A DNA stretch of 47,176 nucleotides, taken from the NCBI RefSeq assembly GCF_000336675.1, contig NZ_AOMB01000030.1, forward strand, positions 99,706 to 146,881, in the 5' to 3' direction. A model generated the notes under the pieces. It was given only the letters and a program-made list of their open reading frames with translations, made no database searches and was not told the origin of the DNA. The translations under genes were made by a program, and so were the position numbers. Numbering within the stretch: position 1 is the first letter of the stretch; the number at the start of each line of letters is the position of its first letter. This document shows positions 1 to 47,176 of the stretch, piece after piece. This DNA is from Halococcus hamelinensis 100A6. Its GTDB lineage: Archaea; Halobacteriota; Halobacteria; Halobacteriales; Halococcaceae.

Positions 1-1596
1 GACAATGTAGTGACGGTCGAGGATGGCGGGTCGGGGAGTGAATACACGCTGGCGTCGAGCGGGCGGATGAACCGAACGGGGGCGAACGGCGCGTCGATCG
101 ACGGCAACGACGACTTAGTGGGTTCGACGGCGACCGGACAAGTCGATGGCGACGCGGACAGCTACAAGTTCTCGGGCGCACTGGTCGTTCTCGATGTTGA
201 TGGTGATGCAACAGTAAGGCTCAACGGTAATCAGGTCGACTCGGATGACTACTACGACAACGTCCTCACGATCGGAGGTCCCGATTCCGACGCGAACTAC
301 TCGCTCTCGACTAGTGGAAGACTCAATCGAACCGGCGCGAATGGGGCGACCGTCGATCCGAATGACACTATAAGCGGGACCACCGCAACCGGCCAAGTCC
401 ACGGTGGTGTGGATAGCTACAAGTTCGTGGGCGAACTCACTACGATCGAACTGAACGGCAATGCAACCACTCTGTTGAACGGCGAGGCGGTCACCGATTC
501 GAGCCAGTCTCCGGTCCTCGGCATCCACAGCGGCATCAGCGACACGAACTTCGCGACCATCGACCGGATCGAGGAGTGGCAGGACGCACAGTATCCCGTC
601 CAGACGATCTTCATCCCGTGGAACTCGGACGAGGGGCACCTGAACTGGCTGTTCGACTACCTCCTCCCGCGGATATGGGACGCGGGGCGGATCCCGCTCA
701 TCACGTGGGAGCCGTACACCCCAGGGGTGAGCGCTGCATCGGTCGACACGCAGGCCATCGTCGAGAATCAGGAGTACAGCGCCTATCTCGAGAGCCTCGA
801 TACCACCACGCCGGACGACATCGAGGTCCGGATCGCGAACGGGGAGTACGACGGCTATCTCAAGACGTGGGTCCGGCGGCTCCGACAGTGGCTCGCGGGT
901 CCCGACGGCGAGCAGGGCACCGACGACGACCGCCGGGCGTACATCCGCCTCGCACACGAGATGAACGGCGACTGGTATCCGTGGTCGCCGACGGTCGGGA
1001 ACTCCTCGGCGTCGAGCTACGTCGAGATGTGGCGGCACGTCCACGACCAGTTCCGGTACTCGGGGATCGACACCGCGAACATCGAGTGGATGTGGTGTGT
1101 CAACGCCGAGGACCAGGGCTCGTACACCGCCGAGGAGCTCTATCCCGGCGACGACTACGTCGATTGGCTCTCGGTCGACGGCTATCAGTGGGGGACGAGT
1201 CAGGACTGGTCGAGCTGGCGCTCGCCCGAGGCCGTCTTCGGGAACATGCTCGGCCGGGTCCGAAACCTCGCGGACAAACCCGTCTGCATCGCCGAGACCG
1301 CGAGCAGTTCGGCAACGAGTTCCGGATCCGATCCCGCCCGGAAGGACGACTGGATACGCAGCGCGTTCGAGTACTTCGACGACGAAGGCGTCGACATGTG
1401 GTGCTGGTTCAACGAGGACAAGGAGACCGACTGGGCGATGTTCAACGGCAGGCACGGCACCGAGCGCGTGAGCTACGACGGCGACCGGGTCAACGCCTAC
1501 ACGGCCTATCGAGAGGGTGTCGACTCCTACTCGGGGGCTGGGGCGGCAACCTCGGGCGCGACACCGCTCACGACCACGTCGTTCAACGGCGAATAG
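1..1596 (+). CDS. Secreted GH26-type glycoside hydrolase, 5' truncated by window edge
   Basis: The reading frame is open from base 1, so the true start and any signal peptide lie outside the window. About 531 residues are visible. Residues 1-170 hold two copies of an approximately 85-residue beta-rich module (SGRMNRTGANGA and SGRLNRTGANGA; DADSYKFSG and GVDSYKFVG). From about residue 173 the catalytic domain begins (LGIHSGISD). It has the GH26 acid/base motif HEMNGDWYPW (Glu about 320) and a candidate nucleophile in KPVCIAETAS (Glu about 432). GH26 enzymes cleave beta-mannans or beta-1,3/1,4-glucans and related polysaccharides; the substrate here is not determinable. It probably acts outside the cell. 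The partial gene at 46916 encodes the same module type after a Tat signal, which suggests how this protein begins. Confidence 0.8.
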   Translation, partial: DNVVTVEDGGSGSEYTLASSGRMNRTGANGASIDGNDDLVGSTATGQVDGDADSYKFSGALVVLDVDGDATVRLNGNQVDSDDYYDNVLTIGGPDSDANYSLSTSGRLNRTGANGATVDPNDTISGTTATGQVHGGVDSYKFVGELTTIELNGNATTLLNGEAVTDSSQSPVLGIHSGISDTNFATIDRIEEWQDAQYPVQTIFIPWNSDEGHLNWLFDYLLPRIWDAGRIPLITWEPYTPGVSAASVDTQAIVENQEYSAYLESLDTTTPDDIEVRIANGEYDGYLKTWVRRLRQWLAGPDGEQGTDDDRRAYIRLAHEMNGDWYPWSPTVGNSSASSYVEMWRHVHDQFRYSGIDTANIEWMWCVNAEDQGSYTAEELYPGDDYVDWLSVDGYQWGTSQDWSSWRSPEAVFGNMLGRVRNLADKPVCIAETASSSATSSGSDPARKDDWIRSAFEYFDDEGVDMWCWFNEDKETDWAMFNGRHGTERVSYDGDRVNAYTAYREGVDSYSGAGAATSGATPLTTTSFNGE

Positions 1597-1691
1597 TCAC
1601 GGTATCGGTGAGAAGACGGGGCGGCTCGGGAAACGGGTCTCGTCACACGGGGCTCGGTGGGGGTAACCCTCGTCACGGCCGCCCGGTCGGG

Positions 1692-2969
1692 TTATTCGGG
1701 ATCCGGACTTGTGTCTTTTGTCCGGTCGGCGAGCGCCGCGAGTTCGTCGGCACGGTTAGCGATATCGTCCGGGGCGAGCGGTCCGTCCTCGGTGACGACG
1801 GTGACGGCGTCGGCCGGGGTGCGGTCGAAGGTCGGGTTCGCGACGTCGATCGCTTCCTCGCCGTCGTAGACCGCTTCGCGAGCCCCTTCCTCGAAGTCGG
1901 GATCGGCGTCGAGACCGATCTTGTCGCTCGACGTGACGGCGTAGACGGGGATCCCCTCGTGGGCGGCGGCGAGGGCGAGGCCGCGCGTCCCGACCTTGTT
2001 CACGACGCTTCCGTCCGGCAGGACCGCGTCCGCACCGACGAGCACACGGTCGATGGAGCGGGTCGCGAGGAGATGCGGGAGGGCCGCATCGACCGCGAGC
2101 GTCACCGAGCGGTCGGCGGCGAGCGCCTGGGCGACGCCGACCCCCTCGCGTGCGGGCCGTGACTCGCCGACGATCACCGGGACGTCCGTGGCCGCGCGGA
2201 GCGCGTCGAGCACGGTTCCCGACCGGGAGAGGGTGACCACGGTGCCGGAAAGCAGGGCGGCCGCCTCGCGCGCCGCCGCGGCATCCGCTTCGGACGCCCG
2301 TTCGATACCGTCGATGGCTGCTCGTTCGAGCGCTTCGGCCGTCCCGTCGGCGCTCGCCGCAGCCATCGCGCGGTTGACCCGGTTCCGGACGACCGCCATG
2401 CTCGGGCGCGCGGCGCGAAGCGCCTCTGCGAGCGCCACGAGGTCGTCCCACGCCGGTTCATCGTTCTGGTCGTCGTCTGCCGTGAGTCCGCCGGCGCGGT
2501 CCCGGAGGACGGCGAGGGCGCTGACCGAGAGCCACGCCGAGCCGTGGTCGGTGTCCGCCGCGACCGTTTCGACCGTGGGCGCAACGCGTTCGTAGGCCCG
2601 CTGGAGACCTGGGGCCGTCTCGCGCTTTCGGACCTGAGTCGGGGAGACCCACTCGGATTCGACGCCCTCGGCACCGAAATCGACGGCACGCGAATCGCAC
2701 TCGAACAGGAACGGGAACAGCACGCGAGAACCTTCCCGCCCGTCCTCGGCCGAGAACGGCTCGCCGGTTCGAACGAGCGAGTAGCCGTTCCCCGGCCCGA
2801 CCACCGACCGGACCGCGTTTCGTGCCTCCCGTTCGGGGTCGTCCGTGACGGTGTCCGAGACCCCATCCCACCGTCCGGGTTCCCCGTTCACCCCACGCGT
2901 CCGAATCAGCAGGACCTCGCCACGGTTTCGGAGGAAACAGACGGTGGAACGGTTGGTACGGGCCGACAT
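1692..2969 (-). CDS. Nudix-like domain fused to eIF2B-like (sugar-phosphate isomerase family) domain
   Basis: This 425-aa protein has two domains. The N-terminal ~140 residues resemble a Nudix fold, but the Nudix box is degenerate: the REUxEExGU part reads REARNAVRSVVG and lacks the paired catalytic glutamates. From about residue 150 it matches the eIF2B alpha/beta/delta-like family, which in archaea includes ribose-1,5-bisphosphate isomerase and methylthioribose-1-phosphate isomerase relatives. The family signature GADAVLPDGSVVNKVGT is intact. It may be a nucleotide- or sugar-phosphate-sensing or isomerising protein; the exact reaction is not known. An AGGAGG ribosome-binding site lies just upstream of the ATG, unlike the mostly leaderless neighbours. 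It is divergent from sdhA and convergent with the GH26 gene. Confidence 0.75.
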   Translation of the reverse strand: MSARTNRSTVCFLRNRGEVLLIRTRGVNGEPGRWDGVSDTVTDDPEREARNAVRSVVGPGNGYSLVRTGEPFSAEDGREGSRVLFPFLFECDSRAVDFGAEGVESEWVSPTQVRKRETAPGLQRAYERVAPTVETVAADTDHGSAWLSVSALAVLRDRAGGLTADDDQNDEPAWDDLVALAEALRAARPSMAVVRNRVNRAMAAASADGTAEALERAAIDGIERASEADAAAAREAAALLSGTVVTLSRSGTVLDALRAATDVPVIVGESRPAREGVGVAQALAADRSVTLAVDAALPHLLATRSIDRVLVGADAVLPDGSVVNKVGTRGLALAAAHEGIPVYAVTSSDKIGLDADPDFEEGAREAVYDGEEAIDVANPTFDRTPADAVTVVTEDGPLAPDDIANRADELAALADRTKDTSPDPE

Positions 2970-3136
2970 GGCTTTCCTCCTGGTTCGTGCACGGACGGGG
3001 TAAAACGGTCGGGTCGTGTCGGGACCGGTTCGGTTCCGGGATGGACGAGCGGTCGTCGGGAGGTCCCGGCGGGGTACCGGAACCCATGTCGTGCATGGAC
3101 AGCCTCAAGTCACGGTAGGTCCGACTACGAGCAAGG

Positions 3137-4987
3137 ATGTACGAACACGACGTCATCGTGGTCGGCGCGGGCGGGGCCGGCCTCCGGGCGGCGGTCGCGG
3201 CGGACGAGGAGGGTGCGGACGTCGCCCTCGTCTCGAAGCTCCACCCGGTGCGCTCGCACACCGGTGCGGCGGAGGGCGGGATCAACGCCGCGCTTCGGGA
3301 GGGCGATTCGTGGGAGTCCCACGCCCAGGACACGATGAAGGGCTCGGATTACCTCGGCGACGCGCCCGCCATCGAGACCCTGGTCCACCAGAGCCCGGAC
3401 GAGGTGATCCAGCTCGAACACTGGGGGATGGCCTTCTCGCGCGAGGACGACGGCCGGATGAGCCAGCGCCCGTTCGGCGGGCTCTCGTTCCCCCGGACGA
3501 CCTACGCCGGTGCCGAGACCGGCCACCACCTGCTCCACACGATGTACGAGCAGGTCGTGAAGCGAGGCATCACCGTCTACGACGAGTGGTACGTCTCGAA
3601 CCTCGCCGTCACCGACCACGACGACCCGGAGGAGCGCGAGTGTCACGGCGTCGTCGCCTACGACATTCAGAACGGGACCATCGACGCGTTCAAGGCCCGA
3701 AACGGGGTCATCCTCGCGACGGGCGGCCCGGGTCAGGTCTACGACCACACCACGAACGCCATCGCCAACACCGGCGACGGCCAGGCGATGGCCTACCGCG
3801 CGGGCGTCCCGCTCGAAGACATGGAGTTCGTCCAGTTCCACCCCACGACGCTCCCCTCGACCGGGGTGCTGATCACCGAAGGCGTCCGCGGCGAGGGTGG
3901 CATCCTCTATAACTCGGAGGGCGAGCGCTTCATGTTCGAGGGGGGCTACGCCAAGAACGTCGGCGAGCTCGCGAGCCGTGACGTGGTCGCACGGGCGGAG
4001 CTCGACGAGATCAACGCGGGCCGGGGCTTCGAGGACGACTACGTCCACCTCGACATGCGCCACCTCGGCGAGGAACGGATCACCGACCGGCTAGAGAACA
4101 TCATCCACCTCTCGGAGGACTTCGAGGGCGTGAATCCCCTGGAGGACCCGATGCGGGTCAAACCGGGCCAGCACTACGAGATGGGCGGCATCGAGGTCGA
4201 CGAGAACGGCGAGACCTGTATCTCGGGCCTCTACGCATCGGGAGAGTGCGCCTGTGTCTCGGTCCACGGCTCGAACAGACTCGGCGGGAACGCGCTACCC
4301 GAACTCATCATCTTCGGCGCGCGCGCGGGCCGTCACGCCGCCGGCAAGGAGATGAAGCCCGCGGAGATCCAGACCGGTCCCTCGGCGAGCATCGGTTCCG
4401 GCGAGGTCGACACGCCCGTCTCGCCGGGTGCGGTCGACACGGCCGACGACGACGTGGTGGCGGACGGTGGCACTGCCTCCGACGGCGGCGCGGTCGTCGG
4501 CATGGACGAGACCGTCGAGCACGCGCTCGAAACCGAGCGCGCCCGCATCGAGCGCCTGCTCGAGAAAGACGAGGGCGTCCAGCACGCCGAGGTCCGCACC
4601 GAACTCCAGAAGTCGATGACGGCGAACGTCAACGTCTTCCGGAACGAGGAGGGCCTGAAGCAGGCGCTCCGTGACATCCGACAGGCCCGCGAGGACTACG
4701 AGGACGTCTACGTCAACGACCCCTCGCGGACGTTCAACACCGACCTCCAGCACACCATCGAGACCCGAAACCTCATCGACCTCGCCGAGGCCATCACCCT
4801 CGGTGCGCTCGCCCGTACCGAGTTCCGCGGCGCGCACTGGCGTGAGGGCTACCAGGAGCGCGACGACGAGAACTGGATCAAACACACCATGCTCTCGTGG
4901 AACGAGGGCTCGCCGAACCTCTACTACGCACCGGTGATCCTCGAAGGCGAGGAGGGCGAGTACGAGCCGGTCGAACGACATTACTAG
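3137..4987 (+). CDS. sdhA: Succinate dehydrogenase/fumarate reductase flavoprotein subunit
   Basis: This 616-aa protein oxidises succinate to fumarate in the TCA cycle and passes electrons through FAD to the iron-sulfur subunit at the membrane. Visible features are the Rossmann motif VVGAGGAGLRAA (residues 8-19), the RSHTGAAEGGIN segment with the histidine (H41) that carries covalent FAD in this family, the QFHPTTL active-site segment, and the TEGVRGEGG segment with the substrate-site arginine. Around residues 410-460 there is a low-complexity acidic/Gly/Ala linker before the C-terminal helical domain. A TATA-like CCTCAAGT lies about 30 bases before the ATG. The sdhC, sdhD and sdhB genes are not in the window, so this gene stands alone here. 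Frd activity is an alternative reading. Confidence 0.93.
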   Translation: MYEHDVIVVGAGGAGLRAAVAADEEGADVALVSKLHPVRSHTGAAEGGINAALREGDSWESHAQDTMKGSDYLGDAPAIETLVHQSPDEVIQLEHWGMAFSREDDGRMSQRPFGGLSFPRTTYAGAETGHHLLHTMYEQVVKRGITVYDEWYVSNLAVTDHDDPEERECHGVVAYDIQNGTIDAFKARNGVILATGGPGQVYDHTTNAIANTGDGQAMAYRAGVPLEDMEFVQFHPTTLPSTGVLITEGVRGEGGILYNSEGERFMFEGGYAKNVGELASRDVVARAELDEINAGRGFEDDYVHLDMRHLGEERITDRLENIIHLSEDFEGVNPLEDPMRVKPGQHYEMGGIEVDENGETCISGLYASGECACVSVHGSNRLGGNALPELIIFGARAGRHAAGKEMKPAEIQTGPSASIGSGEVDTPVSPGAVDTADDDVVADGGTASDGGAVVGMDETVEHALETERARIERLLEKDEGVQHAEVRTELQKSMTANVNVFRNEEGLKQALRDIRQAREDYEDVYVNDPSRTFNTDLQHTIETRNLIDLAEAITLGALARTEFRGAHWREGYQERDDENWIKHTMLSWNEGSPNLYYAPVILEGEEGEYEPVERHY

Positions 4988-4990
4988 CCC

Positions 4991-5040
4991 CCACCTTTTG
5001 CTGCGGTCGCTCACTTCGTTCGCTCCCTGGCAAAATGTGG
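4991..5040 (+). terminator. Haloarchaeal intergenic hairpin after sdhA
   Basis: CCACCTTTTGC (4991-5001) and GCAAAATGTGG (5030-5040) form an 11-bp inverted repeat with one mismatch, starting four bases after the sdhA stop. The loop holds a GCTCACTTCGTTCGC stretch of the kind widely repeated between haloarchaeal genes. It probably forms the 3' end of the sdhA transcript; the termination role is inferred from position and structure. Confidence 0.45.
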
Positions 5041-5397
5041 ATCAAAAGCCTCCTCCTTCCCGATGGTCAGTCGTCGGCCTGCTCACTCGCGCCTGCGGCC
5101 TCGTTCGCGGTACAGTTACTACCAACACCGCAACCGCCACGCACAGCACCGCCGAAGCCCTCGCGCCTCCGGCGCTCACGGGTCGTTCCTCCCCGTTCGC
5201 TTCGTGGCCTCCCTCCGGTCGGCCACGCTGCGCTCGCCCTTCATCTACCAGGTTCCGCCACCGCAGCCGCCGACCGTAACCCCCTCCGACCGCCCAGCAC
5301 CGCCACGCGGCCGCACCGCCGCCGGGGCGGCGGCCCGCCCCGTTTCCCGCGGCCACACGTACGAACCTATTTCACCCCGACCGGCGAGAACCGACCA
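5041..5397. other. Non-coding tract, degenerate haloarchaeal intergenic repeats
   Basis: No convincing gene is seen in these 357 bases. Open frames exist but their translations are low-complexity Arg/Pro/Ser runs with none of the acidic composition of the neighbours. The tract contains short alternating inverted motifs (GCTCACTCGCGCCTGCGGCCTCGTTCGC, described here as positions 5083-5109) and a GC-rich run near 5311-5350. A TATA-like CCTATTTC at 5367-5373 serves the next gene. Confidence 0.5.
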
Positions 5398-5976
5398 ATG
5401 TCGCACACCGACGACGTTCTCGCGGGTATCGAACTCACCGACGACGAGTACCGGGTCGTACAGTCGCTGGTTCGGAACAAGTACCGGGCCTACGACTCGA
5501 CGGGCGACGTGGTCCTCAAGGGCTCACAGAAGATGTTCCGGCTGAAGGAGGAGTTCCCGTTCGTCGGCCCGGACGGCGACCCGGTGTTCACCGTCACGGC
5601 GGGCGGCATCCTCGACGTCGCCGGCAACTACACCCTCACCGACGACGTCACCGGCGAACCGGTGGTCGTCCTCGACAGACAGTGGACGATGCTGACCGAC
5701 AAGTGGACCCTCCGCGACCCGGACGACGAGTCCGTCATCGCGCGGATCGAATCCGGGAGCATGCTCGCGGACCTCCTCAGATACGCCACCGACCTCTTCT
5801 CGTTCATCCCCCATTCGTACGAGATCACCGACGCCGGTGGCGGCCACGTGGGGTCGATCGACGGTCGGTTCTCGCTCCGCGACGAGTACACCGTCAGGAT
5901 CGACGACGCGAGCGACGTTCCGAAGGAGGCCGTGGTCGCGGCCGCGATGGTGATCGACGCCATCGAGGGGAACTGA
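5398..5976 (+). CDS. LURP-one-related (tubby-like fold) protein
   Basis: This 192-aa soluble protein looks like the LURP-one/YxjI family, a small beta-barrel fold related to tubby and scramblase domains. Supporting features are the early VRNKYRAYDSTGDVVLKG and FRLKEEFPF segments, alternating short beta strands with Asp/Gly turns, and the C-terminal helix DVPKEAVVAAAMVIDAIEGN. The function of archaeal members is unknown. The ATG at 5398 is chosen because a TATA-like CCTATTTC is centred 28 bases upstream, the spacing of a leaderless haloarchaeal gene, and because in-frame extension upstream reads non-haloarchaeal low-complexity residues. Confidence 0.72.
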   Translation: MSHTDDVLAGIELTDDEYRVVQSLVRNKYRAYDSTGDVVLKGSQKMFRLKEEFPFVGPDGDPVFTVTAGGILDVAGNYTLTDDVTGEPVVVLDRQWTMLTDKWTLRDPDDESVIARIESGSMLADLLRYATDLFSFIPHSYEITDAGGGHVGSIDGRFSLRDEYTVRIDDASDVPKEAVVAAAMVIDAIEGN

Positions 5977-6035
5977 CCGACCGCGAATCCCGCTGGTTTC
6001 GCGGTACTTATTCGGGCCAGCGGCGAACCGGGCGT

Positions 6036-6113
6036 ATGAACACCGGCCGCCGTCCGTGGAACGGGTGGGGAACGTCGCGTCACGTTCGATTCGACGAGGG
6101 GCGAACGGCGTAA
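6036..6113 (+). CDS. Possible 25-codon upstream ORF before the MFS gene
   Basis: ATG at 6036 is preceded by a TATA-like TACTTATT centred 27-28 bases upstream (6005-6012), the spacing of a haloarchaeal leaderless start. The frame ends TAA at 6111-6113, one base before the GTG of the transporter. The peptide (starting MNTGRRPWNGWG) is basic and matches no family I recognise. It is not in frame with the transporter. It may be a leader peptide that couples translation, or the GTG may simply be reached through a short leader. Confidence 0.3.
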   Translation: MNTGRRPWNGWGTSRHVRFDEGRTA

Positions 6114-6114
6114 C

Positions 6115-7371
6115 GTGGCGTCCGACATCGACCACGGGGCACGCGCGAAGGAGGTTCTGGGCCGGTCGCGCTGGTGGCAGGTCGTCGCCGCCGCGCTGAT
6201 GATGGGGCTCATCAGTCCCTACCAGTACGTCTGGTCGTCGATCGAGGGCCCGCTCGCCGCCGACCTCAACGTCCAGCTCTCGGCGCTCGGCGTGGTCTTC
6301 ACGCTGTTCGTCGCGATCCAGTCGCTCTCGCAGTTCCCGGTGGGGATCTGGCGCGACAACCACGGCCCCCGGACCATCAGCCTCGTCGCGGGCGTGCTCG
6401 CCGGCGGGGGCTACCTCGGATTAGCCTACGCGAGCGCGATCTGGCAGGTCTACCTGCTCTACTCGCTCGGCGCGCTCGGGGTCGGTATCGTCTACACGGT
6501 GGCGGTGAACACCGCGCTCAAGTGGTTCCCCGACAAGCGTGGGCTCACCACCGGGATCGGCACGATGGCCTTCGCCGCCGGGAGCGCCGCGTTCATCCCC
6601 TACGTCCGCGCGAACACGGGTATCGGAGCCTACTCGGAGGTCCTCCGGAACATGGGCCTCCTGATCGGGGTCGGTATCCTCGTCGGCGCGCTCGCGCTCC
6701 GCGACCCGCCGGAGGACTGGCTGGTCGACGGGAACGAGGACGATACACGGACCTCCGCCGACGGGGGAGTTTCGAACCCGGACACCCGCCGCCAGTACAC
6801 CCCGCGCGAGGTGCTCCGGACCTGGCAGTTCTGGGTCCTCTTCGTGACCTTCACGTTCGTCAACGCCGCCGGATTGCTGGTGACCGCGAAGGTGGTCTCG
6901 TTCGCCCAGAGCTTCGGCCTCGCCGCCGCGGTCGCCACCACCTCCGCGACGGTGCTCGCCCTGGTCGGCGGCCTGAGTCGGGTCGTCGTCGGCGGGGTTT
7001 CGGATCGAGTCTCCCGGAAGTGGGCCATCGTGGTGATGTCGCTGGTCTCGGGGTTCGGGTTGTTCGCGATGGTCTGGCTCGGTCGGCTGGGGTCCGGGGT
7101 GGGGTTCATCGCCGCCGTCGTCGTCACCACCTTCTTCTGGAGCCCGCAGTTCACGCTCTATCCCAGTCTCGTCGGCGACTACTACGGCGAAGCCAACTCC
7201 TCCAGTAACTACGCGCTGGTCTACATGGGCAAGGTCGGCGGCGGCGTGCTCGGCGGCGCGGTCGCGGGCTGGCTGATCGCGGTCGCGGGCTGGACGCCGA
7301 CCTTCCTCGCCGGCGGCGTGCTCGCGATCCTCGCCGGCCTCATGTCCATCGCCCTCAGACCGCCCGAATGA
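6115..7371 (+). CDS. MFS transporter, OFA (oxalate/formate antiporter-like) group
   Basis: This 418-aa integral membrane protein has about 12 predicted helices in two halves, separated by a charged loop near residues 200-225 (DGNEDDTRTSADGG). The loop between helices 2 and 3 carries FPVGIWRDNHGPR, matching the MFS signature of the OFA group (G.wRDr.GPR), and the second half repeats it as GGVSDRVSRKW. Such proteins exchange or import small organic anions; the substrate is unknown. GTG at 6115 is the first start after the uORF stop at 6113. It forms no obvious operon with its neighbours. Confidence 0.8.
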   Translation: MASDIDHGARAKEVLGRSRWWQVVAAALMMGLISPYQYVWSSIEGPLAADLNVQLSALGVVFTLFVAIQSLSQFPVGIWRDNHGPRTISLVAGVLAGGGYLGLAYASAIWQVYLLYSLGALGVGIVYTVAVNTALKWFPDKRGLTTGIGTMAFAAGSAAFIPYVRANTGIGAYSEVLRNMGLLIGVGILVGALALRDPPEDWLVDGNEDDTRTSADGGVSNPDTRRQYTPREVLRTWQFWVLFVTFTFVNAAGLLVTAKVVSFAQSFGLAAAVATTSATVLALVGGLSRVVVGGVSDRVSRKWAIVVMSLVSGFGLFAMVWLGRLGSGVGFIAAVVVTTFFWSPQFTLYPSLVGDYYGEANSSSNYALVYMGKVGGGVLGGAVAGWLIAVAGWTPTFLAGGVLAILAGLMSIALRPPE

Positions 7372-7636
7372 CCGCTACCAATCGCTACTGCTGGTTCCCT
7401 CGTCTCGTCGGCCCGCGTCACCCTTGAGGGAGCCGTCCTCGGGTGGCCGGATCGTCGCTGCGGGTCGACGTCGTGTCGTCGAAGATGCCTCCCACACGGG
7501 GTTTCGGCGAGCCTGTATCGGGTGTGGATCCTGTACTGAGTGTGGATCGGTGAGTGCTCGACGTGCGCCCCCATCCGAGGGCTGTTCCGCTTTCGATACG
7601 TTGGTTCACTCCGTGTGGGAACCCGAAGCCACCGTC

Positions 7637-8407
7637 GTGAAGAGCATCTCGGGAGTCGGGGGCGCTCTCGTCGAGTTCGAACCCGGAACCGGGGTGGTTT
7701 TCGCGGCGGCCATCGCGCTCGCGGTCGTCCACTTGCTCGCGGGCGGGCTCCGTGCCATCGATCGTGTCCCGCGAAGCGGATGGCTCTCGTTCGGGGGCGG
7801 CATCTCGGTCGCGTACGTCTTCGTTCACCTGTTCCCCGAACTCGAAGAACGAGGCGAAATACTCGAAGAGAGCGACGTGTTCGTCGCGGCTTTCTTCGAG
7901 CATCACGTCTATCTCGTCGCGCTCGCCGGATTCGCCGTGTTCTACGGTCTCGAACGGCTGGTCACCCGCTCACAACAGGACGACACCTCGTTCGAGATCT
8001 CGCTGCCGGATGCTGGGGTCTTCTGGATCCATATCGGTTCGTTCGCGCTCTACAACGGGATCATCGGCTACCTCCTCCACGATCGGGCCGGTCCCACGGC
8101 GACCGTGCTGTTCGCCGTCGCCATGGGAGTGCACTTCGTCGTCAACGACTCCAGTCTGCGCGAGGACCACGAACACCGATATCACGACGTCGGTCGGTGG
8201 GTGCTCTCGTCCGCGGTCGTCGTCGGGGCGGCCATCGGCGCGTTCTTCGAGGTCGGCGAAGCGCTCGTCGCCGTGTTGGTCGCCTTCCTCGCTGGCGGGA
8301 TCATTCTCAACGTGATCAAAGAGGAGCTCCCGGAGAACTTCGAGAGCCGATGGTGGGCGTTCGCGGCCGGCGCGGTCGGCTACACTGCCGTCTTGCTTCT
8401 CGTCTGA
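7637..8407 (+). CDS. ZIP-like polytopic membrane protein
   Basis: This approximately 256-aa protein has about seven hydrophobic segments. The motif HLFPELEERGEILEESD followed by FFEHHVYLVALAGFAVFYGLERL resembles the metal-binding helices of ZIP divalent-cation transporters, including the paired histidines, and VIKEELPENFESR near the C-terminus fits that fold. ZIP proteins move Zn, Fe or Mn towards the cytosol; transport by this divergent member is inferred. The start is uncertain: a TATA-like TTTCGATA at 7591-7598 places the transcript start near 7621, favouring GTG 7637 over GTG 7613. The frame is open much further upstream but with unconvincing sequence. Confidence 0.6.
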   Translation: MKSISGVGGALVEFEPGTGVVFAAAIALAVVHLLAGGLRAIDRVPRSGWLSFGGGISVAYVFVHLFPELEERGEILEESDVFVAAFFEHHVYLVALAGFAVFYGLERLVTRSQQDDTSFEISLPDAGVFWIHIGSFALYNGIIGYLLHDRAGPTATVLFAVAMGVHFVVNDSSLREDHEHRYHDVGRWVLSSAVVVGAAIGAFFEVGEALVAVLVAFLAGGIILNVIKEELPENFESRWWAFAAGAVGYTAVLLLV

Positions 8408-8489
8408 GACGTCGGCCACCGCAACGGACAATGGGGGGGATCCCCCCACATACCAGCGTGCTCGCGGCTCACGACGGACTCGTGCGGGC

Positions 8490-10160
8490 TCAGTAACCGA
8501 CGACGGTGCCGTCCTTTCGGGGTTCGGTCGCGCCCGAGAGCACGCCCTCACTGTTCCGCGCGATCTGTGCCCCGCCGAACTGCACGGGTGGAAGCACCCG
8601 GACGTCGTGACCCATCCGCGCGAGTTTGGTCGTGAGGTTTCCATCCATCCGTCCCTCGATCGCGAGCGAACCGTCCTCCCGGTAGCGCCATCGTGGCAAG
8701 TCGAGCGCGGCCTGGAGCGGGAGGTCGTAGTCCACGACGTTCGAGACCACCTGAACGTGACCCTGGGGCTGCATGAACCCGCCCATCACGCCGAAGGCGG
8801 CCCAGTCGTCACGGCTCTCGTCGGGCGCGAAATCCACGAGGCCGGGGATGAGGGTGTGGAACGGTCGCTTGCCCGGTTCGAGGCTGTTCGGGTGGTCGGG
8901 GTCGAGCGAGAACGACGCGCCGCGGTTCTGGAGGGCGATCCCGGTGTCGCCGGCGACCAACCCGCTCCCGAAGCCCGCGAAGCGCGAGTTGATGAACGAG
9001 ACCACGTTGCCCGCGGCGTCGGCGACACACAGGAGGACCGTATCGGCGTCCTCGGCCTGCGAGTCGGGCACCCCGAAGGTCACGTCGCTTGCGGTCGCGT
9101 CGATGTCGGCCGCGCGTCGCTCGGCCCAGTCGGTGGATGCGAGCGGCGGCACGTCCTCGTAGGTCGGGTCGGTGATGTAGCGGTGGCCGTCGTGGAACGC
9201 GCGTTTCGTGGCCTCCGCGAAGGAGTGGACGCGCTCGGGCGAGTCGAGGGGATGGCTCCCGGCGTCGACCTCGCTCGCGATGTTGAGGGCTTCGAGCGCG
9301 ACGAGTCCCTGGTTGTTCGGCGGGAGTTCGTAGACCTCGGCCCCGTGATAGCGGGTCGAGACCGGGTCGGGGAAGGTCGGCTCGAAGGCCGCGAGGTCGT
9401 CCGTCGTGAGGAATCCACCCTTCGACTGGATCTCGTCGGCGATCGCCTCACCGATCCGGCCCTCGTAGACCACGTCCGCACCCTCGGCGGCGATCGCTTC
9501 GAGGCTCTCGCCGAGGCGGGGCAGGCGCATGCGCTCGCCGACCCTCGGCGCGCGCCCGTCGTTCAGGTAGGCTTCGGCGGCGTTGTCGTCGGTGAACAGG
9601 GTTTCGGCGGCCTGCCAGCTGTCGGCGATGACCTCCGAGACGGGGTAGCCGTCCATCGCATAGCGGATCGCGGGCTGGAGTGCATCGTTCAGTGAGCCAC
9701 GGCCGAAGCGCTCGACGGTCGTCTCCCACCCTCGCGCCGTCCCGGGAACGGTGACGGCGTGCGGACCGAGGAACGGCATCCCGCGCTCGCCGCCGCTGTC
9801 GACCGCCGCCCCCCGATCGGCGGGATACCAGTCGTCGGCGTCCTCGTGGGTCTCGACCGACTCGCGGACGTTCTCGATCGTCGCCTCGGCGGGCGCGCCG
9901 CCACAGGACGACATCGCGCCGACCTCGCCGTCGGCGGTGCGATAGAGCGCGAAGACGTCGCCGCCGAGGCCCGTGCTCGTGGGTTCGACGACGTTGAGCG
10001 CCGCGGCGGTGGCGACGGCGGCGTCGAAGGCGTTGCCGCCCTCCCGGAGGCTCTCGACGCCCGCTTCGGCGGCGAGCGGCTGGCTGGTGGCGACGACCCC
10101 TTCGGTAGCGTAGACGGTCGAGCGCCGCGAGGTGAATCGGTCCAGGTCGGGTGCTGGCAT
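8490..10160 (-). CDS. ggt: Gamma-glutamyltransferase family protein
   Basis: This 556-aa Ntn-hydrolase is made as a precursor that self-cleaves before a catalytic threonine. The expected order is present: N-terminal GVVATSQPLAAEAGVESLREGGNAFDAAVA, the GLGGDVFALY segment, PNNQGLVALEALNI, then EDADTVLLCVADAAGNVVSFINS, where the Thr after Asp is the likely nucleophile, and the late PGKRPFHTLIPGLV. It transfers or hydrolyses gamma-glutamyl groups; haloarchaea use gamma-glutamylcysteine as a thiol, a plausible substrate. No signal peptide is seen. ATG at 10160 is preferred because upstream in-frame sequence is Arg/Thr/Ser-rich and unlike the family. It lies 88 bases after the substrate-binding protein gene on the same strand. 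Confidence 0.85.
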   Translation of the reverse strand: MPAPDLDRFTSRRSTVYATEGVVATSQPLAAEAGVESLREGGNAFDAAVATAAALNVVEPTSTGLGGDVFALYRTADGEVGAMSSCGGAPAEATIENVRESVETHEDADDWYPADRGAAVDSGGERGMPFLGPHAVTVPGTARGWETTVERFGRGSLNDALQPAIRYAMDGYPVSEVIADSWQAAETLFTDDNAAEAYLNDGRAPRVGERMRLPRLGESLEAIAAEGADVVYEGRIGEAIADEIQSKGGFLTTDDLAAFEPTFPDPVSTRYHGAEVYELPPNNQGLVALEALNIASEVDAGSHPLDSPERVHSFAEATKRAFHDGHRYITDPTYEDVPPLASTDWAERRAADIDATASDVTFGVPDSQAEDADTVLLCVADAAGNVVSFINSRFAGFGSGLVAGDTGIALQNRGASFSLDPDHPNSLEPGKRPFHTLIPGLVDFAPDESRDDWAAFGVMGGFMQPQGHVQVVSNVVDYDLPLQAALDLPRWRYREDGSLAIEGRMDGNLTTKLARMGHDVRVLPPVQFGGAQIARNSEGVLSGATEPRKDGTVVGY

Positions 10161-10248
10161 GCCATCACTCCACCGGCCACCATCGTAAATCCCCTGCCGA
10201 CCGAGACCCCTCGCCGATGAGGGATCGCTCGTCCGCACGCGACGGTTA

Positions 10249-12108
10249 TCAGCCGCTGATGGAGACCTGGTTGAACTTCTGTTTGTAGTCGCCGGCGACC
10301 CCGAACGGCGGGATGTCGACCGCCTCGTACCAGAACCGCGGCGTCGTCTCGTGGTAGACCGGGAGGCTCGCCACCGTCTCCCAGTTCGCCTCCTCCATCG
10401 TGACGTAGGCGTCGTTGCGGGCCTGCTGGGCTGCGTCGGTCGGCGCGGGGTTGTTCTGGACCGTCTCCCACGCCGAGATGGCGCGCTGGGCGGTCTCGGT
10501 GTCGGTGGGCTGGTTCGAGTACGACTCGGGCGAGGCCGCACTGGTGTCCGAGGTCGCCGGGTTCAGGTGTTTGAGGAAGGCGTCCGGCGCGGCCCACGGC
10601 ACGATCCACCCGAGGGTGAACGCCTCGACGTTGCCGTTCTGTACCTGTTCGAGCAACGCCGAGAACTGGATCTGCTGGATCGTCATCTCGATGTGGGCGC
10701 TCGCGAGCTGGTCGCGGAGGAGCTTCGCGGTCTGGAGCCACGTGTCGGACTGGTAGATCGTGAACCCGAGTTCGAACGGGTCGCTCTGGCTGTAACCCGC
10801 CTCCTCCATCATCCGGCGGGCCTCGTCGAGGCGTGTCTCGTTGTAGCCGTAGGGGTACTGCTGTTTCGCGTGGCGCTGGTAGGCCTCCGGCCCGCCGGGG
10901 TAGATGCTCGGGACGGTGTAGTGGTACGCCGGCAGCCCACGCCCCTTGAACACCTGGTCGACGATGGTGGACTGGTCGAGGGCGTACGCCATCGCCTTCC
11001 GGACGGGCGTCGGCACGTTCGGGACGTTGAAACCGATGTAGTAGACCGACAGCGACGGCACTTCGAGGTAGTTCACGGTCGCGCCGTTCCTGAGCGGGCC
11101 GTAGGTGCCGTGGCGTCGGCCCTGGTCGTCGGTGCGTTCGATCGTGGCCTTCTCCTGTTGGTACTGGGCGGTCGGGATGTTGAAGACGTCCGCGTTCCGG
11201 CCGACCACGTAGTTGTAGATCGAACTCGAGTCCTCGATTATCTGCCAGTTGACCCCCGAGACCTGTGGGACCTCGCCGTGGTAGTTCTCGAACCGCTCGA
11301 CGTCGACCGCGGTGCCGGCATCCATGCCCGCGAACCGGAACGGCCCCGCGCCGACGGGGTCGTTCGCGAACGCGCCCTGTTCCATCTCGCCGTCGTAGCC
11401 CTCGATGTCGCCGACGATCCCCTCGGGGACCGCCGCGAACTGGTTGTTCGAGAGCACCTGGAGCGCGGCGTGGAACGGCTGTTCGATCTCGAACCGGAAG
11501 GTGTAGTCGTCGACCGCCTCGGTGGCGAGCGTTCCGGGTCTGTAGGCGTCGTCGCCGTCGGTCTCGTGGGCGACCCCGACCGAATCGAGGATGTCCGCGA
11601 CCGCCTGGGAGTTCGGCGACGCCGCGAGGCGCTCGTAGCTGTAGACGAAGTCGTTCGCGGTGACTTCGTCGCCGTTGTGGAACTTCACTCCCTCCTTCAG
11701 CGAGAAGGTGTAGGTCGTGTAGTCGTCGGAGACCTCGTAATCGGCTGCGATGAGGTTCGTGACCGGTATCTCGCCGTTCGGATAGGTCATCAGCCCGTCG
11801 AAGACCTGCGTGGTCACCGCGCCCGAGGCCGTATCGGACGCCGCGATCGGGTCGAACGACGAGACGCTGGCGCTGACGAGGTCGAGCCGACCGCGCTCGT
11901 TCGACCCGCCGCTCGCGCCGGCGGTGGCGTTCCCGCCGCTGGCGTTGCCGGCGGTTCCGTTGGGACTACCACCACTGCCGTTACTCGACCCGTTCGAGCC
12001 GCCGTCGCTTCCCCCGCCGGAACAGCCCGCGAGCGCGGCCGCGCCCGCCGCCCCCGTCGCCAGAAGGAATCGTCGCCTCGTCGGCCGTTCACTGCTGTCG
12101 TTTGTCAC
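10249..12108 (-). CDS. ABC transporter substrate-binding lipoprotein, peptide/nickel (SBP family 5) type
   Basis: This 619-aa exported binding protein opens with a twin-arginine signal (RRRFLLATGAAGAAALAGC). The lipobox cysteine is at about residue 29, and a Gly/Ser/Asn-rich tether of about 40 residues precedes the DppA/OppA-like fold (FSLKEGVKFHNGDEVTANDFVYSYERL is the hallmark region, residues about 130-155). The family binds oligopeptides, nickel or glycosides for ABC import. No permease or ATPase gene is adjacent. GTG at 12108 is chosen over an upstream TTG at 12138 because the TATA-like TTTATCG at 12148-12154 (minus strand) puts the transcript start near 12125. The downstream ggt suggests peptide or gamma-glutamyl-compound use. 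Confidence 0.85.
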   Translation of the reverse strand: MTNDSSERPTRRRFLLATGAAGAAALAGCSGGGSDGGSNGSSNGSGGSPNGTAGNASGGNATAGASGGSNERGRLDLVSASVSSFDPIAASDTASGAVTTQVFDGLMTYPNGEIPVTNLIAADYEVSDDYTTYTFSLKEGVKFHNGDEVTANDFVYSYERLAASPNSQAVADILDSVGVAHETDGDDAYRPGTLATEAVDDYTFRFEIEQPFHAALQVLSNNQFAAVPEGIVGDIEGYDGEMEQGAFANDPVGAGPFRFAGMDAGTAVDVERFENYHGEVPQVSGVNWQIIEDSSSIYNYVVGRNADVFNIPTAQYQQEKATIERTDDQGRRHGTYGPLRNGATVNYLEVPSLSVYYIGFNVPNVPTPVRKAMAYALDQSTIVDQVFKGRGLPAYHYTVPSIYPGGPEAYQRHAKQQYPYGYNETRLDEARRMMEEAGYSQSDPFELGFTIYQSDTWLQTAKLLRDQLASAHIEMTIQQIQFSALLEQVQNGNVEAFTLGWIVPWAAPDAFLKHLNPATSDTSAASPESYSNQPTDTETAQRAISAWETVQNNPAPTDAAQQARNDAYVTMEEANWETVASLPVYHETTPRFWYEAVDIPPFGVAGDYKQKFNQVSISG

Positions 12109-12248
12109 GGTATTCGTTATCGCGGAGACGCCCCACAAACCTCTTTCGATAAATTACGTAGCACGACGTATTCGAAAGGAGTAGCGGGGTGTGAGGCGTC
12201 GTCCACCGGTTCCATCGGGCAACGGCGACTTTCGCCAGCGTGAAAGAT

Positions 12249-12267
12249 ATTTTCCTTCATCGAAAAT
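12249..12267. promoter_or_regulatory. Inverted repeat ATTTTC-N7-GAAAAT upstream of sufC
   Basis: A perfect 6-bp inverted repeat lies about 60-80 bases before the sufC start and about 25 bases upstream of the candidate TATA element CCATTATC (12288-12294). It could be an operator for a metal-responsive regulator such as the SirR homologue encoded downstream; that link is inference only. Confidence 0.3.
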
Positions 12268-12327
12268 CGTTGGGGGTGGATGGAAACCATTATCAGGTTC
12301 ACGGGCCAACCTACCGGTGATAGGAAC

Positions 12328-13239
12328 ATGGCACGGCTACAGCTCAAGAACCTTCACGCGAAGGTCGCGGAGGGCGGGGAGAAGATCCTCGACGGCGTCG
12401 ACCTCGAAGTGTCGTCGGGCGAGATCCACGCACTGATGGGGCCCAACGGCTCGGGGAAGTCCACGACCGCGAAGGTCATCGCGGGCCACCCGGCCTACGA
12501 GGTCACCGAGGGCGAGGTGCTGGTCCACCTCGACGAGGACGAGTTCGAGGGGATGACGATCCCCGAGGAGAAACGGATCTGGAACCTCCTCGACCTCGAA
12601 CCCAACGAACGCGCAGCGGTCGGGGTCTTCCTCGGCTTCCAGTATCCCGTCGAGATCGAGGGGGTCACGATGGTGAACTTCCTCCGGACGGCGCTGAACG
12701 CCAAGCTCGAAGAGCGCGACGACCTCTTCGAGGAGGGCGAGGAGGCCGAGACGGAGGAAGAAGCGGAGGACTCGGGCTACGACACCTCACCGATGGAGGG
12801 GAACGCCGACGAAGGCGACGTCGGCGTCGCGGAGTTCCAGGAGCTGATGGCCGAGAAGATGGACCAGCTCGACATGGACACCACGTTCGCCCAGCGCTAC
12901 CTCAACGCGGGCTTCTCCGGCGGGGAGAAAAAGCAAAACGAGGTGCTCCAGGCCGCGATCCTGGAGCCGTCGATCGCCGTGCTCGACGAGATCGACTCGG
13001 GGCTCGACATCGACCGGCTGCAGGACGTCTCGAAGGGGATCAACGCGCTCCGCGACGAGCAGGGCGCGGGCATCCTCCAGATCACCCACTACCAGCGGAT
13101 CCTCGACTACGTCGAGCCCGACCACGTCCACGTCATGCTCGACGGGAAGATCGCCACCAGCGGCGGGCCCGAGCTCGCCGAACGCCTCGAGAACGAGGGT
13201 TACGACTGGGTCCGCGAAGAGGCATACGAGACAGCCTGA
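12328..13239 (+). CDS. sufC: Fe-S cluster assembly ATPase SufC
   Basis: This 303-aa ABC-type ATPase powers SufBCD iron-sulfur cluster assembly in the cytoplasm. The Walker A motif GPNGSGKST is at residues 38-46, the ABC signature FSGGEKKQ follows the central insert, and the Walker B IAVLDEIDSGLD is intact. Between about residues 130 and 170 there is a highly acidic insert (EEGEEAETEEEAED) that makes it longer than bacterial SufC (about 250 aa). ATG at 12328 gives the normal family N-terminus (MARLQLKNLHAKV). It is followed by sufB after 36 bases and sufD after that, so the three probably form one operon. No sufS, sufU or sufA is visible. Confidence 0.95.
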   Translation: MARLQLKNLHAKVAEGGEKILDGVDLEVSSGEIHALMGPNGSGKSTTAKVIAGHPAYEVTEGEVLVHLDEDEFEGMTIPEEKRIWNLLDLEPNERAAVGVFLGFQYPVEIEGVTMVNFLRTALNAKLEERDDLFEEGEEAETEEEAEDSGYDTSPMEGNADEGDVGVAEFQELMAEKMDQLDMDTTFAQRYLNAGFSGGEKKQNEVLQAAILEPSIAVLDEIDSGLDIDRLQDVSKGINALRDEQGAGILQITHYQRILDYVEPDHVHVMLDGKIATSGGPELAERLENEGYDWVREEAYETA

Positions 13240-13275
13240 TAAGGCTACGACCACTACCCAATAACGAAACAAACC

Positions 13276-14709
13276 ATGAGTTCAGACCAAGACCACCTGC
13301 GCGAGACCGACTCCGAGAAGCGCTTCGAGTTCAAGAAGGACGAGGCCTCCGCGTTCAGAACCGAGAAAGGCGCACTCGACGAGGAGACCATCCGGGTCAT
13401 CTCCGAGGACAAGGACGAGCCCGAGTGGATGCTCGAGCGCCGCCTCCGCGCGCTCCGCCAGTTCCACGCGATGCCGATGCCGACCGACTGGCCGGGCCAG
13501 CCCGACCTCTCGGAGGTCGACATCGAGGAGATCGTCCCCTACATCCGACCGGACGTCGACGTCCGCGGCGGCGTCGACGACTGGAACGACCTCCCCGAGG
13601 ACATCAAGGACACCTTCGACCAGCTGGGGATCCCCGAGGCCGAGAAGAACGCGCTCTCGGGCGTCGGTGCCCAGTACGAGTCGGAGGTCGTCTACCAGAA
13701 CATGCAGGAGCGCTGGGAGGAGAAGGGCGTCATCTTCTGCAACATGGACGAGGCGGTCCAGGAACACCCCGAGCTCGTCAAGGAACACTTCATGACGGAG
13801 AACGTCCCGCCGTCGGACAACAAGTTCGCGGCGCTCCACGGCGCGATCTGGTCCGGTGGGAGCTTCGTCTACATCCCCGAAGGTGTCACCGTCGAGATGC
13901 CCGTCCAGGCCTACTTCCGCATGAACTCGGAGGGGATGGGCCAGTTCGAGCACACCCTCATCATCGCCGAGGAGGGCTCGGAGGTCCACTACATCGAGGG
14001 CTGTTCGGCCCCGCAGTACTCGACGTTCAACCTCCACTCCGGCGGCGTCGAGGTCTTCGTCGGCGAGGACGCCCACGTCCAGTATTCGACCGTCCAGAAC
14101 TGGTCGAAGAACACCTACAACCTCAACACCAAGCGCGCGATCTGTGAGGCCAACGGCACGATGGAGTGGGTCTCGGGCTCGATGGGCTCGAAGGCCACGA
14201 TGCTCTACCCCTCGACCATCCTGAAAGGCCGCGGCGCGACCGACAACCACATCACGATCGCCTTCGCGGGCGAGGGCCAGAACATCGACACCGGCGCGAA
14301 GGTCTACCACAACGCGCCACGGACCAAGTCCACGATCGAATCGAAGTCGATCTCGAAGGACGGCGGCCGGACCAACTACCGTGGCCTGGTCCACATCTCG
14401 GACGGCGCGGAGCACTCCTCGACCTCCGTCGAGTGTGACGCGCTGATGTTCGACAACGAGTCGACCTCCGATACGATGCCGTACATGGAGATCGAGGAGT
14501 CGAAAGTCGACGTCGCCCACGAGGCGACGGTCGGGAAGATCGGCGACGAGGACGTCTTCTACCTCCAGTCGCGCGGGCTGGACGACGACGACGCCAAACA
14601 GATGATCGTCGCCGGCTTCATCGAACCGATCACCGAAGAGCTCCCGATCGAGTACGCGGTCGAGCTCAACCGACTGATCGAACTCGAGATGGAGGGGAGC
14701 CTCGGGTAA
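13276..14709 (+). CDS. sufB: Fe-S cluster assembly scaffold SufB
   Basis: This 477-aa protein is the scaffold subunit of SufBCD, on which Fe-S clusters are built before transfer to apoproteins. The N-terminal helical region is followed by the right-handed beta-helix core (SVRY-like repeats around AVCSGGSFVYIPEGV-type sequence, here IWSGGSFVYIPEGVTVEMPV). The conserved RAICEANGTMEWVSGSMGS and SVECDALMFDNESTSDTMPY segments carry the cysteines. Length and motif order match archaeal SufB. It sits between sufC and sufD with short gaps, which indicates co-expression. Confidence 0.95.
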   Translation: MSSDQDHLRETDSEKRFEFKKDEASAFRTEKGALDEETIRVISEDKDEPEWMLERRLRALRQFHAMPMPTDWPGQPDLSEVDIEEIVPYIRPDVDVRGGVDDWNDLPEDIKDTFDQLGIPEAEKNALSGVGAQYESEVVYQNMQERWEEKGVIFCNMDEAVQEHPELVKEHFMTENVPPSDNKFAALHGAIWSGGSFVYIPEGVTVEMPVQAYFRMNSEGMGQFEHTLIIAEEGSEVHYIEGCSAPQYSTFNLHSGGVEVFVGEDAHVQYSTVQNWSKNTYNLNTKRAICEANGTMEWVSGSMGSKATMLYPSTILKGRGATDNHITIAFAGEGQNIDTGAKVYHNAPRTKSTIESKSISKDGGRTNYRGLVHISDGAEHSSTSVECDALMFDNESTSDTMPYMEIEESKVDVAHEATVGKIGDEDVFYLQSRGLDDDDAKQMIVAGFIEPITEELPIEYAVELNRLIELEMEGSLG

Positions 14710-14727
14710 CTCCCGGTCTCGCGACAC

Positions 14728-15939
14728 ATGAGTACACAGCTACACGCAAACCTCACCGAGGAGCAGGTACGGGAGATATCGAACCGACTCGACGAGCCCG
14801 AGTGGCTGCTACAGCAGCGCCTCGACGCGCTCGGCGCGCTCTCGGAGCTCGACATGCCGGACGTGATCCGGACGCCGGGTCGTAACTGGACCAACCTCTA
14901 CGACCTCGACTTCGAGTCGCTGGTCGACCCGCTGAACGCGGCCGAGGAGAAGGACCAGGTGGGCCCCGACGAGGTCGAGGTCATGTCGATCGCCGAGGCG
15001 CTCGACGACCACGAGGAGCTCGTTCGCGAGCACTTCGGCAGCGTCATCGACCCCCAGGAGAACTACCTCACGGCGCTCCAGACCGCGCTGTTCTCGACCG
15101 GAACGGTGGTCGTCGTCCCCGACGGCGTCGACGCCGAGGACATCACGGTGCGGACCCGGATGAACTCCCGGTCGCTGTTCAACTACACCCTCGTCGTTAC
15201 TGGAAAATCGAGTTCGGCGACGATCCTCGAACGCCAGACGACCGGTGACGAGGTGGACGGCGAGCGCTACTACTCCGGGCTGGTGGAGATCGCGGCGGGC
15301 GAGAACTCCAACGTCCAGTACGGCTCGCTCCAGAACCTCGACGAGACGAGCTACGACTACACACTGAAACGGGGTCACGCGGACACCAACGCCACGCTCA
15401 ACTGGATCGAGGGCAACGTCGGCTCGCGGCTCACGAAGTCCTCGGTCGAGACGCGACTGCTGGGGGAGGGCTCCGAGACCCACATCGTGGGTGCGTTCTT
15501 CGGCCACAACGACCAGCACTTCGACGTCGCCTCGCGGGTGTGGCACGAGGCCGAACACACGACCGCCGACCTCGTGACCCGCGGCGTGCTCGACGACCGC
15601 GCCCGGTCGGTCTACGAGGGCGTCCAGGACGTCGGCCGGGACGCGTGGAACACGAGTTCCTACCAGCGCGAGAACACCCTGATGCTGAGCGACGAATCGG
15701 AGGCCGACGCCTCGCCGAAGCTCATCATCAACAACCACGACACCGAGGCCTCCCACGCCGCGTCGGTGGGGCAGGTCGACGAACTCGACCTGTTCTACAT
15801 GACCTCGCGCGGGGTCTCGCCGCGGACGGCACGGAACATGCTCGTGGAGGGCTTCTTCGTGCCGGTGCTCGAGGAGATAGCGGTCGAGGAGTTCCGCGAC
15901 GACCTCTCGGAGCTCGTGGCGGCACGCCTTCGGGAGTAA
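14728..15939 (+). CDS. sufD: Fe-S cluster assembly protein SufD
   Basis: This 403-aa paralogue of SufB forms the SufB-SufD heterodimer on top of a SufC dimer. The C-terminal segment LIINNHDTEASHAASVGQ, followed by LDLFYMTSRGVSPRTARNMLVEGFF, is the SufB/SufD family signature. It lacks the SufB cysteine-rich segment, as expected for SufD. It begins 18 bases after sufB and closes the suf operon; the next gene has its own TATA-like element. Confidence 0.93.
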   Translation: MSTQLHANLTEEQVREISNRLDEPEWLLQQRLDALGALSELDMPDVIRTPGRNWTNLYDLDFESLVDPLNAAEEKDQVGPDEVEVMSIAEALDDHEELVREHFGSVIDPQENYLTALQTALFSTGTVVVVPDGVDAEDITVRTRMNSRSLFNYTLVVTGKSSSATILERQTTGDEVDGERYYSGLVEIAAGENSNVQYGSLQNLDETSYDYTLKRGHADTNATLNWIEGNVGSRLTKSSVETRLLGEGSETHIVGAFFGHNDQHFDVASRVWHEAEHTTADLVTRGVLDDRARSVYEGVQDVGRDAWNTSSYQRENTLMLSDESEADASPKLIINNHDTEASHAASVGQVDELDLFYMTSRGVSPRTARNMLVEGFFVPVLEEIAVEEFRDDLSELVAARLRE

Positions 15940-15942
15940 TCG

Positions 15943-15948
15943 CTTAAG
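15943..15948 (+). promoter_or_regulatory. TATA-like element for the ferritin-like/SirR operon
   Basis: CTTAAG, centred about 26.5 bases before ATG 15972, just after the sufD stop. This spacing predicts a transcript that starts at or next to that ATG, so the first codon on the messenger would be the 18-codon uORF rather than the ferritin-like gene. Confidence 0.45.
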
Positions 15949-15971
15949 TCCCTGGGGTCCGGAATCGTGCT

Positions 15972-16028
15972 ATGACCGCTTCGGAGGCATCGATTTTCGC
16001 GCGCGTTTCGACCGGGTGGTCGGGATGA
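15972..16028 (+). CDS. Possible 18-codon leaderless upstream ORF coupled to the ferritin-like gene
   Basis: ATG 15972 to TGA 16026-16028 encodes MTASEASIFARVSTGWSG. The stop overlaps the ATG of the ferritin-like gene as ATGA, and the start lies at the predicted transcription start (TATA-like CTTAAG centred 26.5 bases upstream). The peptide has no recognised family. Its likely role is translational coupling or control of the iron-storage gene. Confidence 0.4.
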   Translation: MTASEASIFARVSTGWSG

Positions 16029-16507
16029 GCGTCAGCCAACCGGTGGCCTCGGACCACCAGCTCGCACGCCTGCTCCAGATCGCGATGGTGCTGGAGGAGG
16101 TCGTGGAGGCACGCGCCAACCAGCACCACCAGTCGTTCGAGGCGGACCTCGACCCCGAGGTCGAGGCGCTGCTCGACCACGCCGCCGCGGAGTCCGCGGA
16201 CCACCGCGACCGGCTCTCGGCGCTCATCGACGAGCTCGACGCCGAGCAGATCCCGTTCGACCAGATCTCGCCGCTGGTGGCCCAGCACTACGACCACGAC
16301 CGCGACACCGACGGTGTCCTCTACGACCAGCTCGCGAACGAGGAGACCGCGTACAAGTTCTACGACGACCTCATCGGCGCGATCGAGTCGAGCGAGGCCA
16401 CGTTCAGCATCGAGCACGACCGACTGGTCGAAACGCTCGCGGGGATCCGCGCCGAGGAGGCCGACGGCGCGGAGAACGTCACGAAACTCATGGAGGCACG
16501 CGAATGA
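16025..16507 (+). CDS. Ferritin-like (diiron four-helix) protein
   Basis: This 160-aa all-helical acidic protein resembles ferritin-like/rubrerythrin-type diiron carboxylate proteins: EEVVEARANQHH in the first helix, DHRDRL in the second, NEETAYKFYDDLIGAIE in the third and IEHDRLVETL in the fourth supply Glu/His ligands in the expected spacing. It may store or oxidise iron; activity is inferred. ATG 16025 overlaps the stop of an upstream micro-ORF; GTG 16016 in the same frame is an alternative. Its stop overlaps the next micro-ORF (ATGA at 16504). It lies between the suf operon and the metal-dependent repressor, which supports a role in iron homeostasis. Confidence 0.7.
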   Translation: MSVSQPVASDHQLARLLQIAMVLEEVVEARANQHHQSFEADLDPEVEALLDHAAAESADHRDRLSALIDELDAEQIPFDQISPLVAQHYDHDRDTDGVLYDQLANEETAYKFYDDLIGAIESSEATFSIEHDRLVETLAGIRAEEADGAENVTKLMEARE

Positions 16508-16551
16508 CGACGTCACAGCACGCACGTAGCTCCGAGATGGGGGATCGATGA
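16504..16551 (+). CDS. Possible 15-aa micro-ORF in the ferritin-SirR operon
   Basis: ATG 16504 overlaps the ferritin-like stop (ATGA) and the frame ends TGA 16549-16551, itself overlapping the next ATG at 16548. The peptide is MTTSQHARSSEMGDR. It may act only to carry ribosomes from the ferritin-like gene to sirR; a functional peptide is not shown. Confidence 0.3.
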   Translation: MTTSQHARSSEMGDR

Positions 16552-16607
16552 ACAGCGCAGCGACGTTCCGACCGGCTCACGGCGGCCGCAGGGGGCGGTC
16601 GCCGTGA
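16548..16607 (+). CDS. Possible 19-aa micro-ORF overlapping sirR start
   Basis: ATG 16548 (overlapping the previous stop) to TGA 16605-16607, which overlaps the sirR GTG at 16604 as GTGA. The peptide MNSAATFRPAHGGRRGRSP is basic, unlike the acidic host proteins. It is the last link in the chain of four 4-base overlaps leading into sirR. Confidence 0.3.
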   Translation: MNSAATFRPAHGGRRGRSP

Positions 16608-17035
16608 ACACCGCCGAACAGTACCTCAAGGCGATCTACCTCGTCCAGCAGGTCGAGAACGGGCCGGCGTCTACCGGTCGGCTGGCCGACTCGCTCGGCG
16701 TGAGCCCCGCGAGCGCCAACGAGATGATCGGCAAGCTCGAAGCCCGCGGGCTCGCCGACCACGAGAAGTACAAGGGCGTGACGCTCACCGACGAGGGCAT
16801 CGAGCGGGCGCGCGACTCGCTCCAGACCTACTGCATCATCGAGCGCTTTCTGGTCTCGGTGCTCGGCGTCGAGGACTACCGAACAGAGGCCAGTCAGCTC
16901 GAGAGCGTGATCGACGAGACGGTGGCCGAACGCCTCGACACCATCATCGACCGCGAGTGCGAGTGTCCCGACTGCTTCGCCCCCGACGAGGACGTGTGTG
17001 AACTCCTCGACGCCGAACCCAGCGCGGCGGACTGA
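16604..17035 (+). CDS. sirR: DtxR/SirR-type metal-dependent transcriptional repressor
   Basis: This 143-aa protein has an N-terminal winged helix (about residues 1-65; MNTAEQYLKAIYLVQQ, TGRLADSLGVSPASANEMIGKLEARGL, KGVTLTDEGIERA) and a metal-binding/dimerisation domain (about 66-130). These match the DtxR/MntR/SirR family, which represses iron- or manganese-uptake genes when metal is bound. The C-terminal tail has a cysteine cluster CECPDCFAPDEDVC that could bind metal. It probably controls neighbouring iron genes, perhaps including suf. The GTG start overlaps an upstream micro-ORF stop, so expression is likely coupled to the ferritin-like gene. Confidence 0.85.
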   Translation: MNTAEQYLKAIYLVQQVENGPASTGRLADSLGVSPASANEMIGKLEARGLADHEKYKGVTLTDEGIERARDSLQTYCIIERFLVSVLGVEDYRTEASQLESVIDETVAERLDTIIDRECECPDCFAPDEDVCELLDAEPSAAD

Positions 17036-17047
17036 CTTCTCGAAGCG

Positions 17048-17055
17048 TTCAAGTA
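17048..17055 (+). promoter_or_regulatory. TATA-like element for tRNA-Gln
   Basis: TTCAAGTA is centred about 28 bases before 17080, which is the first base of the duplicated tRNA 5' end. It predicts that the tRNA transcript starts at the duplicate and carries a 68-base leader to the mature 5' end at 17148. Confidence 0.35.
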
Positions 17056-17079
17056 CGCATCGAGGATAATCGAGATCGA

Positions 17080-17147
17080 AGTCCCGTGGTGGTGAGCAAA
17101 TCCGATGGATTTGCGAGGTACACGGGACGAGCGAACGAAGTGAGCGC
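17080..17147 (+). repeat. 68-bp duplication of the tRNA-Gln 5' end with nested hairpin
   Basis: AGTCCCGTGGTG occurs at 17080-17091 and again as the first 12 bases of the tRNA at 17148-17159. Between them GTCCCGTG (17081-17088) can pair with CACGGGAC (17121-17128), enclosing a perfect inner stem GCAAATCC/GGATTTGC (17096-17103/17107-17114). The antisense CACGGGAC can equally pair with the real tRNA 5' strand (17149-17156), so two alternative folds are possible in the leader. Origin by insertion with target duplication is an inference. Confidence 0.6.
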
Positions 17148-17220
17148 AGTCCCGTGGTGTAGTGGCCAATCATAACGGCCTTTGGAGCCGTTGACGGCAG
17201 TTCGAATCTGCCCGGGACTA
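17148..17220 (+). tRNA. tRNA-Gln (anticodon TTG)
   Basis: This 73-nt tRNA has a 7-bp acceptor stem AGTCCCG/CGGGACT with discriminator A, an anticodon stem AACGGC/GCCGTT around the loop CTTTGGA (anticodon TTG, reading CAA), and a T stem GGCAG/CTGCC around TTCGAAT. The CCA is not encoded and no intron is present. It marks the left edge of the virus-like element; tRNA genes are the common attachment sites of archaeal proviruses. Confidence 0.92.
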
Positions 17221-17232
17221 TCAACTCACTGT

Positions 17233-17241
17233 CATTAATCC
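17233..17241 (+). promoter_or_regulatory. TATA-like element of the left virus operon
   Basis: CATTAATCC, 13 bases after the tRNA and centred about 42 bases before the first ATG (17279), would give a short leader of about 15 bases. It is the only AT-rich stretch between the tRNA and the five overlapping genes that follow. Confidence 0.35.
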
Positions 17242-17278
17242 ACTTTCGTAGCGATGGGACCGCCGTGGGGGTTGCGTG

Positions 17279-17422
17279 ATGGCGGTCGTCGGGGGTTCAC
17301 CCCTGGGGACGTGCCCTCGATGTGGGGCTCTCGGCGGTATCGCACTACTCGAAGGGAGCCGTCAGTGTCCCGACTGTGGAAACGTCTGGCGTGACGGCCC
17401 GCGCCACGGGGGTCGGCAGTGA
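17279..17422 (+). CDS. 47-aa zinc-ribbon protein
   Basis: This small protein has two zinc knuckles, TCPRCGAL and QCPDCGNVW, spaced like a rubredoxin/zinc-ribbon fold. Such microproteins are common in haloarchaea and their viruses and may act in nucleic-acid or protein binding; the role here is unknown. The first gene after the tRNA, it overlaps the next by GTGA (17419-17422). ATG 17279 is the only start that keeps both knuckles in frame. Confidence 0.6.
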   Translation: MAVVGGSPLGTCPRCGALGGIALLEGSRQCPDCGNVWRDGPRHGGRQ

Positions 17423-17610
17423 GTTCCACTATCCCAGCACCATCGGCGTCTATTTCGCACGTCGACGAGCCCCAGATTCCTGATTACGGTCACCGGACGC
17501 CGTGCTCGTGCGGGGCGCTCTCGGTCCGCTGTTACCGGTGTTCGGAGTGTGGTCGCGACCTCGCCGCCGAGGGTGAGCGCAGTAGCCAGCGGACGGGAGG
17601 TACGCGATGA
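17419..17610 (+). CDS. 63-aa zinc-ribbon protein
   Basis: This GTG-start protein carries CSCGALSVRCYRCSECGRDL, two or three CxxC-like pairs that form a likely zinc ribbon after a proline-rich N-terminus. It overlaps the preceding zinc-ribbon gene by four bases and the following gene by four bases (ATGA at 17607), so the left operon is translated as a coupled set. Function unknown; nucleic-acid binding is plausible. Confidence 0.6.
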   Translation: MSSTIPAPSASISHVDEPQIPDYGHRTPCSCGALSVRCYRCSECGRDLAAEGERSSQRTGGTR

Positions 17611-17894
17611 GTTCTGAGAATCCACAACACCAAGACAGCGGTGCGTTGGACGTCGAGAGTGGGCAAATCACCTGCGGTAGCAAAGCCCGTCGGAAGCTCT
17701 ACGAGCTCGAAGGTGTCGACGACCGGGTGACGTTCGTCGGTGACGCTCTCGACGCCGGTCGGCAAGCCGAGGAGAACGAATACCCGCGCGGAGAGTCCGA
17801 CGACGAGAGCACGGTCGACGTGCCGCGCGGTGAGGTCGACGAGGAAGTCAAGGAGATCGTCGAGCGCGCCCAGGAGGACGGTTCCGATGAGTGA
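17607..17894 (+). CDS. Acidic 95-aa hypothetical protein
   Basis: No family recognised. The protein is strongly acidic, with a central segment GSKARRKLYELEGVDDRVTFVGDAL and a Glu/Asp-rich C-terminal half (GEVDEEVKEIVERAQEDG) likely to be helical. It overlaps the zinc-ribbon gene by ATGA and the next gene by 8 bases. By position it belongs to the early operon of the element. Confidence 0.6.
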   Translation: MSSENPQHQDSGALDVESGQITCGSKARRKLYELEGVDDRVTFVGDALDAGRQAEENEYPRGESDDESTVDVPRGEVDEEVKEIVERAQEDGSDE

Positions 17895-18189
17895 GCGCGA
17901 ACTCGCGGACCGGGTTTCCGACCTCGAACGCGACGTCTACGGGTACGACACCACCACCTCGCCAGGGAAAGCAGTAGCCGCGAACATCAAGCGTGTGGTC
18001 GTGTTCCTCGATGGCGTCGTCGACGAAGACGAGGGCGAAGATGCACCGCGAGGCGTTGCTCTCGAAGACGTCTACGCGGTCGCCGAAGTCCTCAACATCG
18101 ATCGAGAACTCGCCGAACAGGCCCATGCTCGGCTCCGGCGGATCGGTGAGGTCTACGAGCCCGCTGACGGGAGGACGTGCCCGACATGA
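17887..18189 (+). CDS. Acidic 100-aa hypothetical protein
   Basis: No family recognised. The first ~55 residues (MSERELADRVSDLERDVYG, VVVFLDGVVDEDEGED) are acidic and partly helical. The C-terminal half (LEDVYAVAEVLNIDRELAEQ, HARLRRIGEVYEP) looks like a small helical bundle. The frame extends upstream of 17887, but that ATG gives an 8-base overlap with the preceding gene, matching the operon's style. Its stop overlaps the next start (ATGA at 18186). Confidence 0.6.
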   Translation: MSERELADRVSDLERDVYGYDTTTSPGKAVAANIKRVVVFLDGVVDEDEGEDAPRGVALEDVYAVAEVLNIDRELAEQAHARLRRIGEVYEPADGRTCPT

Positions 18190-18827
18190 GCGAGTCTCCT
18201 GCTGCTGTCGAAGAGATGACTCGCGAAGACCTGGAGGACGAGGTCGAGGCCCTCCGAGAGCACACTCGACGGCTCGACGACCGGATCGGCGAGCTCGACC
18301 GGAAGAACGCGCTCGTCATCGCGAGTGTTCGGGCTCTCGTTTCGAGTGCCGATGTCGAAGTTGGCGAGGACGATGACCCACTCGTTGCGATGCGAGAGGC
18401 GGCTACCCAGGTCAACGATGATTTCGAGGACGTTCAGACAGCGGTGTCGGCGCACGGTGAGCAGCTGAGCGCGATCGCCGACGTCGGCGGTAAGAAGACC
18501 TCGAAGGACGAGAAGATCACCGCGATCGCGACGTTCGCGATGCGAAAGAGTGACTCCAACTCCTCGAAGGTGCTCGTCGACGCCGGCGAGATACAGGGCT
18601 GTGTCGACTGCTCGCGACGCTACGCCTACGACCTCATCGACGACCTCGCTGAGGACGACCGTGCGGAGTGGGCGTCGCTCCAGAAGGCCGAGAGCGTCCC
18701 GACCCACAAAGGACACCGCGAGAAAAAGAAGGCGCTCCGGGTCGACGTCGACGTTCTCCGGGAGAGTTCACAGGACCAGGGGGTTGTGAACAAGTTCACC
18801 ACACGATCCCCCACAGGAGGGGTCTAA
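18186..18827 (+). CDS. 213-aa coiled-coil protein with C-terminal winged-helix-like region; candidate regulator
   Basis: Residues about 5-45 form a coiled coil (REDLEDEVEALREHTRRLDDR). A middle acidic region leads to a C-terminal globular part (about 95-190) with KKTSKDEKITAIATFAMRK, then SRRYAYDLIDDLAE, which resembles the recognition helix region of helix-turn-helix domains, and a basic tail. It may bind DNA, possibly at the palindrome GTGAACAAGTTCAC that lies inside its own 3' end (18786-18799) and the twin site 200 bases further on. The start at ATG 18186 overlaps the previous stop. Regulatory function is inference. Confidence 0.6.
   Translation: MSESPAAVEEMTREDLEDEVEALREHTRRLDDRIGELDRKNALVIASVRALVSSADVEVGEDDDPLVAMREAATQVNDDFEDVQTAVSAHGEQLSAIADVGGKKTSKDEKITAIATFAMRKSDSNSSKVLVDAGEIQGCVDCSRRYAYDLIDDLAEDDRAEWASLQKAESVPTHKGHREKKKALRVDVDVLRESSQDQGVVNKFTTRSPTGGV
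18786..18799. promoter_or_regulatory. Operator-like palindrome GTGAAC-AA-GTTCAC (site 1)
   Basis: A perfect 6-bp inverted repeat with a 2-base spacer, inside the 3' end of the 213-aa gene. An identical arrangement with spacer CA occurs at 18986-18999, exactly 200 bases later. Confidence 0.5.
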
Positions 18828-18828
18828 G

Positions 18829-18882
18829 ATGGACCACTATCAGAGAGGTATCCCACCTCCCCTGATCTCCTACGAATCTTAG
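18829..18882 (+). CDS. Possible 17-codon ORF with strong ribosome-binding site
   Basis: ATG 18829 to TAG 18880-18882 encodes MDHYQRGIPPPLISYES. A purine-rich GGAGGGG lies 8-10 bases upstream, in the tail of the 213-aa gene, which makes this one of few clear Shine-Dalgarno sites in the element. No homology is recognised; it may be an artefact of the regulatory region. Confidence 0.25.
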   Translation: MDHYQRGIPPPLISYES

Positions 18883-19059
18883 CTTGTGCTGTGTAGTGTA
18901 AGTTAAGGTTCATTACCTGTGGGTGAACTCCCTGTGTGCCGCTATGCGCTTGTCGCATCGCGGTTCACAGACCCCGATTCGTGTGGTGAACCAGTTCACA
19001 AGGCTGGCTCATGACACGTCTCCCTGAAATAATCTCGAAATCGCGGCACGACTCCCGAA
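18883..19059. promoter_or_regulatory. Regulatory region: half-sites, site 2 palindrome and promoter for the beta-helix gene
   Basis: This stretch holds no gene. It contains GTGAAC (18923-18928) and GTTCAC (18963-18968), 40 bases apart, and the perfect palindrome GTGAAC-CA-GTTCAC at 18986-18999. A TATA-like GAAATAATC at 19026-19034 is centred 30 bases before the ATG at 19060. Together with site 1 this looks like a multi-site operator that could act over about 200 bases, for example by looping. Confidence 0.5.
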
Positions 19060-20160
19060 ATGCACGACATCACAACTCACGGCGCGGCGAACCGAACAGG
19101 CTTCTACACGTACCTCCTCGCGAAGGGCGGTTCGTGGAAACCGAAGCAGAACACCGAGGATCCCGACCGCATCGAACAAAACGGTCGACGCGCGTCCGGC
19201 AAACTCAGCGGTGCCTACCGCGACTCCTACGGATTCGAGGGCGTCCTCATCGACGCGAACTTCGACGGCGGTCTCGACTGCATCACGATCGACGGCACCG
19301 ACTACACTCCGAAGGAACTCAAGCGAACACTCCCGCTTGATCTCTCCTCGAGCTCGAACGGAAGCGGCGGAACCTCCGGACACGGTGGGAGGTCGGGAAC
19401 GATTTCGAACCCACCGAGTCGCGGTGACGGCTCCTCGTCGGGTGACTGGGGTGGCACCCCACTCTCACGACGGCGCGAGCTCGCCGGGAACTCGCACGGC
19501 CAGAGCACGGTCGAGCTCGCGACGCAAGGCGTGGTCGGCCAGTACAACGAGTTCCTCGAAGAGATGCCGTTCCCGGTCGAACGCGATGCAAGCCTCATCG
19601 TCTCGAACGGAGTCTACAACACCGGCGCGGTCCAGGGGACGATCCTCACCTGGGGAGGGAGCCCATCGATCCGCGTGATCGGCAACCCCGAGGATCCCTA
19701 CGCGGTCGTGATGAAGGGTAACCACAACTTCGTCGACCTCGCGAAGGCCGAGCACTTCATGTGCCGCGGCATGACCTGGGGACGAACGCAGTTCGCAGGC
19801 TGTGCGAACCCCTACATGCGGGACATGGTGTTCACCGACCGCTGGGGGAAAGAGCAGTCCTCGATCGGTGGCAAGCCGGCCCGAGGTCGGTTCATCAATT
19901 GTGACATCGGTCACAGGAACGCTCCCGACGAGTACGCCGCCTACTACTACGGCGGCGGTGCCGTCCACTTCGACCGCGGCAACACCTTCCGCGCCACTGG
20001 TCCGGCCTACATCGGTGTGAACAACACCGTGAAGCTCTACATCGACGGCTCGAATCACTGGGCCTCGGGCGACAAGGAGATCGTCGAGAACTCGGGGATT
20101 CGACCCTCGGACCTCCACGGCGGAATGAACATCATCGACGCCGGGGTTAGAGTCGCGTGA
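19060..20160 (+). CDS. Right-handed beta-helix protein, virion or surface type
   Basis: This 366-aa protein has three parts. Residues about 1-90 form a compact domain ending DANFDGGLDCITIDGTDYTP. A Ser/Gly-rich linker follows (about 92-135). From about 150 the repeats are typical of pectate-lyase-like beta-helices (SLIVSNGVYNTGAVQGTIL, SIRVIGNPEDPYAVVMKGNH, RFINCDIGHRN, GGGAVHFDRGNTFRATGPAY). Such folds occur in tail spikes and polysaccharide-binding or cleaving proteins. No signal peptide is visible, so a virion location is more likely than secretion. It resembles in general fold, not in obvious sequence, the tail spike at 44967. Predicted to start leaderless or nearly so at ATG 19060. Confidence 0.65.
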   Translation: MHDITTHGAANRTGFYTYLLAKGGSWKPKQNTEDPDRIEQNGRRASGKLSGAYRDSYGFEGVLIDANFDGGLDCITIDGTDYTPKELKRTLPLDLSSSSNGSGGTSGHGGRSGTISNPPSRGDGSSSGDWGGTPLSRRRELAGNSHGQSTVELATQGVVGQYNEFLEEMPFPVERDASLIVSNGVYNTGAVQGTILTWGGSPSIRVIGNPEDPYAVVMKGNHNFVDLAKAEHFMCRGMTWGRTQFAGCANPYMRDMVFTDRWGKEQSSIGGKPARGRFINCDIGHRNAPDEYAAYYYGGGAVHFDRGNTFRATGPAYIGVNNTVKLYIDGSNHWASGDKEIVENSGIRPSDLHGGMNIIDAGVRVA

Positions 20161-20366
20161 ACCACCAGACGCTCTTGCGTCGCGCGGGTGGCGCGTTCAT
20201 CTCGATCGCGCTGGTCAGTGGGGTCTACACGCTGGTCGAGGCGTTCGTCGGCCCGACCGCCGCCGCGATCGCCGCGGTGTTCGTCGTCGGGTTCGCGCTC
20301 TACGCCGCCGGCCAGCCGGCCGGGACCGCTCTCGGTGCCGACAACCTGGAGGACCAGTATGACTGA
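20157..20366 (+). CDS. 69-aa membrane protein
   Basis: The GTG start overlaps the beta-helix stop (GTGA). Two hydrophobic stretches (AFISIALVSGVYTLVEAFV and AAAIAAVFVVGFALYAAG) with a short turn predict a two-helix hairpin membrane protein with an acidic C-terminus (GADNLEDQYD). Holin-like topology is possible but cannot be established from sequence. It overlaps the next gene by 8 bases. Confidence 0.55.
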   Translation: MNHQTLLRRAGGAFISIALVSGVYTLVEAFVGPTAAAIAAVFVVGFALYAAGQPAGTALGADNLEDQYD

Positions 20367-20607
20367 CGCGCTCGTGTGCAACCGCTGTGGCGAGGCCGTC
20401 CCTCGCGAAGAGTGGAAGCGCAACCTCAACGGCACGATCGAATTCAACTTCCTCGAGGCGGGGACGATGGGGGAGTACGAGCGCGGCCCGAAAACAGCGC
20501 ATCTGTGTGGTGAGTGCGCGGGTGACTTCGCCGACGAATGTGACATCGAGATCCCGGATAAATGGACTCGTGGGCTCGAAGACGACCAGGAGGGTGACGG
20601 TGCCTAA
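20359..20607 (+). CDS. 82-aa zinc-finger protein
   Basis: An N-terminal knuckle CNRCGEAVP and a later HLCGEC with a fourth cysteine (CDIE) give a four-cysteine zinc site. The body is acidic and the C-terminus is DDQEGDG. The ATG at 20359 overlaps the preceding membrane-protein gene. Function unknown; one of a cluster of four consecutive zinc-binding genes. Confidence 0.6.
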   Translation: MTDALVCNRCGEAVPREEWKRNLNGTIEFNFLEAGTMGEYERGPKTAHLCGECAGDFADECDIEIPDKWTRGLEDDQEGDGA

Positions 20608-20773
20608 CTGCAACAACTGCGAGTCGTTCGTCACCGAGGGCTACGTCCGCGTGTTCGCGCCGAGTCACCTTGATACGGTCCGCGTCTGCCCTCAGTATCC
20701 GGACATGGTCCGCGAGGGCGGCGAGGTCCGTGAAGCCCGCTCACCGCGACACCAGGTCGGTGATGACTCGTGA
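20600..20773 (+). CDS. 57-aa zinc-binding protein, DUF7563-like
   Basis: The N-terminus PNCNNCESFVTEGYVRVFAP matches the pattern of small haloarchaeal single-knuckle proteins (MPxCxxCGxxVxxxYVRVF) that I associate with the DUF7563 group. The second cysteine pair is reduced to a single Cys (VRVCPQYP). GTG 20600 gives this family-like start; GTG 20594 is an alternative. It overlaps both neighbours. Role unknown. Confidence 0.55.
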   Translation: MPNCNNCESFVTEGYVRVFAPSHLDTVRVCPQYPDMVREGGEVREARSPRHQVGDDS

Positions 20774-20973
20774 GCAAGACCTGCACCATCTGCGGAAAAC
20801 CGCTGTCCGCGAACGCGCTCTCGGGACCGGCTCACGGTCGCAAGCACCGCAACGAGTTCGAGCGGAAGGTGGGCCGAGAACCCGAGGACTACAACGAGGT
20901 CCGCGCGTTCTTCAGCGGCGAACTCACCATCGGGTACCCGACCGAACAGGCTCAACTGGGGTGCTTCGCATGA
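20770..20973 (+). CDS. 67-aa zinc-finger protein
   Basis: The GTG start overlaps the preceding stop (GTGA). The CTICGKPLSANALSGPAHGRKHRNEFERK pattern (CxxC then two histidines about 20 residues later) resembles a C2H2-like finger, followed by VGREPEDYNEVRAFFSGE. Nucleic-acid binding is plausible but not shown. Its stop overlaps the next ATG. Confidence 0.55.
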   Translation: MSKTCTICGKPLSANALSGPAHGRKHRNEFERKVGREPEDYNEVRAFFSGELTIGYPTEQAQLGCFA

Positions 20974-21266
20974 GCACCGACTACCCCACTACCGATACCG
21001 AGTCCCTCGAGGGCGACCACGTCGCGATCTGCCCGATCTGCGGAACCAGCGCGACCGGTGACACCCACCAGGCGATGTACGAGGCTACCGCCAGGCACAA
21101 CAAGGAGCGCCACGCCGGCGAGCGCATCGCCCGTCCGGTGAAGCCCTCGCGAAAGCACATCCGGGCGTTCCTGAATAGCATGACTCGGCAGTACGGCAGT
21201 GACGTCGCTCGCGAGCTCCGCCGAAAGATGGCTGACGTCGAACCGTGGGGTGCTCTCGATGGTTGA
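20970..21266 (+). CDS. 98-aa zinc-finger protein
   Basis: AICPICGTSATGDTHQAMYEATARHNKERH carries a CxxC knuckle and two histidines in C2H2 spacing. A basic helical C-terminal part follows (RKHIRAFLNSMTRQYGSDVARELRRK). It is the last gene of the coupled zinc-protein set; after it the base composition drops and the cargo island begins. Function unknown, DNA binding plausible. Confidence 0.55.
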   Translation: MSTDYPTTDTESLEGDHVAICPICGTSATGDTHQAMYEATARHNKERHAGERIARPVKPSRKHIRAFLNSMTRQYGSDVARELRRKMADVEPWGALDG

Positions 21267-21269
21267 GTG

Positions 21270-21276
21270 CTATATG
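21270..21276 (+). promoter_or_regulatory. TATA-like element of the winged-helix gene
   Basis: CTATATG is centred 30 bases before ATG 21303, consistent with a near-leaderless transcript separate from the preceding operon. Confidence 0.4.
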
Positions 21277-21302
21277 AACTTCTACACCATGTGCATTCAG
21301 CG

Positions 21303-21527
21303 ATGACCGACGCTCCATCAAAATATGAGCGTTTTAGTCCCGCTACGAAGCGGACTTATGATGCACTTAGTTCTGCAGATACACCATTATCACGGGCAAC
21401 TCTCCAAAGACGGACTCATCATGCTGAAAGTACTGTTCTTGAATCTCTATCTGTTCTTCGAGAAGCAAACCTAGTTAGTCAGGTTTCAAGGTGGCCTGTC
21501 CCGAAGTACGAGATCGTCAGTCAGTAG
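21303..21527 (+). CDS. 74-aa winged-helix (MarR-like) DNA-binding protein
   Basis: Nearly the whole protein is one winged helix: ATKRTYDALSSADTPLSRATLQRRTHHAESTVLESLSVLREANLVSQV shows helix 2-turn-recognition helix followed by the wing (RWPVPKYEIVSQ). Codon and base use are visibly more AT-rich than in the virus backbone. The gene faces the PLD-like gene tail to tail, so it may control that gene, although each has its own promoter. The regulatory target is inferred. Confidence 0.65.
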   Translation: MTDAPSKYERFSPATKRTYDALSSADTPLSRATLQRRTHHAESTVLESLSVLREANLVSQVSRWPVPKYEIVSQ

Positions 21528-21575
21528 CACTCCATCACCTCTCGCTTATCTACCAGATTTCGATACTGGGAAGAG

Positions 21576-23207
21576 CTAGTTATTAGTAGCTGCTATAGTC
21601 TCCACATCATACTCCTCTGCAAAATCCATGTTTGAGTACCACGTGTCGAAGTTGTCTTCAAGACTTCTAGAATCCTCATCTCTCAGTTCGTACATCATAG
21701 ACAAGTTCGAGTCTAGTGAGTTGAACGAGGTGCCTACTGACAATCCACCTTCTGGCGACAGAACAAATCGATCATGGATAGGTGTTGAGTGGTTGCCGGG
21801 GACCCATCTTATCGCCAGACTGATTTCTTTCTCCTTGGCTTTAGATACACACTCTTCAAAGCCGGCTCGAGTCGAATCCATATATTTCGGTTTATGTCCG
21901 ATTAAGATCCAGAACTCTGCATCAGGGCTGGCTTGCTCAACAAAGCTTGAGAGGTCGTCAGGTTGCAGGTATGGGTCCATAATCTTCACTGTAGAGGTGA
22001 ATCGGCTATATAATTCATCTATTACCTCTTCATAGTCATCATCTGATTCAATAACCCACGTATTTGTGGCAATGGTTGGTCCAAAATTCGTTATTCTTTC
22101 TTGCCAAATTGGGGGCCCCACTTTGTGGTCAGATTCCTCAAATATTCTTGTAGGGACCGGTATTTCAGGTTCTGAATCCGTACCCTTCCCTCCTATATTC
22201 ATGTTAAGGCCAACTCCTCTCACGAGTGGAACAGATGCTTTGTCCAGTGTGAGGCCCCCCTTCTTTACAAGGCAGAACTGTTCCGAGCCTCCTGGAGCAG
22301 AGTATTCGGGAACCGGATACCGAACAGTCTCTGTTCCATCATCTACTGCTATAACCGAATTCAAATTTCGACCTCTCGCTAATTCTGCAGCTTCACTATC
22401 CGAAATGGCATTCCCAGAACTGACGTCAACAACACTCTCATAGAGAAGGTCGCCGTATTCCTCAGTCCGAATGACTATCTCTATATCCTCTTTTTTCACT
22501 TGTTGGAGATCCACTACCCAACTATCAGCTAGATCAAGCAGGGGTTCTTCCTGAGGGATAGAAGGATCGTCATGAAGCTGCTCAATAATCCCATCTTCGG
22601 ACGACTCTTGAAGATAAACAGTCGCTCGGGGGTCTTCTATCACAATTAGTTGGTTCCCAATCCTTTCCGGATGAACATCAAGTCTAAGACCATACTGGTC
22701 AGAGAGAACTTTTATCAATTCAGAGAAATTTTCTGAGTCCCATTGGTTGCCACTCAGACCCTTGGGCCAGTGCTCAAAGCACAATGCAGGAAATTTGGAC
22801 CCCCATTCACTCATTTCTTCCGACGAACGTCTGGTAACACGTACATCCGTAGTGATTGTGTCACTACCTGATTCAATATGGGGAGGTTCTATCCTCAATT
22901 TTGTAGTCCTCCCTAATTCGTCCGGGATGTATTCTAAGAGGTCATCTCTTTCATAGCGAGTGACTACCACTCGCACACCATCGCCTGCATCAAGTTCTCG
23001 TTCTTCCAAGTCGCTCGTAGTCACATAAGAAAACACGTTGAGATGCTCACGTCCCATATCCTTCCATACGCTAAGCTCAGAGATCTCGCTCAACGTAGGA
23101 TGGACCTCGTTGAGTAATCTTTCCGCATTGGATTTCATATTAGAACATACCGAGAGATATTCATAATCTTTTGGCCCCTCCTTACGCAATCCTATAAGGT
23201 GAGCCAC
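21576..23207 (-). CDS. 543-aa AT-rich cargo protein with C-terminal phospholipase-D-like motif
   Basis: The first ~380 residues match no family I recognise. The C-terminal ~150 residues read like a PLD/HKD domain: KIMDPYLQPDDLSSFVEQ, then WILIG, then PIHDRFVLSPEGGLSVGTSFNSL, with H478 and R480 in an HxR variant of HxK. This is a single motif rather than the usual two, so dimerisation would be needed for activity. The gene is on the opposite strand to the virus genes and much more AT-rich, so it is probably acquired. A role in host defence or superinfection exclusion is a reasonable guess, unproven. A TATA-like element (minus strand, 23226-23235) supports the GTG start. Confidence 0.65.
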   Translation of the reverse strand: MAHLIGLRKEGPKDYEYLSVCSNMKSNAERLLNEVHPTLSEISELSVWKDMGREHLNVFSYVTTSDLEERELDAGDGVRVVVTRYERDDLLEYIPDELGRTTKLRIEPPHIESGSDTITTDVRVTRRSSEEMSEWGSKFPALCFEHWPKGLSGNQWDSENFSELIKVLSDQYGLRLDVHPERIGNQLIVIEDPRATVYLQESSEDGIIEQLHDDPSIPQEEPLLDLADSWVVDLQQVKKEDIEIVIRTEEYGDLLYESVVDVSSGNAISDSEAAELARGRNLNSVIAVDDGTETVRYPVPEYSAPGGSEQFCLVKKGGLTLDKASVPLVRGVGLNMNIGGKGTDSEPEIPVPTRIFEESDHKVGPPIWQERITNFGPTIATNTWVIESDDDYEEVIDELYSRFTSTVKIMDPYLQPDDLSSFVEQASPDAEFWILIGHKPKYMDSTRAGFEECVSKAKEKEISLAIRWVPGNHSTPIHDRFVLSPEGGLSVGTSFNSLDSNLSMMYELRDEDSRSLEDNFDTWYSNMDFAEEYDVETIAATNN

Positions 23208-23252
23208 CTCCCGAACAGTGGTAGCTCCTTATCCTTTGATGTAGCTTCCAGC

Positions 23253-23260
23253 CTTATTAA
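23253..23260 (+). promoter_or_regulatory. TATA-like element downstream of the cargo island
   Basis: CTTATTAA, back to back with the minus-strand TATA-like element of the cargo gene at 23226-23235. It is expected to start a transcript near 23284 for the gene at 23322 and those after it. Confidence 0.4.
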
Positions 23261-23321
23261 CGAGTAATTCCCGCCCAGCTGTCGGTCGGGGATGTCCGTT
23301 CGACAGCACTCGCTATTCTCT

Positions 23322-24080
23322 ATGAGCCGAACACAAGACTCCGAACAACTGAGCGGCGCGTATCGTTGGGAACCAGAGTTCGACCACGAAACCACGTTCG
23401 TCGACGAGAACTGGGACTACCAGCCCGACGACGAACGACTCACCGACGACGACACCCAGAACACCTACACCCCACCCGAACGCGAGTTCGACCAGGACAT
23501 CCGCGACGGCTCCCTCTTCAAACAGGAGGTCCAGCAGGACGCCGAGATCTGCTCGTCCTGCTTCCTCCCGAACTACGACGTCATCATTCCCCACTCCCCG
23601 CGCCCGTCGGTCGACAAGGGGCTCGTCCGGTACTACATCCCGATCGAGAGCACCACCCACTCCGAGAACGGTGCAGCACCGCTCTGCCGAGGCCCACCGA
23701 GAGCGTGCCAGTGTGGCCGTATCGGTCCGGCTCGGATCCGCCCACTGGACAAACCCCACGTCGCCGAGTTTGCCCGGAACCTCTCACGTACCCTCACCCG
23801 GAAGCAGCGCGATCGAGAGCGCCGCGCTAACGAGGCCGAGGAGTTCGGTGCTCGAGGCAAGGCCCGGAAGCTCCGCGCTGAGGCCACCCGCTTCGAGCAC
23901 GACCCGCTGCTCCTCGCGTTCCGAGCGCTGCTCCTGAAATCGAAGCACCCGATGAGCGACGACTCGAACCTTGCCACCGCGCTCGACGACGCCCGATTCT
24001 CGACGGCCTACTCATGGAGTGACTTACTCCGCGTCGACGGCCAGCAGCGGCGCGCGCTCCCCGCGCCAGCAGGAGATTGA
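23322..24080 (+). CDS. 252-aa zinc-ribbon-containing hypothetical protein
   Basis: The protein has an acidic N-terminus (EFDHETTFVDENWDYQPDDE), a middle zinc-binding region ICSSCFLPNY ... LCRGPPRACQCGRIG, and a basic helical C-terminal half (RTLTRKQRDRERRANEAEEF). It may be a virus regulator or DNA-binding protein; no family is recognised. ATG 23322 is preferred, because an earlier in-frame ATG (23292) adds ten residues coded with codons unlike the rest. The earlier one would be used if the transcript starts near 23284. Confidence 0.6.
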   Translation: MSRTQDSEQLSGAYRWEPEFDHETTFVDENWDYQPDDERLTDDDTQNTYTPPEREFDQDIRDGSLFKQEVQQDAEICSSCFLPNYDVIIPHSPRPSVDKGLVRYYIPIESTTHSENGAAPLCRGPPRACQCGRIGPARIRPLDKPHVAEFARNLSRTLTRKQRDRERRANEAEEFGARGKARKLRAEATRFEHDPLLLAFRALLLKSKHPMSDDSNLATALDDARFSTAYSWSDLLRVDGQQRRALPAPAGD

Positions 24081-24123
24081 TCGATGCTTCATGATACTCA
24101 CACCCCTGATAGGACTGCAATGG

Positions 24124-24444
24124 ATGGCGAGTAGTGACCCTTCAGACACCGACCCAGTCGAGGCCGTCCGCGAGACAGTCCCGTGGACCAAGCAACTCCG
24201 TAAAGTCGTCCTCCTTCTCCTCGGGAGTGCGGCCTTCGGGATCTTCCTCTACATGATGTACCTCAAAACTCAGGGGGCACGGATCCCCTACGAGGACATC
24301 TTCATCGTGCTCGGCGTCTCCGGCGCGCTGCTTGGGGTCAACTTCGGGCTCGACCTCTTCGCCGGTCTCACCTCCGAGTACGTCAACGTCAACATCGGCC
24401 CCAACACCGATACCGACTCCGACGACCGCGACCGGGGGCGCTAA
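24124..24444 (+). CDS. 106-aa membrane protein with two helices
   Basis: Two hydrophobic segments (VVLLLLGSAAFGIFLYMMYL and IFIVLGVSGALLGVNFGLDLF) are separated by a polar loop, and the tail is acidic (TDTDSDDRDRGR). ATG 24091 would add a short hydrophobic start and cannot be excluded. It is the first of three small membrane proteins before the terminase genes, a common place for holins or membrane-acting virus proteins; the role is inferred from position only. Confidence 0.5.
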   Translation: MASSDPSDTDPVEAVRETVPWTKQLRKVVLLLLGSAAFGIFLYMMYLKTQGARIPYEDIFIVLGVSGALLGVNFGLDLFAGLTSEYVNVNIGPNTDTDSDDRDRGR

Positions 24445-24445
24445 C

Positions 24446-24754
24446 GTGACCCTCTCCGTCGAGCCGGAGTTCCTCTTGCTCGTCGCGAGTGGGCTGTGGG
24501 TGCTGTGCGGTCTCGTCTCCGGCCTCCTCGCCCCGCCGCTCATCCGCCTCGAAGCCGCGTTGCTGTTCGTGCTTCTCGGTGTGATCGGTGGGGGTGCTGG
24601 CCTCGCGATTATCCTTCCGTCAGAGGACTCGGGCCTGTTGCTCGTCACCGCCATCTTCGGCTTCGGCCTCCTGCCGTTGCTCGCGACGACCTACCTCATG
24701 CTCGTCTTCCCGTCGCGCCTCCAGCGCCGACGGATCGCCAACCAACAGCAGTGA
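24446..24754 (+). CDS. 102-aa membrane protein with three helices
   Basis: The GTG start lies one base after the preceding stop. Three hydrophobic spans (FLLLVASGLWVLCGLVSGLL, ALLFVLLGVIGGGAGLAIIL, LLLVTAIFGFGLLPLLATTY) are followed by a basic C-terminus (RLQRRRIANQQQ). No family recognised. The topology and position allow a holin-like role. Confidence 0.5.
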   Translation: MTLSVEPEFLLLVASGLWVLCGLVSGLLAPPLIRLEAALLFVLLGVIGGGAGLAIILPSEDSGLLLVTAIFGFGLLPLLATTYLMLVFPSRLQRRRIANQQQ

Positions 24755-24765
24755 TCTAACCCACT

Positions 24766-24948
24766 ATGAAACAGAAACAGTTCGACCGACTCGTACAGCT
24801 CGTGATCGCGCTCGTCGTGCTCGTCGGCCTCGGTTGGCTTGTCGCACGCGGCGACATCGCCGGTGAGTCCGCACTGACGTTCGTGGGGATCATCCTTGCC
24901 GCATTCGGCTTCGAGGCCGGGCGGCGGGTGCAGTATCGCCGCGAGTGA
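24766..24948 (+). CDS. 60-aa membrane protein, holin-like size
   Basis: MKQKQFDRLVQLVIALVVLVG and ALTFVGIILAAFGFEAGRR give two short helices with charged ends. Its stop overlaps the next GTG (GTGA at 24945). The size and hairpin topology resemble small holins or lysis-regulator proteins, but no lysis enzyme is seen nearby. Confidence 0.5.
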   Translation: MKQKQFDRLVQLVIALVVLVGLGWLVARGDIAGESALTFVGIILAAFGFEAGRRVQYRRE

Positions 24949-25064
24949 CCGGACCGATCGACACCTGCGAGCGCTGTCATCGAAACTATCTCGTCGCCTA
25001 TCTCAACGACGACGGGATCTGCTGGCGGTGTGCGGACGAACTCCGCAGCCGCGATCGCGACTAA
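24945..25064 (+). CDS. 39-aa zinc-ribbon microprotein
   Basis: GTG 24945 to TAA 25062-25064. CERCHRNYLVAYLNDDGICWRCADEL is a minimal two-knuckle zinc ribbon. It overlaps the membrane-protein gene by four bases and precedes the packaging genes, where HNH or zinc-ribbon microproteins are common in tailed viruses; it lacks HNH residues. Confidence 0.5.
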   Translation: MTGPIDTCERCHRNYLVAYLNDDGICWRCADELRSRDRD

Positions 25065-25133
25065 CCACGTGGCCCGCTCGGCCAGGCCGACGCTTCCGGG
25101 TTCGACGCTCCGGGGCGGGCACTGAACCACGAC

Positions 25134-25655
25134 ATGACAGACGAAGACTTCGACATCTGCGGGAGCACCAACACCTCGACTGGTGAGCCCTGCCAGCGCC
25201 CCGCAGGCTGGGGGACCGACCGCGACTACGGACCATGCACCCAGCATCCGCGCGAAGGTCGCCCCTCGAAGTTTACAGACAGCCGCAAGGACCAGGCGAT
25301 CCAGCGAGCCCGGATAGGGGCCACACTCGAGGGCTGTGCTCGGGCCGCCGGGATCTCCTATCGCACCCTTCGAAACTGGCTCGATCGAGGTGAGGAAAGT
25401 GGCGAAGATGGCGACCCGTACTTTCAGTTTTTTCAGGCGTTCAATCGCGCGCGCGGTAGTGGCGAGGGGGACCTCCTGGAGCGCGTCAAAGAACAGAAAC
25501 CCGAGTTCATCCTGGAGCGCTCGTACGACTACACCAAGACCGAGGAACACGACGTCAACCTCGACGGTGACCTCGAGCACTCCTTCGACGCTACCGAAGG
25601 TGTGACGGCTGAGTTCGTGACCTTCGAGAACGAGGACGAAGACGACGATGAGTAG
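25134..25655 (+). CDS. terS: Terminase small subunit
   Basis: This 173-aa protein recognises virus DNA and recruits the large terminase. An N-terminal zinc-binding segment (CGSTNTSTGEPC, then CTQH) precedes a helix-turn-helix (ARIGATLEGCARAAGISYRTLRNWLDRGE). The C-terminal half is acidic (ENEDEDDDE). It sits directly upstream of the large subunit and overlaps it by 8 bases, the typical order in tailed viruses. The zinc module on a terminase small subunit is seen in haloarchaeal viruses. Confidence 0.75.
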   Translation: MTDEDFDICGSTNTSTGEPCQRPAGWGTDRDYGPCTQHPREGRPSKFTDSRKDQAIQRARIGATLEGCARAAGISYRTLRNWLDRGEESGEDGDPYFQFFQAFNRARGSGEGDLLERVKEQKPEFILERSYDYTKTEEHDVNLDGDLEHSFDATEGVTAEFVTFENEDEDDDE

Positions 25656-27015
25656 CGCACCGGCCCCCTCCCGTGAACCACTCCTCCCGAAACCTCGCTT
25701 CTCGATCTACGACAAACAGCAGGAAGTACTCGAATCGGACGCACGCCATCGGGTTCTCCGGTGGGGCCGACGAGCCGGTAAGAACATCGTCGCCGTCATC
25801 GACCTCGAGGAGCGTGGTCGTCACCCCTGGACCTACGAGTGGGGTTCCGACGATCCGGCGAATACGGTCATCTGGTGGGTCGGGCCGTCGTACAATCAGG
25901 CGAAGAAATACGGCTTCCAGCCCCTCAAATCGGCGCTCCCCGATAGCTGGATCGAGCGCGTCTCGAATACCGAACCGTTCGAAATCAAACTCACGAACGG
26001 CGTTCTCTACGAGTTCCGAACGTTCGACTACCCTGACACGCTTCAGGGTGCGGGCGTCGACCACATCGTCATCGACGAGGGCGACTACATGCCTGACTCG
26101 CTGTGGTACAACGACCTCGACCCGATGCTGATGGACTCGATGGGCTCGATGATGGCGATCTCGAAGCCTATCCGACCCCGATCGTGGTTCAACACCTTCT
26201 ACGAATACGGCCAGTCCGCCGACTACCCGGACTACTTCTCCTCGCACGCCACGAGCTCCGATAACCCGTTCATCGCCGAGAACCCCGAGGACAAGCGCGG
26301 TACGGTCCCCAACCACGTCTTCCGGCGTGAGTATCTGGCGCAGCTTCCGGACGACGGCGGCCAGGTGTTCAAGAAACTCGGCGACCGGCTGTTCACAGAG
26401 AGCTATCCGCTCAAGGGTGAGGTCGTCGAGGGGATCGGTGAGGTCTCGCGACCGGCTGCCGACTGCACCCCGCCGTTCTCGGTTGGCGTCGACTTCGCTC
26501 GCCATCGCGACTACCGCGTGACCACCGCTCTCGATGCCGAGGGCTACGTGGTCTACTTCTCTCGCGACCAGAACGAGGGCTGGGACACCATCCAATCGGA
26601 CATCGAGGCCGTCCACGCCAGCTATCCAGGGATCGTCGTCCCGGACGCCTCGCGGGACAACAAGATCATCCCCGACCTCGCGATGGAGGGCGTCACGCTG
26701 GAGCCGACGTCGTTCTCGCCGAAGACGAAGAAAGAGCTCATCGAGAACCTGATCACGCTGATCGAGACCGGCGAGATCACGGCCTCAAGCACGTCGGCGC
26801 TCGACCAGCTCCGCCTTGAACTCCGTCGGATGGAAAAAGAGGTCACGAACAACAGCTACACGCGGTACAACGCGCCGGACAACGGGCACGACGACTGTGT
26901 CGACTCGCTCGCACTGGCGGCGTCGAAGCTCGACGACATCCAACTCGCCGCCCGGCGTGGGTGGAACGAACCCGACGCCGCTGAGGACGACGATGGAGGA
27001 ATCAGCTATGCCTAA
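25648..27015 (+). CDS. terL: Terminase large subunit
   Basis: This 455-aa packaging motor has an ATPase and a nuclease. The Walker A-like GRRAGKN is at residues 40-46, with Asn where Ser/Thr is usual. The Walker B is IVIDEGD (D143/E144). The RNase-H-like nuclease has D282 in VGVDFARHRD, D333 in VPDASRD and late aspartates in GHDDCVDSLALA. It translocates DNA into the capsid through the portal and cuts concatemers. It overlaps terS and the next small gene. Confidence 0.9.
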   Translation: MSSAPAPSREPLLPKPRFSIYDKQQEVLESDARHRVLRWGRRAGKNIVAVIDLEERGRHPWTYEWGSDDPANTVIWWVGPSYNQAKKYGFQPLKSALPDSWIERVSNTEPFEIKLTNGVLYEFRTFDYPDTLQGAGVDHIVIDEGDYMPDSLWYNDLDPMLMDSMGSMMAISKPIRPRSWFNTFYEYGQSADYPDYFSSHATSSDNPFIAENPEDKRGTVPNHVFRREYLAQLPDDGGQVFKKLGDRLFTESYPLKGEVVEGIGEVSRPAADCTPPFSVGVDFARHRDYRVTTALDAEGYVVYFSRDQNEGWDTIQSDIEAVHASYPGIVVPDASRDNKIIPDLAMEGVTLEPTSFSPKTKKELIENLITLIETGEITASSTSALDQLRLELRRMEKEVTNNSYTRYNAPDNGHDDCVDSLALAASKLDDIQLAARRGWNEPDAAEDDDGGISYA

Positions 27016-27124
27016 AGATACTGACAACGACGACGAGGAGAGCCGCGAAAAGTACGGTATTCAGGGCGGCAAGGAGTTTGTCGACGAGCTCAACGACGAC
27101 CAGGAGGACGACGACGATGAGTAG
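27008..27124 (+). CDS. 38-aa acidic protein between terminase and portal
   Basis: A very acidic microprotein (MPKDTDNDDEESREKYGIQGG, ending DDDDE). It overlaps the terL stop by 8 bases and the portal start by 8 bases. The GATGAGTAG at its end is identical to that at the terS/terL junction. Function unknown; real coding is supported by the coupled overlaps on both sides. Confidence 0.5.
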   Translation: MPKDTDNDDEESREKYGIQGGKEFVDELNDDQEDDDDE

Positions 27125-28697
27125 CAGCGACTCGGGCTCACAGTTCGACATGGTCGTCAAGACCGAGCTCGGGAACTCCGCCGCGCTCGAAAAGGCCGAG
27201 ACGTCGACCCAACTCGACGAACGTAACGTCGGCGTCCAGATCGGGGGCGGTATCGATCCGCCGTACGACCCCAGCGTGCTCGCCGCGTTCTCGGAGATCA
27301 ACGGCACCCATGCCCGTGCCGTCGCGATCAAGGCGAAGTGGGAGGTCGGGTTCGGCTTTAACATCGTCCCGCACCCCCGCGCTGACGACCCTGATCCCGA
27401 TGGTGACCAGCGAAAGCGCGTCGATGACTTCTGGCACGGCCGCGATTCGACCTGGAAGATTGGACCAGAAGGCACTGCCGCCGCGACGCCTGACGAGGTC
27501 CTCGCGATGGGGCGGCGTGACTTCCACTCTCCGGGCTGGGGCTCGATCGAGATCCTCGCTAACGGAGCCGGTGAACTCACTGGCCTCGCTCACGTCCCAT
27601 CAACCACAACTCGGGTTCGGAAGTCAACCTCCAACGACGGAAAGGAGACGGTCGCCGGGACGGGGTACGTCCAGGTCCGCGGTCGGAACAAACGCTACTT
27701 CGGCGAGGCGGGTGCTCGCCATGCTGATAGTGAGGGGGGCGACGGACCGACGTTCGTCGACGCCGATACCGGGAAGACGTACAACCGGGGGTCGAGCGTT
27801 CCCAACGACGTCGCGAACGAACTCCTGTTCTTCGTCAACCCCTCGCCGCTCTCGCTCTACTACGGGATCCCTGAGTGGGTGGCCGAGATGCAGACGATGG
27901 TCGCCGAGCAGGCGGCGAAGGAGTACAACCGCGACATCTTCGAGCACAAGGCGATCCCCTACCTCGCGGTGATCGTCAAGAACGGCAAACTCTCCGAAAA
28001 GTCTCGGAGCGAACTTCGCTCGGTCATCCACGGTTTGAAAGGCGAGAGCCACCGAACGGTGATCCTCGAACCCAAGAAGATCCTCGATGCCGCCGAGAAC
28101 CCATTGCAAAACAAGGACGGCAGCGAGCCGGAGATCGAACTCCAGCCGCTCGGCCTCACCGAGAACGAGGACATGGCGTTCACCGAGTTCCGCGAGTTCA
28201 ACGAGCACGACATCGCGAAGGTCCACGGCGTGCCGCCCCAGCTCATCAACCGACTCGGCGACTCCAATCGGGCGAACATCAAGGAGTCCATCCGGACGTT
28301 CGCGAATCAGGAGGTCGCCCCTGAGCAGTCACGGTTCGCCGAGCGCCTCTACCGCGTACTCCACGTCGACTACCTCGACGCTCCCGACTGGACGATCGAG
28401 TTCGAGCTCCGCGGTGCCGACACTCGACAGCAGGACGCCGAGATCGCGGCGACGAAGCTCAAGAACGCAAAGGAGATCGTGAAGGTCAACGAGGGCCGCG
28501 AGATGCTTGGCCTCGACCCGCTTGAGGATCCGATGGGTGAGTGGATGATCGCCGAAGTCGGCGGCATGGGGACCGGCGGCTCGGTCGATCAGGCCATCCA
28601 GGACCGCATCGACGAGGGCATGGGTGACACTGAGTCAACGCTCTCGGATAGGTTCGAGCGCCAGTACCTCATGAACCAGGGCGCGAACGCCGACTGA
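27117..28697 (+). CDS. Portal protein
   Basis: This 526-aa protein is the dodecameric DNA gate at the capsid vertex. It fits the HK97/SPP1-type portal family in size and position, with the clip/stem region and the KVHGVPPQLINRLGDSNRANIKES segment typical of the family. The N-terminus is acidic and Ser-rich. It is preceded by the terminase and followed by a MuF-like protein, the usual order. ATG 27117 overlaps the preceding stop; an in-frame ATG at 27078 reads Thr/Ser-rich sequence and is less likely. Confidence 0.88.
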   Translation: MSSSDSGSQFDMVVKTELGNSAALEKAETSTQLDERNVGVQIGGGIDPPYDPSVLAAFSEINGTHARAVAIKAKWEVGFGFNIVPHPRADDPDPDGDQRKRVDDFWHGRDSTWKIGPEGTAAATPDEVLAMGRRDFHSPGWGSIEILANGAGELTGLAHVPSTTTRVRKSTSNDGKETVAGTGYVQVRGRNKRYFGEAGARHADSEGGDGPTFVDADTGKTYNRGSSVPNDVANELLFFVNPSPLSLYYGIPEWVAEMQTMVAEQAAKEYNRDIFEHKAIPYLAVIVKNGKLSEKSRSELRSVIHGLKGESHRTVILEPKKILDAAENPLQNKDGSEPEIELQPLGLTENEDMAFTEFREFNEHDIAKVHGVPPQLINRLGDSNRANIKESIRTFANQEVAPEQSRFAERLYRVLHVDYLDAPDWTIEFELRGADTRQQDAEIAATKLKNAKEIVKVNEGREMLGLDPLEDPMGEWMIAEVGGMGTGGSVDQAIQDRIDEGMGDTESTLSDRFERQYLMNQGANAD

Positions 28698-29527
28698 TGA
28701 GCGCCAGTCCCACCCGGCGTACGCTCGCGAAAGAGGCCGCGGGCTTCCCGCCGGAAGTCGAGCGTGCGCTCCGTGGGTTCTTCGACGACTACACCGACGC
28801 GCTCGATCCCATCCAGGGCGACCTCGTCGACGCTCTCGAGGACGGCGACATTGACCCGACCACGATGCGCTCGCTCGACGTCGAGGTCCGCTCAGTGTTC
28901 GGCCAGTACACCAACGACATCGAGGTCGTCTACACCAACGGCACCGAGAACGGAGCACACGCCGGGCGGCAGGCGGCCGCGCGGCGCTACCCGATCGACG
29001 TCTCGTTCGATGTGGTTCCGCAGAACGTCCTCGATGAGTTCTCGACTTGGTCGTCGGAGATGACCGACCAGGTGATGGAGACGATGACCTCTGATGTGAC
29101 GAACCTCGTCCGCGGCGCGCACAAAGAGGGGCTGACGATCGACGAGATCACCGAGCAGGTCGACGACGTCTTCGAGAACGACCTGAAGGACTGGCAAGCC
29201 GAACGAACCGCGCGGACGGCGACCATCTCCTCGAGCAACGCCGGCCAGCACTCGGCCTATCAGGACGCCAGTTCGGTTGTCGGCACCGAGTGGGTGGCGA
29301 CCGGCGACGGCCGGACACGCGCCGCACACTCGGCCGCAAATGGGCAGGTCGTCGGCACTGGCGGGACGTTCATCGTCGGTGGTGAAAACCTCCGCTACCC
29401 TGGCGACCCGTCCGGGAGCGCGGGGAACGTCATCCACTGTCGGTGTACGACGATTCCATGCTTCACCGACGCGTTCAACCAGTCGGAGCTGGCGACGCTC
29501 CAGGCGGGCGGCCGTATTGCTGCATGA
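28697..29527 (+). CDS. MuF-like phage minor head protein
   Basis: This 276-aa protein has a C-terminal MuF/SPP1 gp7-like domain (about residues 175-255) with TEWVATGDGRTRAAHSAANGQ, GENLRYPGDPSG and VIHCRCTTIP, the conserved signature of this family. MuF proteins sit in the capsid and may be injected with DNA. The ATG overlaps the portal stop (TGATG). The next gene is separated by a gap and differs in composition, so the transcript may have ended here before the moron was inserted. Confidence 0.85.
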   Translation: MSASPTRRTLAKEAAGFPPEVERALRGFFDDYTDALDPIQGDLVDALEDGDIDPTTMRSLDVEVRSVFGQYTNDIEVVYTNGTENGAHAGRQAAARRYPIDVSFDVVPQNVLDEFSTWSSEMTDQVMETMTSDVTNLVRGAHKEGLTIDEITEQVDDVFENDLKDWQAERTARTATISSSNAGQHSAYQDASSVVGTEWVATGDGRTRAAHSAANGQVVGTGGTFIVGGENLRYPGDPSGSAGNVIHCRCTTIPCFTDAFNQSELATLQAGGRIAA

Positions 29528-29548
29528 TGCTCAGGCTAAATTCTCTTT

Positions 29549-29556
29549 GAAAATAG
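29549..29556 (+). promoter_or_regulatory. TATA-like element of the membrane-protein moron
   Basis: GAAAATAG is centred about 27 bases upstream of 29579, giving a short leader to ATG 29603. It is independent of the surrounding late genes. Confidence 0.35.
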
Positions 29557-29602
29557 GCAATCGGTGGGAAACTTTTCCATGTAAGAGGTGGCAGTCCGTA
29601 TC

Positions 29603-30034
29603 ATGGCGTTCACAATCCAGGAATTCGTCGTCGGCACAGGCGGGCTTCTATCTCGCATAGAGCTTTTCGCTGGAGGGTTGTACGTCTCATTGCTGATGTT
29701 TCACTTTTTCGTGATTCTTCTAATGAGCGCGAGAGCAGGAGAAGTCGCTCTCCCTCAGTCAACCGAGATAGTGTATCTCCCCATTATCGCAGTAACATTC
29801 ATCCTCTCTTGCTGGCTGGGCTTCTCGACTGGCGGATTACTTGCCGCATTAGGTGTAGGAGTGGCTCCAGTTCTTGAGCTGATGACTATCGGGTTGCTGC
29901 TGAATGCAGCGGACCTTAACGACCCAGACATTGCTCTCTGGTACCTTGCACTCACATTCCTCGCTGGTGGACTCCTGATAGCGCTTATCGGATTTGTGGT
30001 TGGAACTGGCATCCAAATTCTTGGAACTCTCTGA
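29603..30034 (+). CDS. 143-aa four-helix membrane protein, likely moron
   Basis: Four hydrophobic segments are visible (GGLYVSLLMFHFFVILLMS, IVYLPIIAVTFILSCWLGF, LLAALGVGVAPVLELMTIGL, YLALTFLAGGLLIALIGFVVG). No family recognised. It interrupts the head operon between minor head and protease genes, is visibly less GC-rich, has its own TATA-like element and is followed by a terminator-like hairpin (30114-30153). This is the arrangement of a moron, often a superinfection-exclusion or host-modifying gene; the role is inferred. GTG 29588 is an alternative start. Confidence 0.55.
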   Translation: MAFTIQEFVVGTGGLLSRIELFAGGLYVSLLMFHFFVILLMSARAGEVALPQSTEIVYLPIIAVTFILSCWLGFSTGGLLAALGVGVAPVLELMTIGLLLNAADLNDPDIALWYLALTFLAGGLLIALIGFVVGTGIQILGTL

Positions 30035-30113
30035 ATTTCTGGCAGTATTGATTCGATCTGCGGAGTGCCCGCACTCATTCGGCCAGTAGAACCGTTCCCG
30101 ATGACCACATGCC

Positions 30114-30153
30114 CGCCGGGGGCCGCTGTGCGAGGCACTGTCCCCGGCGTTTT
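30114..30153 (+). terminator. Terminator-like hairpin after the moron
   Basis: CGCCGGGG (30114-30121) pairs with CCCCGGCG (30142-30149), enclosing a smaller stem GTGC-GAG-GCAC, followed by a TTTT run. It lies 80 bases after the membrane-protein stop and 15 bases before the protease gene. A factor-independent terminator is the simplest reading. Confidence 0.55.
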
Positions 30154-30167
30154 GCTCCCATGAGCCC

Positions 30168-31580
30168 ATGAACCACAGCACACCGAGACACTTCTCGAAG
30201 ACGGTCGCGATCAAGGCGACCGACGACGAGGAGCGCACCGCTACGGGGGTCGTGCTCACCACGAACGAGCTCGATCGCCAGCTGGATTTCCTCGACGCCG
30301 ATGGCGTCCGGTCGATGTTCAACCCCTCGCCTGATGATGGGGTGATGCACACGAAGTTCCCGGACGGCCACGCCGAGCTCACCCGCAACGAGGTGCTCGA
30401 CGAGAACGAGGATATCGACGGCCACGCGTTCAAGGCCGACGACTGGGTGATCCAGCGCCACTACACGGACGACGAGCGCTGGGAACTCGTGAAATCGGGT
30501 GTGCTGTCGGCCTACTCGATCGGCGGTGACGTCACCGACGCCGAAGAGTACGACGACGTCGACGACCTCCCCGACGAGGTGGAGATTCCCGACGTTGTGG
30601 TGCCGGAGTCGGTGCCGGATGACTACTGGCCGATCTCGAAGATCACCAACGGTTCGGTGAGCGAGATCTCCGACGTCGACATCGGCGCGGTGCCGTCGGC
30701 TTCGCATGCTGTCGTGAAGTCCATCGGGAAGAACGTCCTCGACCAGACGGACGGCCGCGACGAGTTTCTGGCGCTCATGGAGCAGCGCGGCGCGACGGAG
30801 GACGGTGCCAATGACCTCTACGACTACTTGGAGGGCATCGACAAGGACTACGACATGAGCAAATCAGCACCAGACGACGCGACGATCGGCCGCCGAGTCA
30901 AACGGATGATCGGCTTCGGTGGCGACGACCCATCCTTCGAGAAGCTCGCGAAGGACCTGACCGACGAACAGGGCCAGCTCGTCCAGCAGGCCATTGACGA
31001 GTTCGTCGAGGCTCAGGGCGAGAGCGACGTCGGTACGTTGCGAGACTGGATGTGGAACAAGGGCGACGACCTCGATCCCGACGTACGGACGGCCCTCGAG
31101 GCGGCGCTCGACGAGTTCTACGACGACCAGTATCCCAACAATCAGCAGGTCAATAGCGACTTCGCCGAGTGGGTCAGCAGCGAGACGGACATCGAACTCA
31201 CGATCGACATGACAGACGACGACAACCCTGGGGGCGACGACAAGTCGCTCCCCGAACAGAACGCGGCACAGCTCGAAGAAACGAACCAGAAGCTCGACGA
31301 CGTCCTCGAGGCCATCGGCAAAGCCGGCGACGGTGACGGCGATGGGGACGGCGACGGCGGCGGGGACGGTGGCGACGACAAGTCGCTCCCCGAGAAGAAC
31401 GCCGAGCAGATCGAGGACATGACCGAGAAGGTCGGCGAAGTCTCGAAACGCGTCGAGCAGGTCGTCGAGCAGGGCGGCGGCGGTGGCGGCGGTAGCCAGC
31501 AGCTCGGCGAGACGAACGAGAACGAGACCACCTCGGAGAAGGCGGACATCCTCGACATCGAACAGGAGATCTTCGGATAA
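30168..31580 (+). CDS. Prohead protease fused to scaffold (XkdF-like)
   Basis: This 470-aa protein has an N-terminal serine-protease-type domain of the XkdF/Peptidase S78-2 group (GVMHTKF with H61, GHAFKADDWVIQRHYTDDER, SGVLSAYSIGGDV with candidate S117). A long acidic helical region follows. It ends with a Gly/Asp-rich tail that contains two copies of DDKSLPE (DDKSLPEQNAAQLEET and DDKSLPEKNAEQIEDM), each followed by a coiled-coil segment. Such fusions serve as protease and scaffold of the HK97-type prohead. It sits directly before the capsid gene; the stop and next start overlap (TAATG). Confidence 0.8.
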   Translation: MNHSTPRHFSKTVAIKATDDEERTATGVVLTTNELDRQLDFLDADGVRSMFNPSPDDGVMHTKFPDGHAELTRNEVLDENEDIDGHAFKADDWVIQRHYTDDERWELVKSGVLSAYSIGGDVTDAEEYDDVDDLPDEVEIPDVVVPESVPDDYWPISKITNGSVSEISDVDIGAVPSASHAVVKSIGKNVLDQTDGRDEFLALMEQRGATEDGANDLYDYLEGIDKDYDMSKSAPDDATIGRRVKRMIGFGGDDPSFEKLAKDLTDEQGQLVQQAIDEFVEAQGESDVGTLRDWMWNKGDDLDPDVRTALEAALDEFYDDQYPNNQQVNSDFAEWVSSETDIELTIDMTDDDNPGGDDKSLPEQNAAQLEETNQKLDDVLEAIGKAGDGDGDGDGDGGGDGGDDKSLPEKNAEQIEDMTEKVGEVSKRVEQVVEQGGGGGGGSQQLGETNENETTSEKADILDIEQEIFG

Positions 31581-32683
31581 TGAGCCAGACTCAGCGACAG
31601 CCCCAGCAGGACAACATCGGGTTCCAGAAGACCGTGCGACCCGACGGCCAGCCGGTCGTCAAGACGGCCACCGGCCAGGAACTCAGCAAGGAACAGGCGA
31701 TCGCCGCTGTTCGCCAGAAGAACAGCGAGATCATCAAGCAGATCACCACCGGCGACTTCGAAAACGGTGGTCGGCTGAACCGCCAGCAGTTCGCTCGCTT
31801 CTACCAGGAGGTCATCGCGAACTCGAACATCCTGAACATGGTGCGCGTCGAGCCGGTCGACGGGCCCGACTCCGAGATCGACCGTATCGGTGTGGGCGAG
31901 CACCTGCTCCGCCCGGTTGGCGAGAACGAGCGTGTCATCGACCACTCAGTGAACACCGGGAAGGTCGACATCGACGTCTACAAGGCTGGCTTCGGCTGGG
32001 ACCTCTCTCAGGAGGTCGTCGAGGACTCGATCGAGTACGAGAACACCGCGCAGATCATCCTCTCGATGTTCACCGACCAGTTCGCGTTCGACGTTGCGAC
32101 GCTGGGCTTCCAGGGCGACGAGGATGCGACGGTCTCCGACGGCAGCGGCGGCACCATGCCCGACCCGTTCTACTCGCAGGTCGACGGCTGGGTAGCCAAC
32201 GCGACGGACGACGGCGCGGACGTGAAGGGCTACAACGATGCCGTCACGCTCAACGAGGGCGTGATGTTCAACCTCACGCTCCAGATGCCCGACAAGTTCA
32301 TCGACGCGACCTCGCCAGCGATCATGGCGCACCCGAAGCAGGTCGTCGCCTATCGGCGTTCGCTTTCAGACCGGAACACGTCGCTCGGTGACGAGATGCT
32401 CACTTCGGGCCGGATCCCGACGCCGACCGGCTACCCGCTCGTCCCGACCAACGCGATCGGGACGGACACCGTGATGTTCACCGACACGTCGAACCTCATC
32501 TACGCGCCACACCGCGATATGAACGTCAAGGTGACGACGGACTCGGAGAAGGTCGTCAAGAACGATCTCTTCGCACAGTACGGCGTGTTCGCCCGCCTCG
32601 ACTACGCGGTCGAGCAGGGCAACGCGGTCGCGATCGCCGAAGAGCTCGCGGAACCAGAGCCGGTCGACCCGGCGGAGATGTGA
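31580..32683 (+). CDS. Major capsid protein (HK97 fold)
   Basis: This 367-aa protein occupies the capsid-gene position after the protease/scaffold. The sequence shows the features expected of HK97-fold capsid proteins in this lineage: an N-terminal helical region (NGGRLNRQQFARFYQEVIANSNIL), a long helix, and a beta-rich peripheral/axial region around GYPLVPTNAIGTDTVMFTD. Assignment rests on order and fold-level similarity, not on a specific motif. Acidic composition suits high salt. Confidence 0.8.
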   Translation: MSQTQRQPQQDNIGFQKTVRPDGQPVVKTATGQELSKEQAIAAVRQKNSEIIKQITTGDFENGGRLNRQQFARFYQEVIANSNILNMVRVEPVDGPDSEIDRIGVGEHLLRPVGENERVIDHSVNTGKVDIDVYKAGFGWDLSQEVVEDSIEYENTAQIILSMFTDQFAFDVATLGFQGDEDATVSDGSGGTMPDPFYSQVDGWVANATDDGADVKGYNDAVTLNEGVMFNLTLQMPDKFIDATSPAIMAHPKQVVAYRRSLSDRNTSLGDEMLTSGRIPTPTGYPLVPTNAIGTDTVMFTDTSNLIYAPHRDMNVKVTTDSEKVVKNDLFAQYGVFARLDYAVEQGNAVAIAEELAEPEPVDPAEM

Positions 32684-32694
32684 GGTGAGCTGAT

Positions 32695-33075
32695 ATGAAA
32701 CTCCAACACAAACCCAACGACTCGCCGAGTACGTACGACGGCCACGGTGTTCGAACCACGCCCGGCGAGACTGTCGACACCGAAGAGATCGACAGTGACC
32801 AGGACGCCGACGAGATCGGCGAGACGCTCCTCGAGACGGGCTACTTCCAGCGTGCCGACGAGGGCACGGACGCCAACACCGTCGACGATGGTGCTCCTGA
32901 CGAGGTCGAGCCACCGTTCGACCCAACTGGGATGACGGTCGCCGAGATCCGCGAACGTCTCACCGACGAGGACTACACCGACGCCCAGCTGGTGGCGATG
33001 GCCGACGTCGAACGCGAGGACGGCGACGACCGTGATGGCGCGATCGACCTGCTCTCGGCGTCGCCGGAGAAATGA
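32695..33075 (+). CDS. 126-aa acidic head-tail joining accessory
   Basis: This acidic 126-aa protein has a DEIGETLLETGYFQ stretch and a C-terminal helix-loop-helix (MTVAEIRERLTDEDYTDAQLVAMADVE) that resembles small Rho-N/SAP-like domains found in capsid-proximal virus genes. A GAGGTGA ribosome-binding site precedes the ATG. Its stop overlaps the next gene (ATGA). Role inferred from position between capsid and connector. Confidence 0.5.
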   Translation: MKLQHKPNDSPSTYDGHGVRTTPGETVDTEEIDSDQDADEIGETLLETGYFQRADEGTDANTVDDGAPDEVEPPFDPTGMTVAEIRERLTDEDYTDAQLVAMADVEREDGDDRDGAIDLLSASPEK

Positions 33076-33689
33076 GTACCACCGGGGGCGATCCCGAGCG
33101 CTACCTCGAAGTGAGCGACGTCCAGGAGGAGCTCCCGTTCAACGCGAACGACTTCCCGCTCCAGTCGAGCGACCAGTACGACAACGCCCTCGAACGCGCG
33201 CTCGACGCGGCGTCTGGCATGGTCGAGGATTGGACGGACACAGTGTTCGCGACGACCACGCGGACCTCGACGCTCTCGCGGCCCGTCGGCGTCGCCGAAC
33301 GCGAGCTCCCAATGCCGCATCGGCCTGTTCAGTCGGTGACCTCGGTCACGGTCGGCGGGCTCGTACTCGACAGCGAGGACTACCGCGCCGGCGAGACGTA
33401 CCTCTACCTCCTGCCGAGCGCGCCGATCTCGGAGTGGCCGACCGACAACCTCGCGATCGACGTGACCTACACGCACGGTCGCGATGGCGTCCCGTCTGAG
33501 GTCAAGCGAGCTATCATCCGACTCGTTCGGAACGCGCTCGACCAAATCGAGACCGACGGCATGGAGTCCGACCGTACGGCGAGCGAGTCCTACACCTACC
33601 GCCCGCCGGAGGACATCAAGGCCGAGTGCGTGGCGATGGTGAGCGGCTACAGCGCTCCGTCGTACTACGGCGGCGCGCAGGTGATCTGA
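33072..33689 (+). CDS. Head-tail connector protein
   Basis: This 205-aa protein has an N-terminal helical domain (ERYLEVSDVQEELPF, YDNALERALDAASGMVEDW) and a central beta region (VTSVTVGGLVLDSEDYRAG), then helices (VKRAIIRLVRNALDQIE). This matches the gp6/gp15-like adaptor group that binds the portal. Immediately downstream of the capsid block and coupled by ATGA. Adaptor identity is by layout and fold appearance. Confidence 0.65.
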   Translation: MSTTGGDPERYLEVSDVQEELPFNANDFPLQSSDQYDNALERALDAASGMVEDWTDTVFATTTRTSTLSRPVGVAERELPMPHRPVQSVTSVTVGGLVLDSEDYRAGETYLYLLPSAPISEWPTDNLAIDVTYTHGRDGVPSEVKRAIIRLVRNALDQIETDGMESDRTASESYTYRPPEDIKAECVAMVSGYSAPSYYGGAQVI

Positions 33690-33853
33690 TGGGGCTCTCG
33701 AAAGCGGATCGCGAGGCGGTCGAAGAGCTCGTACAGACTCTCGAGGACGCAGGCGCGGATGTCGGGAGCGTCAAGAAAACACGATGGGACGATGACGATC
33801 CCATCGATCTCGACATCAGCTGCGAACTCGACCCGGCAGAGTTCCACGAGTGA
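33689..33853 (+). CDS. 54-aa hypothetical protein in the connector operon
   Basis: No family recognised. The N-terminal helix ADREAVEELVQTLEDAGADVG is followed by an acidic tail. The ATG overlaps the connector stop (TGATG), so it is translated with the head-completion genes. Only the coding frame and coupling support it. Confidence 0.45.
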   Translation: MGLSKADREAVEELVQTLEDAGADVGSVKKTRWDDDDPIDLDISCELDPAEFHE

Positions 33854-33860
33854 CACCAGC

Positions 33861-34229
33861 ATGACAGGCACAACCTACGAGTGGCGAAGCGACACGCCAC
33901 GCATCCGACCCGACGGCGAACGCATCGGTGACGGCGACCCCATCGACCCGACCGACCACGAGCTACGGACGTGGCCCGATCGGGTCGTCGCCGTCGAGAG
34001 CACCGACACCGAACGCACCGACCGCTCGCTTACACAGACCGCCATCGAAGCCGCGACCGACCGCAAATTGCAGGAAATGGCTAGTCAGATCGACGGCGTG
34101 GCTGAGGATCAGAGCGCGGCCGATCTGCGCGCCGAGCTCTACGACCACCCCGACAGTGAAGCCGTCGCCGCGGCGGTCGCGGCGGTCGAAGATCTGGAGA
34201 CCGACACCGGCACCGAGAACGGAGAGTAA
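33861..34229 (+). CDS. 122-aa acidic hypothetical protein
   Basis: Acidic, with a polar N-terminus (RSDTPRIRPDGERIGDGDP) and a helical C-terminus (LRAELYDHPDSEAVAAAVAAVEDLET). It may be a head-completion or connector accessory by position; no motif supports a specific role. Confidence 0.5.
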   Translation: MTGTTYEWRSDTPRIRPDGERIGDGDPIDPTDHELRTWPDRVVAVESTDTERTDRSLTQTAIEAATDRKLQEMASQIDGVAEDQSAADLRAELYDHPDSEAVAAAVAAVEDLETDTGTENGE

Positions 34230-34232
34230 CCC

Positions 34233-34670
34233 GTGCCCCGCCATCGGAATCGCCAGTCGGCCACCCACTACCTCACCGTCGAGCGCGACGGTGAGCAAGA
34301 GATCACGTGCTCGGTCGACGACGAGTGTCCACCAGGCTATCACTGCGAAAACGGCATCTGCGTCGACGGCTACGGCGACAAGCCATCGGGCGAGACCACC
34401 GTCCTCGACGACGAACCCGTGGAGTACGAGCCCGAAACAACGGCCTACATCCGCACCGGGAGCGGCGAGCGCGTTCAGCGTGCCCCGAAGATCGGCGGTC
34501 GCGGGGCGCTCGCCGAGCTCGTCCAGGAGGGCGACGCGCTCACACTCACCCCGATGGCTGATTCGGGTGGTGGCGCGACGCTCACCAACCTTGAGGCGAC
34601 GGGGATCGACCCCGAGTACGGTCGTCGAGCGCGAGTCGGTCGGACGGCTATCGAACTGGAGCAGAACTAA
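34233..34670 (+). CDS. 145-aa head-completion-type protein with cysteine knuckle
   Basis: The GTG start lies three bases after the previous stop. The unusual feature is CSVDDECPPGYHCENGICV, four cysteines in a compact loop (C-x5-C-x5-C-x4-C) like extracellular EGF or knottin-type motifs rather than a cytosolic zinc ribbon. The rest has beta strands (TTAYIRTGSGERVQR, DALTLTPMADSGGGATL). It sits where head-closure/stopper proteins occur. Disulfides would fit a particle component outside the cell. Confidence 0.55.
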   Translation: MPRHRNRQSATHYLTVERDGEQEITCSVDDECPPGYHCENGICVDGYGDKPSGETTVLDDEPVEYEPETTAYIRTGSGERVQRAPKIGGRGALAELVQEGDALTLTPMADSGGGATLTNLEATGIDPEYGRRARVGRTAIELEQN

Positions 34671-34672
34671 CG

Positions 34673-35041
34673 ATGGTCAAGACCGAGTTCAAATGGAAGC
34701 ACAACCGCAACATGAAGGATGCGGCGAAGCGCCTGAACGACCTCCAGGATGAGGTCGGCACCTCGCTCAAATCGGCGTGTGAGGAGATCGGTCTGCGAGT
34801 CATCGCGACCGCGGTGCGGCTGGTCCACGTCGACACCGGCCGCTTGCGAGCGAGTCTGGAATCGCAGGTCGAAGAGGTCGGAAAGTACGCCGTCAAGGTG
34901 TCGATGGGTACGAACGTCCCGTACGGAGCCAACCAGGAGCGGCTGTACCCCTACCTCCGCCCGGCGATCCGCGAGAACGAACAGCAGATCGAGCGGATCG
35001 TAAACGACGCGCTCCAAGAGGCCGTTAAACGAGCATCATGA
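34673..35041 (+). CDS. Tail-completion/neck protein (HK97 gp10-like)
   Basis: This 122-aa protein is basic-acidic mixed, with VRLVHVDTGRLRASLE, VSMGTNVPYGANQE and YPYLRPAIRENEQQI, the signature layout of the HK97 gp10-like tail-completion family. It couples to the next gene by ATGA (35038). Confidence 0.75.
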   Translation: MVKTEFKWKHNRNMKDAAKRLNDLQDEVGTSLKSACEEIGLRVIATAVRLVHVDTGRLRASLESQVEEVGKYAVKVSMGTNVPYGANQERLYPYLRPAIRENEQQIERIVNDALQEAVKRAS

Positions 35042-35523
35042 CCTCTACATCAGACCGCGCGGCGGGCGGCGTCGCCGACCTCCGACCGGCGATGCTCGGC
35101 TGGCTCCGCGACCACCGGCCGCTGACGGAGCGCCTCGAGTGGATCGACTCGGTGGAGGACGGCGCGGATGCCATTCGACCACCGCGATACCTCCAGAGAG
35201 CGCGTGATGCGGACGGTGACGCGCCGGACATCGTGCTCACCGTGGAGGTCTGGACGCCGAATGTCACTCGTGCGAACTCGGAGACCCAGCGCACACACTC
35301 CGGGCAGGTGGTGCTCTCGCTCCGCTACGGCGTGAGCGAACACCTTCCCGGCCAGTGGGGCGACGAGGTCCGCGCGGAGATCGCGGCCTGCCTCACTCGG
35401 TATCGGGAGGGCTGGTATGCGCCCACCGTGACGGGCGGCGATACCGAACTCCAGCCGGTTGATGAGATCAACAGGGAGGAACTCGCTATCACGTACGGTC
35501 AAACACATCGCAACTGGGGCTAA
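35038..35523 (+). CDS. Tail terminator-like protein
   Basis: This 161-aa protein has the position and alternating alpha/beta layout of tail terminators (gpU/gp17 group) that cap the tail tube and join it to the head. Features include LRDHRPLTERLEWIDS, VLTVEVWTPNVTRANSETQ and VVLSLRYGVSEH. No single diagnostic motif; assignment relies on order between gp10-like and tube genes. Confidence 0.55.
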   Translation: MTSTSDRAAGGVADLRPAMLGWLRDHRPLTERLEWIDSVEDGADAIRPPRYLQRARDADGDAPDIVLTVEVWTPNVTRANSETQRTHSGQVVLSLRYGVSEHLPGQWGDEVRAEIAACLTRYREGWYAPTVTGGDTELQPVDEINREELAITYGQTHRNWG

Positions 35524-35608
35524 CGGCCCCGTCGACGACAGTACCGACTGACGACTAACCAGCGGCCAGCGATTTGCGGCGCGACACAACGACAACGAGA
35601 GACATCCA

Positions 35609-36178
35609 ATGGCAATCGACGTAACCAGCAAGATCGAAGCGACGGCGAAGAAAGTATCAATCATCCTCGCGGAGTGGAACGAAACCGAGAGCGCCTACGA
35701 TCGGACGGTAGTCGGGCTCACGATGAAGGACGATCTCACCACCACGATTGACAACGAGGATACAGATTTCACGCCGGGAGACGAGTACCAGACCCGGCGC
35801 TACGACGTCTCGGGGACGATGGACCTCGAATTCTCGATGGCGATCGCGAAAGACCTCTCCGGACTCGAAGCACTCGGGATGGTCGACTCGGACGGCAAGA
35901 TGATCACCTCGGGCACGGAGAAGTGGATCGGGTTTGGCGAGGATCGCCACCTCGAATGGGCGTACTGGAGCGGTGAGCCCGACTACGAGAACGCCGACAT
36001 CGTGGCGGACTCGGAGATCCTAAATCGCTTTAGCGATGTGAAGCTCGTCGCGCCGGAGTTCGATCCCTCCGAATCCCCCTACTCGGTGTCGATGACTGGG
36101 TGGGTAGAGGGCGACTTTTACGTCAACTACCCAGGGTATGATGCGATCAACGGCACTGACGGAGGTACTGGCACATGA
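35609..36178 (+). CDS. Major tail tube protein
   Basis: This 189-aa, beta-rich protein fits the tail tube fold: early VTSKIEATAKKVSIILAEW, then SGTMDLEFSMAIAKDLSG, and a Gly/Thr-rich C-terminus (GTDGGTGT). It precedes the tail chaperone and tape measure, the usual order. No sheath gene follows, so the tail is probably non-contractile. An 85-base gap separates it from the preceding gene, while it overlaps the next by ATGA. Confidence 0.75.
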   Translation: MAIDVTSKIEATAKKVSIILAEWNETESAYDRTVVGLTMKDDLTTTIDNEDTDFTPGDEYQTRRYDVSGTMDLEFSMAIAKDLSGLEALGMVDSDGKMITSGTEKWIGFGEDRHLEWAYWSGEPDYENADIVADSEILNRFSDVKLVAPEFDPSESPYSVSMTGWVEGDFYVNYPGYDAINGTDGGTGT

Positions 36179-36753
36179 GCGACGCTGGTGTGAAGAACCC
36201 TGGCGTCGCGAACGAACTCCAGGACCAGCTCGATCAGCAGGTCGCGGACGAGGTGGCGACGATCGGAGCGCTCGACGAGACGCGAAAAGACCTCGAGGGA
36301 CGCGACCCGCCGCGTGACAACGCACCCGAAACCGCGGCCACGGACGGCGGCGAACTCGAAACCGTCGACGCCGACACCGCCGAGGTTGACGAGACAGCGG
36401 GCTACACCATGTCGGTCGACCGCCGCATCGGGAGCACCCATCTCGACGTCGAGTATCACGCACCCGGCGAAGAGGACGCTCGCGAGGCACGCCTACGGTT
36501 CGGGAAGCCGAACGGGCTCGCCAGTCGTGAACTGTTCGCGCCGATCGAGGAGGTCGAGGAGAGCGAAGGTCAGTCGGTCAACGAGATGACCGACTACATC
36601 TGGGGGACGCTCGCCGAGTGGTGTGCCGAGGAGCACGCCGACGGCGTCGACCAGTCACCCAGTGAGGCCGAGTTCTGGGCGACACGGATGGGGCTCGGCG
36701 ATGCGATCAGCGTTCTCCAGGACCTCGCCCTCGGCATCGACCCAAACGCGTAG
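36175..36753 (+). CDS. Tail assembly chaperone, short (gpG-like) form
   Basis: This 192-aa acidic protein precedes the tape measure, the position of the chaperone that coats it during tail assembly. A slippery heptamer C-CCA-AAC (36741-36747) sits two codons before the stop, and a -1 shift continues for 59 codons (see 36747). The C-terminus (WATRMGLGDAISVLQDLALG) is helical. It overlaps the tube gene by ATGA. Confidence 0.75.
   Translation: MSDAGVKNPGVANELQDQLDQQVADEVATIGALDETRKDLEGRDPPRDNAPETAATDGGELETVDADTAEVDETAGYTMSVDRRIGSTHLDVEYHAPGEEDAREARLRFGKPNGLASRELFAPIEEVEESEGQSVNEMTDYIWGTLAEWCAEEHADGVDQSPSEAEFWATRMGLGDAISVLQDLALGIDPNA
36741..36747 (+). other. -1 ribosomal frameshift slippery heptamer CCCAAAC
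   Basis: It reads C CCA AAC in the zero frame (codons 36742-36744 and 36745-36747), the X XXY YYZ pattern, followed by GCG and a TAG stop. After slipping to CCC AAA the frame continues CGC GTA GTC ACG TAC. A small inverted repeat GCGTA-N6-TACGC (36748-36763) follows directly, closer than usual stimulatory structures. Confidence 0.7.
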
Positions 36754-36926
36754 TCACGTACGCACAGTCCGACATCGGCCAGGCCCGCGGGGATCTTTAC
36801 GAGAAGGCAGGCGTCTCGGGCCCAACGGAGTTCGGGAAGCTCCCTGAACAGGACCGGATCTTCTGGAGCGCCTGGCAAGAAGAACGCCAGGAACGCCAAG
36901 AAGAGGAGATGCCGGACGAGAACTGA
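36747..36926 (+). CDS. Tail chaperone -1 frameshift extension (gpGT-like)
   Basis: The -1 frame after the heptamer encodes 59 residues with no start codon at its beginning: RVVTYAQSDIGQARGD, then YEKAGVSGPTEFGKLPEQDR, then a Glu/Gln/Arg-rich helix ending EEEMPDEN. Together with the 191-codon upstream part it makes a fusion of about 250 residues. In lambda-type phages the T region binds the tape measure and the G region binds the tube. It ends 57 bases before the tape measure gene. Confidence 0.7.
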   Translation, partial: RVVTYAQSDIGQARGDLYEKAGVSGPTEFGKLPEQDRIFWSAWQEERQERQEEEMPDEN

Positions 36927-36983
36927 GTAGCTCTTACTCCCGGCTCGCAGCCCGCTGCGAGAACCCCATTCGATACACACCAA

Positions 36984-39900
36984 ATGGCATTATTCGACAA
37001 CTTAGAGTCATCTCTCAAACTCGACGCGAGTGACTACGTTCGCGAGGCCGACAAGGCCGAGCGGGCGAGCAAGGACGTCGCCGACGCGACCGAATCGATG
37101 GGCGACGCGGCGGGTAATTCTGCCGGCGGTGCCGACCGAGCGAAGCAAGCCGTCGGAGGTTTGGCGGCCGGTGCATCGGCACTCGCGGCGGGTGGTCTCG
37201 CGAAGTCCATCCAGGCGGCGACGAGCTTCGAGTCGTCGATGGCCGACGTCGAGAAGGTCACCAGCAAGGGTATCGCCGAGAAGCTGAAGGGGAATTTCCA
37301 GTCGCTTGCCGAGGAGATCCCGATCTCCCAGCAAGAGCTCGCCACGCTGGGCGAGCAGGCTGGGAAGTTCGGTGTCAAGGGCGCAAAGAACATCACGAAA
37401 TTCGTCGAGACGGTCGGCCAGATCTCCTCGGCGACCGATCTCGCGGCTGGCGAGGCCGGGACTCGATTTGCGAAGATCGCTGGCGCGATCGGATTGCCGA
37501 TGGGCCAGATCGGCAAGCTCGGCAACGCGACCAACTCGCTCGCGGACTCGATGAAGACGGACGCAGGCGAGATCACAGACACCGCAAACCGCGCGGGGAT
37601 CACGCTCTCGAAGCGCCTGGGGCTCTCGAAACAGTCGGTCCTCGGATTGTCGGCCTCGATGAATGAGGTGTCCCCGAGCGCCCAGCTCGCGGCCTCAGGA
37701 CTCAAACAGGCTGCCGAGGCACTCCTCGATCCGAAAAAGGTCGGGAAGATCGCCTCGGCGCTGGGGATGACGAAAAGCGAGTTCATCCAACTTCGCGATC
37801 AGAGCCCGCAGAAAGCGTTCGATCTCGTCTCGAAGGCGATGGCGAAGGGTGGCGACCGCGCCACCGCGCTCGCCAAAGCAGTTGGAAAGCGCCCTACGCG
37901 GGCGTTCTCGGCGCTCGGCCAACAGGTCGGCCGAACTCACCAAGCGATGAAGACGGCCAGCGGGCAGTTCAAGAACGGGACGTCGCTCGCCCGCGAGATG
38001 TCGATCCGGACCGGGACGGCTGCCGGGAAGTGGCAACTGTTTAAGAACAAACTCCAGAACGTCGCGATCACGACCGGCGACGCCCTCCTTCCGGTGTTGC
38101 TGCGGGTTCTCGACCCGATCTCGAACGCGATCAGTCTGTTCGGCGAGTGGAATTCGAAGCTCGGCGGCATCCCGGCGGTGGTCGCGCTCGTCGCGACGGC
38201 GATCGGCGGGCTGGCGGTCGCGGCAGGAGTGTTCATCGGCCCGCTGACGACTGGTGTCACGATGATGGGAGCGCTTGCCGGGGCGGCCTCGGCGCTGCTC
38301 TCACCGCTCGCGCTCATCGGAACCGCCCTCGGAGCGCTCCTCTCTCCGATCGGGATCGTTATCGCTGGCGTGGCGGCGCTCGGCGCGGCGTTCGCGACCG
38401 ACTTCGGAGGGATCCGCACGATGGCGATGCAGCTCGTCGGCATCCTCCGAGGTCAGTTTCTCACGATCTGGACGCAGCTGAAGGCCACTATCCTCCCGAT
38501 ACTCTCACAGATCGCAGCGGCGTGGGACGGCCAGGGCTCGCGCGTCCAGTCCGTCGCGTCGACTCTTATCGAGAATATCGGCGGGAGGCTCGTCCCGATC
38601 ATCCTCCGATTCGGGGCGATGGCTCGTCGCGCGATCGCGTCGGTGGCCTCTTTTTGGAATACACACGGGTCGACGATCCTCTCGATCGTCCGGCTCCTTT
38701 CGACGAACCTCTCGGAGATGCTGATTCAGGCGATGGCGGCCGTTTCGTCGGCTCTTCAGGGCGACTTCGTCCAGATGCGAGGGGCGTTTCAGGAGTTCAA
38801 AACGGCCGCACTGAACATCTGGAACGCGATCTGGCCCCGCTTGAAACAGGCGGCGATGGCCGGTCTGCGGATGGCCTGGAACTGGGTGAAGGGGCCGGGC
38901 GTCTCGCTGGCGAAGCAGGCACTATCTTTCCTCGCCACCGCGGCCGTCGCGGCGTTCAACTTCGGGAAACAGCATATCCTCCCGGCCGTTCAGTCGGCGC
39001 TGCGCTTTGCCTGGAACTGGGTGAAAGGACCAGGCGTTCAGCTCGCGAAGCAAGCCCTCTCGCTGCTGGCGAGGGGTGCGGTAGCGGCCTTCAAGTTTGG
39101 AAAGCAGAACTTGCTTCCCGTCGTTCAGCGAGCGATCCGCTTCGCTTGGAACTGGGTCAAAACGTCAGGGGTTTCGCTCGCAAAGCAAGCCCTCGCGTTC
39201 CTAGGCCGCCAGGCTATTGCGGCGTTCACCTTCGCGAAAGAGAACATCCTCCCGAAGGTACAGACAGCGCTCACCGCCGCGTGGACTTGGCTCCGTACGT
39301 CGGGCGTCCAGCTCGGCCGTCAGGCACTCACGTTCCTCGGAAACCAGGCGATAGCCGCCTTCACGTTCGCGAAAAACAAGATCGTCCCGAAGGTCTCGAA
39401 GGCGCTCGGTGCGGCATGGACGTGGCTACGAACGACAGGCCTCCAGAAGGGCAAGCAAGCCCTCATATTCCTCGGAAATCAGACGATAGCGGCGTTCTCG
39501 TTTGCGAAGAAGAAGATAGTTCCGAAGGTTTCGAAGGCGATCGGGGCCGGATGGCAGTGGCTTCGGACTAAAGGACTACAGAAGGGCAAACAAGCGCTGA
39601 TTTTCCTCGGAAATCAGGCCATCAACGCGTTCACGTTCGCGAAAAACAAGATCGTCCCGAAAGTATCCGGGGCGATCGGTGCGGCATGGACCTGGCTCAG
39701 AACGACAGGTCTCCAGAAAGGTAAGCAAGCGCTCGGATTCCTCGCAAACCAAGCCGTCAACGCCTTCGACCTCGGCAGTGGTGGCGGTTCCGGCGGTGGT
39801 GGCGGTGGCGGTCTACAAGGCAAAGCCGCCTCGGCGCTCTCGGGCGTCGGAGCGTGGCTTCGGAATCAGGGCGTCTCGATCCTGAGAGGTGCGCTCTCGT

Positions 39901-41936
39901 TCCTCGTCACGCAGGGAGCGAACGCGCTCTCGGCGCTCCAGCAGGCCGGCCGCCGTGTCGTCTCGCAGGCCATCGCCGCGATCTCGACGTACCTCCGAAC
40001 GCAGGCTACGACGGACGTCAAAAACGCGTTCAAGGCGATCGGCCGCGGGATTAGGGCCGTTCTGGTCGGTCTGTTCAACGTCGGAAAGGGGATCGGGAGG
40101 ATCGTCAGGCAGGGGATCGGCGCGATCGTCTCCTACCTCCGAAATCAGGCATGGTCCGATCTCAAGGGAGCTGCCGAATTCCTGTTCGGCGCAGCAGTCA
40201 CGGCCGCGAAGGGACTGTTCGCTCTCGGAAAAGGGATCGGACAAGCGATACGGACCGGTATGGGGGCGATTTTCAGTTACCTCCGAAATCAGGCATGGTC
40301 AGACCTGAAAGGGGCTGCCGAATTCCTGTTCGGTGCCGCGAAGGTCGCTGCCGAGGCTCTGTTCAACGTCGGAAAAGGGATCGGAGGGGTCATCAAGGAC
40401 TTCATGGGGGCGATCGTCTCCTACCTCCGAACCCAAGCGTGGTCTGACCTGAAGGGGGCAGCGGAGTTCCTGTTCGATGCAGTGATGGCCGCCGCAGAGG
40501 GCCTCTACCAGGGCCTCATCGGGAATTCACTCATCCCCGAGATGTTCGGGGAGATCGCCTCGTTCATCCGGAACTTCAACCTGTTCGCACCGGTCGACGC
40601 GCTGCTCTCGTCGGCCTGGCAACGGTTTGATAAATTCAAAACGGACGCCTTCAACACCGTTTCGAACCTGCTCGGCGAGGTCGTCACGGCGATCCAGAGC
40701 TGGTCGCTGCTCCAGAAGGTCAACTCGGCGCTGAAATCCGTCTGGCTACGATTTGACAAGTTCAAAACGGATGCTGTCAACACGATCAAGCAGACCGTAT
40801 CGGACATCCTGAGCGCTGTCTCGCCGAGGAACCTGAAAAGCAAGCTCAAGTCGAAGATCGGCGGCGCTCTCGATGGGGCGAAAGAGAAGTTCAAATCGCT
40901 CTACAACGACGTTGTCGGGAACTCGATCGTGCCAGATATGGCGAGCGATGTGGTCGGCGTCATGGACAAGATGGACATGGCTGGTCCGGCGGGCCGCGAG
41001 ATGGGACGTGCGTTCGACCAGTTCGCCTGGTTGCAGACGAACGCGAAAAAGCGTACGGACAAGCTCAATCGCGAGACGCTGAACAACATCAAGGCGATGG
41101 CGTCGGCGACGTCCTCGCGAGCGAAGTCCTGGGTCGGATCGTTCGTGAAGCCCTTCGGGCAGGCAAAAGACCGCGTCTCGGGGCTGTTCTCCGACTTGCA
41201 TCACATGGTGGTCGGGGGCTCGATCATCCCCGATATGCTCTCGGATCTGGTCGCCGAGTCGAAGGGCTCCTGGGCAAAGCAGTTCGTGAGCCCGTTCGTC
41301 TCCGCTGCGGATCAGGTGGCCGATCGCCTCGGAAGGCTTCGAAAGCAGGCAGCCCGAGCAGCGAAGGACACCGCGAAGCAGGCGAAGAAGGCCGCCGCTG
41401 CGGCCTCGGGCGGTGGTGGTGGCAGTAACGTCCGGAAGCGAGCCGAATGGGCTGGCGAGCGCTACAAAACAGTGCGGAAGGGCCGCCTCGCCGGCATCCC
41501 GAAGCCGCTCGCGAAGCAGATGCGAGACGTCTACAAGAACCAGGTCAAGGGCAAGCGTTCGTGGGCCTCGTACGTCAAGCGAGCGCGGAACTACGGCGAG
41601 AACGCCCGCGGCAAGAAGGGTGTTTGGTACGAGGACACCGCCGTCGCGAAGATGGCGTCCAGTGGGACAGTGCTCTCCGACGGCCTCATCTACGCCCACA
41701 AGGGTGAGGACGTCGTCCCGGCGAAGACCAGCCAGCCGTACTCCGGCGGTAGTAGAAACTCGAAGAAAGAGGTTCACTACCACCAGGAGAAGACGATCCT
41801 CAAACTCGACGCCGAGGAGACGCGGAAGTTCATGCGTGGCGAGGCGGTCGACGTCGTCGACGAGAAAGAGTCCGAGAAGTCGGAGAGTCTGAACAACGCG
41901 AATACGGACAGCACCGACGACGTTTCGCTGTTCTAA
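36984..41936 (+). CDS. Tape measure protein
   Basis: This 1650-aa protein sets tail length and is coated by the chaperone. The N-terminal region has typical helical sequence (ASDYVREADKAERASKDVAD, then GLAAGASALAAGG and a conserved MNEVSPSAQLAASGLKQA region). Hydrophobic helices lie at about 390-480. The central part has seven 45-residue tandem repeats from residue 629 and four 48-residue repeats from about residue 998. The late motif NSIVPDM recurs (LIPEM, IVPDM, IIPDM). At about 0.15 nm per residue, the known ratio for such proteins, the tail would be near 250 nm. A C-terminal basic domain follows a Gly linker. Confidence 0.92.
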   Translation: MALFDNLESSLKLDASDYVREADKAERASKDVADATESMGDAAGNSAGGADRAKQAVGGLAAGASALAAGGLAKSIQAATSFESSMADVEKVTSKGIAEKLKGNFQSLAEEIPISQQELATLGEQAGKFGVKGAKNITKFVETVGQISSATDLAAGEAGTRFAKIAGAIGLPMGQIGKLGNATNSLADSMKTDAGEITDTANRAGITLSKRLGLSKQSVLGLSASMNEVSPSAQLAASGLKQAAEALLDPKKVGKIASALGMTKSEFIQLRDQSPQKAFDLVSKAMAKGGDRATALAKAVGKRPTRAFSALGQQVGRTHQAMKTASGQFKNGTSLAREMSIRTGTAAGKWQLFKNKLQNVAITTGDALLPVLLRVLDPISNAISLFGEWNSKLGGIPAVVALVATAIGGLAVAAGVFIGPLTTGVTMMGALAGAASALLSPLALIGTALGALLSPIGIVIAGVAALGAAFATDFGGIRTMAMQLVGILRGQFLTIWTQLKATILPILSQIAAAWDGQGSRVQSVASTLIENIGGRLVPIILRFGAMARRAIASVASFWNTHGSTILSIVRLLSTNLSEMLIQAMAAVSSALQGDFVQMRGAFQEFKTAALNIWNAIWPRLKQAAMAGLRMAWNWVKGPGVSLAKQALSFLATAAVAAFNFGKQHILPAVQSALRFAWNWVKGPGVQLAKQALSLLARGAVAAFKFGKQNLLPVVQRAIRFAWNWVKTSGVSLAKQALAFLGRQAIAAFTFAKENILPKVQTALTAAWTWLRTSGVQLGRQALTFLGNQAIAAFTFAKNKIVPKVSKALGAAWTWLRTTGLQKGKQALIFLGNQTIAAFSFAKKKIVPKVSKAIGAGWQWLRTKGLQKGKQALIFLGNQAINAFTFAKNKIVPKVSGAIGAAWTWLRTTGLQKGKQALGFLANQAVNAFDLGSGGGSGGGGGGGLQGKAASALSGVGAWLRNQGVSILRGALSFLVTQGANALSALQQAGRRVVSQAIAAISTYLRTQATTDVKNAFKAIGRGIRAVLVGLFNVGKGIGRIVRQGIGAIVSYLRNQAWSDLKGAAEFLFGAAVTAAKGLFALGKGIGQAIRTGMGAIFSYLRNQAWSDLKGAAEFLFGAAKVAAEALFNVGKGIGGVIKDFMGAIVSYLRTQAWSDLKGAAEFLFDAVMAAAEGLYQGLIGNSLIPEMFGEIASFIRNFNLFAPVDALLSSAWQRFDKFKTDAFNTVSNLLGEVVTAIQSWSLLQKVNSALKSVWLRFDKFKTDAVNTIKQTVSDILSAVSPRNLKSKLKSKIGGALDGAKEKFKSLYNDVVGNSIVPDMASDVVGVMDKMDMAGPAGREMGRAFDQFAWLQTNAKKRTDKLNRETLNNIKAMASATSSRAKSWVGSFVKPFGQAKDRVSGLFSDLHHMVVGGSIIPDMLSDLVAESKGSWAKQFVSPFVSAADQVADRLGRLRKQAARAAKDTAKQAKKAAAAASGGGGGSNVRKRAEWAGERYKTVRKGRLAGIPKPLAKQMRDVYKNQVKGKRSWASYVKRARNYGENARGKKGVWYEDTAVAKMASSGTVLSDGLIYAHKGEDVVPAKTSQPYSGGSRNSKKEVHYHQEKTILKLDAEETRKFMRGEAVDVVDEKESEKSESLNNANTDSTDDVSLF
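38868..39777 (+). repeat. 45-residue tandem repeats in the tape measure (about 135 bp each)
   Basis: Seven copies with period 135 bases, the last one diverging at its end. Each has the core WxWxxxxGxxxxKQALxFL followed by AFxFxKxxIxPxVxxAx. Early copies read WNWVKGPGV, later ones WTWLRTTGLQKG. The later copies are more alike than the early ones, which suggests recent local duplication. Confidence 0.75.
39975..40550 (+). repeat. 48-residue tandem repeats in the tape measure (about 144 bp each)
   Basis: Four copies with period 144 bases (starts near 39975, 40119, 40263, 40407). Core: SYLRxQAWSDLKGAAEFLF, then GLFxxGKGIG. The first copy is the most diverged. This is a different repeat from the 45-residue set just upstream. 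Confidence 0.7.
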
Positions 41937-41959
41937 GTCACCGATAGTGGACCACACTC

Positions 41960-42454
41960 ATGTCAGCAACCAATAGCACCAGCGACACCGACTCGATCGA
42001 ACAGTATTGGCGACTCGCGGGCGTCCCGCTCGACCTCCACGACGGTCCCGAGCCCACTATCACACCCGGTACGTCCTACGACTGTACCGCGCTCACGACC
42101 CTCCAGTCGGACTCGCCGGAGGGCGAATGGGGGAGCGCCACCGAACGCCATCGGTCGCTGCTGGCGTACGGCGCGCGAGCCGGGAAATATACACTCCACG
42201 AGTCGGGCGGACGAGTCGCCTACACCGAACAGCACGATGGCGCGGTGCCGAACGGCACGCTCGCTGTGAGTCTCCGGCCGCCAGTCGACTCGATGTTCGT
42301 CCACGGAGGGTGGTTCATCGTCGAGAGCGTCGAGAACGCTTCGCCGAATCCGGAGATGCCTCAGCTCTCGATAGGGTTAGTCTACCTCGCTCCGCTGGAC
42401 CGCTACCCGACGCGCTCGACGCTCGCCTACGACCTCGAAGCACCCGCGCTGTAA
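41960..42454 (+). CDS. 164-aa tail-tip/baseplate component
   Basis: This 164-aa protein follows the tape measure, where distal tail proteins are encoded. It is beta-rich, with VSLRPPVDSMFVHGGWFIVESVENAS and a C-terminal LAYDLEAPAL. No family is recognised. Position supports a tail-tip component that may bridge tape measure and hub. Confidence 0.5.
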   Translation: MSATNSTSDTDSIEQYWRLAGVPLDLHDGPEPTITPGTSYDCTALTTLQSDSPEGEWGSATERHRSLLAYGARAGKYTLHESGGRVAYTEQHDGAVPNGTLAVSLRPPVDSMFVHGGWFIVESVENASPNPEMPQLSIGLVYLAPLDRYPTRSTLAYDLEAPAL

Positions 42455-42475
42455 ACACAACGGAGAGTTACCACC

Positions 42476-43573
42476 ATGCCCAAATTCAGACAACAGCACC
42501 TCAACGACGGATTGTTCACGGCCGACGAGATCGCGAATCGAGACGCCGAGCGTGGCACCTTCGTCCGTTCGGGCGGGGAAATCACGATCGCTGCGTCGTC
42601 GTCGGAACCCCTGCTCACTGTCTCGGACATCACGTTTCGCCTCGACGATGTCGAGGACTACTCGATCGCTGAGAGTACGGTCGAGCTCACCCCGAACGCG
42701 ACGGGCTACCCACGCCGGGACTTGATCATCGCCCGCGGGCCGCCGGATAGCGGTGGGTCGCCGACGTTCGACTCGCTTGAGGGCGACCTCATCGACGGCG
42801 ACCTGCTCGCCGCTCTCGAAAACGAGAACCAGCTCGGCGGGGCACGCCTCGACGACGAGGGGCTCCCGCTCTGGCCGGCCGAGGCGATGCCGTCGGTCCA
42901 ACCGCCCGCCGGACGCGATCTCCGTGGCGAGGCCGCTATCATCGGGATGGTCTTCTTGCCTCAGGGGACGGGAACGAGCCAGGACCTCGCAGACGAGTAT
43001 ATCACCGACCTCCGAAAGGAGGGGATCGGTGTCGAGGGGGTTCTCAGGCCGGGCGATGCGCTCGCCGAGCTCGAAGCGGGGGACGACCCTCGAAGCATGA
43101 ACATCACGGGGACGGCGGGCAACGCCGAGCAGTTCGGCGGGAAGACGCCTGACAAGTACGGCCGCGTCCAGACGGGCGACGCGCTGTATCGCCTTCCCAA
43201 CGACACCGACCGAACCTCGATCATCAGGATGCAAGCGCCGAACGACCTCGGCTCGACGTGGTCGGTGACCTTCGAGGTGATGCAAGCCGGCGCGACGAGG
43301 ACGGGGTGGGTTCGAGGAGCCCTGATCAAGGCTCGTGGGAACGCCGAACCCCACATCCGTACCTTCGAGACAGATGTGGATAGCGGCCTCGGAACGCCCT
43401 TCTTCGCGTGGACGGACGAAGGCGATAGCGGGCGCGTCCTCGTCCGCCACGATCCAGGGAGCAACGGTAACAACGTCCTCTATCAGCTCTCGTGGGCGAG
43501 ATACGGCGACATTCGGGGCGGGTTCGTGTCCAGCAACACCGATGAACTCGAAGCGCCGTCGGACCAGCGATGA
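42476..43573 (+). CDS. 365-aa tail fibre/baseplate protein
   Basis: The N-terminus MPKFRQQHLNDGLFTADEIANRDAERGTF and the following beta region with VELTPNATGYPRRDLIIARG resemble the N-terminal attachment domain of baseplate or fibre proteins. The C-terminal half has NITGTAGNAEQFGGKTPDKY, a motif common in phage tail-fibre collagen-like or shaft segments, then beta strands. Its stop overlaps the next gene (ATGA at 43570). Likely a distal tail protein that recognises or approaches the host surface. Confidence 0.6.
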   Translation: MPKFRQQHLNDGLFTADEIANRDAERGTFVRSGGEITIAASSSEPLLTVSDITFRLDDVEDYSIAESTVELTPNATGYPRRDLIIARGPPDSGGSPTFDSLEGDLIDGDLLAALENENQLGGARLDDEGLPLWPAEAMPSVQPPAGRDLRGEAAIIGMVFLPQGTGTSQDLADEYITDLRKEGIGVEGVLRPGDALAELEAGDDPRSMNITGTAGNAEQFGGKTPDKYGRVQTGDALYRLPNDTDRTSIIRMQAPNDLGSTWSVTFEVMQAGATRTGWVRGALIKARGNAEPHIRTFETDVDSGLGTPFFAWTDEGDSGRVLVRHDPGSNGNNVLYQLSWARYGDIRGGFVSSNTDELEAPSDQR

Positions 43574-44970
43574 TCACAGAACCAGTCTCGCGGGCGGCAG
43601 GATTCGGCCCGCTCAACCCCACGACCTACGGAGGCCCCGAAGCGGGGATCCGTGGCCCTGGGGGACCAGCACCGCCGGCACCGTCGGTCGCGACACGACC
43701 GGCAGGTTTCGGGCCCCTCAACGCCACCACGCTCGGCCAGCCCCAGCCCGGGATCCGCGGCGGTGGTGGGAAGTCGGTCGGCCAGCTCCTCGCGAGCGTC
43801 GATGGCTACGCGCTCGTGCTCGAACGCGCGACGGGCGAGACGGCGCTTTACGCTGCCGAGGATAGCCCAAGCCGAGCGCTGACGAAGCTCTCGATCACGC
43901 TCAACGTGAACGCGCGGTCGTCGTGGAAGGCAGAGATCCCGAGCAACGACGAGCTCTTTCGCTGGAACCTCGCCGACGTGGTAATCGGCCACAACGGTAA
44001 TCGGCTGTTCCACGGCCAGATGCTCCCCTCGAAGTATTCCTCGTCGAGCGGGAAGGTCTCGGTCGGCGGCTACGGCCGCCTTCGCGAGCTCACCTTCGGC
44101 GGCGAGGAGTTCACCGTCGAGAGCGGTGATGGCTGCCAAGCGATCAACGAGTTCTGGCGCTTCATCGCCGGACTCACCGACGGCCGGGTTCGTGGCTACT
44201 GCGACCCGCCGCCCGCTGGGACGCGCCGCGAGGTCGGTCCCGACGGCTTCGAGGCGAGCGGCACGCCGATGCAGATCGCGACCGAGCTCCACAACGAGTT
44301 CGGCTATGCGTTCGTGATGGACCACTCGGATAGGGCCGGCGTCGTTCACTCGTTCCGTCCCGGAACCGTCGCCCGCGAGCTCGACTACTGGCACAAGGAC
44401 CACGAGGTGGAGATCGACCCCTCGAAGTATCGCAACCGCGTCGTGATTCGCGGGGCCTGGAACGAGGCGCGAGCCGAGTACTATCGCCACGAGGCGCGTG
44501 CGCCACAGGGGGAGATCGACGACCTCGCGGCGGGCAAGCTCATTACCTACCGGCCCGAGCCCGACGACGAGCTCGAGAGCAACGAAGCGTGCGCGGTGCT
44601 GGCGCGCTCGAAGCTCGACGAACTCCGCGGCAAGTACTCCATCACGGGGAGTGTGGACGCCGCGCCGGTGCGAGTGGTGCCGGGGTATCTCTACCCCTTC
44701 GAGGAGTTCAACGCCGCCGCACCACCCGCTGCGCGCCCCGTCTACACCGGTGTCCAGCAGGTCAAACACACGATGATCAGCGACGCGAAGACGGTGATCG
44801 ACTGTAGCGAAGAGGGTGGGCTCACACAAGCGATCAACCAGTCGCGCAACCCGCTCGCCGGCGGCATCCAGCGCCAGCAGACCGGGCTGATAGAGGGCGG
44901 GATGGCGAGCGAGGCAGTAGACGCCTACACCGACGAATATCCGCACCCCTACCCTGGAGGAAACCAATGA
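43570..44970 (+). CDS. 466-aa baseplate hub-like protein
   Basis: The N-terminus contains an imperfect duplication (AGFGPLNPTTYGGPEAGIRG and AGFGPLNATTLGQPQPGIRG) in a Gly/Pro-rich leader. The body has beta strands and a YRNRVVIRGAWNEARAEYY region typical of hub proteins (gp27/gpD fold group) that form the tail tip. Followed directly by the spike gene with an ATGA overlap. Hub identity is inferred from order and fold appearance. Confidence 0.6.
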   Translation: MITEPVSRAAGFGPLNPTTYGGPEAGIRGPGGPAPPAPSVATRPAGFGPLNATTLGQPQPGIRGGGGKSVGQLLASVDGYALVLERATGETALYAAEDSPSRALTKLSITLNVNARSSWKAEIPSNDELFRWNLADVVIGHNGNRLFHGQMLPSKYSSSSGKVSVGGYGRLRELTFGGEEFTVESGDGCQAINEFWRFIAGLTDGRVRGYCDPPPAGTRREVGPDGFEASGTPMQIATELHNEFGYAFVMDHSDRAGVVHSFRPGTVARELDYWHKDHEVEIDPSKYRNRVVIRGAWNEARAEYYRHEARAPQGEIDDLAAGKLITYRPEPDDELESNEACAVLARSKLDELRGKYSITGSVDAAPVRVVPGYLYPFEEFNAAAPPAARPVYTGVQQVKHTMISDAKTVIDCSEEGGLTQAINQSRNPLAGGIQRQQTGLIEGGMASEAVDAYTDEYPHPYPGGNQ

Positions 44971-46706
44971 CTCTCACACGAACTAACGGCAGCGCCGACT
45001 GGGCACTCCTCGTAACGTGCGATGCAAAGGCCGCGCTCGGGACTCACCTTAGCCCAGGCGCTGGTGACGCGGCGCTGTTCGTCTCCCGCGGGACGGGCAC
45101 GCTCGGCGAGGGCAACGACGCGCTCGACGTCGCCCCTGGCCCAGCCGTCGTGAAAGGAGAATCCGGCAGCCTGAGCCAGGAGCAGTCGGTATCGATCAGC
45201 GAGGGTGGCGGCCAGCCCCGCCGAGACGTAGTCTATCTCTCCGAGGAGTTCGAGCTCGCGGTCGAGGAGGGTGCCGAGGGGCCGCTTGACTGGGGCGAGA
45301 CCGTCTCCGAGAGCCAGGAGAATCTGAGCAACGCTATCCGGCCGGCCCCGCCGGATATGGCCGACATCCCGGGCTTCCCGCTTGCCACGGTCCTGGTGAC
45401 GGCGAACGCGCCATCGCTCTCGACTGGCGCGCTCGACGACCTCCGCGCCCCCGCACCGCTTGGCAACGTCCGCGAGACGGCCGTCGAGTTCGAGAGCATG
45501 GCGACGCCCGGCGGCCGGACGAACCGCGTGTGGGAGATGGACCCCACGACCGAGGACTTCGGGAGTCTGATGAACGACATCCTCGAGTCTGTGGCCGACG
45601 GTAGCGTGATCCACGTCCCACCCGCCATCTACGACCAGACGACGGGAGTCGAGGTCAACCTCCCCGACGTGAAGATCGTGGGCGACGGGATCGACGGGGC
45701 AGTCCAGCCGGACGCGACCCCGCGAGTCCGCAAGCAGGCCGACGTCGTGGCGTTCGAGGGGTTCGATCGCATGACGATCAAAGGGCTGTTCTTGCGGGCG
45801 CAAGTGTCGAATACGACGTCGGGGATCATCGGCCACGAGCGGACGACGGTCCGCGATTGTAACATCCGCTCGATGGGCTCGCACGGTATCCACATCCATC
45901 AGGTCACCGAGAGCAACAACCCCACGCAGTCGGTGGTCGACGACGTCGCAGTCCAGTACAACGATGGCTCGGGCGTCTTTCTCGAAGAAAACGCCGGGAA
46001 CCCGAACACGAACGCGATGAAGGTCTCGCTCCGGTATGCGCGCAAGAACCAGGGCTGGGCCATCGATGCCGACGGGTTCGGGAACCGTTATTTGGTCCAG
46101 AACTTCGTCGGTGACGGTGTGGGCGAGGGCGGTATCCGAGTTCGCGAGGGCGGCCACTCGAATAGGGCTGAGGTGACCTACCACGAAGGGAAGACCCGCC
46201 CGACCATCCGCCTGGACGGCAACGTGAACGAGGCCGTCGTCTACCGAACCGGCCCGAACAACTACAACCTGTTCGAGGATAACGGGACGGGCAACACCAA
46301 ACGGCAGTACACACACCTCGATATGCCCGAGGTCCAACGCGGCGGGACGGCGCACGTCGAAGGGCTCTCGGTCGGCATCGGTGCGTGGGAGGACCTACAG
46401 AACGAACGGGCCTACGAGACGACCTACCAGAACACCACTGGCGGGATCAAGGAGGTCTTCGTCCGGGCGTACGCCGACGGTTCGTCGGGGAGTCAGGCGA
46501 TCGCCACGACGCTGAAAGTCGCCCCGACGGAGTCTTTCGGGAGCTTTCCCGCTGGCGTTGCCGACGCGGCCTATCTTCGCGACATCAGCTCGGAGCGGAC
46601 TATCTCGGTGTCGGCGTTCGTGCCGGACGGGCACTACTATCGAGTTGCGCTCGGTAGTTCCGATGAATCCGAGCTAAACATCTGGAACGAGCGGAGCTGG
46701 GTGTGA
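44967..46706 (+). CDS. Beta-helix tail spike/fibre
   Basis: This 579-aa protein has an N-terminal ~200-residue attachment part (QPRRDVVYLSEEFELAVEEG). A right-handed beta-helix of pectate-lyase type follows: VIHVPPAIYDQTTGVEVNLP, VKIVGDGIDG, MTIKGLFLRAQVSN, TTVRDCNIRSMGSHGIHIHQ, VQYNDGSGVFLEENAG. The C-terminal ~130 residues form a separate beta-rich domain (EVFVRAYADGSSGSQAIATT). Probably binds or trims surface polysaccharide or S-layer glycans. Catalytic residues cannot be named. It is the last gene of the element. Confidence 0.7.
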   Translation: MTLTRTNGSADWALLVTCDAKAALGTHLSPGAGDAALFVSRGTGTLGEGNDALDVAPGPAVVKGESGSLSQEQSVSISEGGGQPRRDVVYLSEEFELAVEEGAEGPLDWGETVSESQENLSNAIRPAPPDMADIPGFPLATVLVTANAPSLSTGALDDLRAPAPLGNVRETAVEFESMATPGGRTNRVWEMDPTTEDFGSLMNDILESVADGSVIHVPPAIYDQTTGVEVNLPDVKIVGDGIDGAVQPDATPRVRKQADVVAFEGFDRMTIKGLFLRAQVSNTTSGIIGHERTTVRDCNIRSMGSHGIHIHQVTESNNPTQSVVDDVAVQYNDGSGVFLEENAGNPNTNAMKVSLRYARKNQGWAIDADGFGNRYLVQNFVGDGVGEGGIRVREGGHSNRAEVTYHEGKTRPTIRLDGNVNEAVVYRTGPNNYNLFEDNGTGNTKRQYTHLDMPEVQRGGTAHVEGLSVGIGAWEDLQNERAYETTYQNTTGGIKEVFVRAYADGSSGSQAIATTLKVAPTESFGSFPAGVADAAYLRDISSERTISVSAFVPDGHYYRVALGSSDESELNIWNERSWV

Positions 46707-46915
46707 GCAGATAGTCACCGCCCGCGCTCTCGACTCTTTGGAGAGGCCCGTCACCAGTGGCGACACTACACTCGCGTGCAAAGTGAACAGCAATGTTCAA
46801 TGCCCGAGATCATACAGGTCGCGTAAGCGCTCTCGTACGCATATACAGAAAGCTTATTACATATCAAAAATCTGCACAAAGCTTATTACAAAAACTCCGA
46901 GAGGTGTGAATGGTT
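46707..46915. other. Right-end intergenic region with tandem TATA-like repeats
   Basis: No gene seen. AAAGCTTATTACA occurs twice (46849-46861 and 46878-46890), 29 bases apart; the second CTTATTAC is centred about 30 bases before ATG 46916, so these look like tandem promoters of the last gene. TGAAC-N6-GTTCA lies at 46784-46799, a weak relative of the palindromes near 18.8-19.0 kb. No copy of the tRNA-Gln 3' end is present. Confidence 0.45.
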
Positions 46916-47176
46916 ATGAAGTCCAACGGCACCTTCCGAAATGCGGATGATTCGCGGTCGGTCGATGTCTCGCGACGCAAATTCCTCGCCGCAAGCGCAG
47001 TCGGGATAGCGGGCCTCGGTGCCGTCGGAAGTGCGACAGCGGCTCCGGACAAGCATACACTCGTCATCACGGGGACTGGTCCTTCCACGTCGTACTCGTT
47101 TACCGTCGGTGGTAATCTCGAAAAGAGTACGGCCGATGGCGCGAGTATCAACAGTAGCGACGAGATCGTCGGGAAC
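46916..47176 (+). CDS. Tat-exported protein with beta-module, 3' truncated by window edge
   Basis: The first 87 residues are visible. SRRKFLAASAVGIAGLGAVG is a twin-arginine signal with an AxA-type cleavage region (GSATAAPDK). The mature start HTLVITGTGPSTSYSFTVGG, then GASINSSDEIVG, matches the beta-rich module at the beginning of the GH26-type protein at 1-1596 (YTLASSGR, GASIDGNDDLVG). It is probably another secreted polysaccharide-active or adhesin-like protein. TATA-like CTTATTAC lies about 30 bases upstream of ATG 46916. Confidence 0.7.
   Translation, partial: MKSNGTFRNADDSRSVDVSRRKFLAASAVGIAGLGAVGSATAAPDKHTLVITGTGPSTSYSFTVGGNLEKSTADGASINSSDEIVGN

Follow-up and report, generated by a model that had tools for sequence, protein, structure and literature searches.

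Reviews describe a G-T frameshift in the tail modules of the haloarchaeal siphoviruses HCTV-1, HCTV-2, HCTV-5 and HVTV-1 (PMC5009743, PMC8211752), and a -1 frameshift at G_GGA_AAT has been reported for Hardycor1 (HrrHc1_110/115; PMC7911831). Shifting in the opposite direction, +1, was described for HSTV-2 (PMC5009743) and, with the motif TTT-CGC, for the HF1 group (PMC7230728). In the literature cited here, these viral archaeal cases rest on sequence. According to a 2021 review, -1 frameshifting has been shown experimentally in archaea for one cellular gene, from Saccharolobus (PMC8211752), which agrees with the remark in the original prediction for the present DNA that direct evidence for programmed frameshifting in archaea is scarce. 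That prediction placed a programmed -1 frameshift at C-CCA-AAC in the tail chaperone of an archaeal virus. We have analysed the stretch concerned, a window of 47,176 nucleotides from Halococcus hamelinensis 100A6, together with related haloarchaeal tail modules. By its relatives in class-level searches and by its composition, the draft genome to which the window belongs is haloarchaeal.

Two overlapping frames ahead of the tape measure gene

The head and tail gene order in the window is complete and runs from a TerL-like ORF (25648-27015, named from gene order alone) through portal, MuF, S78-type protease, capsid and adaptor to tail completion, tail protein, G, T and tape measure. The major tail (tube) protein (35609..36178, + strand, 189 aa), whose name rests on its position in the gene order, has no Pfam match and is 40-45% identical to its counterparts in haloarchaeal viruses and proviruses, including HJTV-4 and Halorubrum tailed virus DL. 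Between it and the tape measure gene (36984..41936, + strand, 1650 aa; phrog_28, E 1.5e-51; PF10145, E 1.6e-12) lie two overlapping ORFs, the G-like upstream chaperone ORF (36175..36753, + strand, 192 aa) and a -1 frame that is open from 36666 to a TGA at 36924-36926, the overlap amounting to 28 codons. The order tail protein-G-T-tape measure reproduces the lambda G/GT layout, as had been proposed. A tRNA-Gln (TTG) gene at 17148-17220 separates the viral region from cellular-looking genes, among which is a SufD-like ORF (14728-15939) named by eye; this tRNA gene is a possible integration site.

Near the end of G, the codons GAC CCA AAC GCG TAG place the heptamer C_CCA_AAC (36741..36747, + strand) in the X XXY YYZ register, exactly as first read; the distance to the stop had been given as two codons, and is in fact the single codon GCG before the TAG at 36751. 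CCCAAAC is the sole in-frame X_XXY_YYZ (Y = A/T) in the 28-codon overlap and in the 16 structural coding sequences of the window (6016 codons), so it is its place that is non-random, though the word itself is not rare. Such a heptamer would turn up in a particular set of ten codon pairs with a chance of about 0.009 for random codons and about 0.10 with the protein sequence fixed. Word rarity was dropped as evidence, CCCAAAC being found once in the window compared with about 2.8 expected. Among the structural genes, CCA codons are uncommon, at 5.3 per thousand. Genes for tRNA-Asn(GUU), tRNA-Pro(UGG) and an intron-containing tRNA-Pro(CGG) are present in the assembly, and no tRNA-Pro(GGG) was seen in this draft. 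C_CCA_AAG has been described as highly shift-prone in E. coli (PMC5009743); C_CCA_AAC is not among the sites reported for archaeal viruses in the reviews and papers cited here.

Downstream of the heptamer, the -1 frame (36747..36926, + strand) adds 59 codons and a TGA, and its translation beginning RVVTYAQ is RVVTYAQSDIGQARGDLYEKAGVSGPTEFGKLPEQDRIFWSAWQEERQERQEEEMPDEN (59 residues). It ends 57 nt ahead of the tape measure ATG at 36984, and thus shortly before that gene, as anticipated. The clean haloarchaeal composition ascribed to this frame is likewise found, the GC content per codon position being 0.71/0.41/0.76 in the extension and 0.74/0.44/0.82 in the upstream gene. Its open length was discarded as evidence, since in a window this rich in GC at least 59 open codons follow 49% of positions; base composition by itself is likewise insufficient. 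The second frame has no independent start: there is no ATG, GTG or TTG between 36666 and 36908, and the first, at 36909, stands five codons from the end. A predicted model of T shows a small helical domain (mean pLDDT 83.5).

The model of G is uncertain (pTM 0.46), and a PDB fold search with it returned nothing at E below 0.8. G has no Pfam or PHROG match; against the G proteins of relatives, an HMM comparison was not significant (E 1.7) and hhalign gave a weak match over the first 41 residues (P 0.003). The grounds for its putative identity as a chaperone are its position and the T domain attached to it.

Out-of-frame T domains and candidate shift modes in relatives

Relatives were gathered via the tail protein, via the tape measure and later via the T domain. 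When a profile built from the T domains of 14 relatives, with the window left out, was compared with the 1010 six-frame segments of the window, the -1 frame came out on top (E 6.9e-12; next segment E 0.71), in accordance with the expectation that this frame would be conserved, and 20000 shuffles of the extension reached at best 15 bits, compared with 42 bits for the real sequence. T is out of register with the upstream ORF in all of the roughly 30 loci that were resolved; a conserved second-frame domain is held out of frame, and separate genes with their own starts, the arrangement that would speak against frameshifting, were not found. Conservation of the heptamer sequence, also envisaged in the original prediction, was not observed: relatives carry A_AAA_AAG, G_GGA_AAZ or T_TTT_TTN instead, and some shift by +1. 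For C_CCA_AAC itself, no close relative with an intact junction was found. When viral contigs were searched for sequences closely related to G or the tape measure, the same-strain contig was the only match, and a search with G of 391 genomes gave mostly weak matches (E above 5e-5) apart from a decayed copy in the same genus. This decayed provirus (G250 C3; L003 / L064) retains the end of the tail protein and the first part of G, followed by unrelated DNA.

In L070, L072, L073 and L074, G ends in A_AAA_AAG-TAG and reading resumes in the -1 frame with an extension that starts VAQSPIGQ.., compared with YAQSDIGQ.. in the window; their -1 sequence VAQSPIGQEIGE...EQRWW.FWYRKQ visibly resembles YAQSDIGQARGD...EQDRIFWSAWQEE of the window. 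As the frames overlap by just 3 codons in L070, L072 and L074, and these contain A_AAA_AAG, the shift in these loci is pinned to the heptamer. Most substitutions among these relatives affect the third codon position, in the 0 frame upstream and in the -1 frame downstream. An in-frame X_XXY_YYZ was located within the overlap in 25 of 29 -1-type loci, compared with about 1 expected; the 29 make up two T groups, window included, and are not 29 independent cases, some being closely related. This set leaves out L082 (frame choice), L090, L098, L051, L053 and L055 (neighbouring gene unresolved) and L158 (upstream ORF not found). L045 (G375 C1) has a T-like -1 frame ahead of the tape measure gene and no in-frame X_XXY_YYZ. 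In L048 (G134 C1, oriented 2788-3893), G_GGA_AAC abuts a TAA and is followed by 220 more -1 codons; this extension, far longer than the others, resembles a further chaperone-like protein whose end is T-like.

Within the T family of the window, the frame would be changed in three modes. One is a -1 shift at X_XXA_AAZ, represented by C_CCA_AAC in the window, A_AAA_AAG in L070, L072-L074 and L160, and G_GGA_AAC in L088. Another -1 group carries T_TTT at a fixed place, 24-27 codons ahead of the G stop, as T_TTT_TTG or T_TTT_TTC in L069, L071, L076 (HJTV-4), L080, L157, L159, L161 and L162, and followed by ACC or ATG in L077, L083 and L155. T_TTT is conserved in this long two-frame overlap, though TTT is rare in the structural genes of the window, and it is probably the -1 site of the group, apparently unannotated in HJTV-4. 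The third mode is a +1 shift, with exactly one TTT codon per overlap, followed by CGC or CTC (L068, L075, L100, L144, L154 and L156); L144 belongs to the same genus as the window. These loci carry the TTT-CGC motif, proposed for the HF1-group haloviruses, into other tail modules. Outside this family, a remoter group, whose tape measure is related and whose T frames resemble one another, has G_GGA_AAZ (L042-L044, L046-L050, L052 and L054).

In the T tree, which is short and weak elsewhere, the -1 locus L088 clusters with five +1 members (support 91/94), and on this basis the direction of the shift has likely changed within the T family. The occurrence of three modes inside one haloarchaeal T family may be novel. 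We hold with reasonable confidence that the joined G-T product is conserved in haloarchaeal tail modules whereas the route to it varies among these modes, that the direction was swapped at least once in one family, and that the window adds C_CCA_AAC, apparently stimulator-free, to the known routes. Between L068 and L069, L071 and L076, the tail proteins are 71-78% identical, whereas identity is 26-30% in G and 13-21% in the T domain, which also stands in the other frame; this pattern suggests that G-T was swapped by recombination beside a conserved tail protein.

Frameshift model and alternative explanations

On the basis of the T profile, the out-of-frame T of the relatives and the heptamers placed in their overlaps, the locus, part of a provirus of the haloarchaeal siphovirus type, very probably encodes a lambda G/GT-like tail-assembly chaperone produced through -1 frameshifting. 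Together with the startless T, these observations support the originally proposed event at C-CCA-AAC. The majority of ribosomes would translate 36175-36753 into the short protein G. We infer that a minority would slip one base back on C_CCA_AAC, tRNA-Pro exchanging CCA for CCC and tRNA-Asn AAC for AAA, which would keep pairing at the first two positions of both codons and turn the third into a mismatch. The slipped ribosomes would then read the 59 -1 codons, giving a G-T fusion of about 250 aa (191 + 59) with the junction ...GIDPN-RVVTYAQSDIGQ... and the predicted junction peptides ...LGIDPNR and VVTYAQSDIGQAR. By analogy with lambda, G would form a coat on the tape measure protein, the tail tube protein would be recruited by the T domain, and the slip frequency would set the ratio of G to G-T.

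The original prediction had pointed to a 5-bp inverted repeat immediately after the heptamer as the only nearby structure. The repeat is present (GCGUA/UACGC, 36748..36763, + strand), and it probably does not stimulate slipping. In a 31-nt piece, the stem folds with z -1.98, longer pieces show no excess over shuffles, and overall no fold after the heptamer convincingly beats shuffled sequences (z +1.0 to -2.0; pseudoknots are outside the model). Since the stem begins at the base right after the heptamer, with zero spacer, and longer folds do not exceed shuffles, a classical stem-loop stimulator 5-9 nt past the heptamer is unsupported within this pseudoknot-free model. Heptamer and stop codon are contiguous (distance 0) in 8 loci among the relatives. 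Because work on HIV shows that the codon 3' of a slippery site can affect slipping (PMC4373837), the stop in those relatives may by analogy contribute; in the window, unlike in these loci, GCG stands between heptamer and stop.

A change of frame within the overlap but away from CCCAAAC, either at another -1 site or by transcriptional slippage, would suit the -1 frame being open from 36666, so that a slip anywhere in the 28 codons fits, and would parallel the T_TTT group, which appears to shift 23-27 codons ahead of the stop. Yet the overlap in the window contains no T_TTT and no other in-frame X_XXY_YYZ, and polymerase slippage would usually call for longer runs than the three C and the three A of CCCAAAC; we regard such a displaced event as very unlikely. 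Production of T as a small protein of its own, through a non-standard start or re-initiation past the TAG, is slightly less probable still. The T frame does contain ACG and ATC codons, and the annotation of Hardycor1 gives the downstream part a CDS and a start of its own, but the frame in the window lacks any ATG, GTG or TTG before 36909; moreover, re-initiation needs no slip site, whereas an in-frame heptamer or TTT_C is found in the overlap of nearly every relative.

The frame break might also be an assembly error, or a disabling indel that split a once-fused gene as the provirus decayed, and the G250 provirus from the same genus is clearly decayed at this point. We consider this the least probable account, since the break lies at the same place in all resolved relatives, including the isolated viruses HJTV-4 and Hardycor1, and no close relative with a single fused ORF was found. 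In addition, the morphogenesis genes around the G/T locus are intact in length, and an IMG/VR contig, though probably of the same strain, has the same upstream ORF and tape measure. The preferred reading is a -1 slip at C_CCA_AAC.

Relation to described systems

The haloarchaeal siphoviruses HCTV-1, HCTV-2, HCTV-5 and HVTV-1, set beside the window by their descriptions in reviews rather than by sequence, differ from it in that the window is a provirus with C_CCA_AAC. Hardycor1 resembles it in its tape measure (37% identical), in the G_GGA_AAT near the end of G and in a T in the -1 frame, but has other G and T sequences, and its heptamer stands 5 codons ahead of the stop. Halorubrum tailed virus DL/DL1 and HJTV-4 share with the window a homologous tail protein (41-42%) and a homologous T in the -1 frame, whereas T_TTT, their candidate site, stands about 27 codons ahead of the stop; in their records, T is not annotated within a joined gene. 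The HF1 group and HSTV-2 correspond in gene position, and TTT-CGC or TTT-CTC recurs in six relatives of the window T, but their shift is +1, not -1.

The locus and its relatives offer a small collection of sites for comparison, some of them confined to overlaps of 3-6 codons, which is ready for haloarchaeal reporters and bears on archaeal shifting without downstream structure and on the replacement of -1 by +1 before the same domain. With lambda gpG/gpGT, the window has in common a short chaperone, a -1 slip near its end, a T extension and then the tape measure; this likeness is one of layout, without Pfam or PHROG hits, and the functions we infer from it. The window is thus a well-supported further example of a known viral device, and the mechanism is not new.
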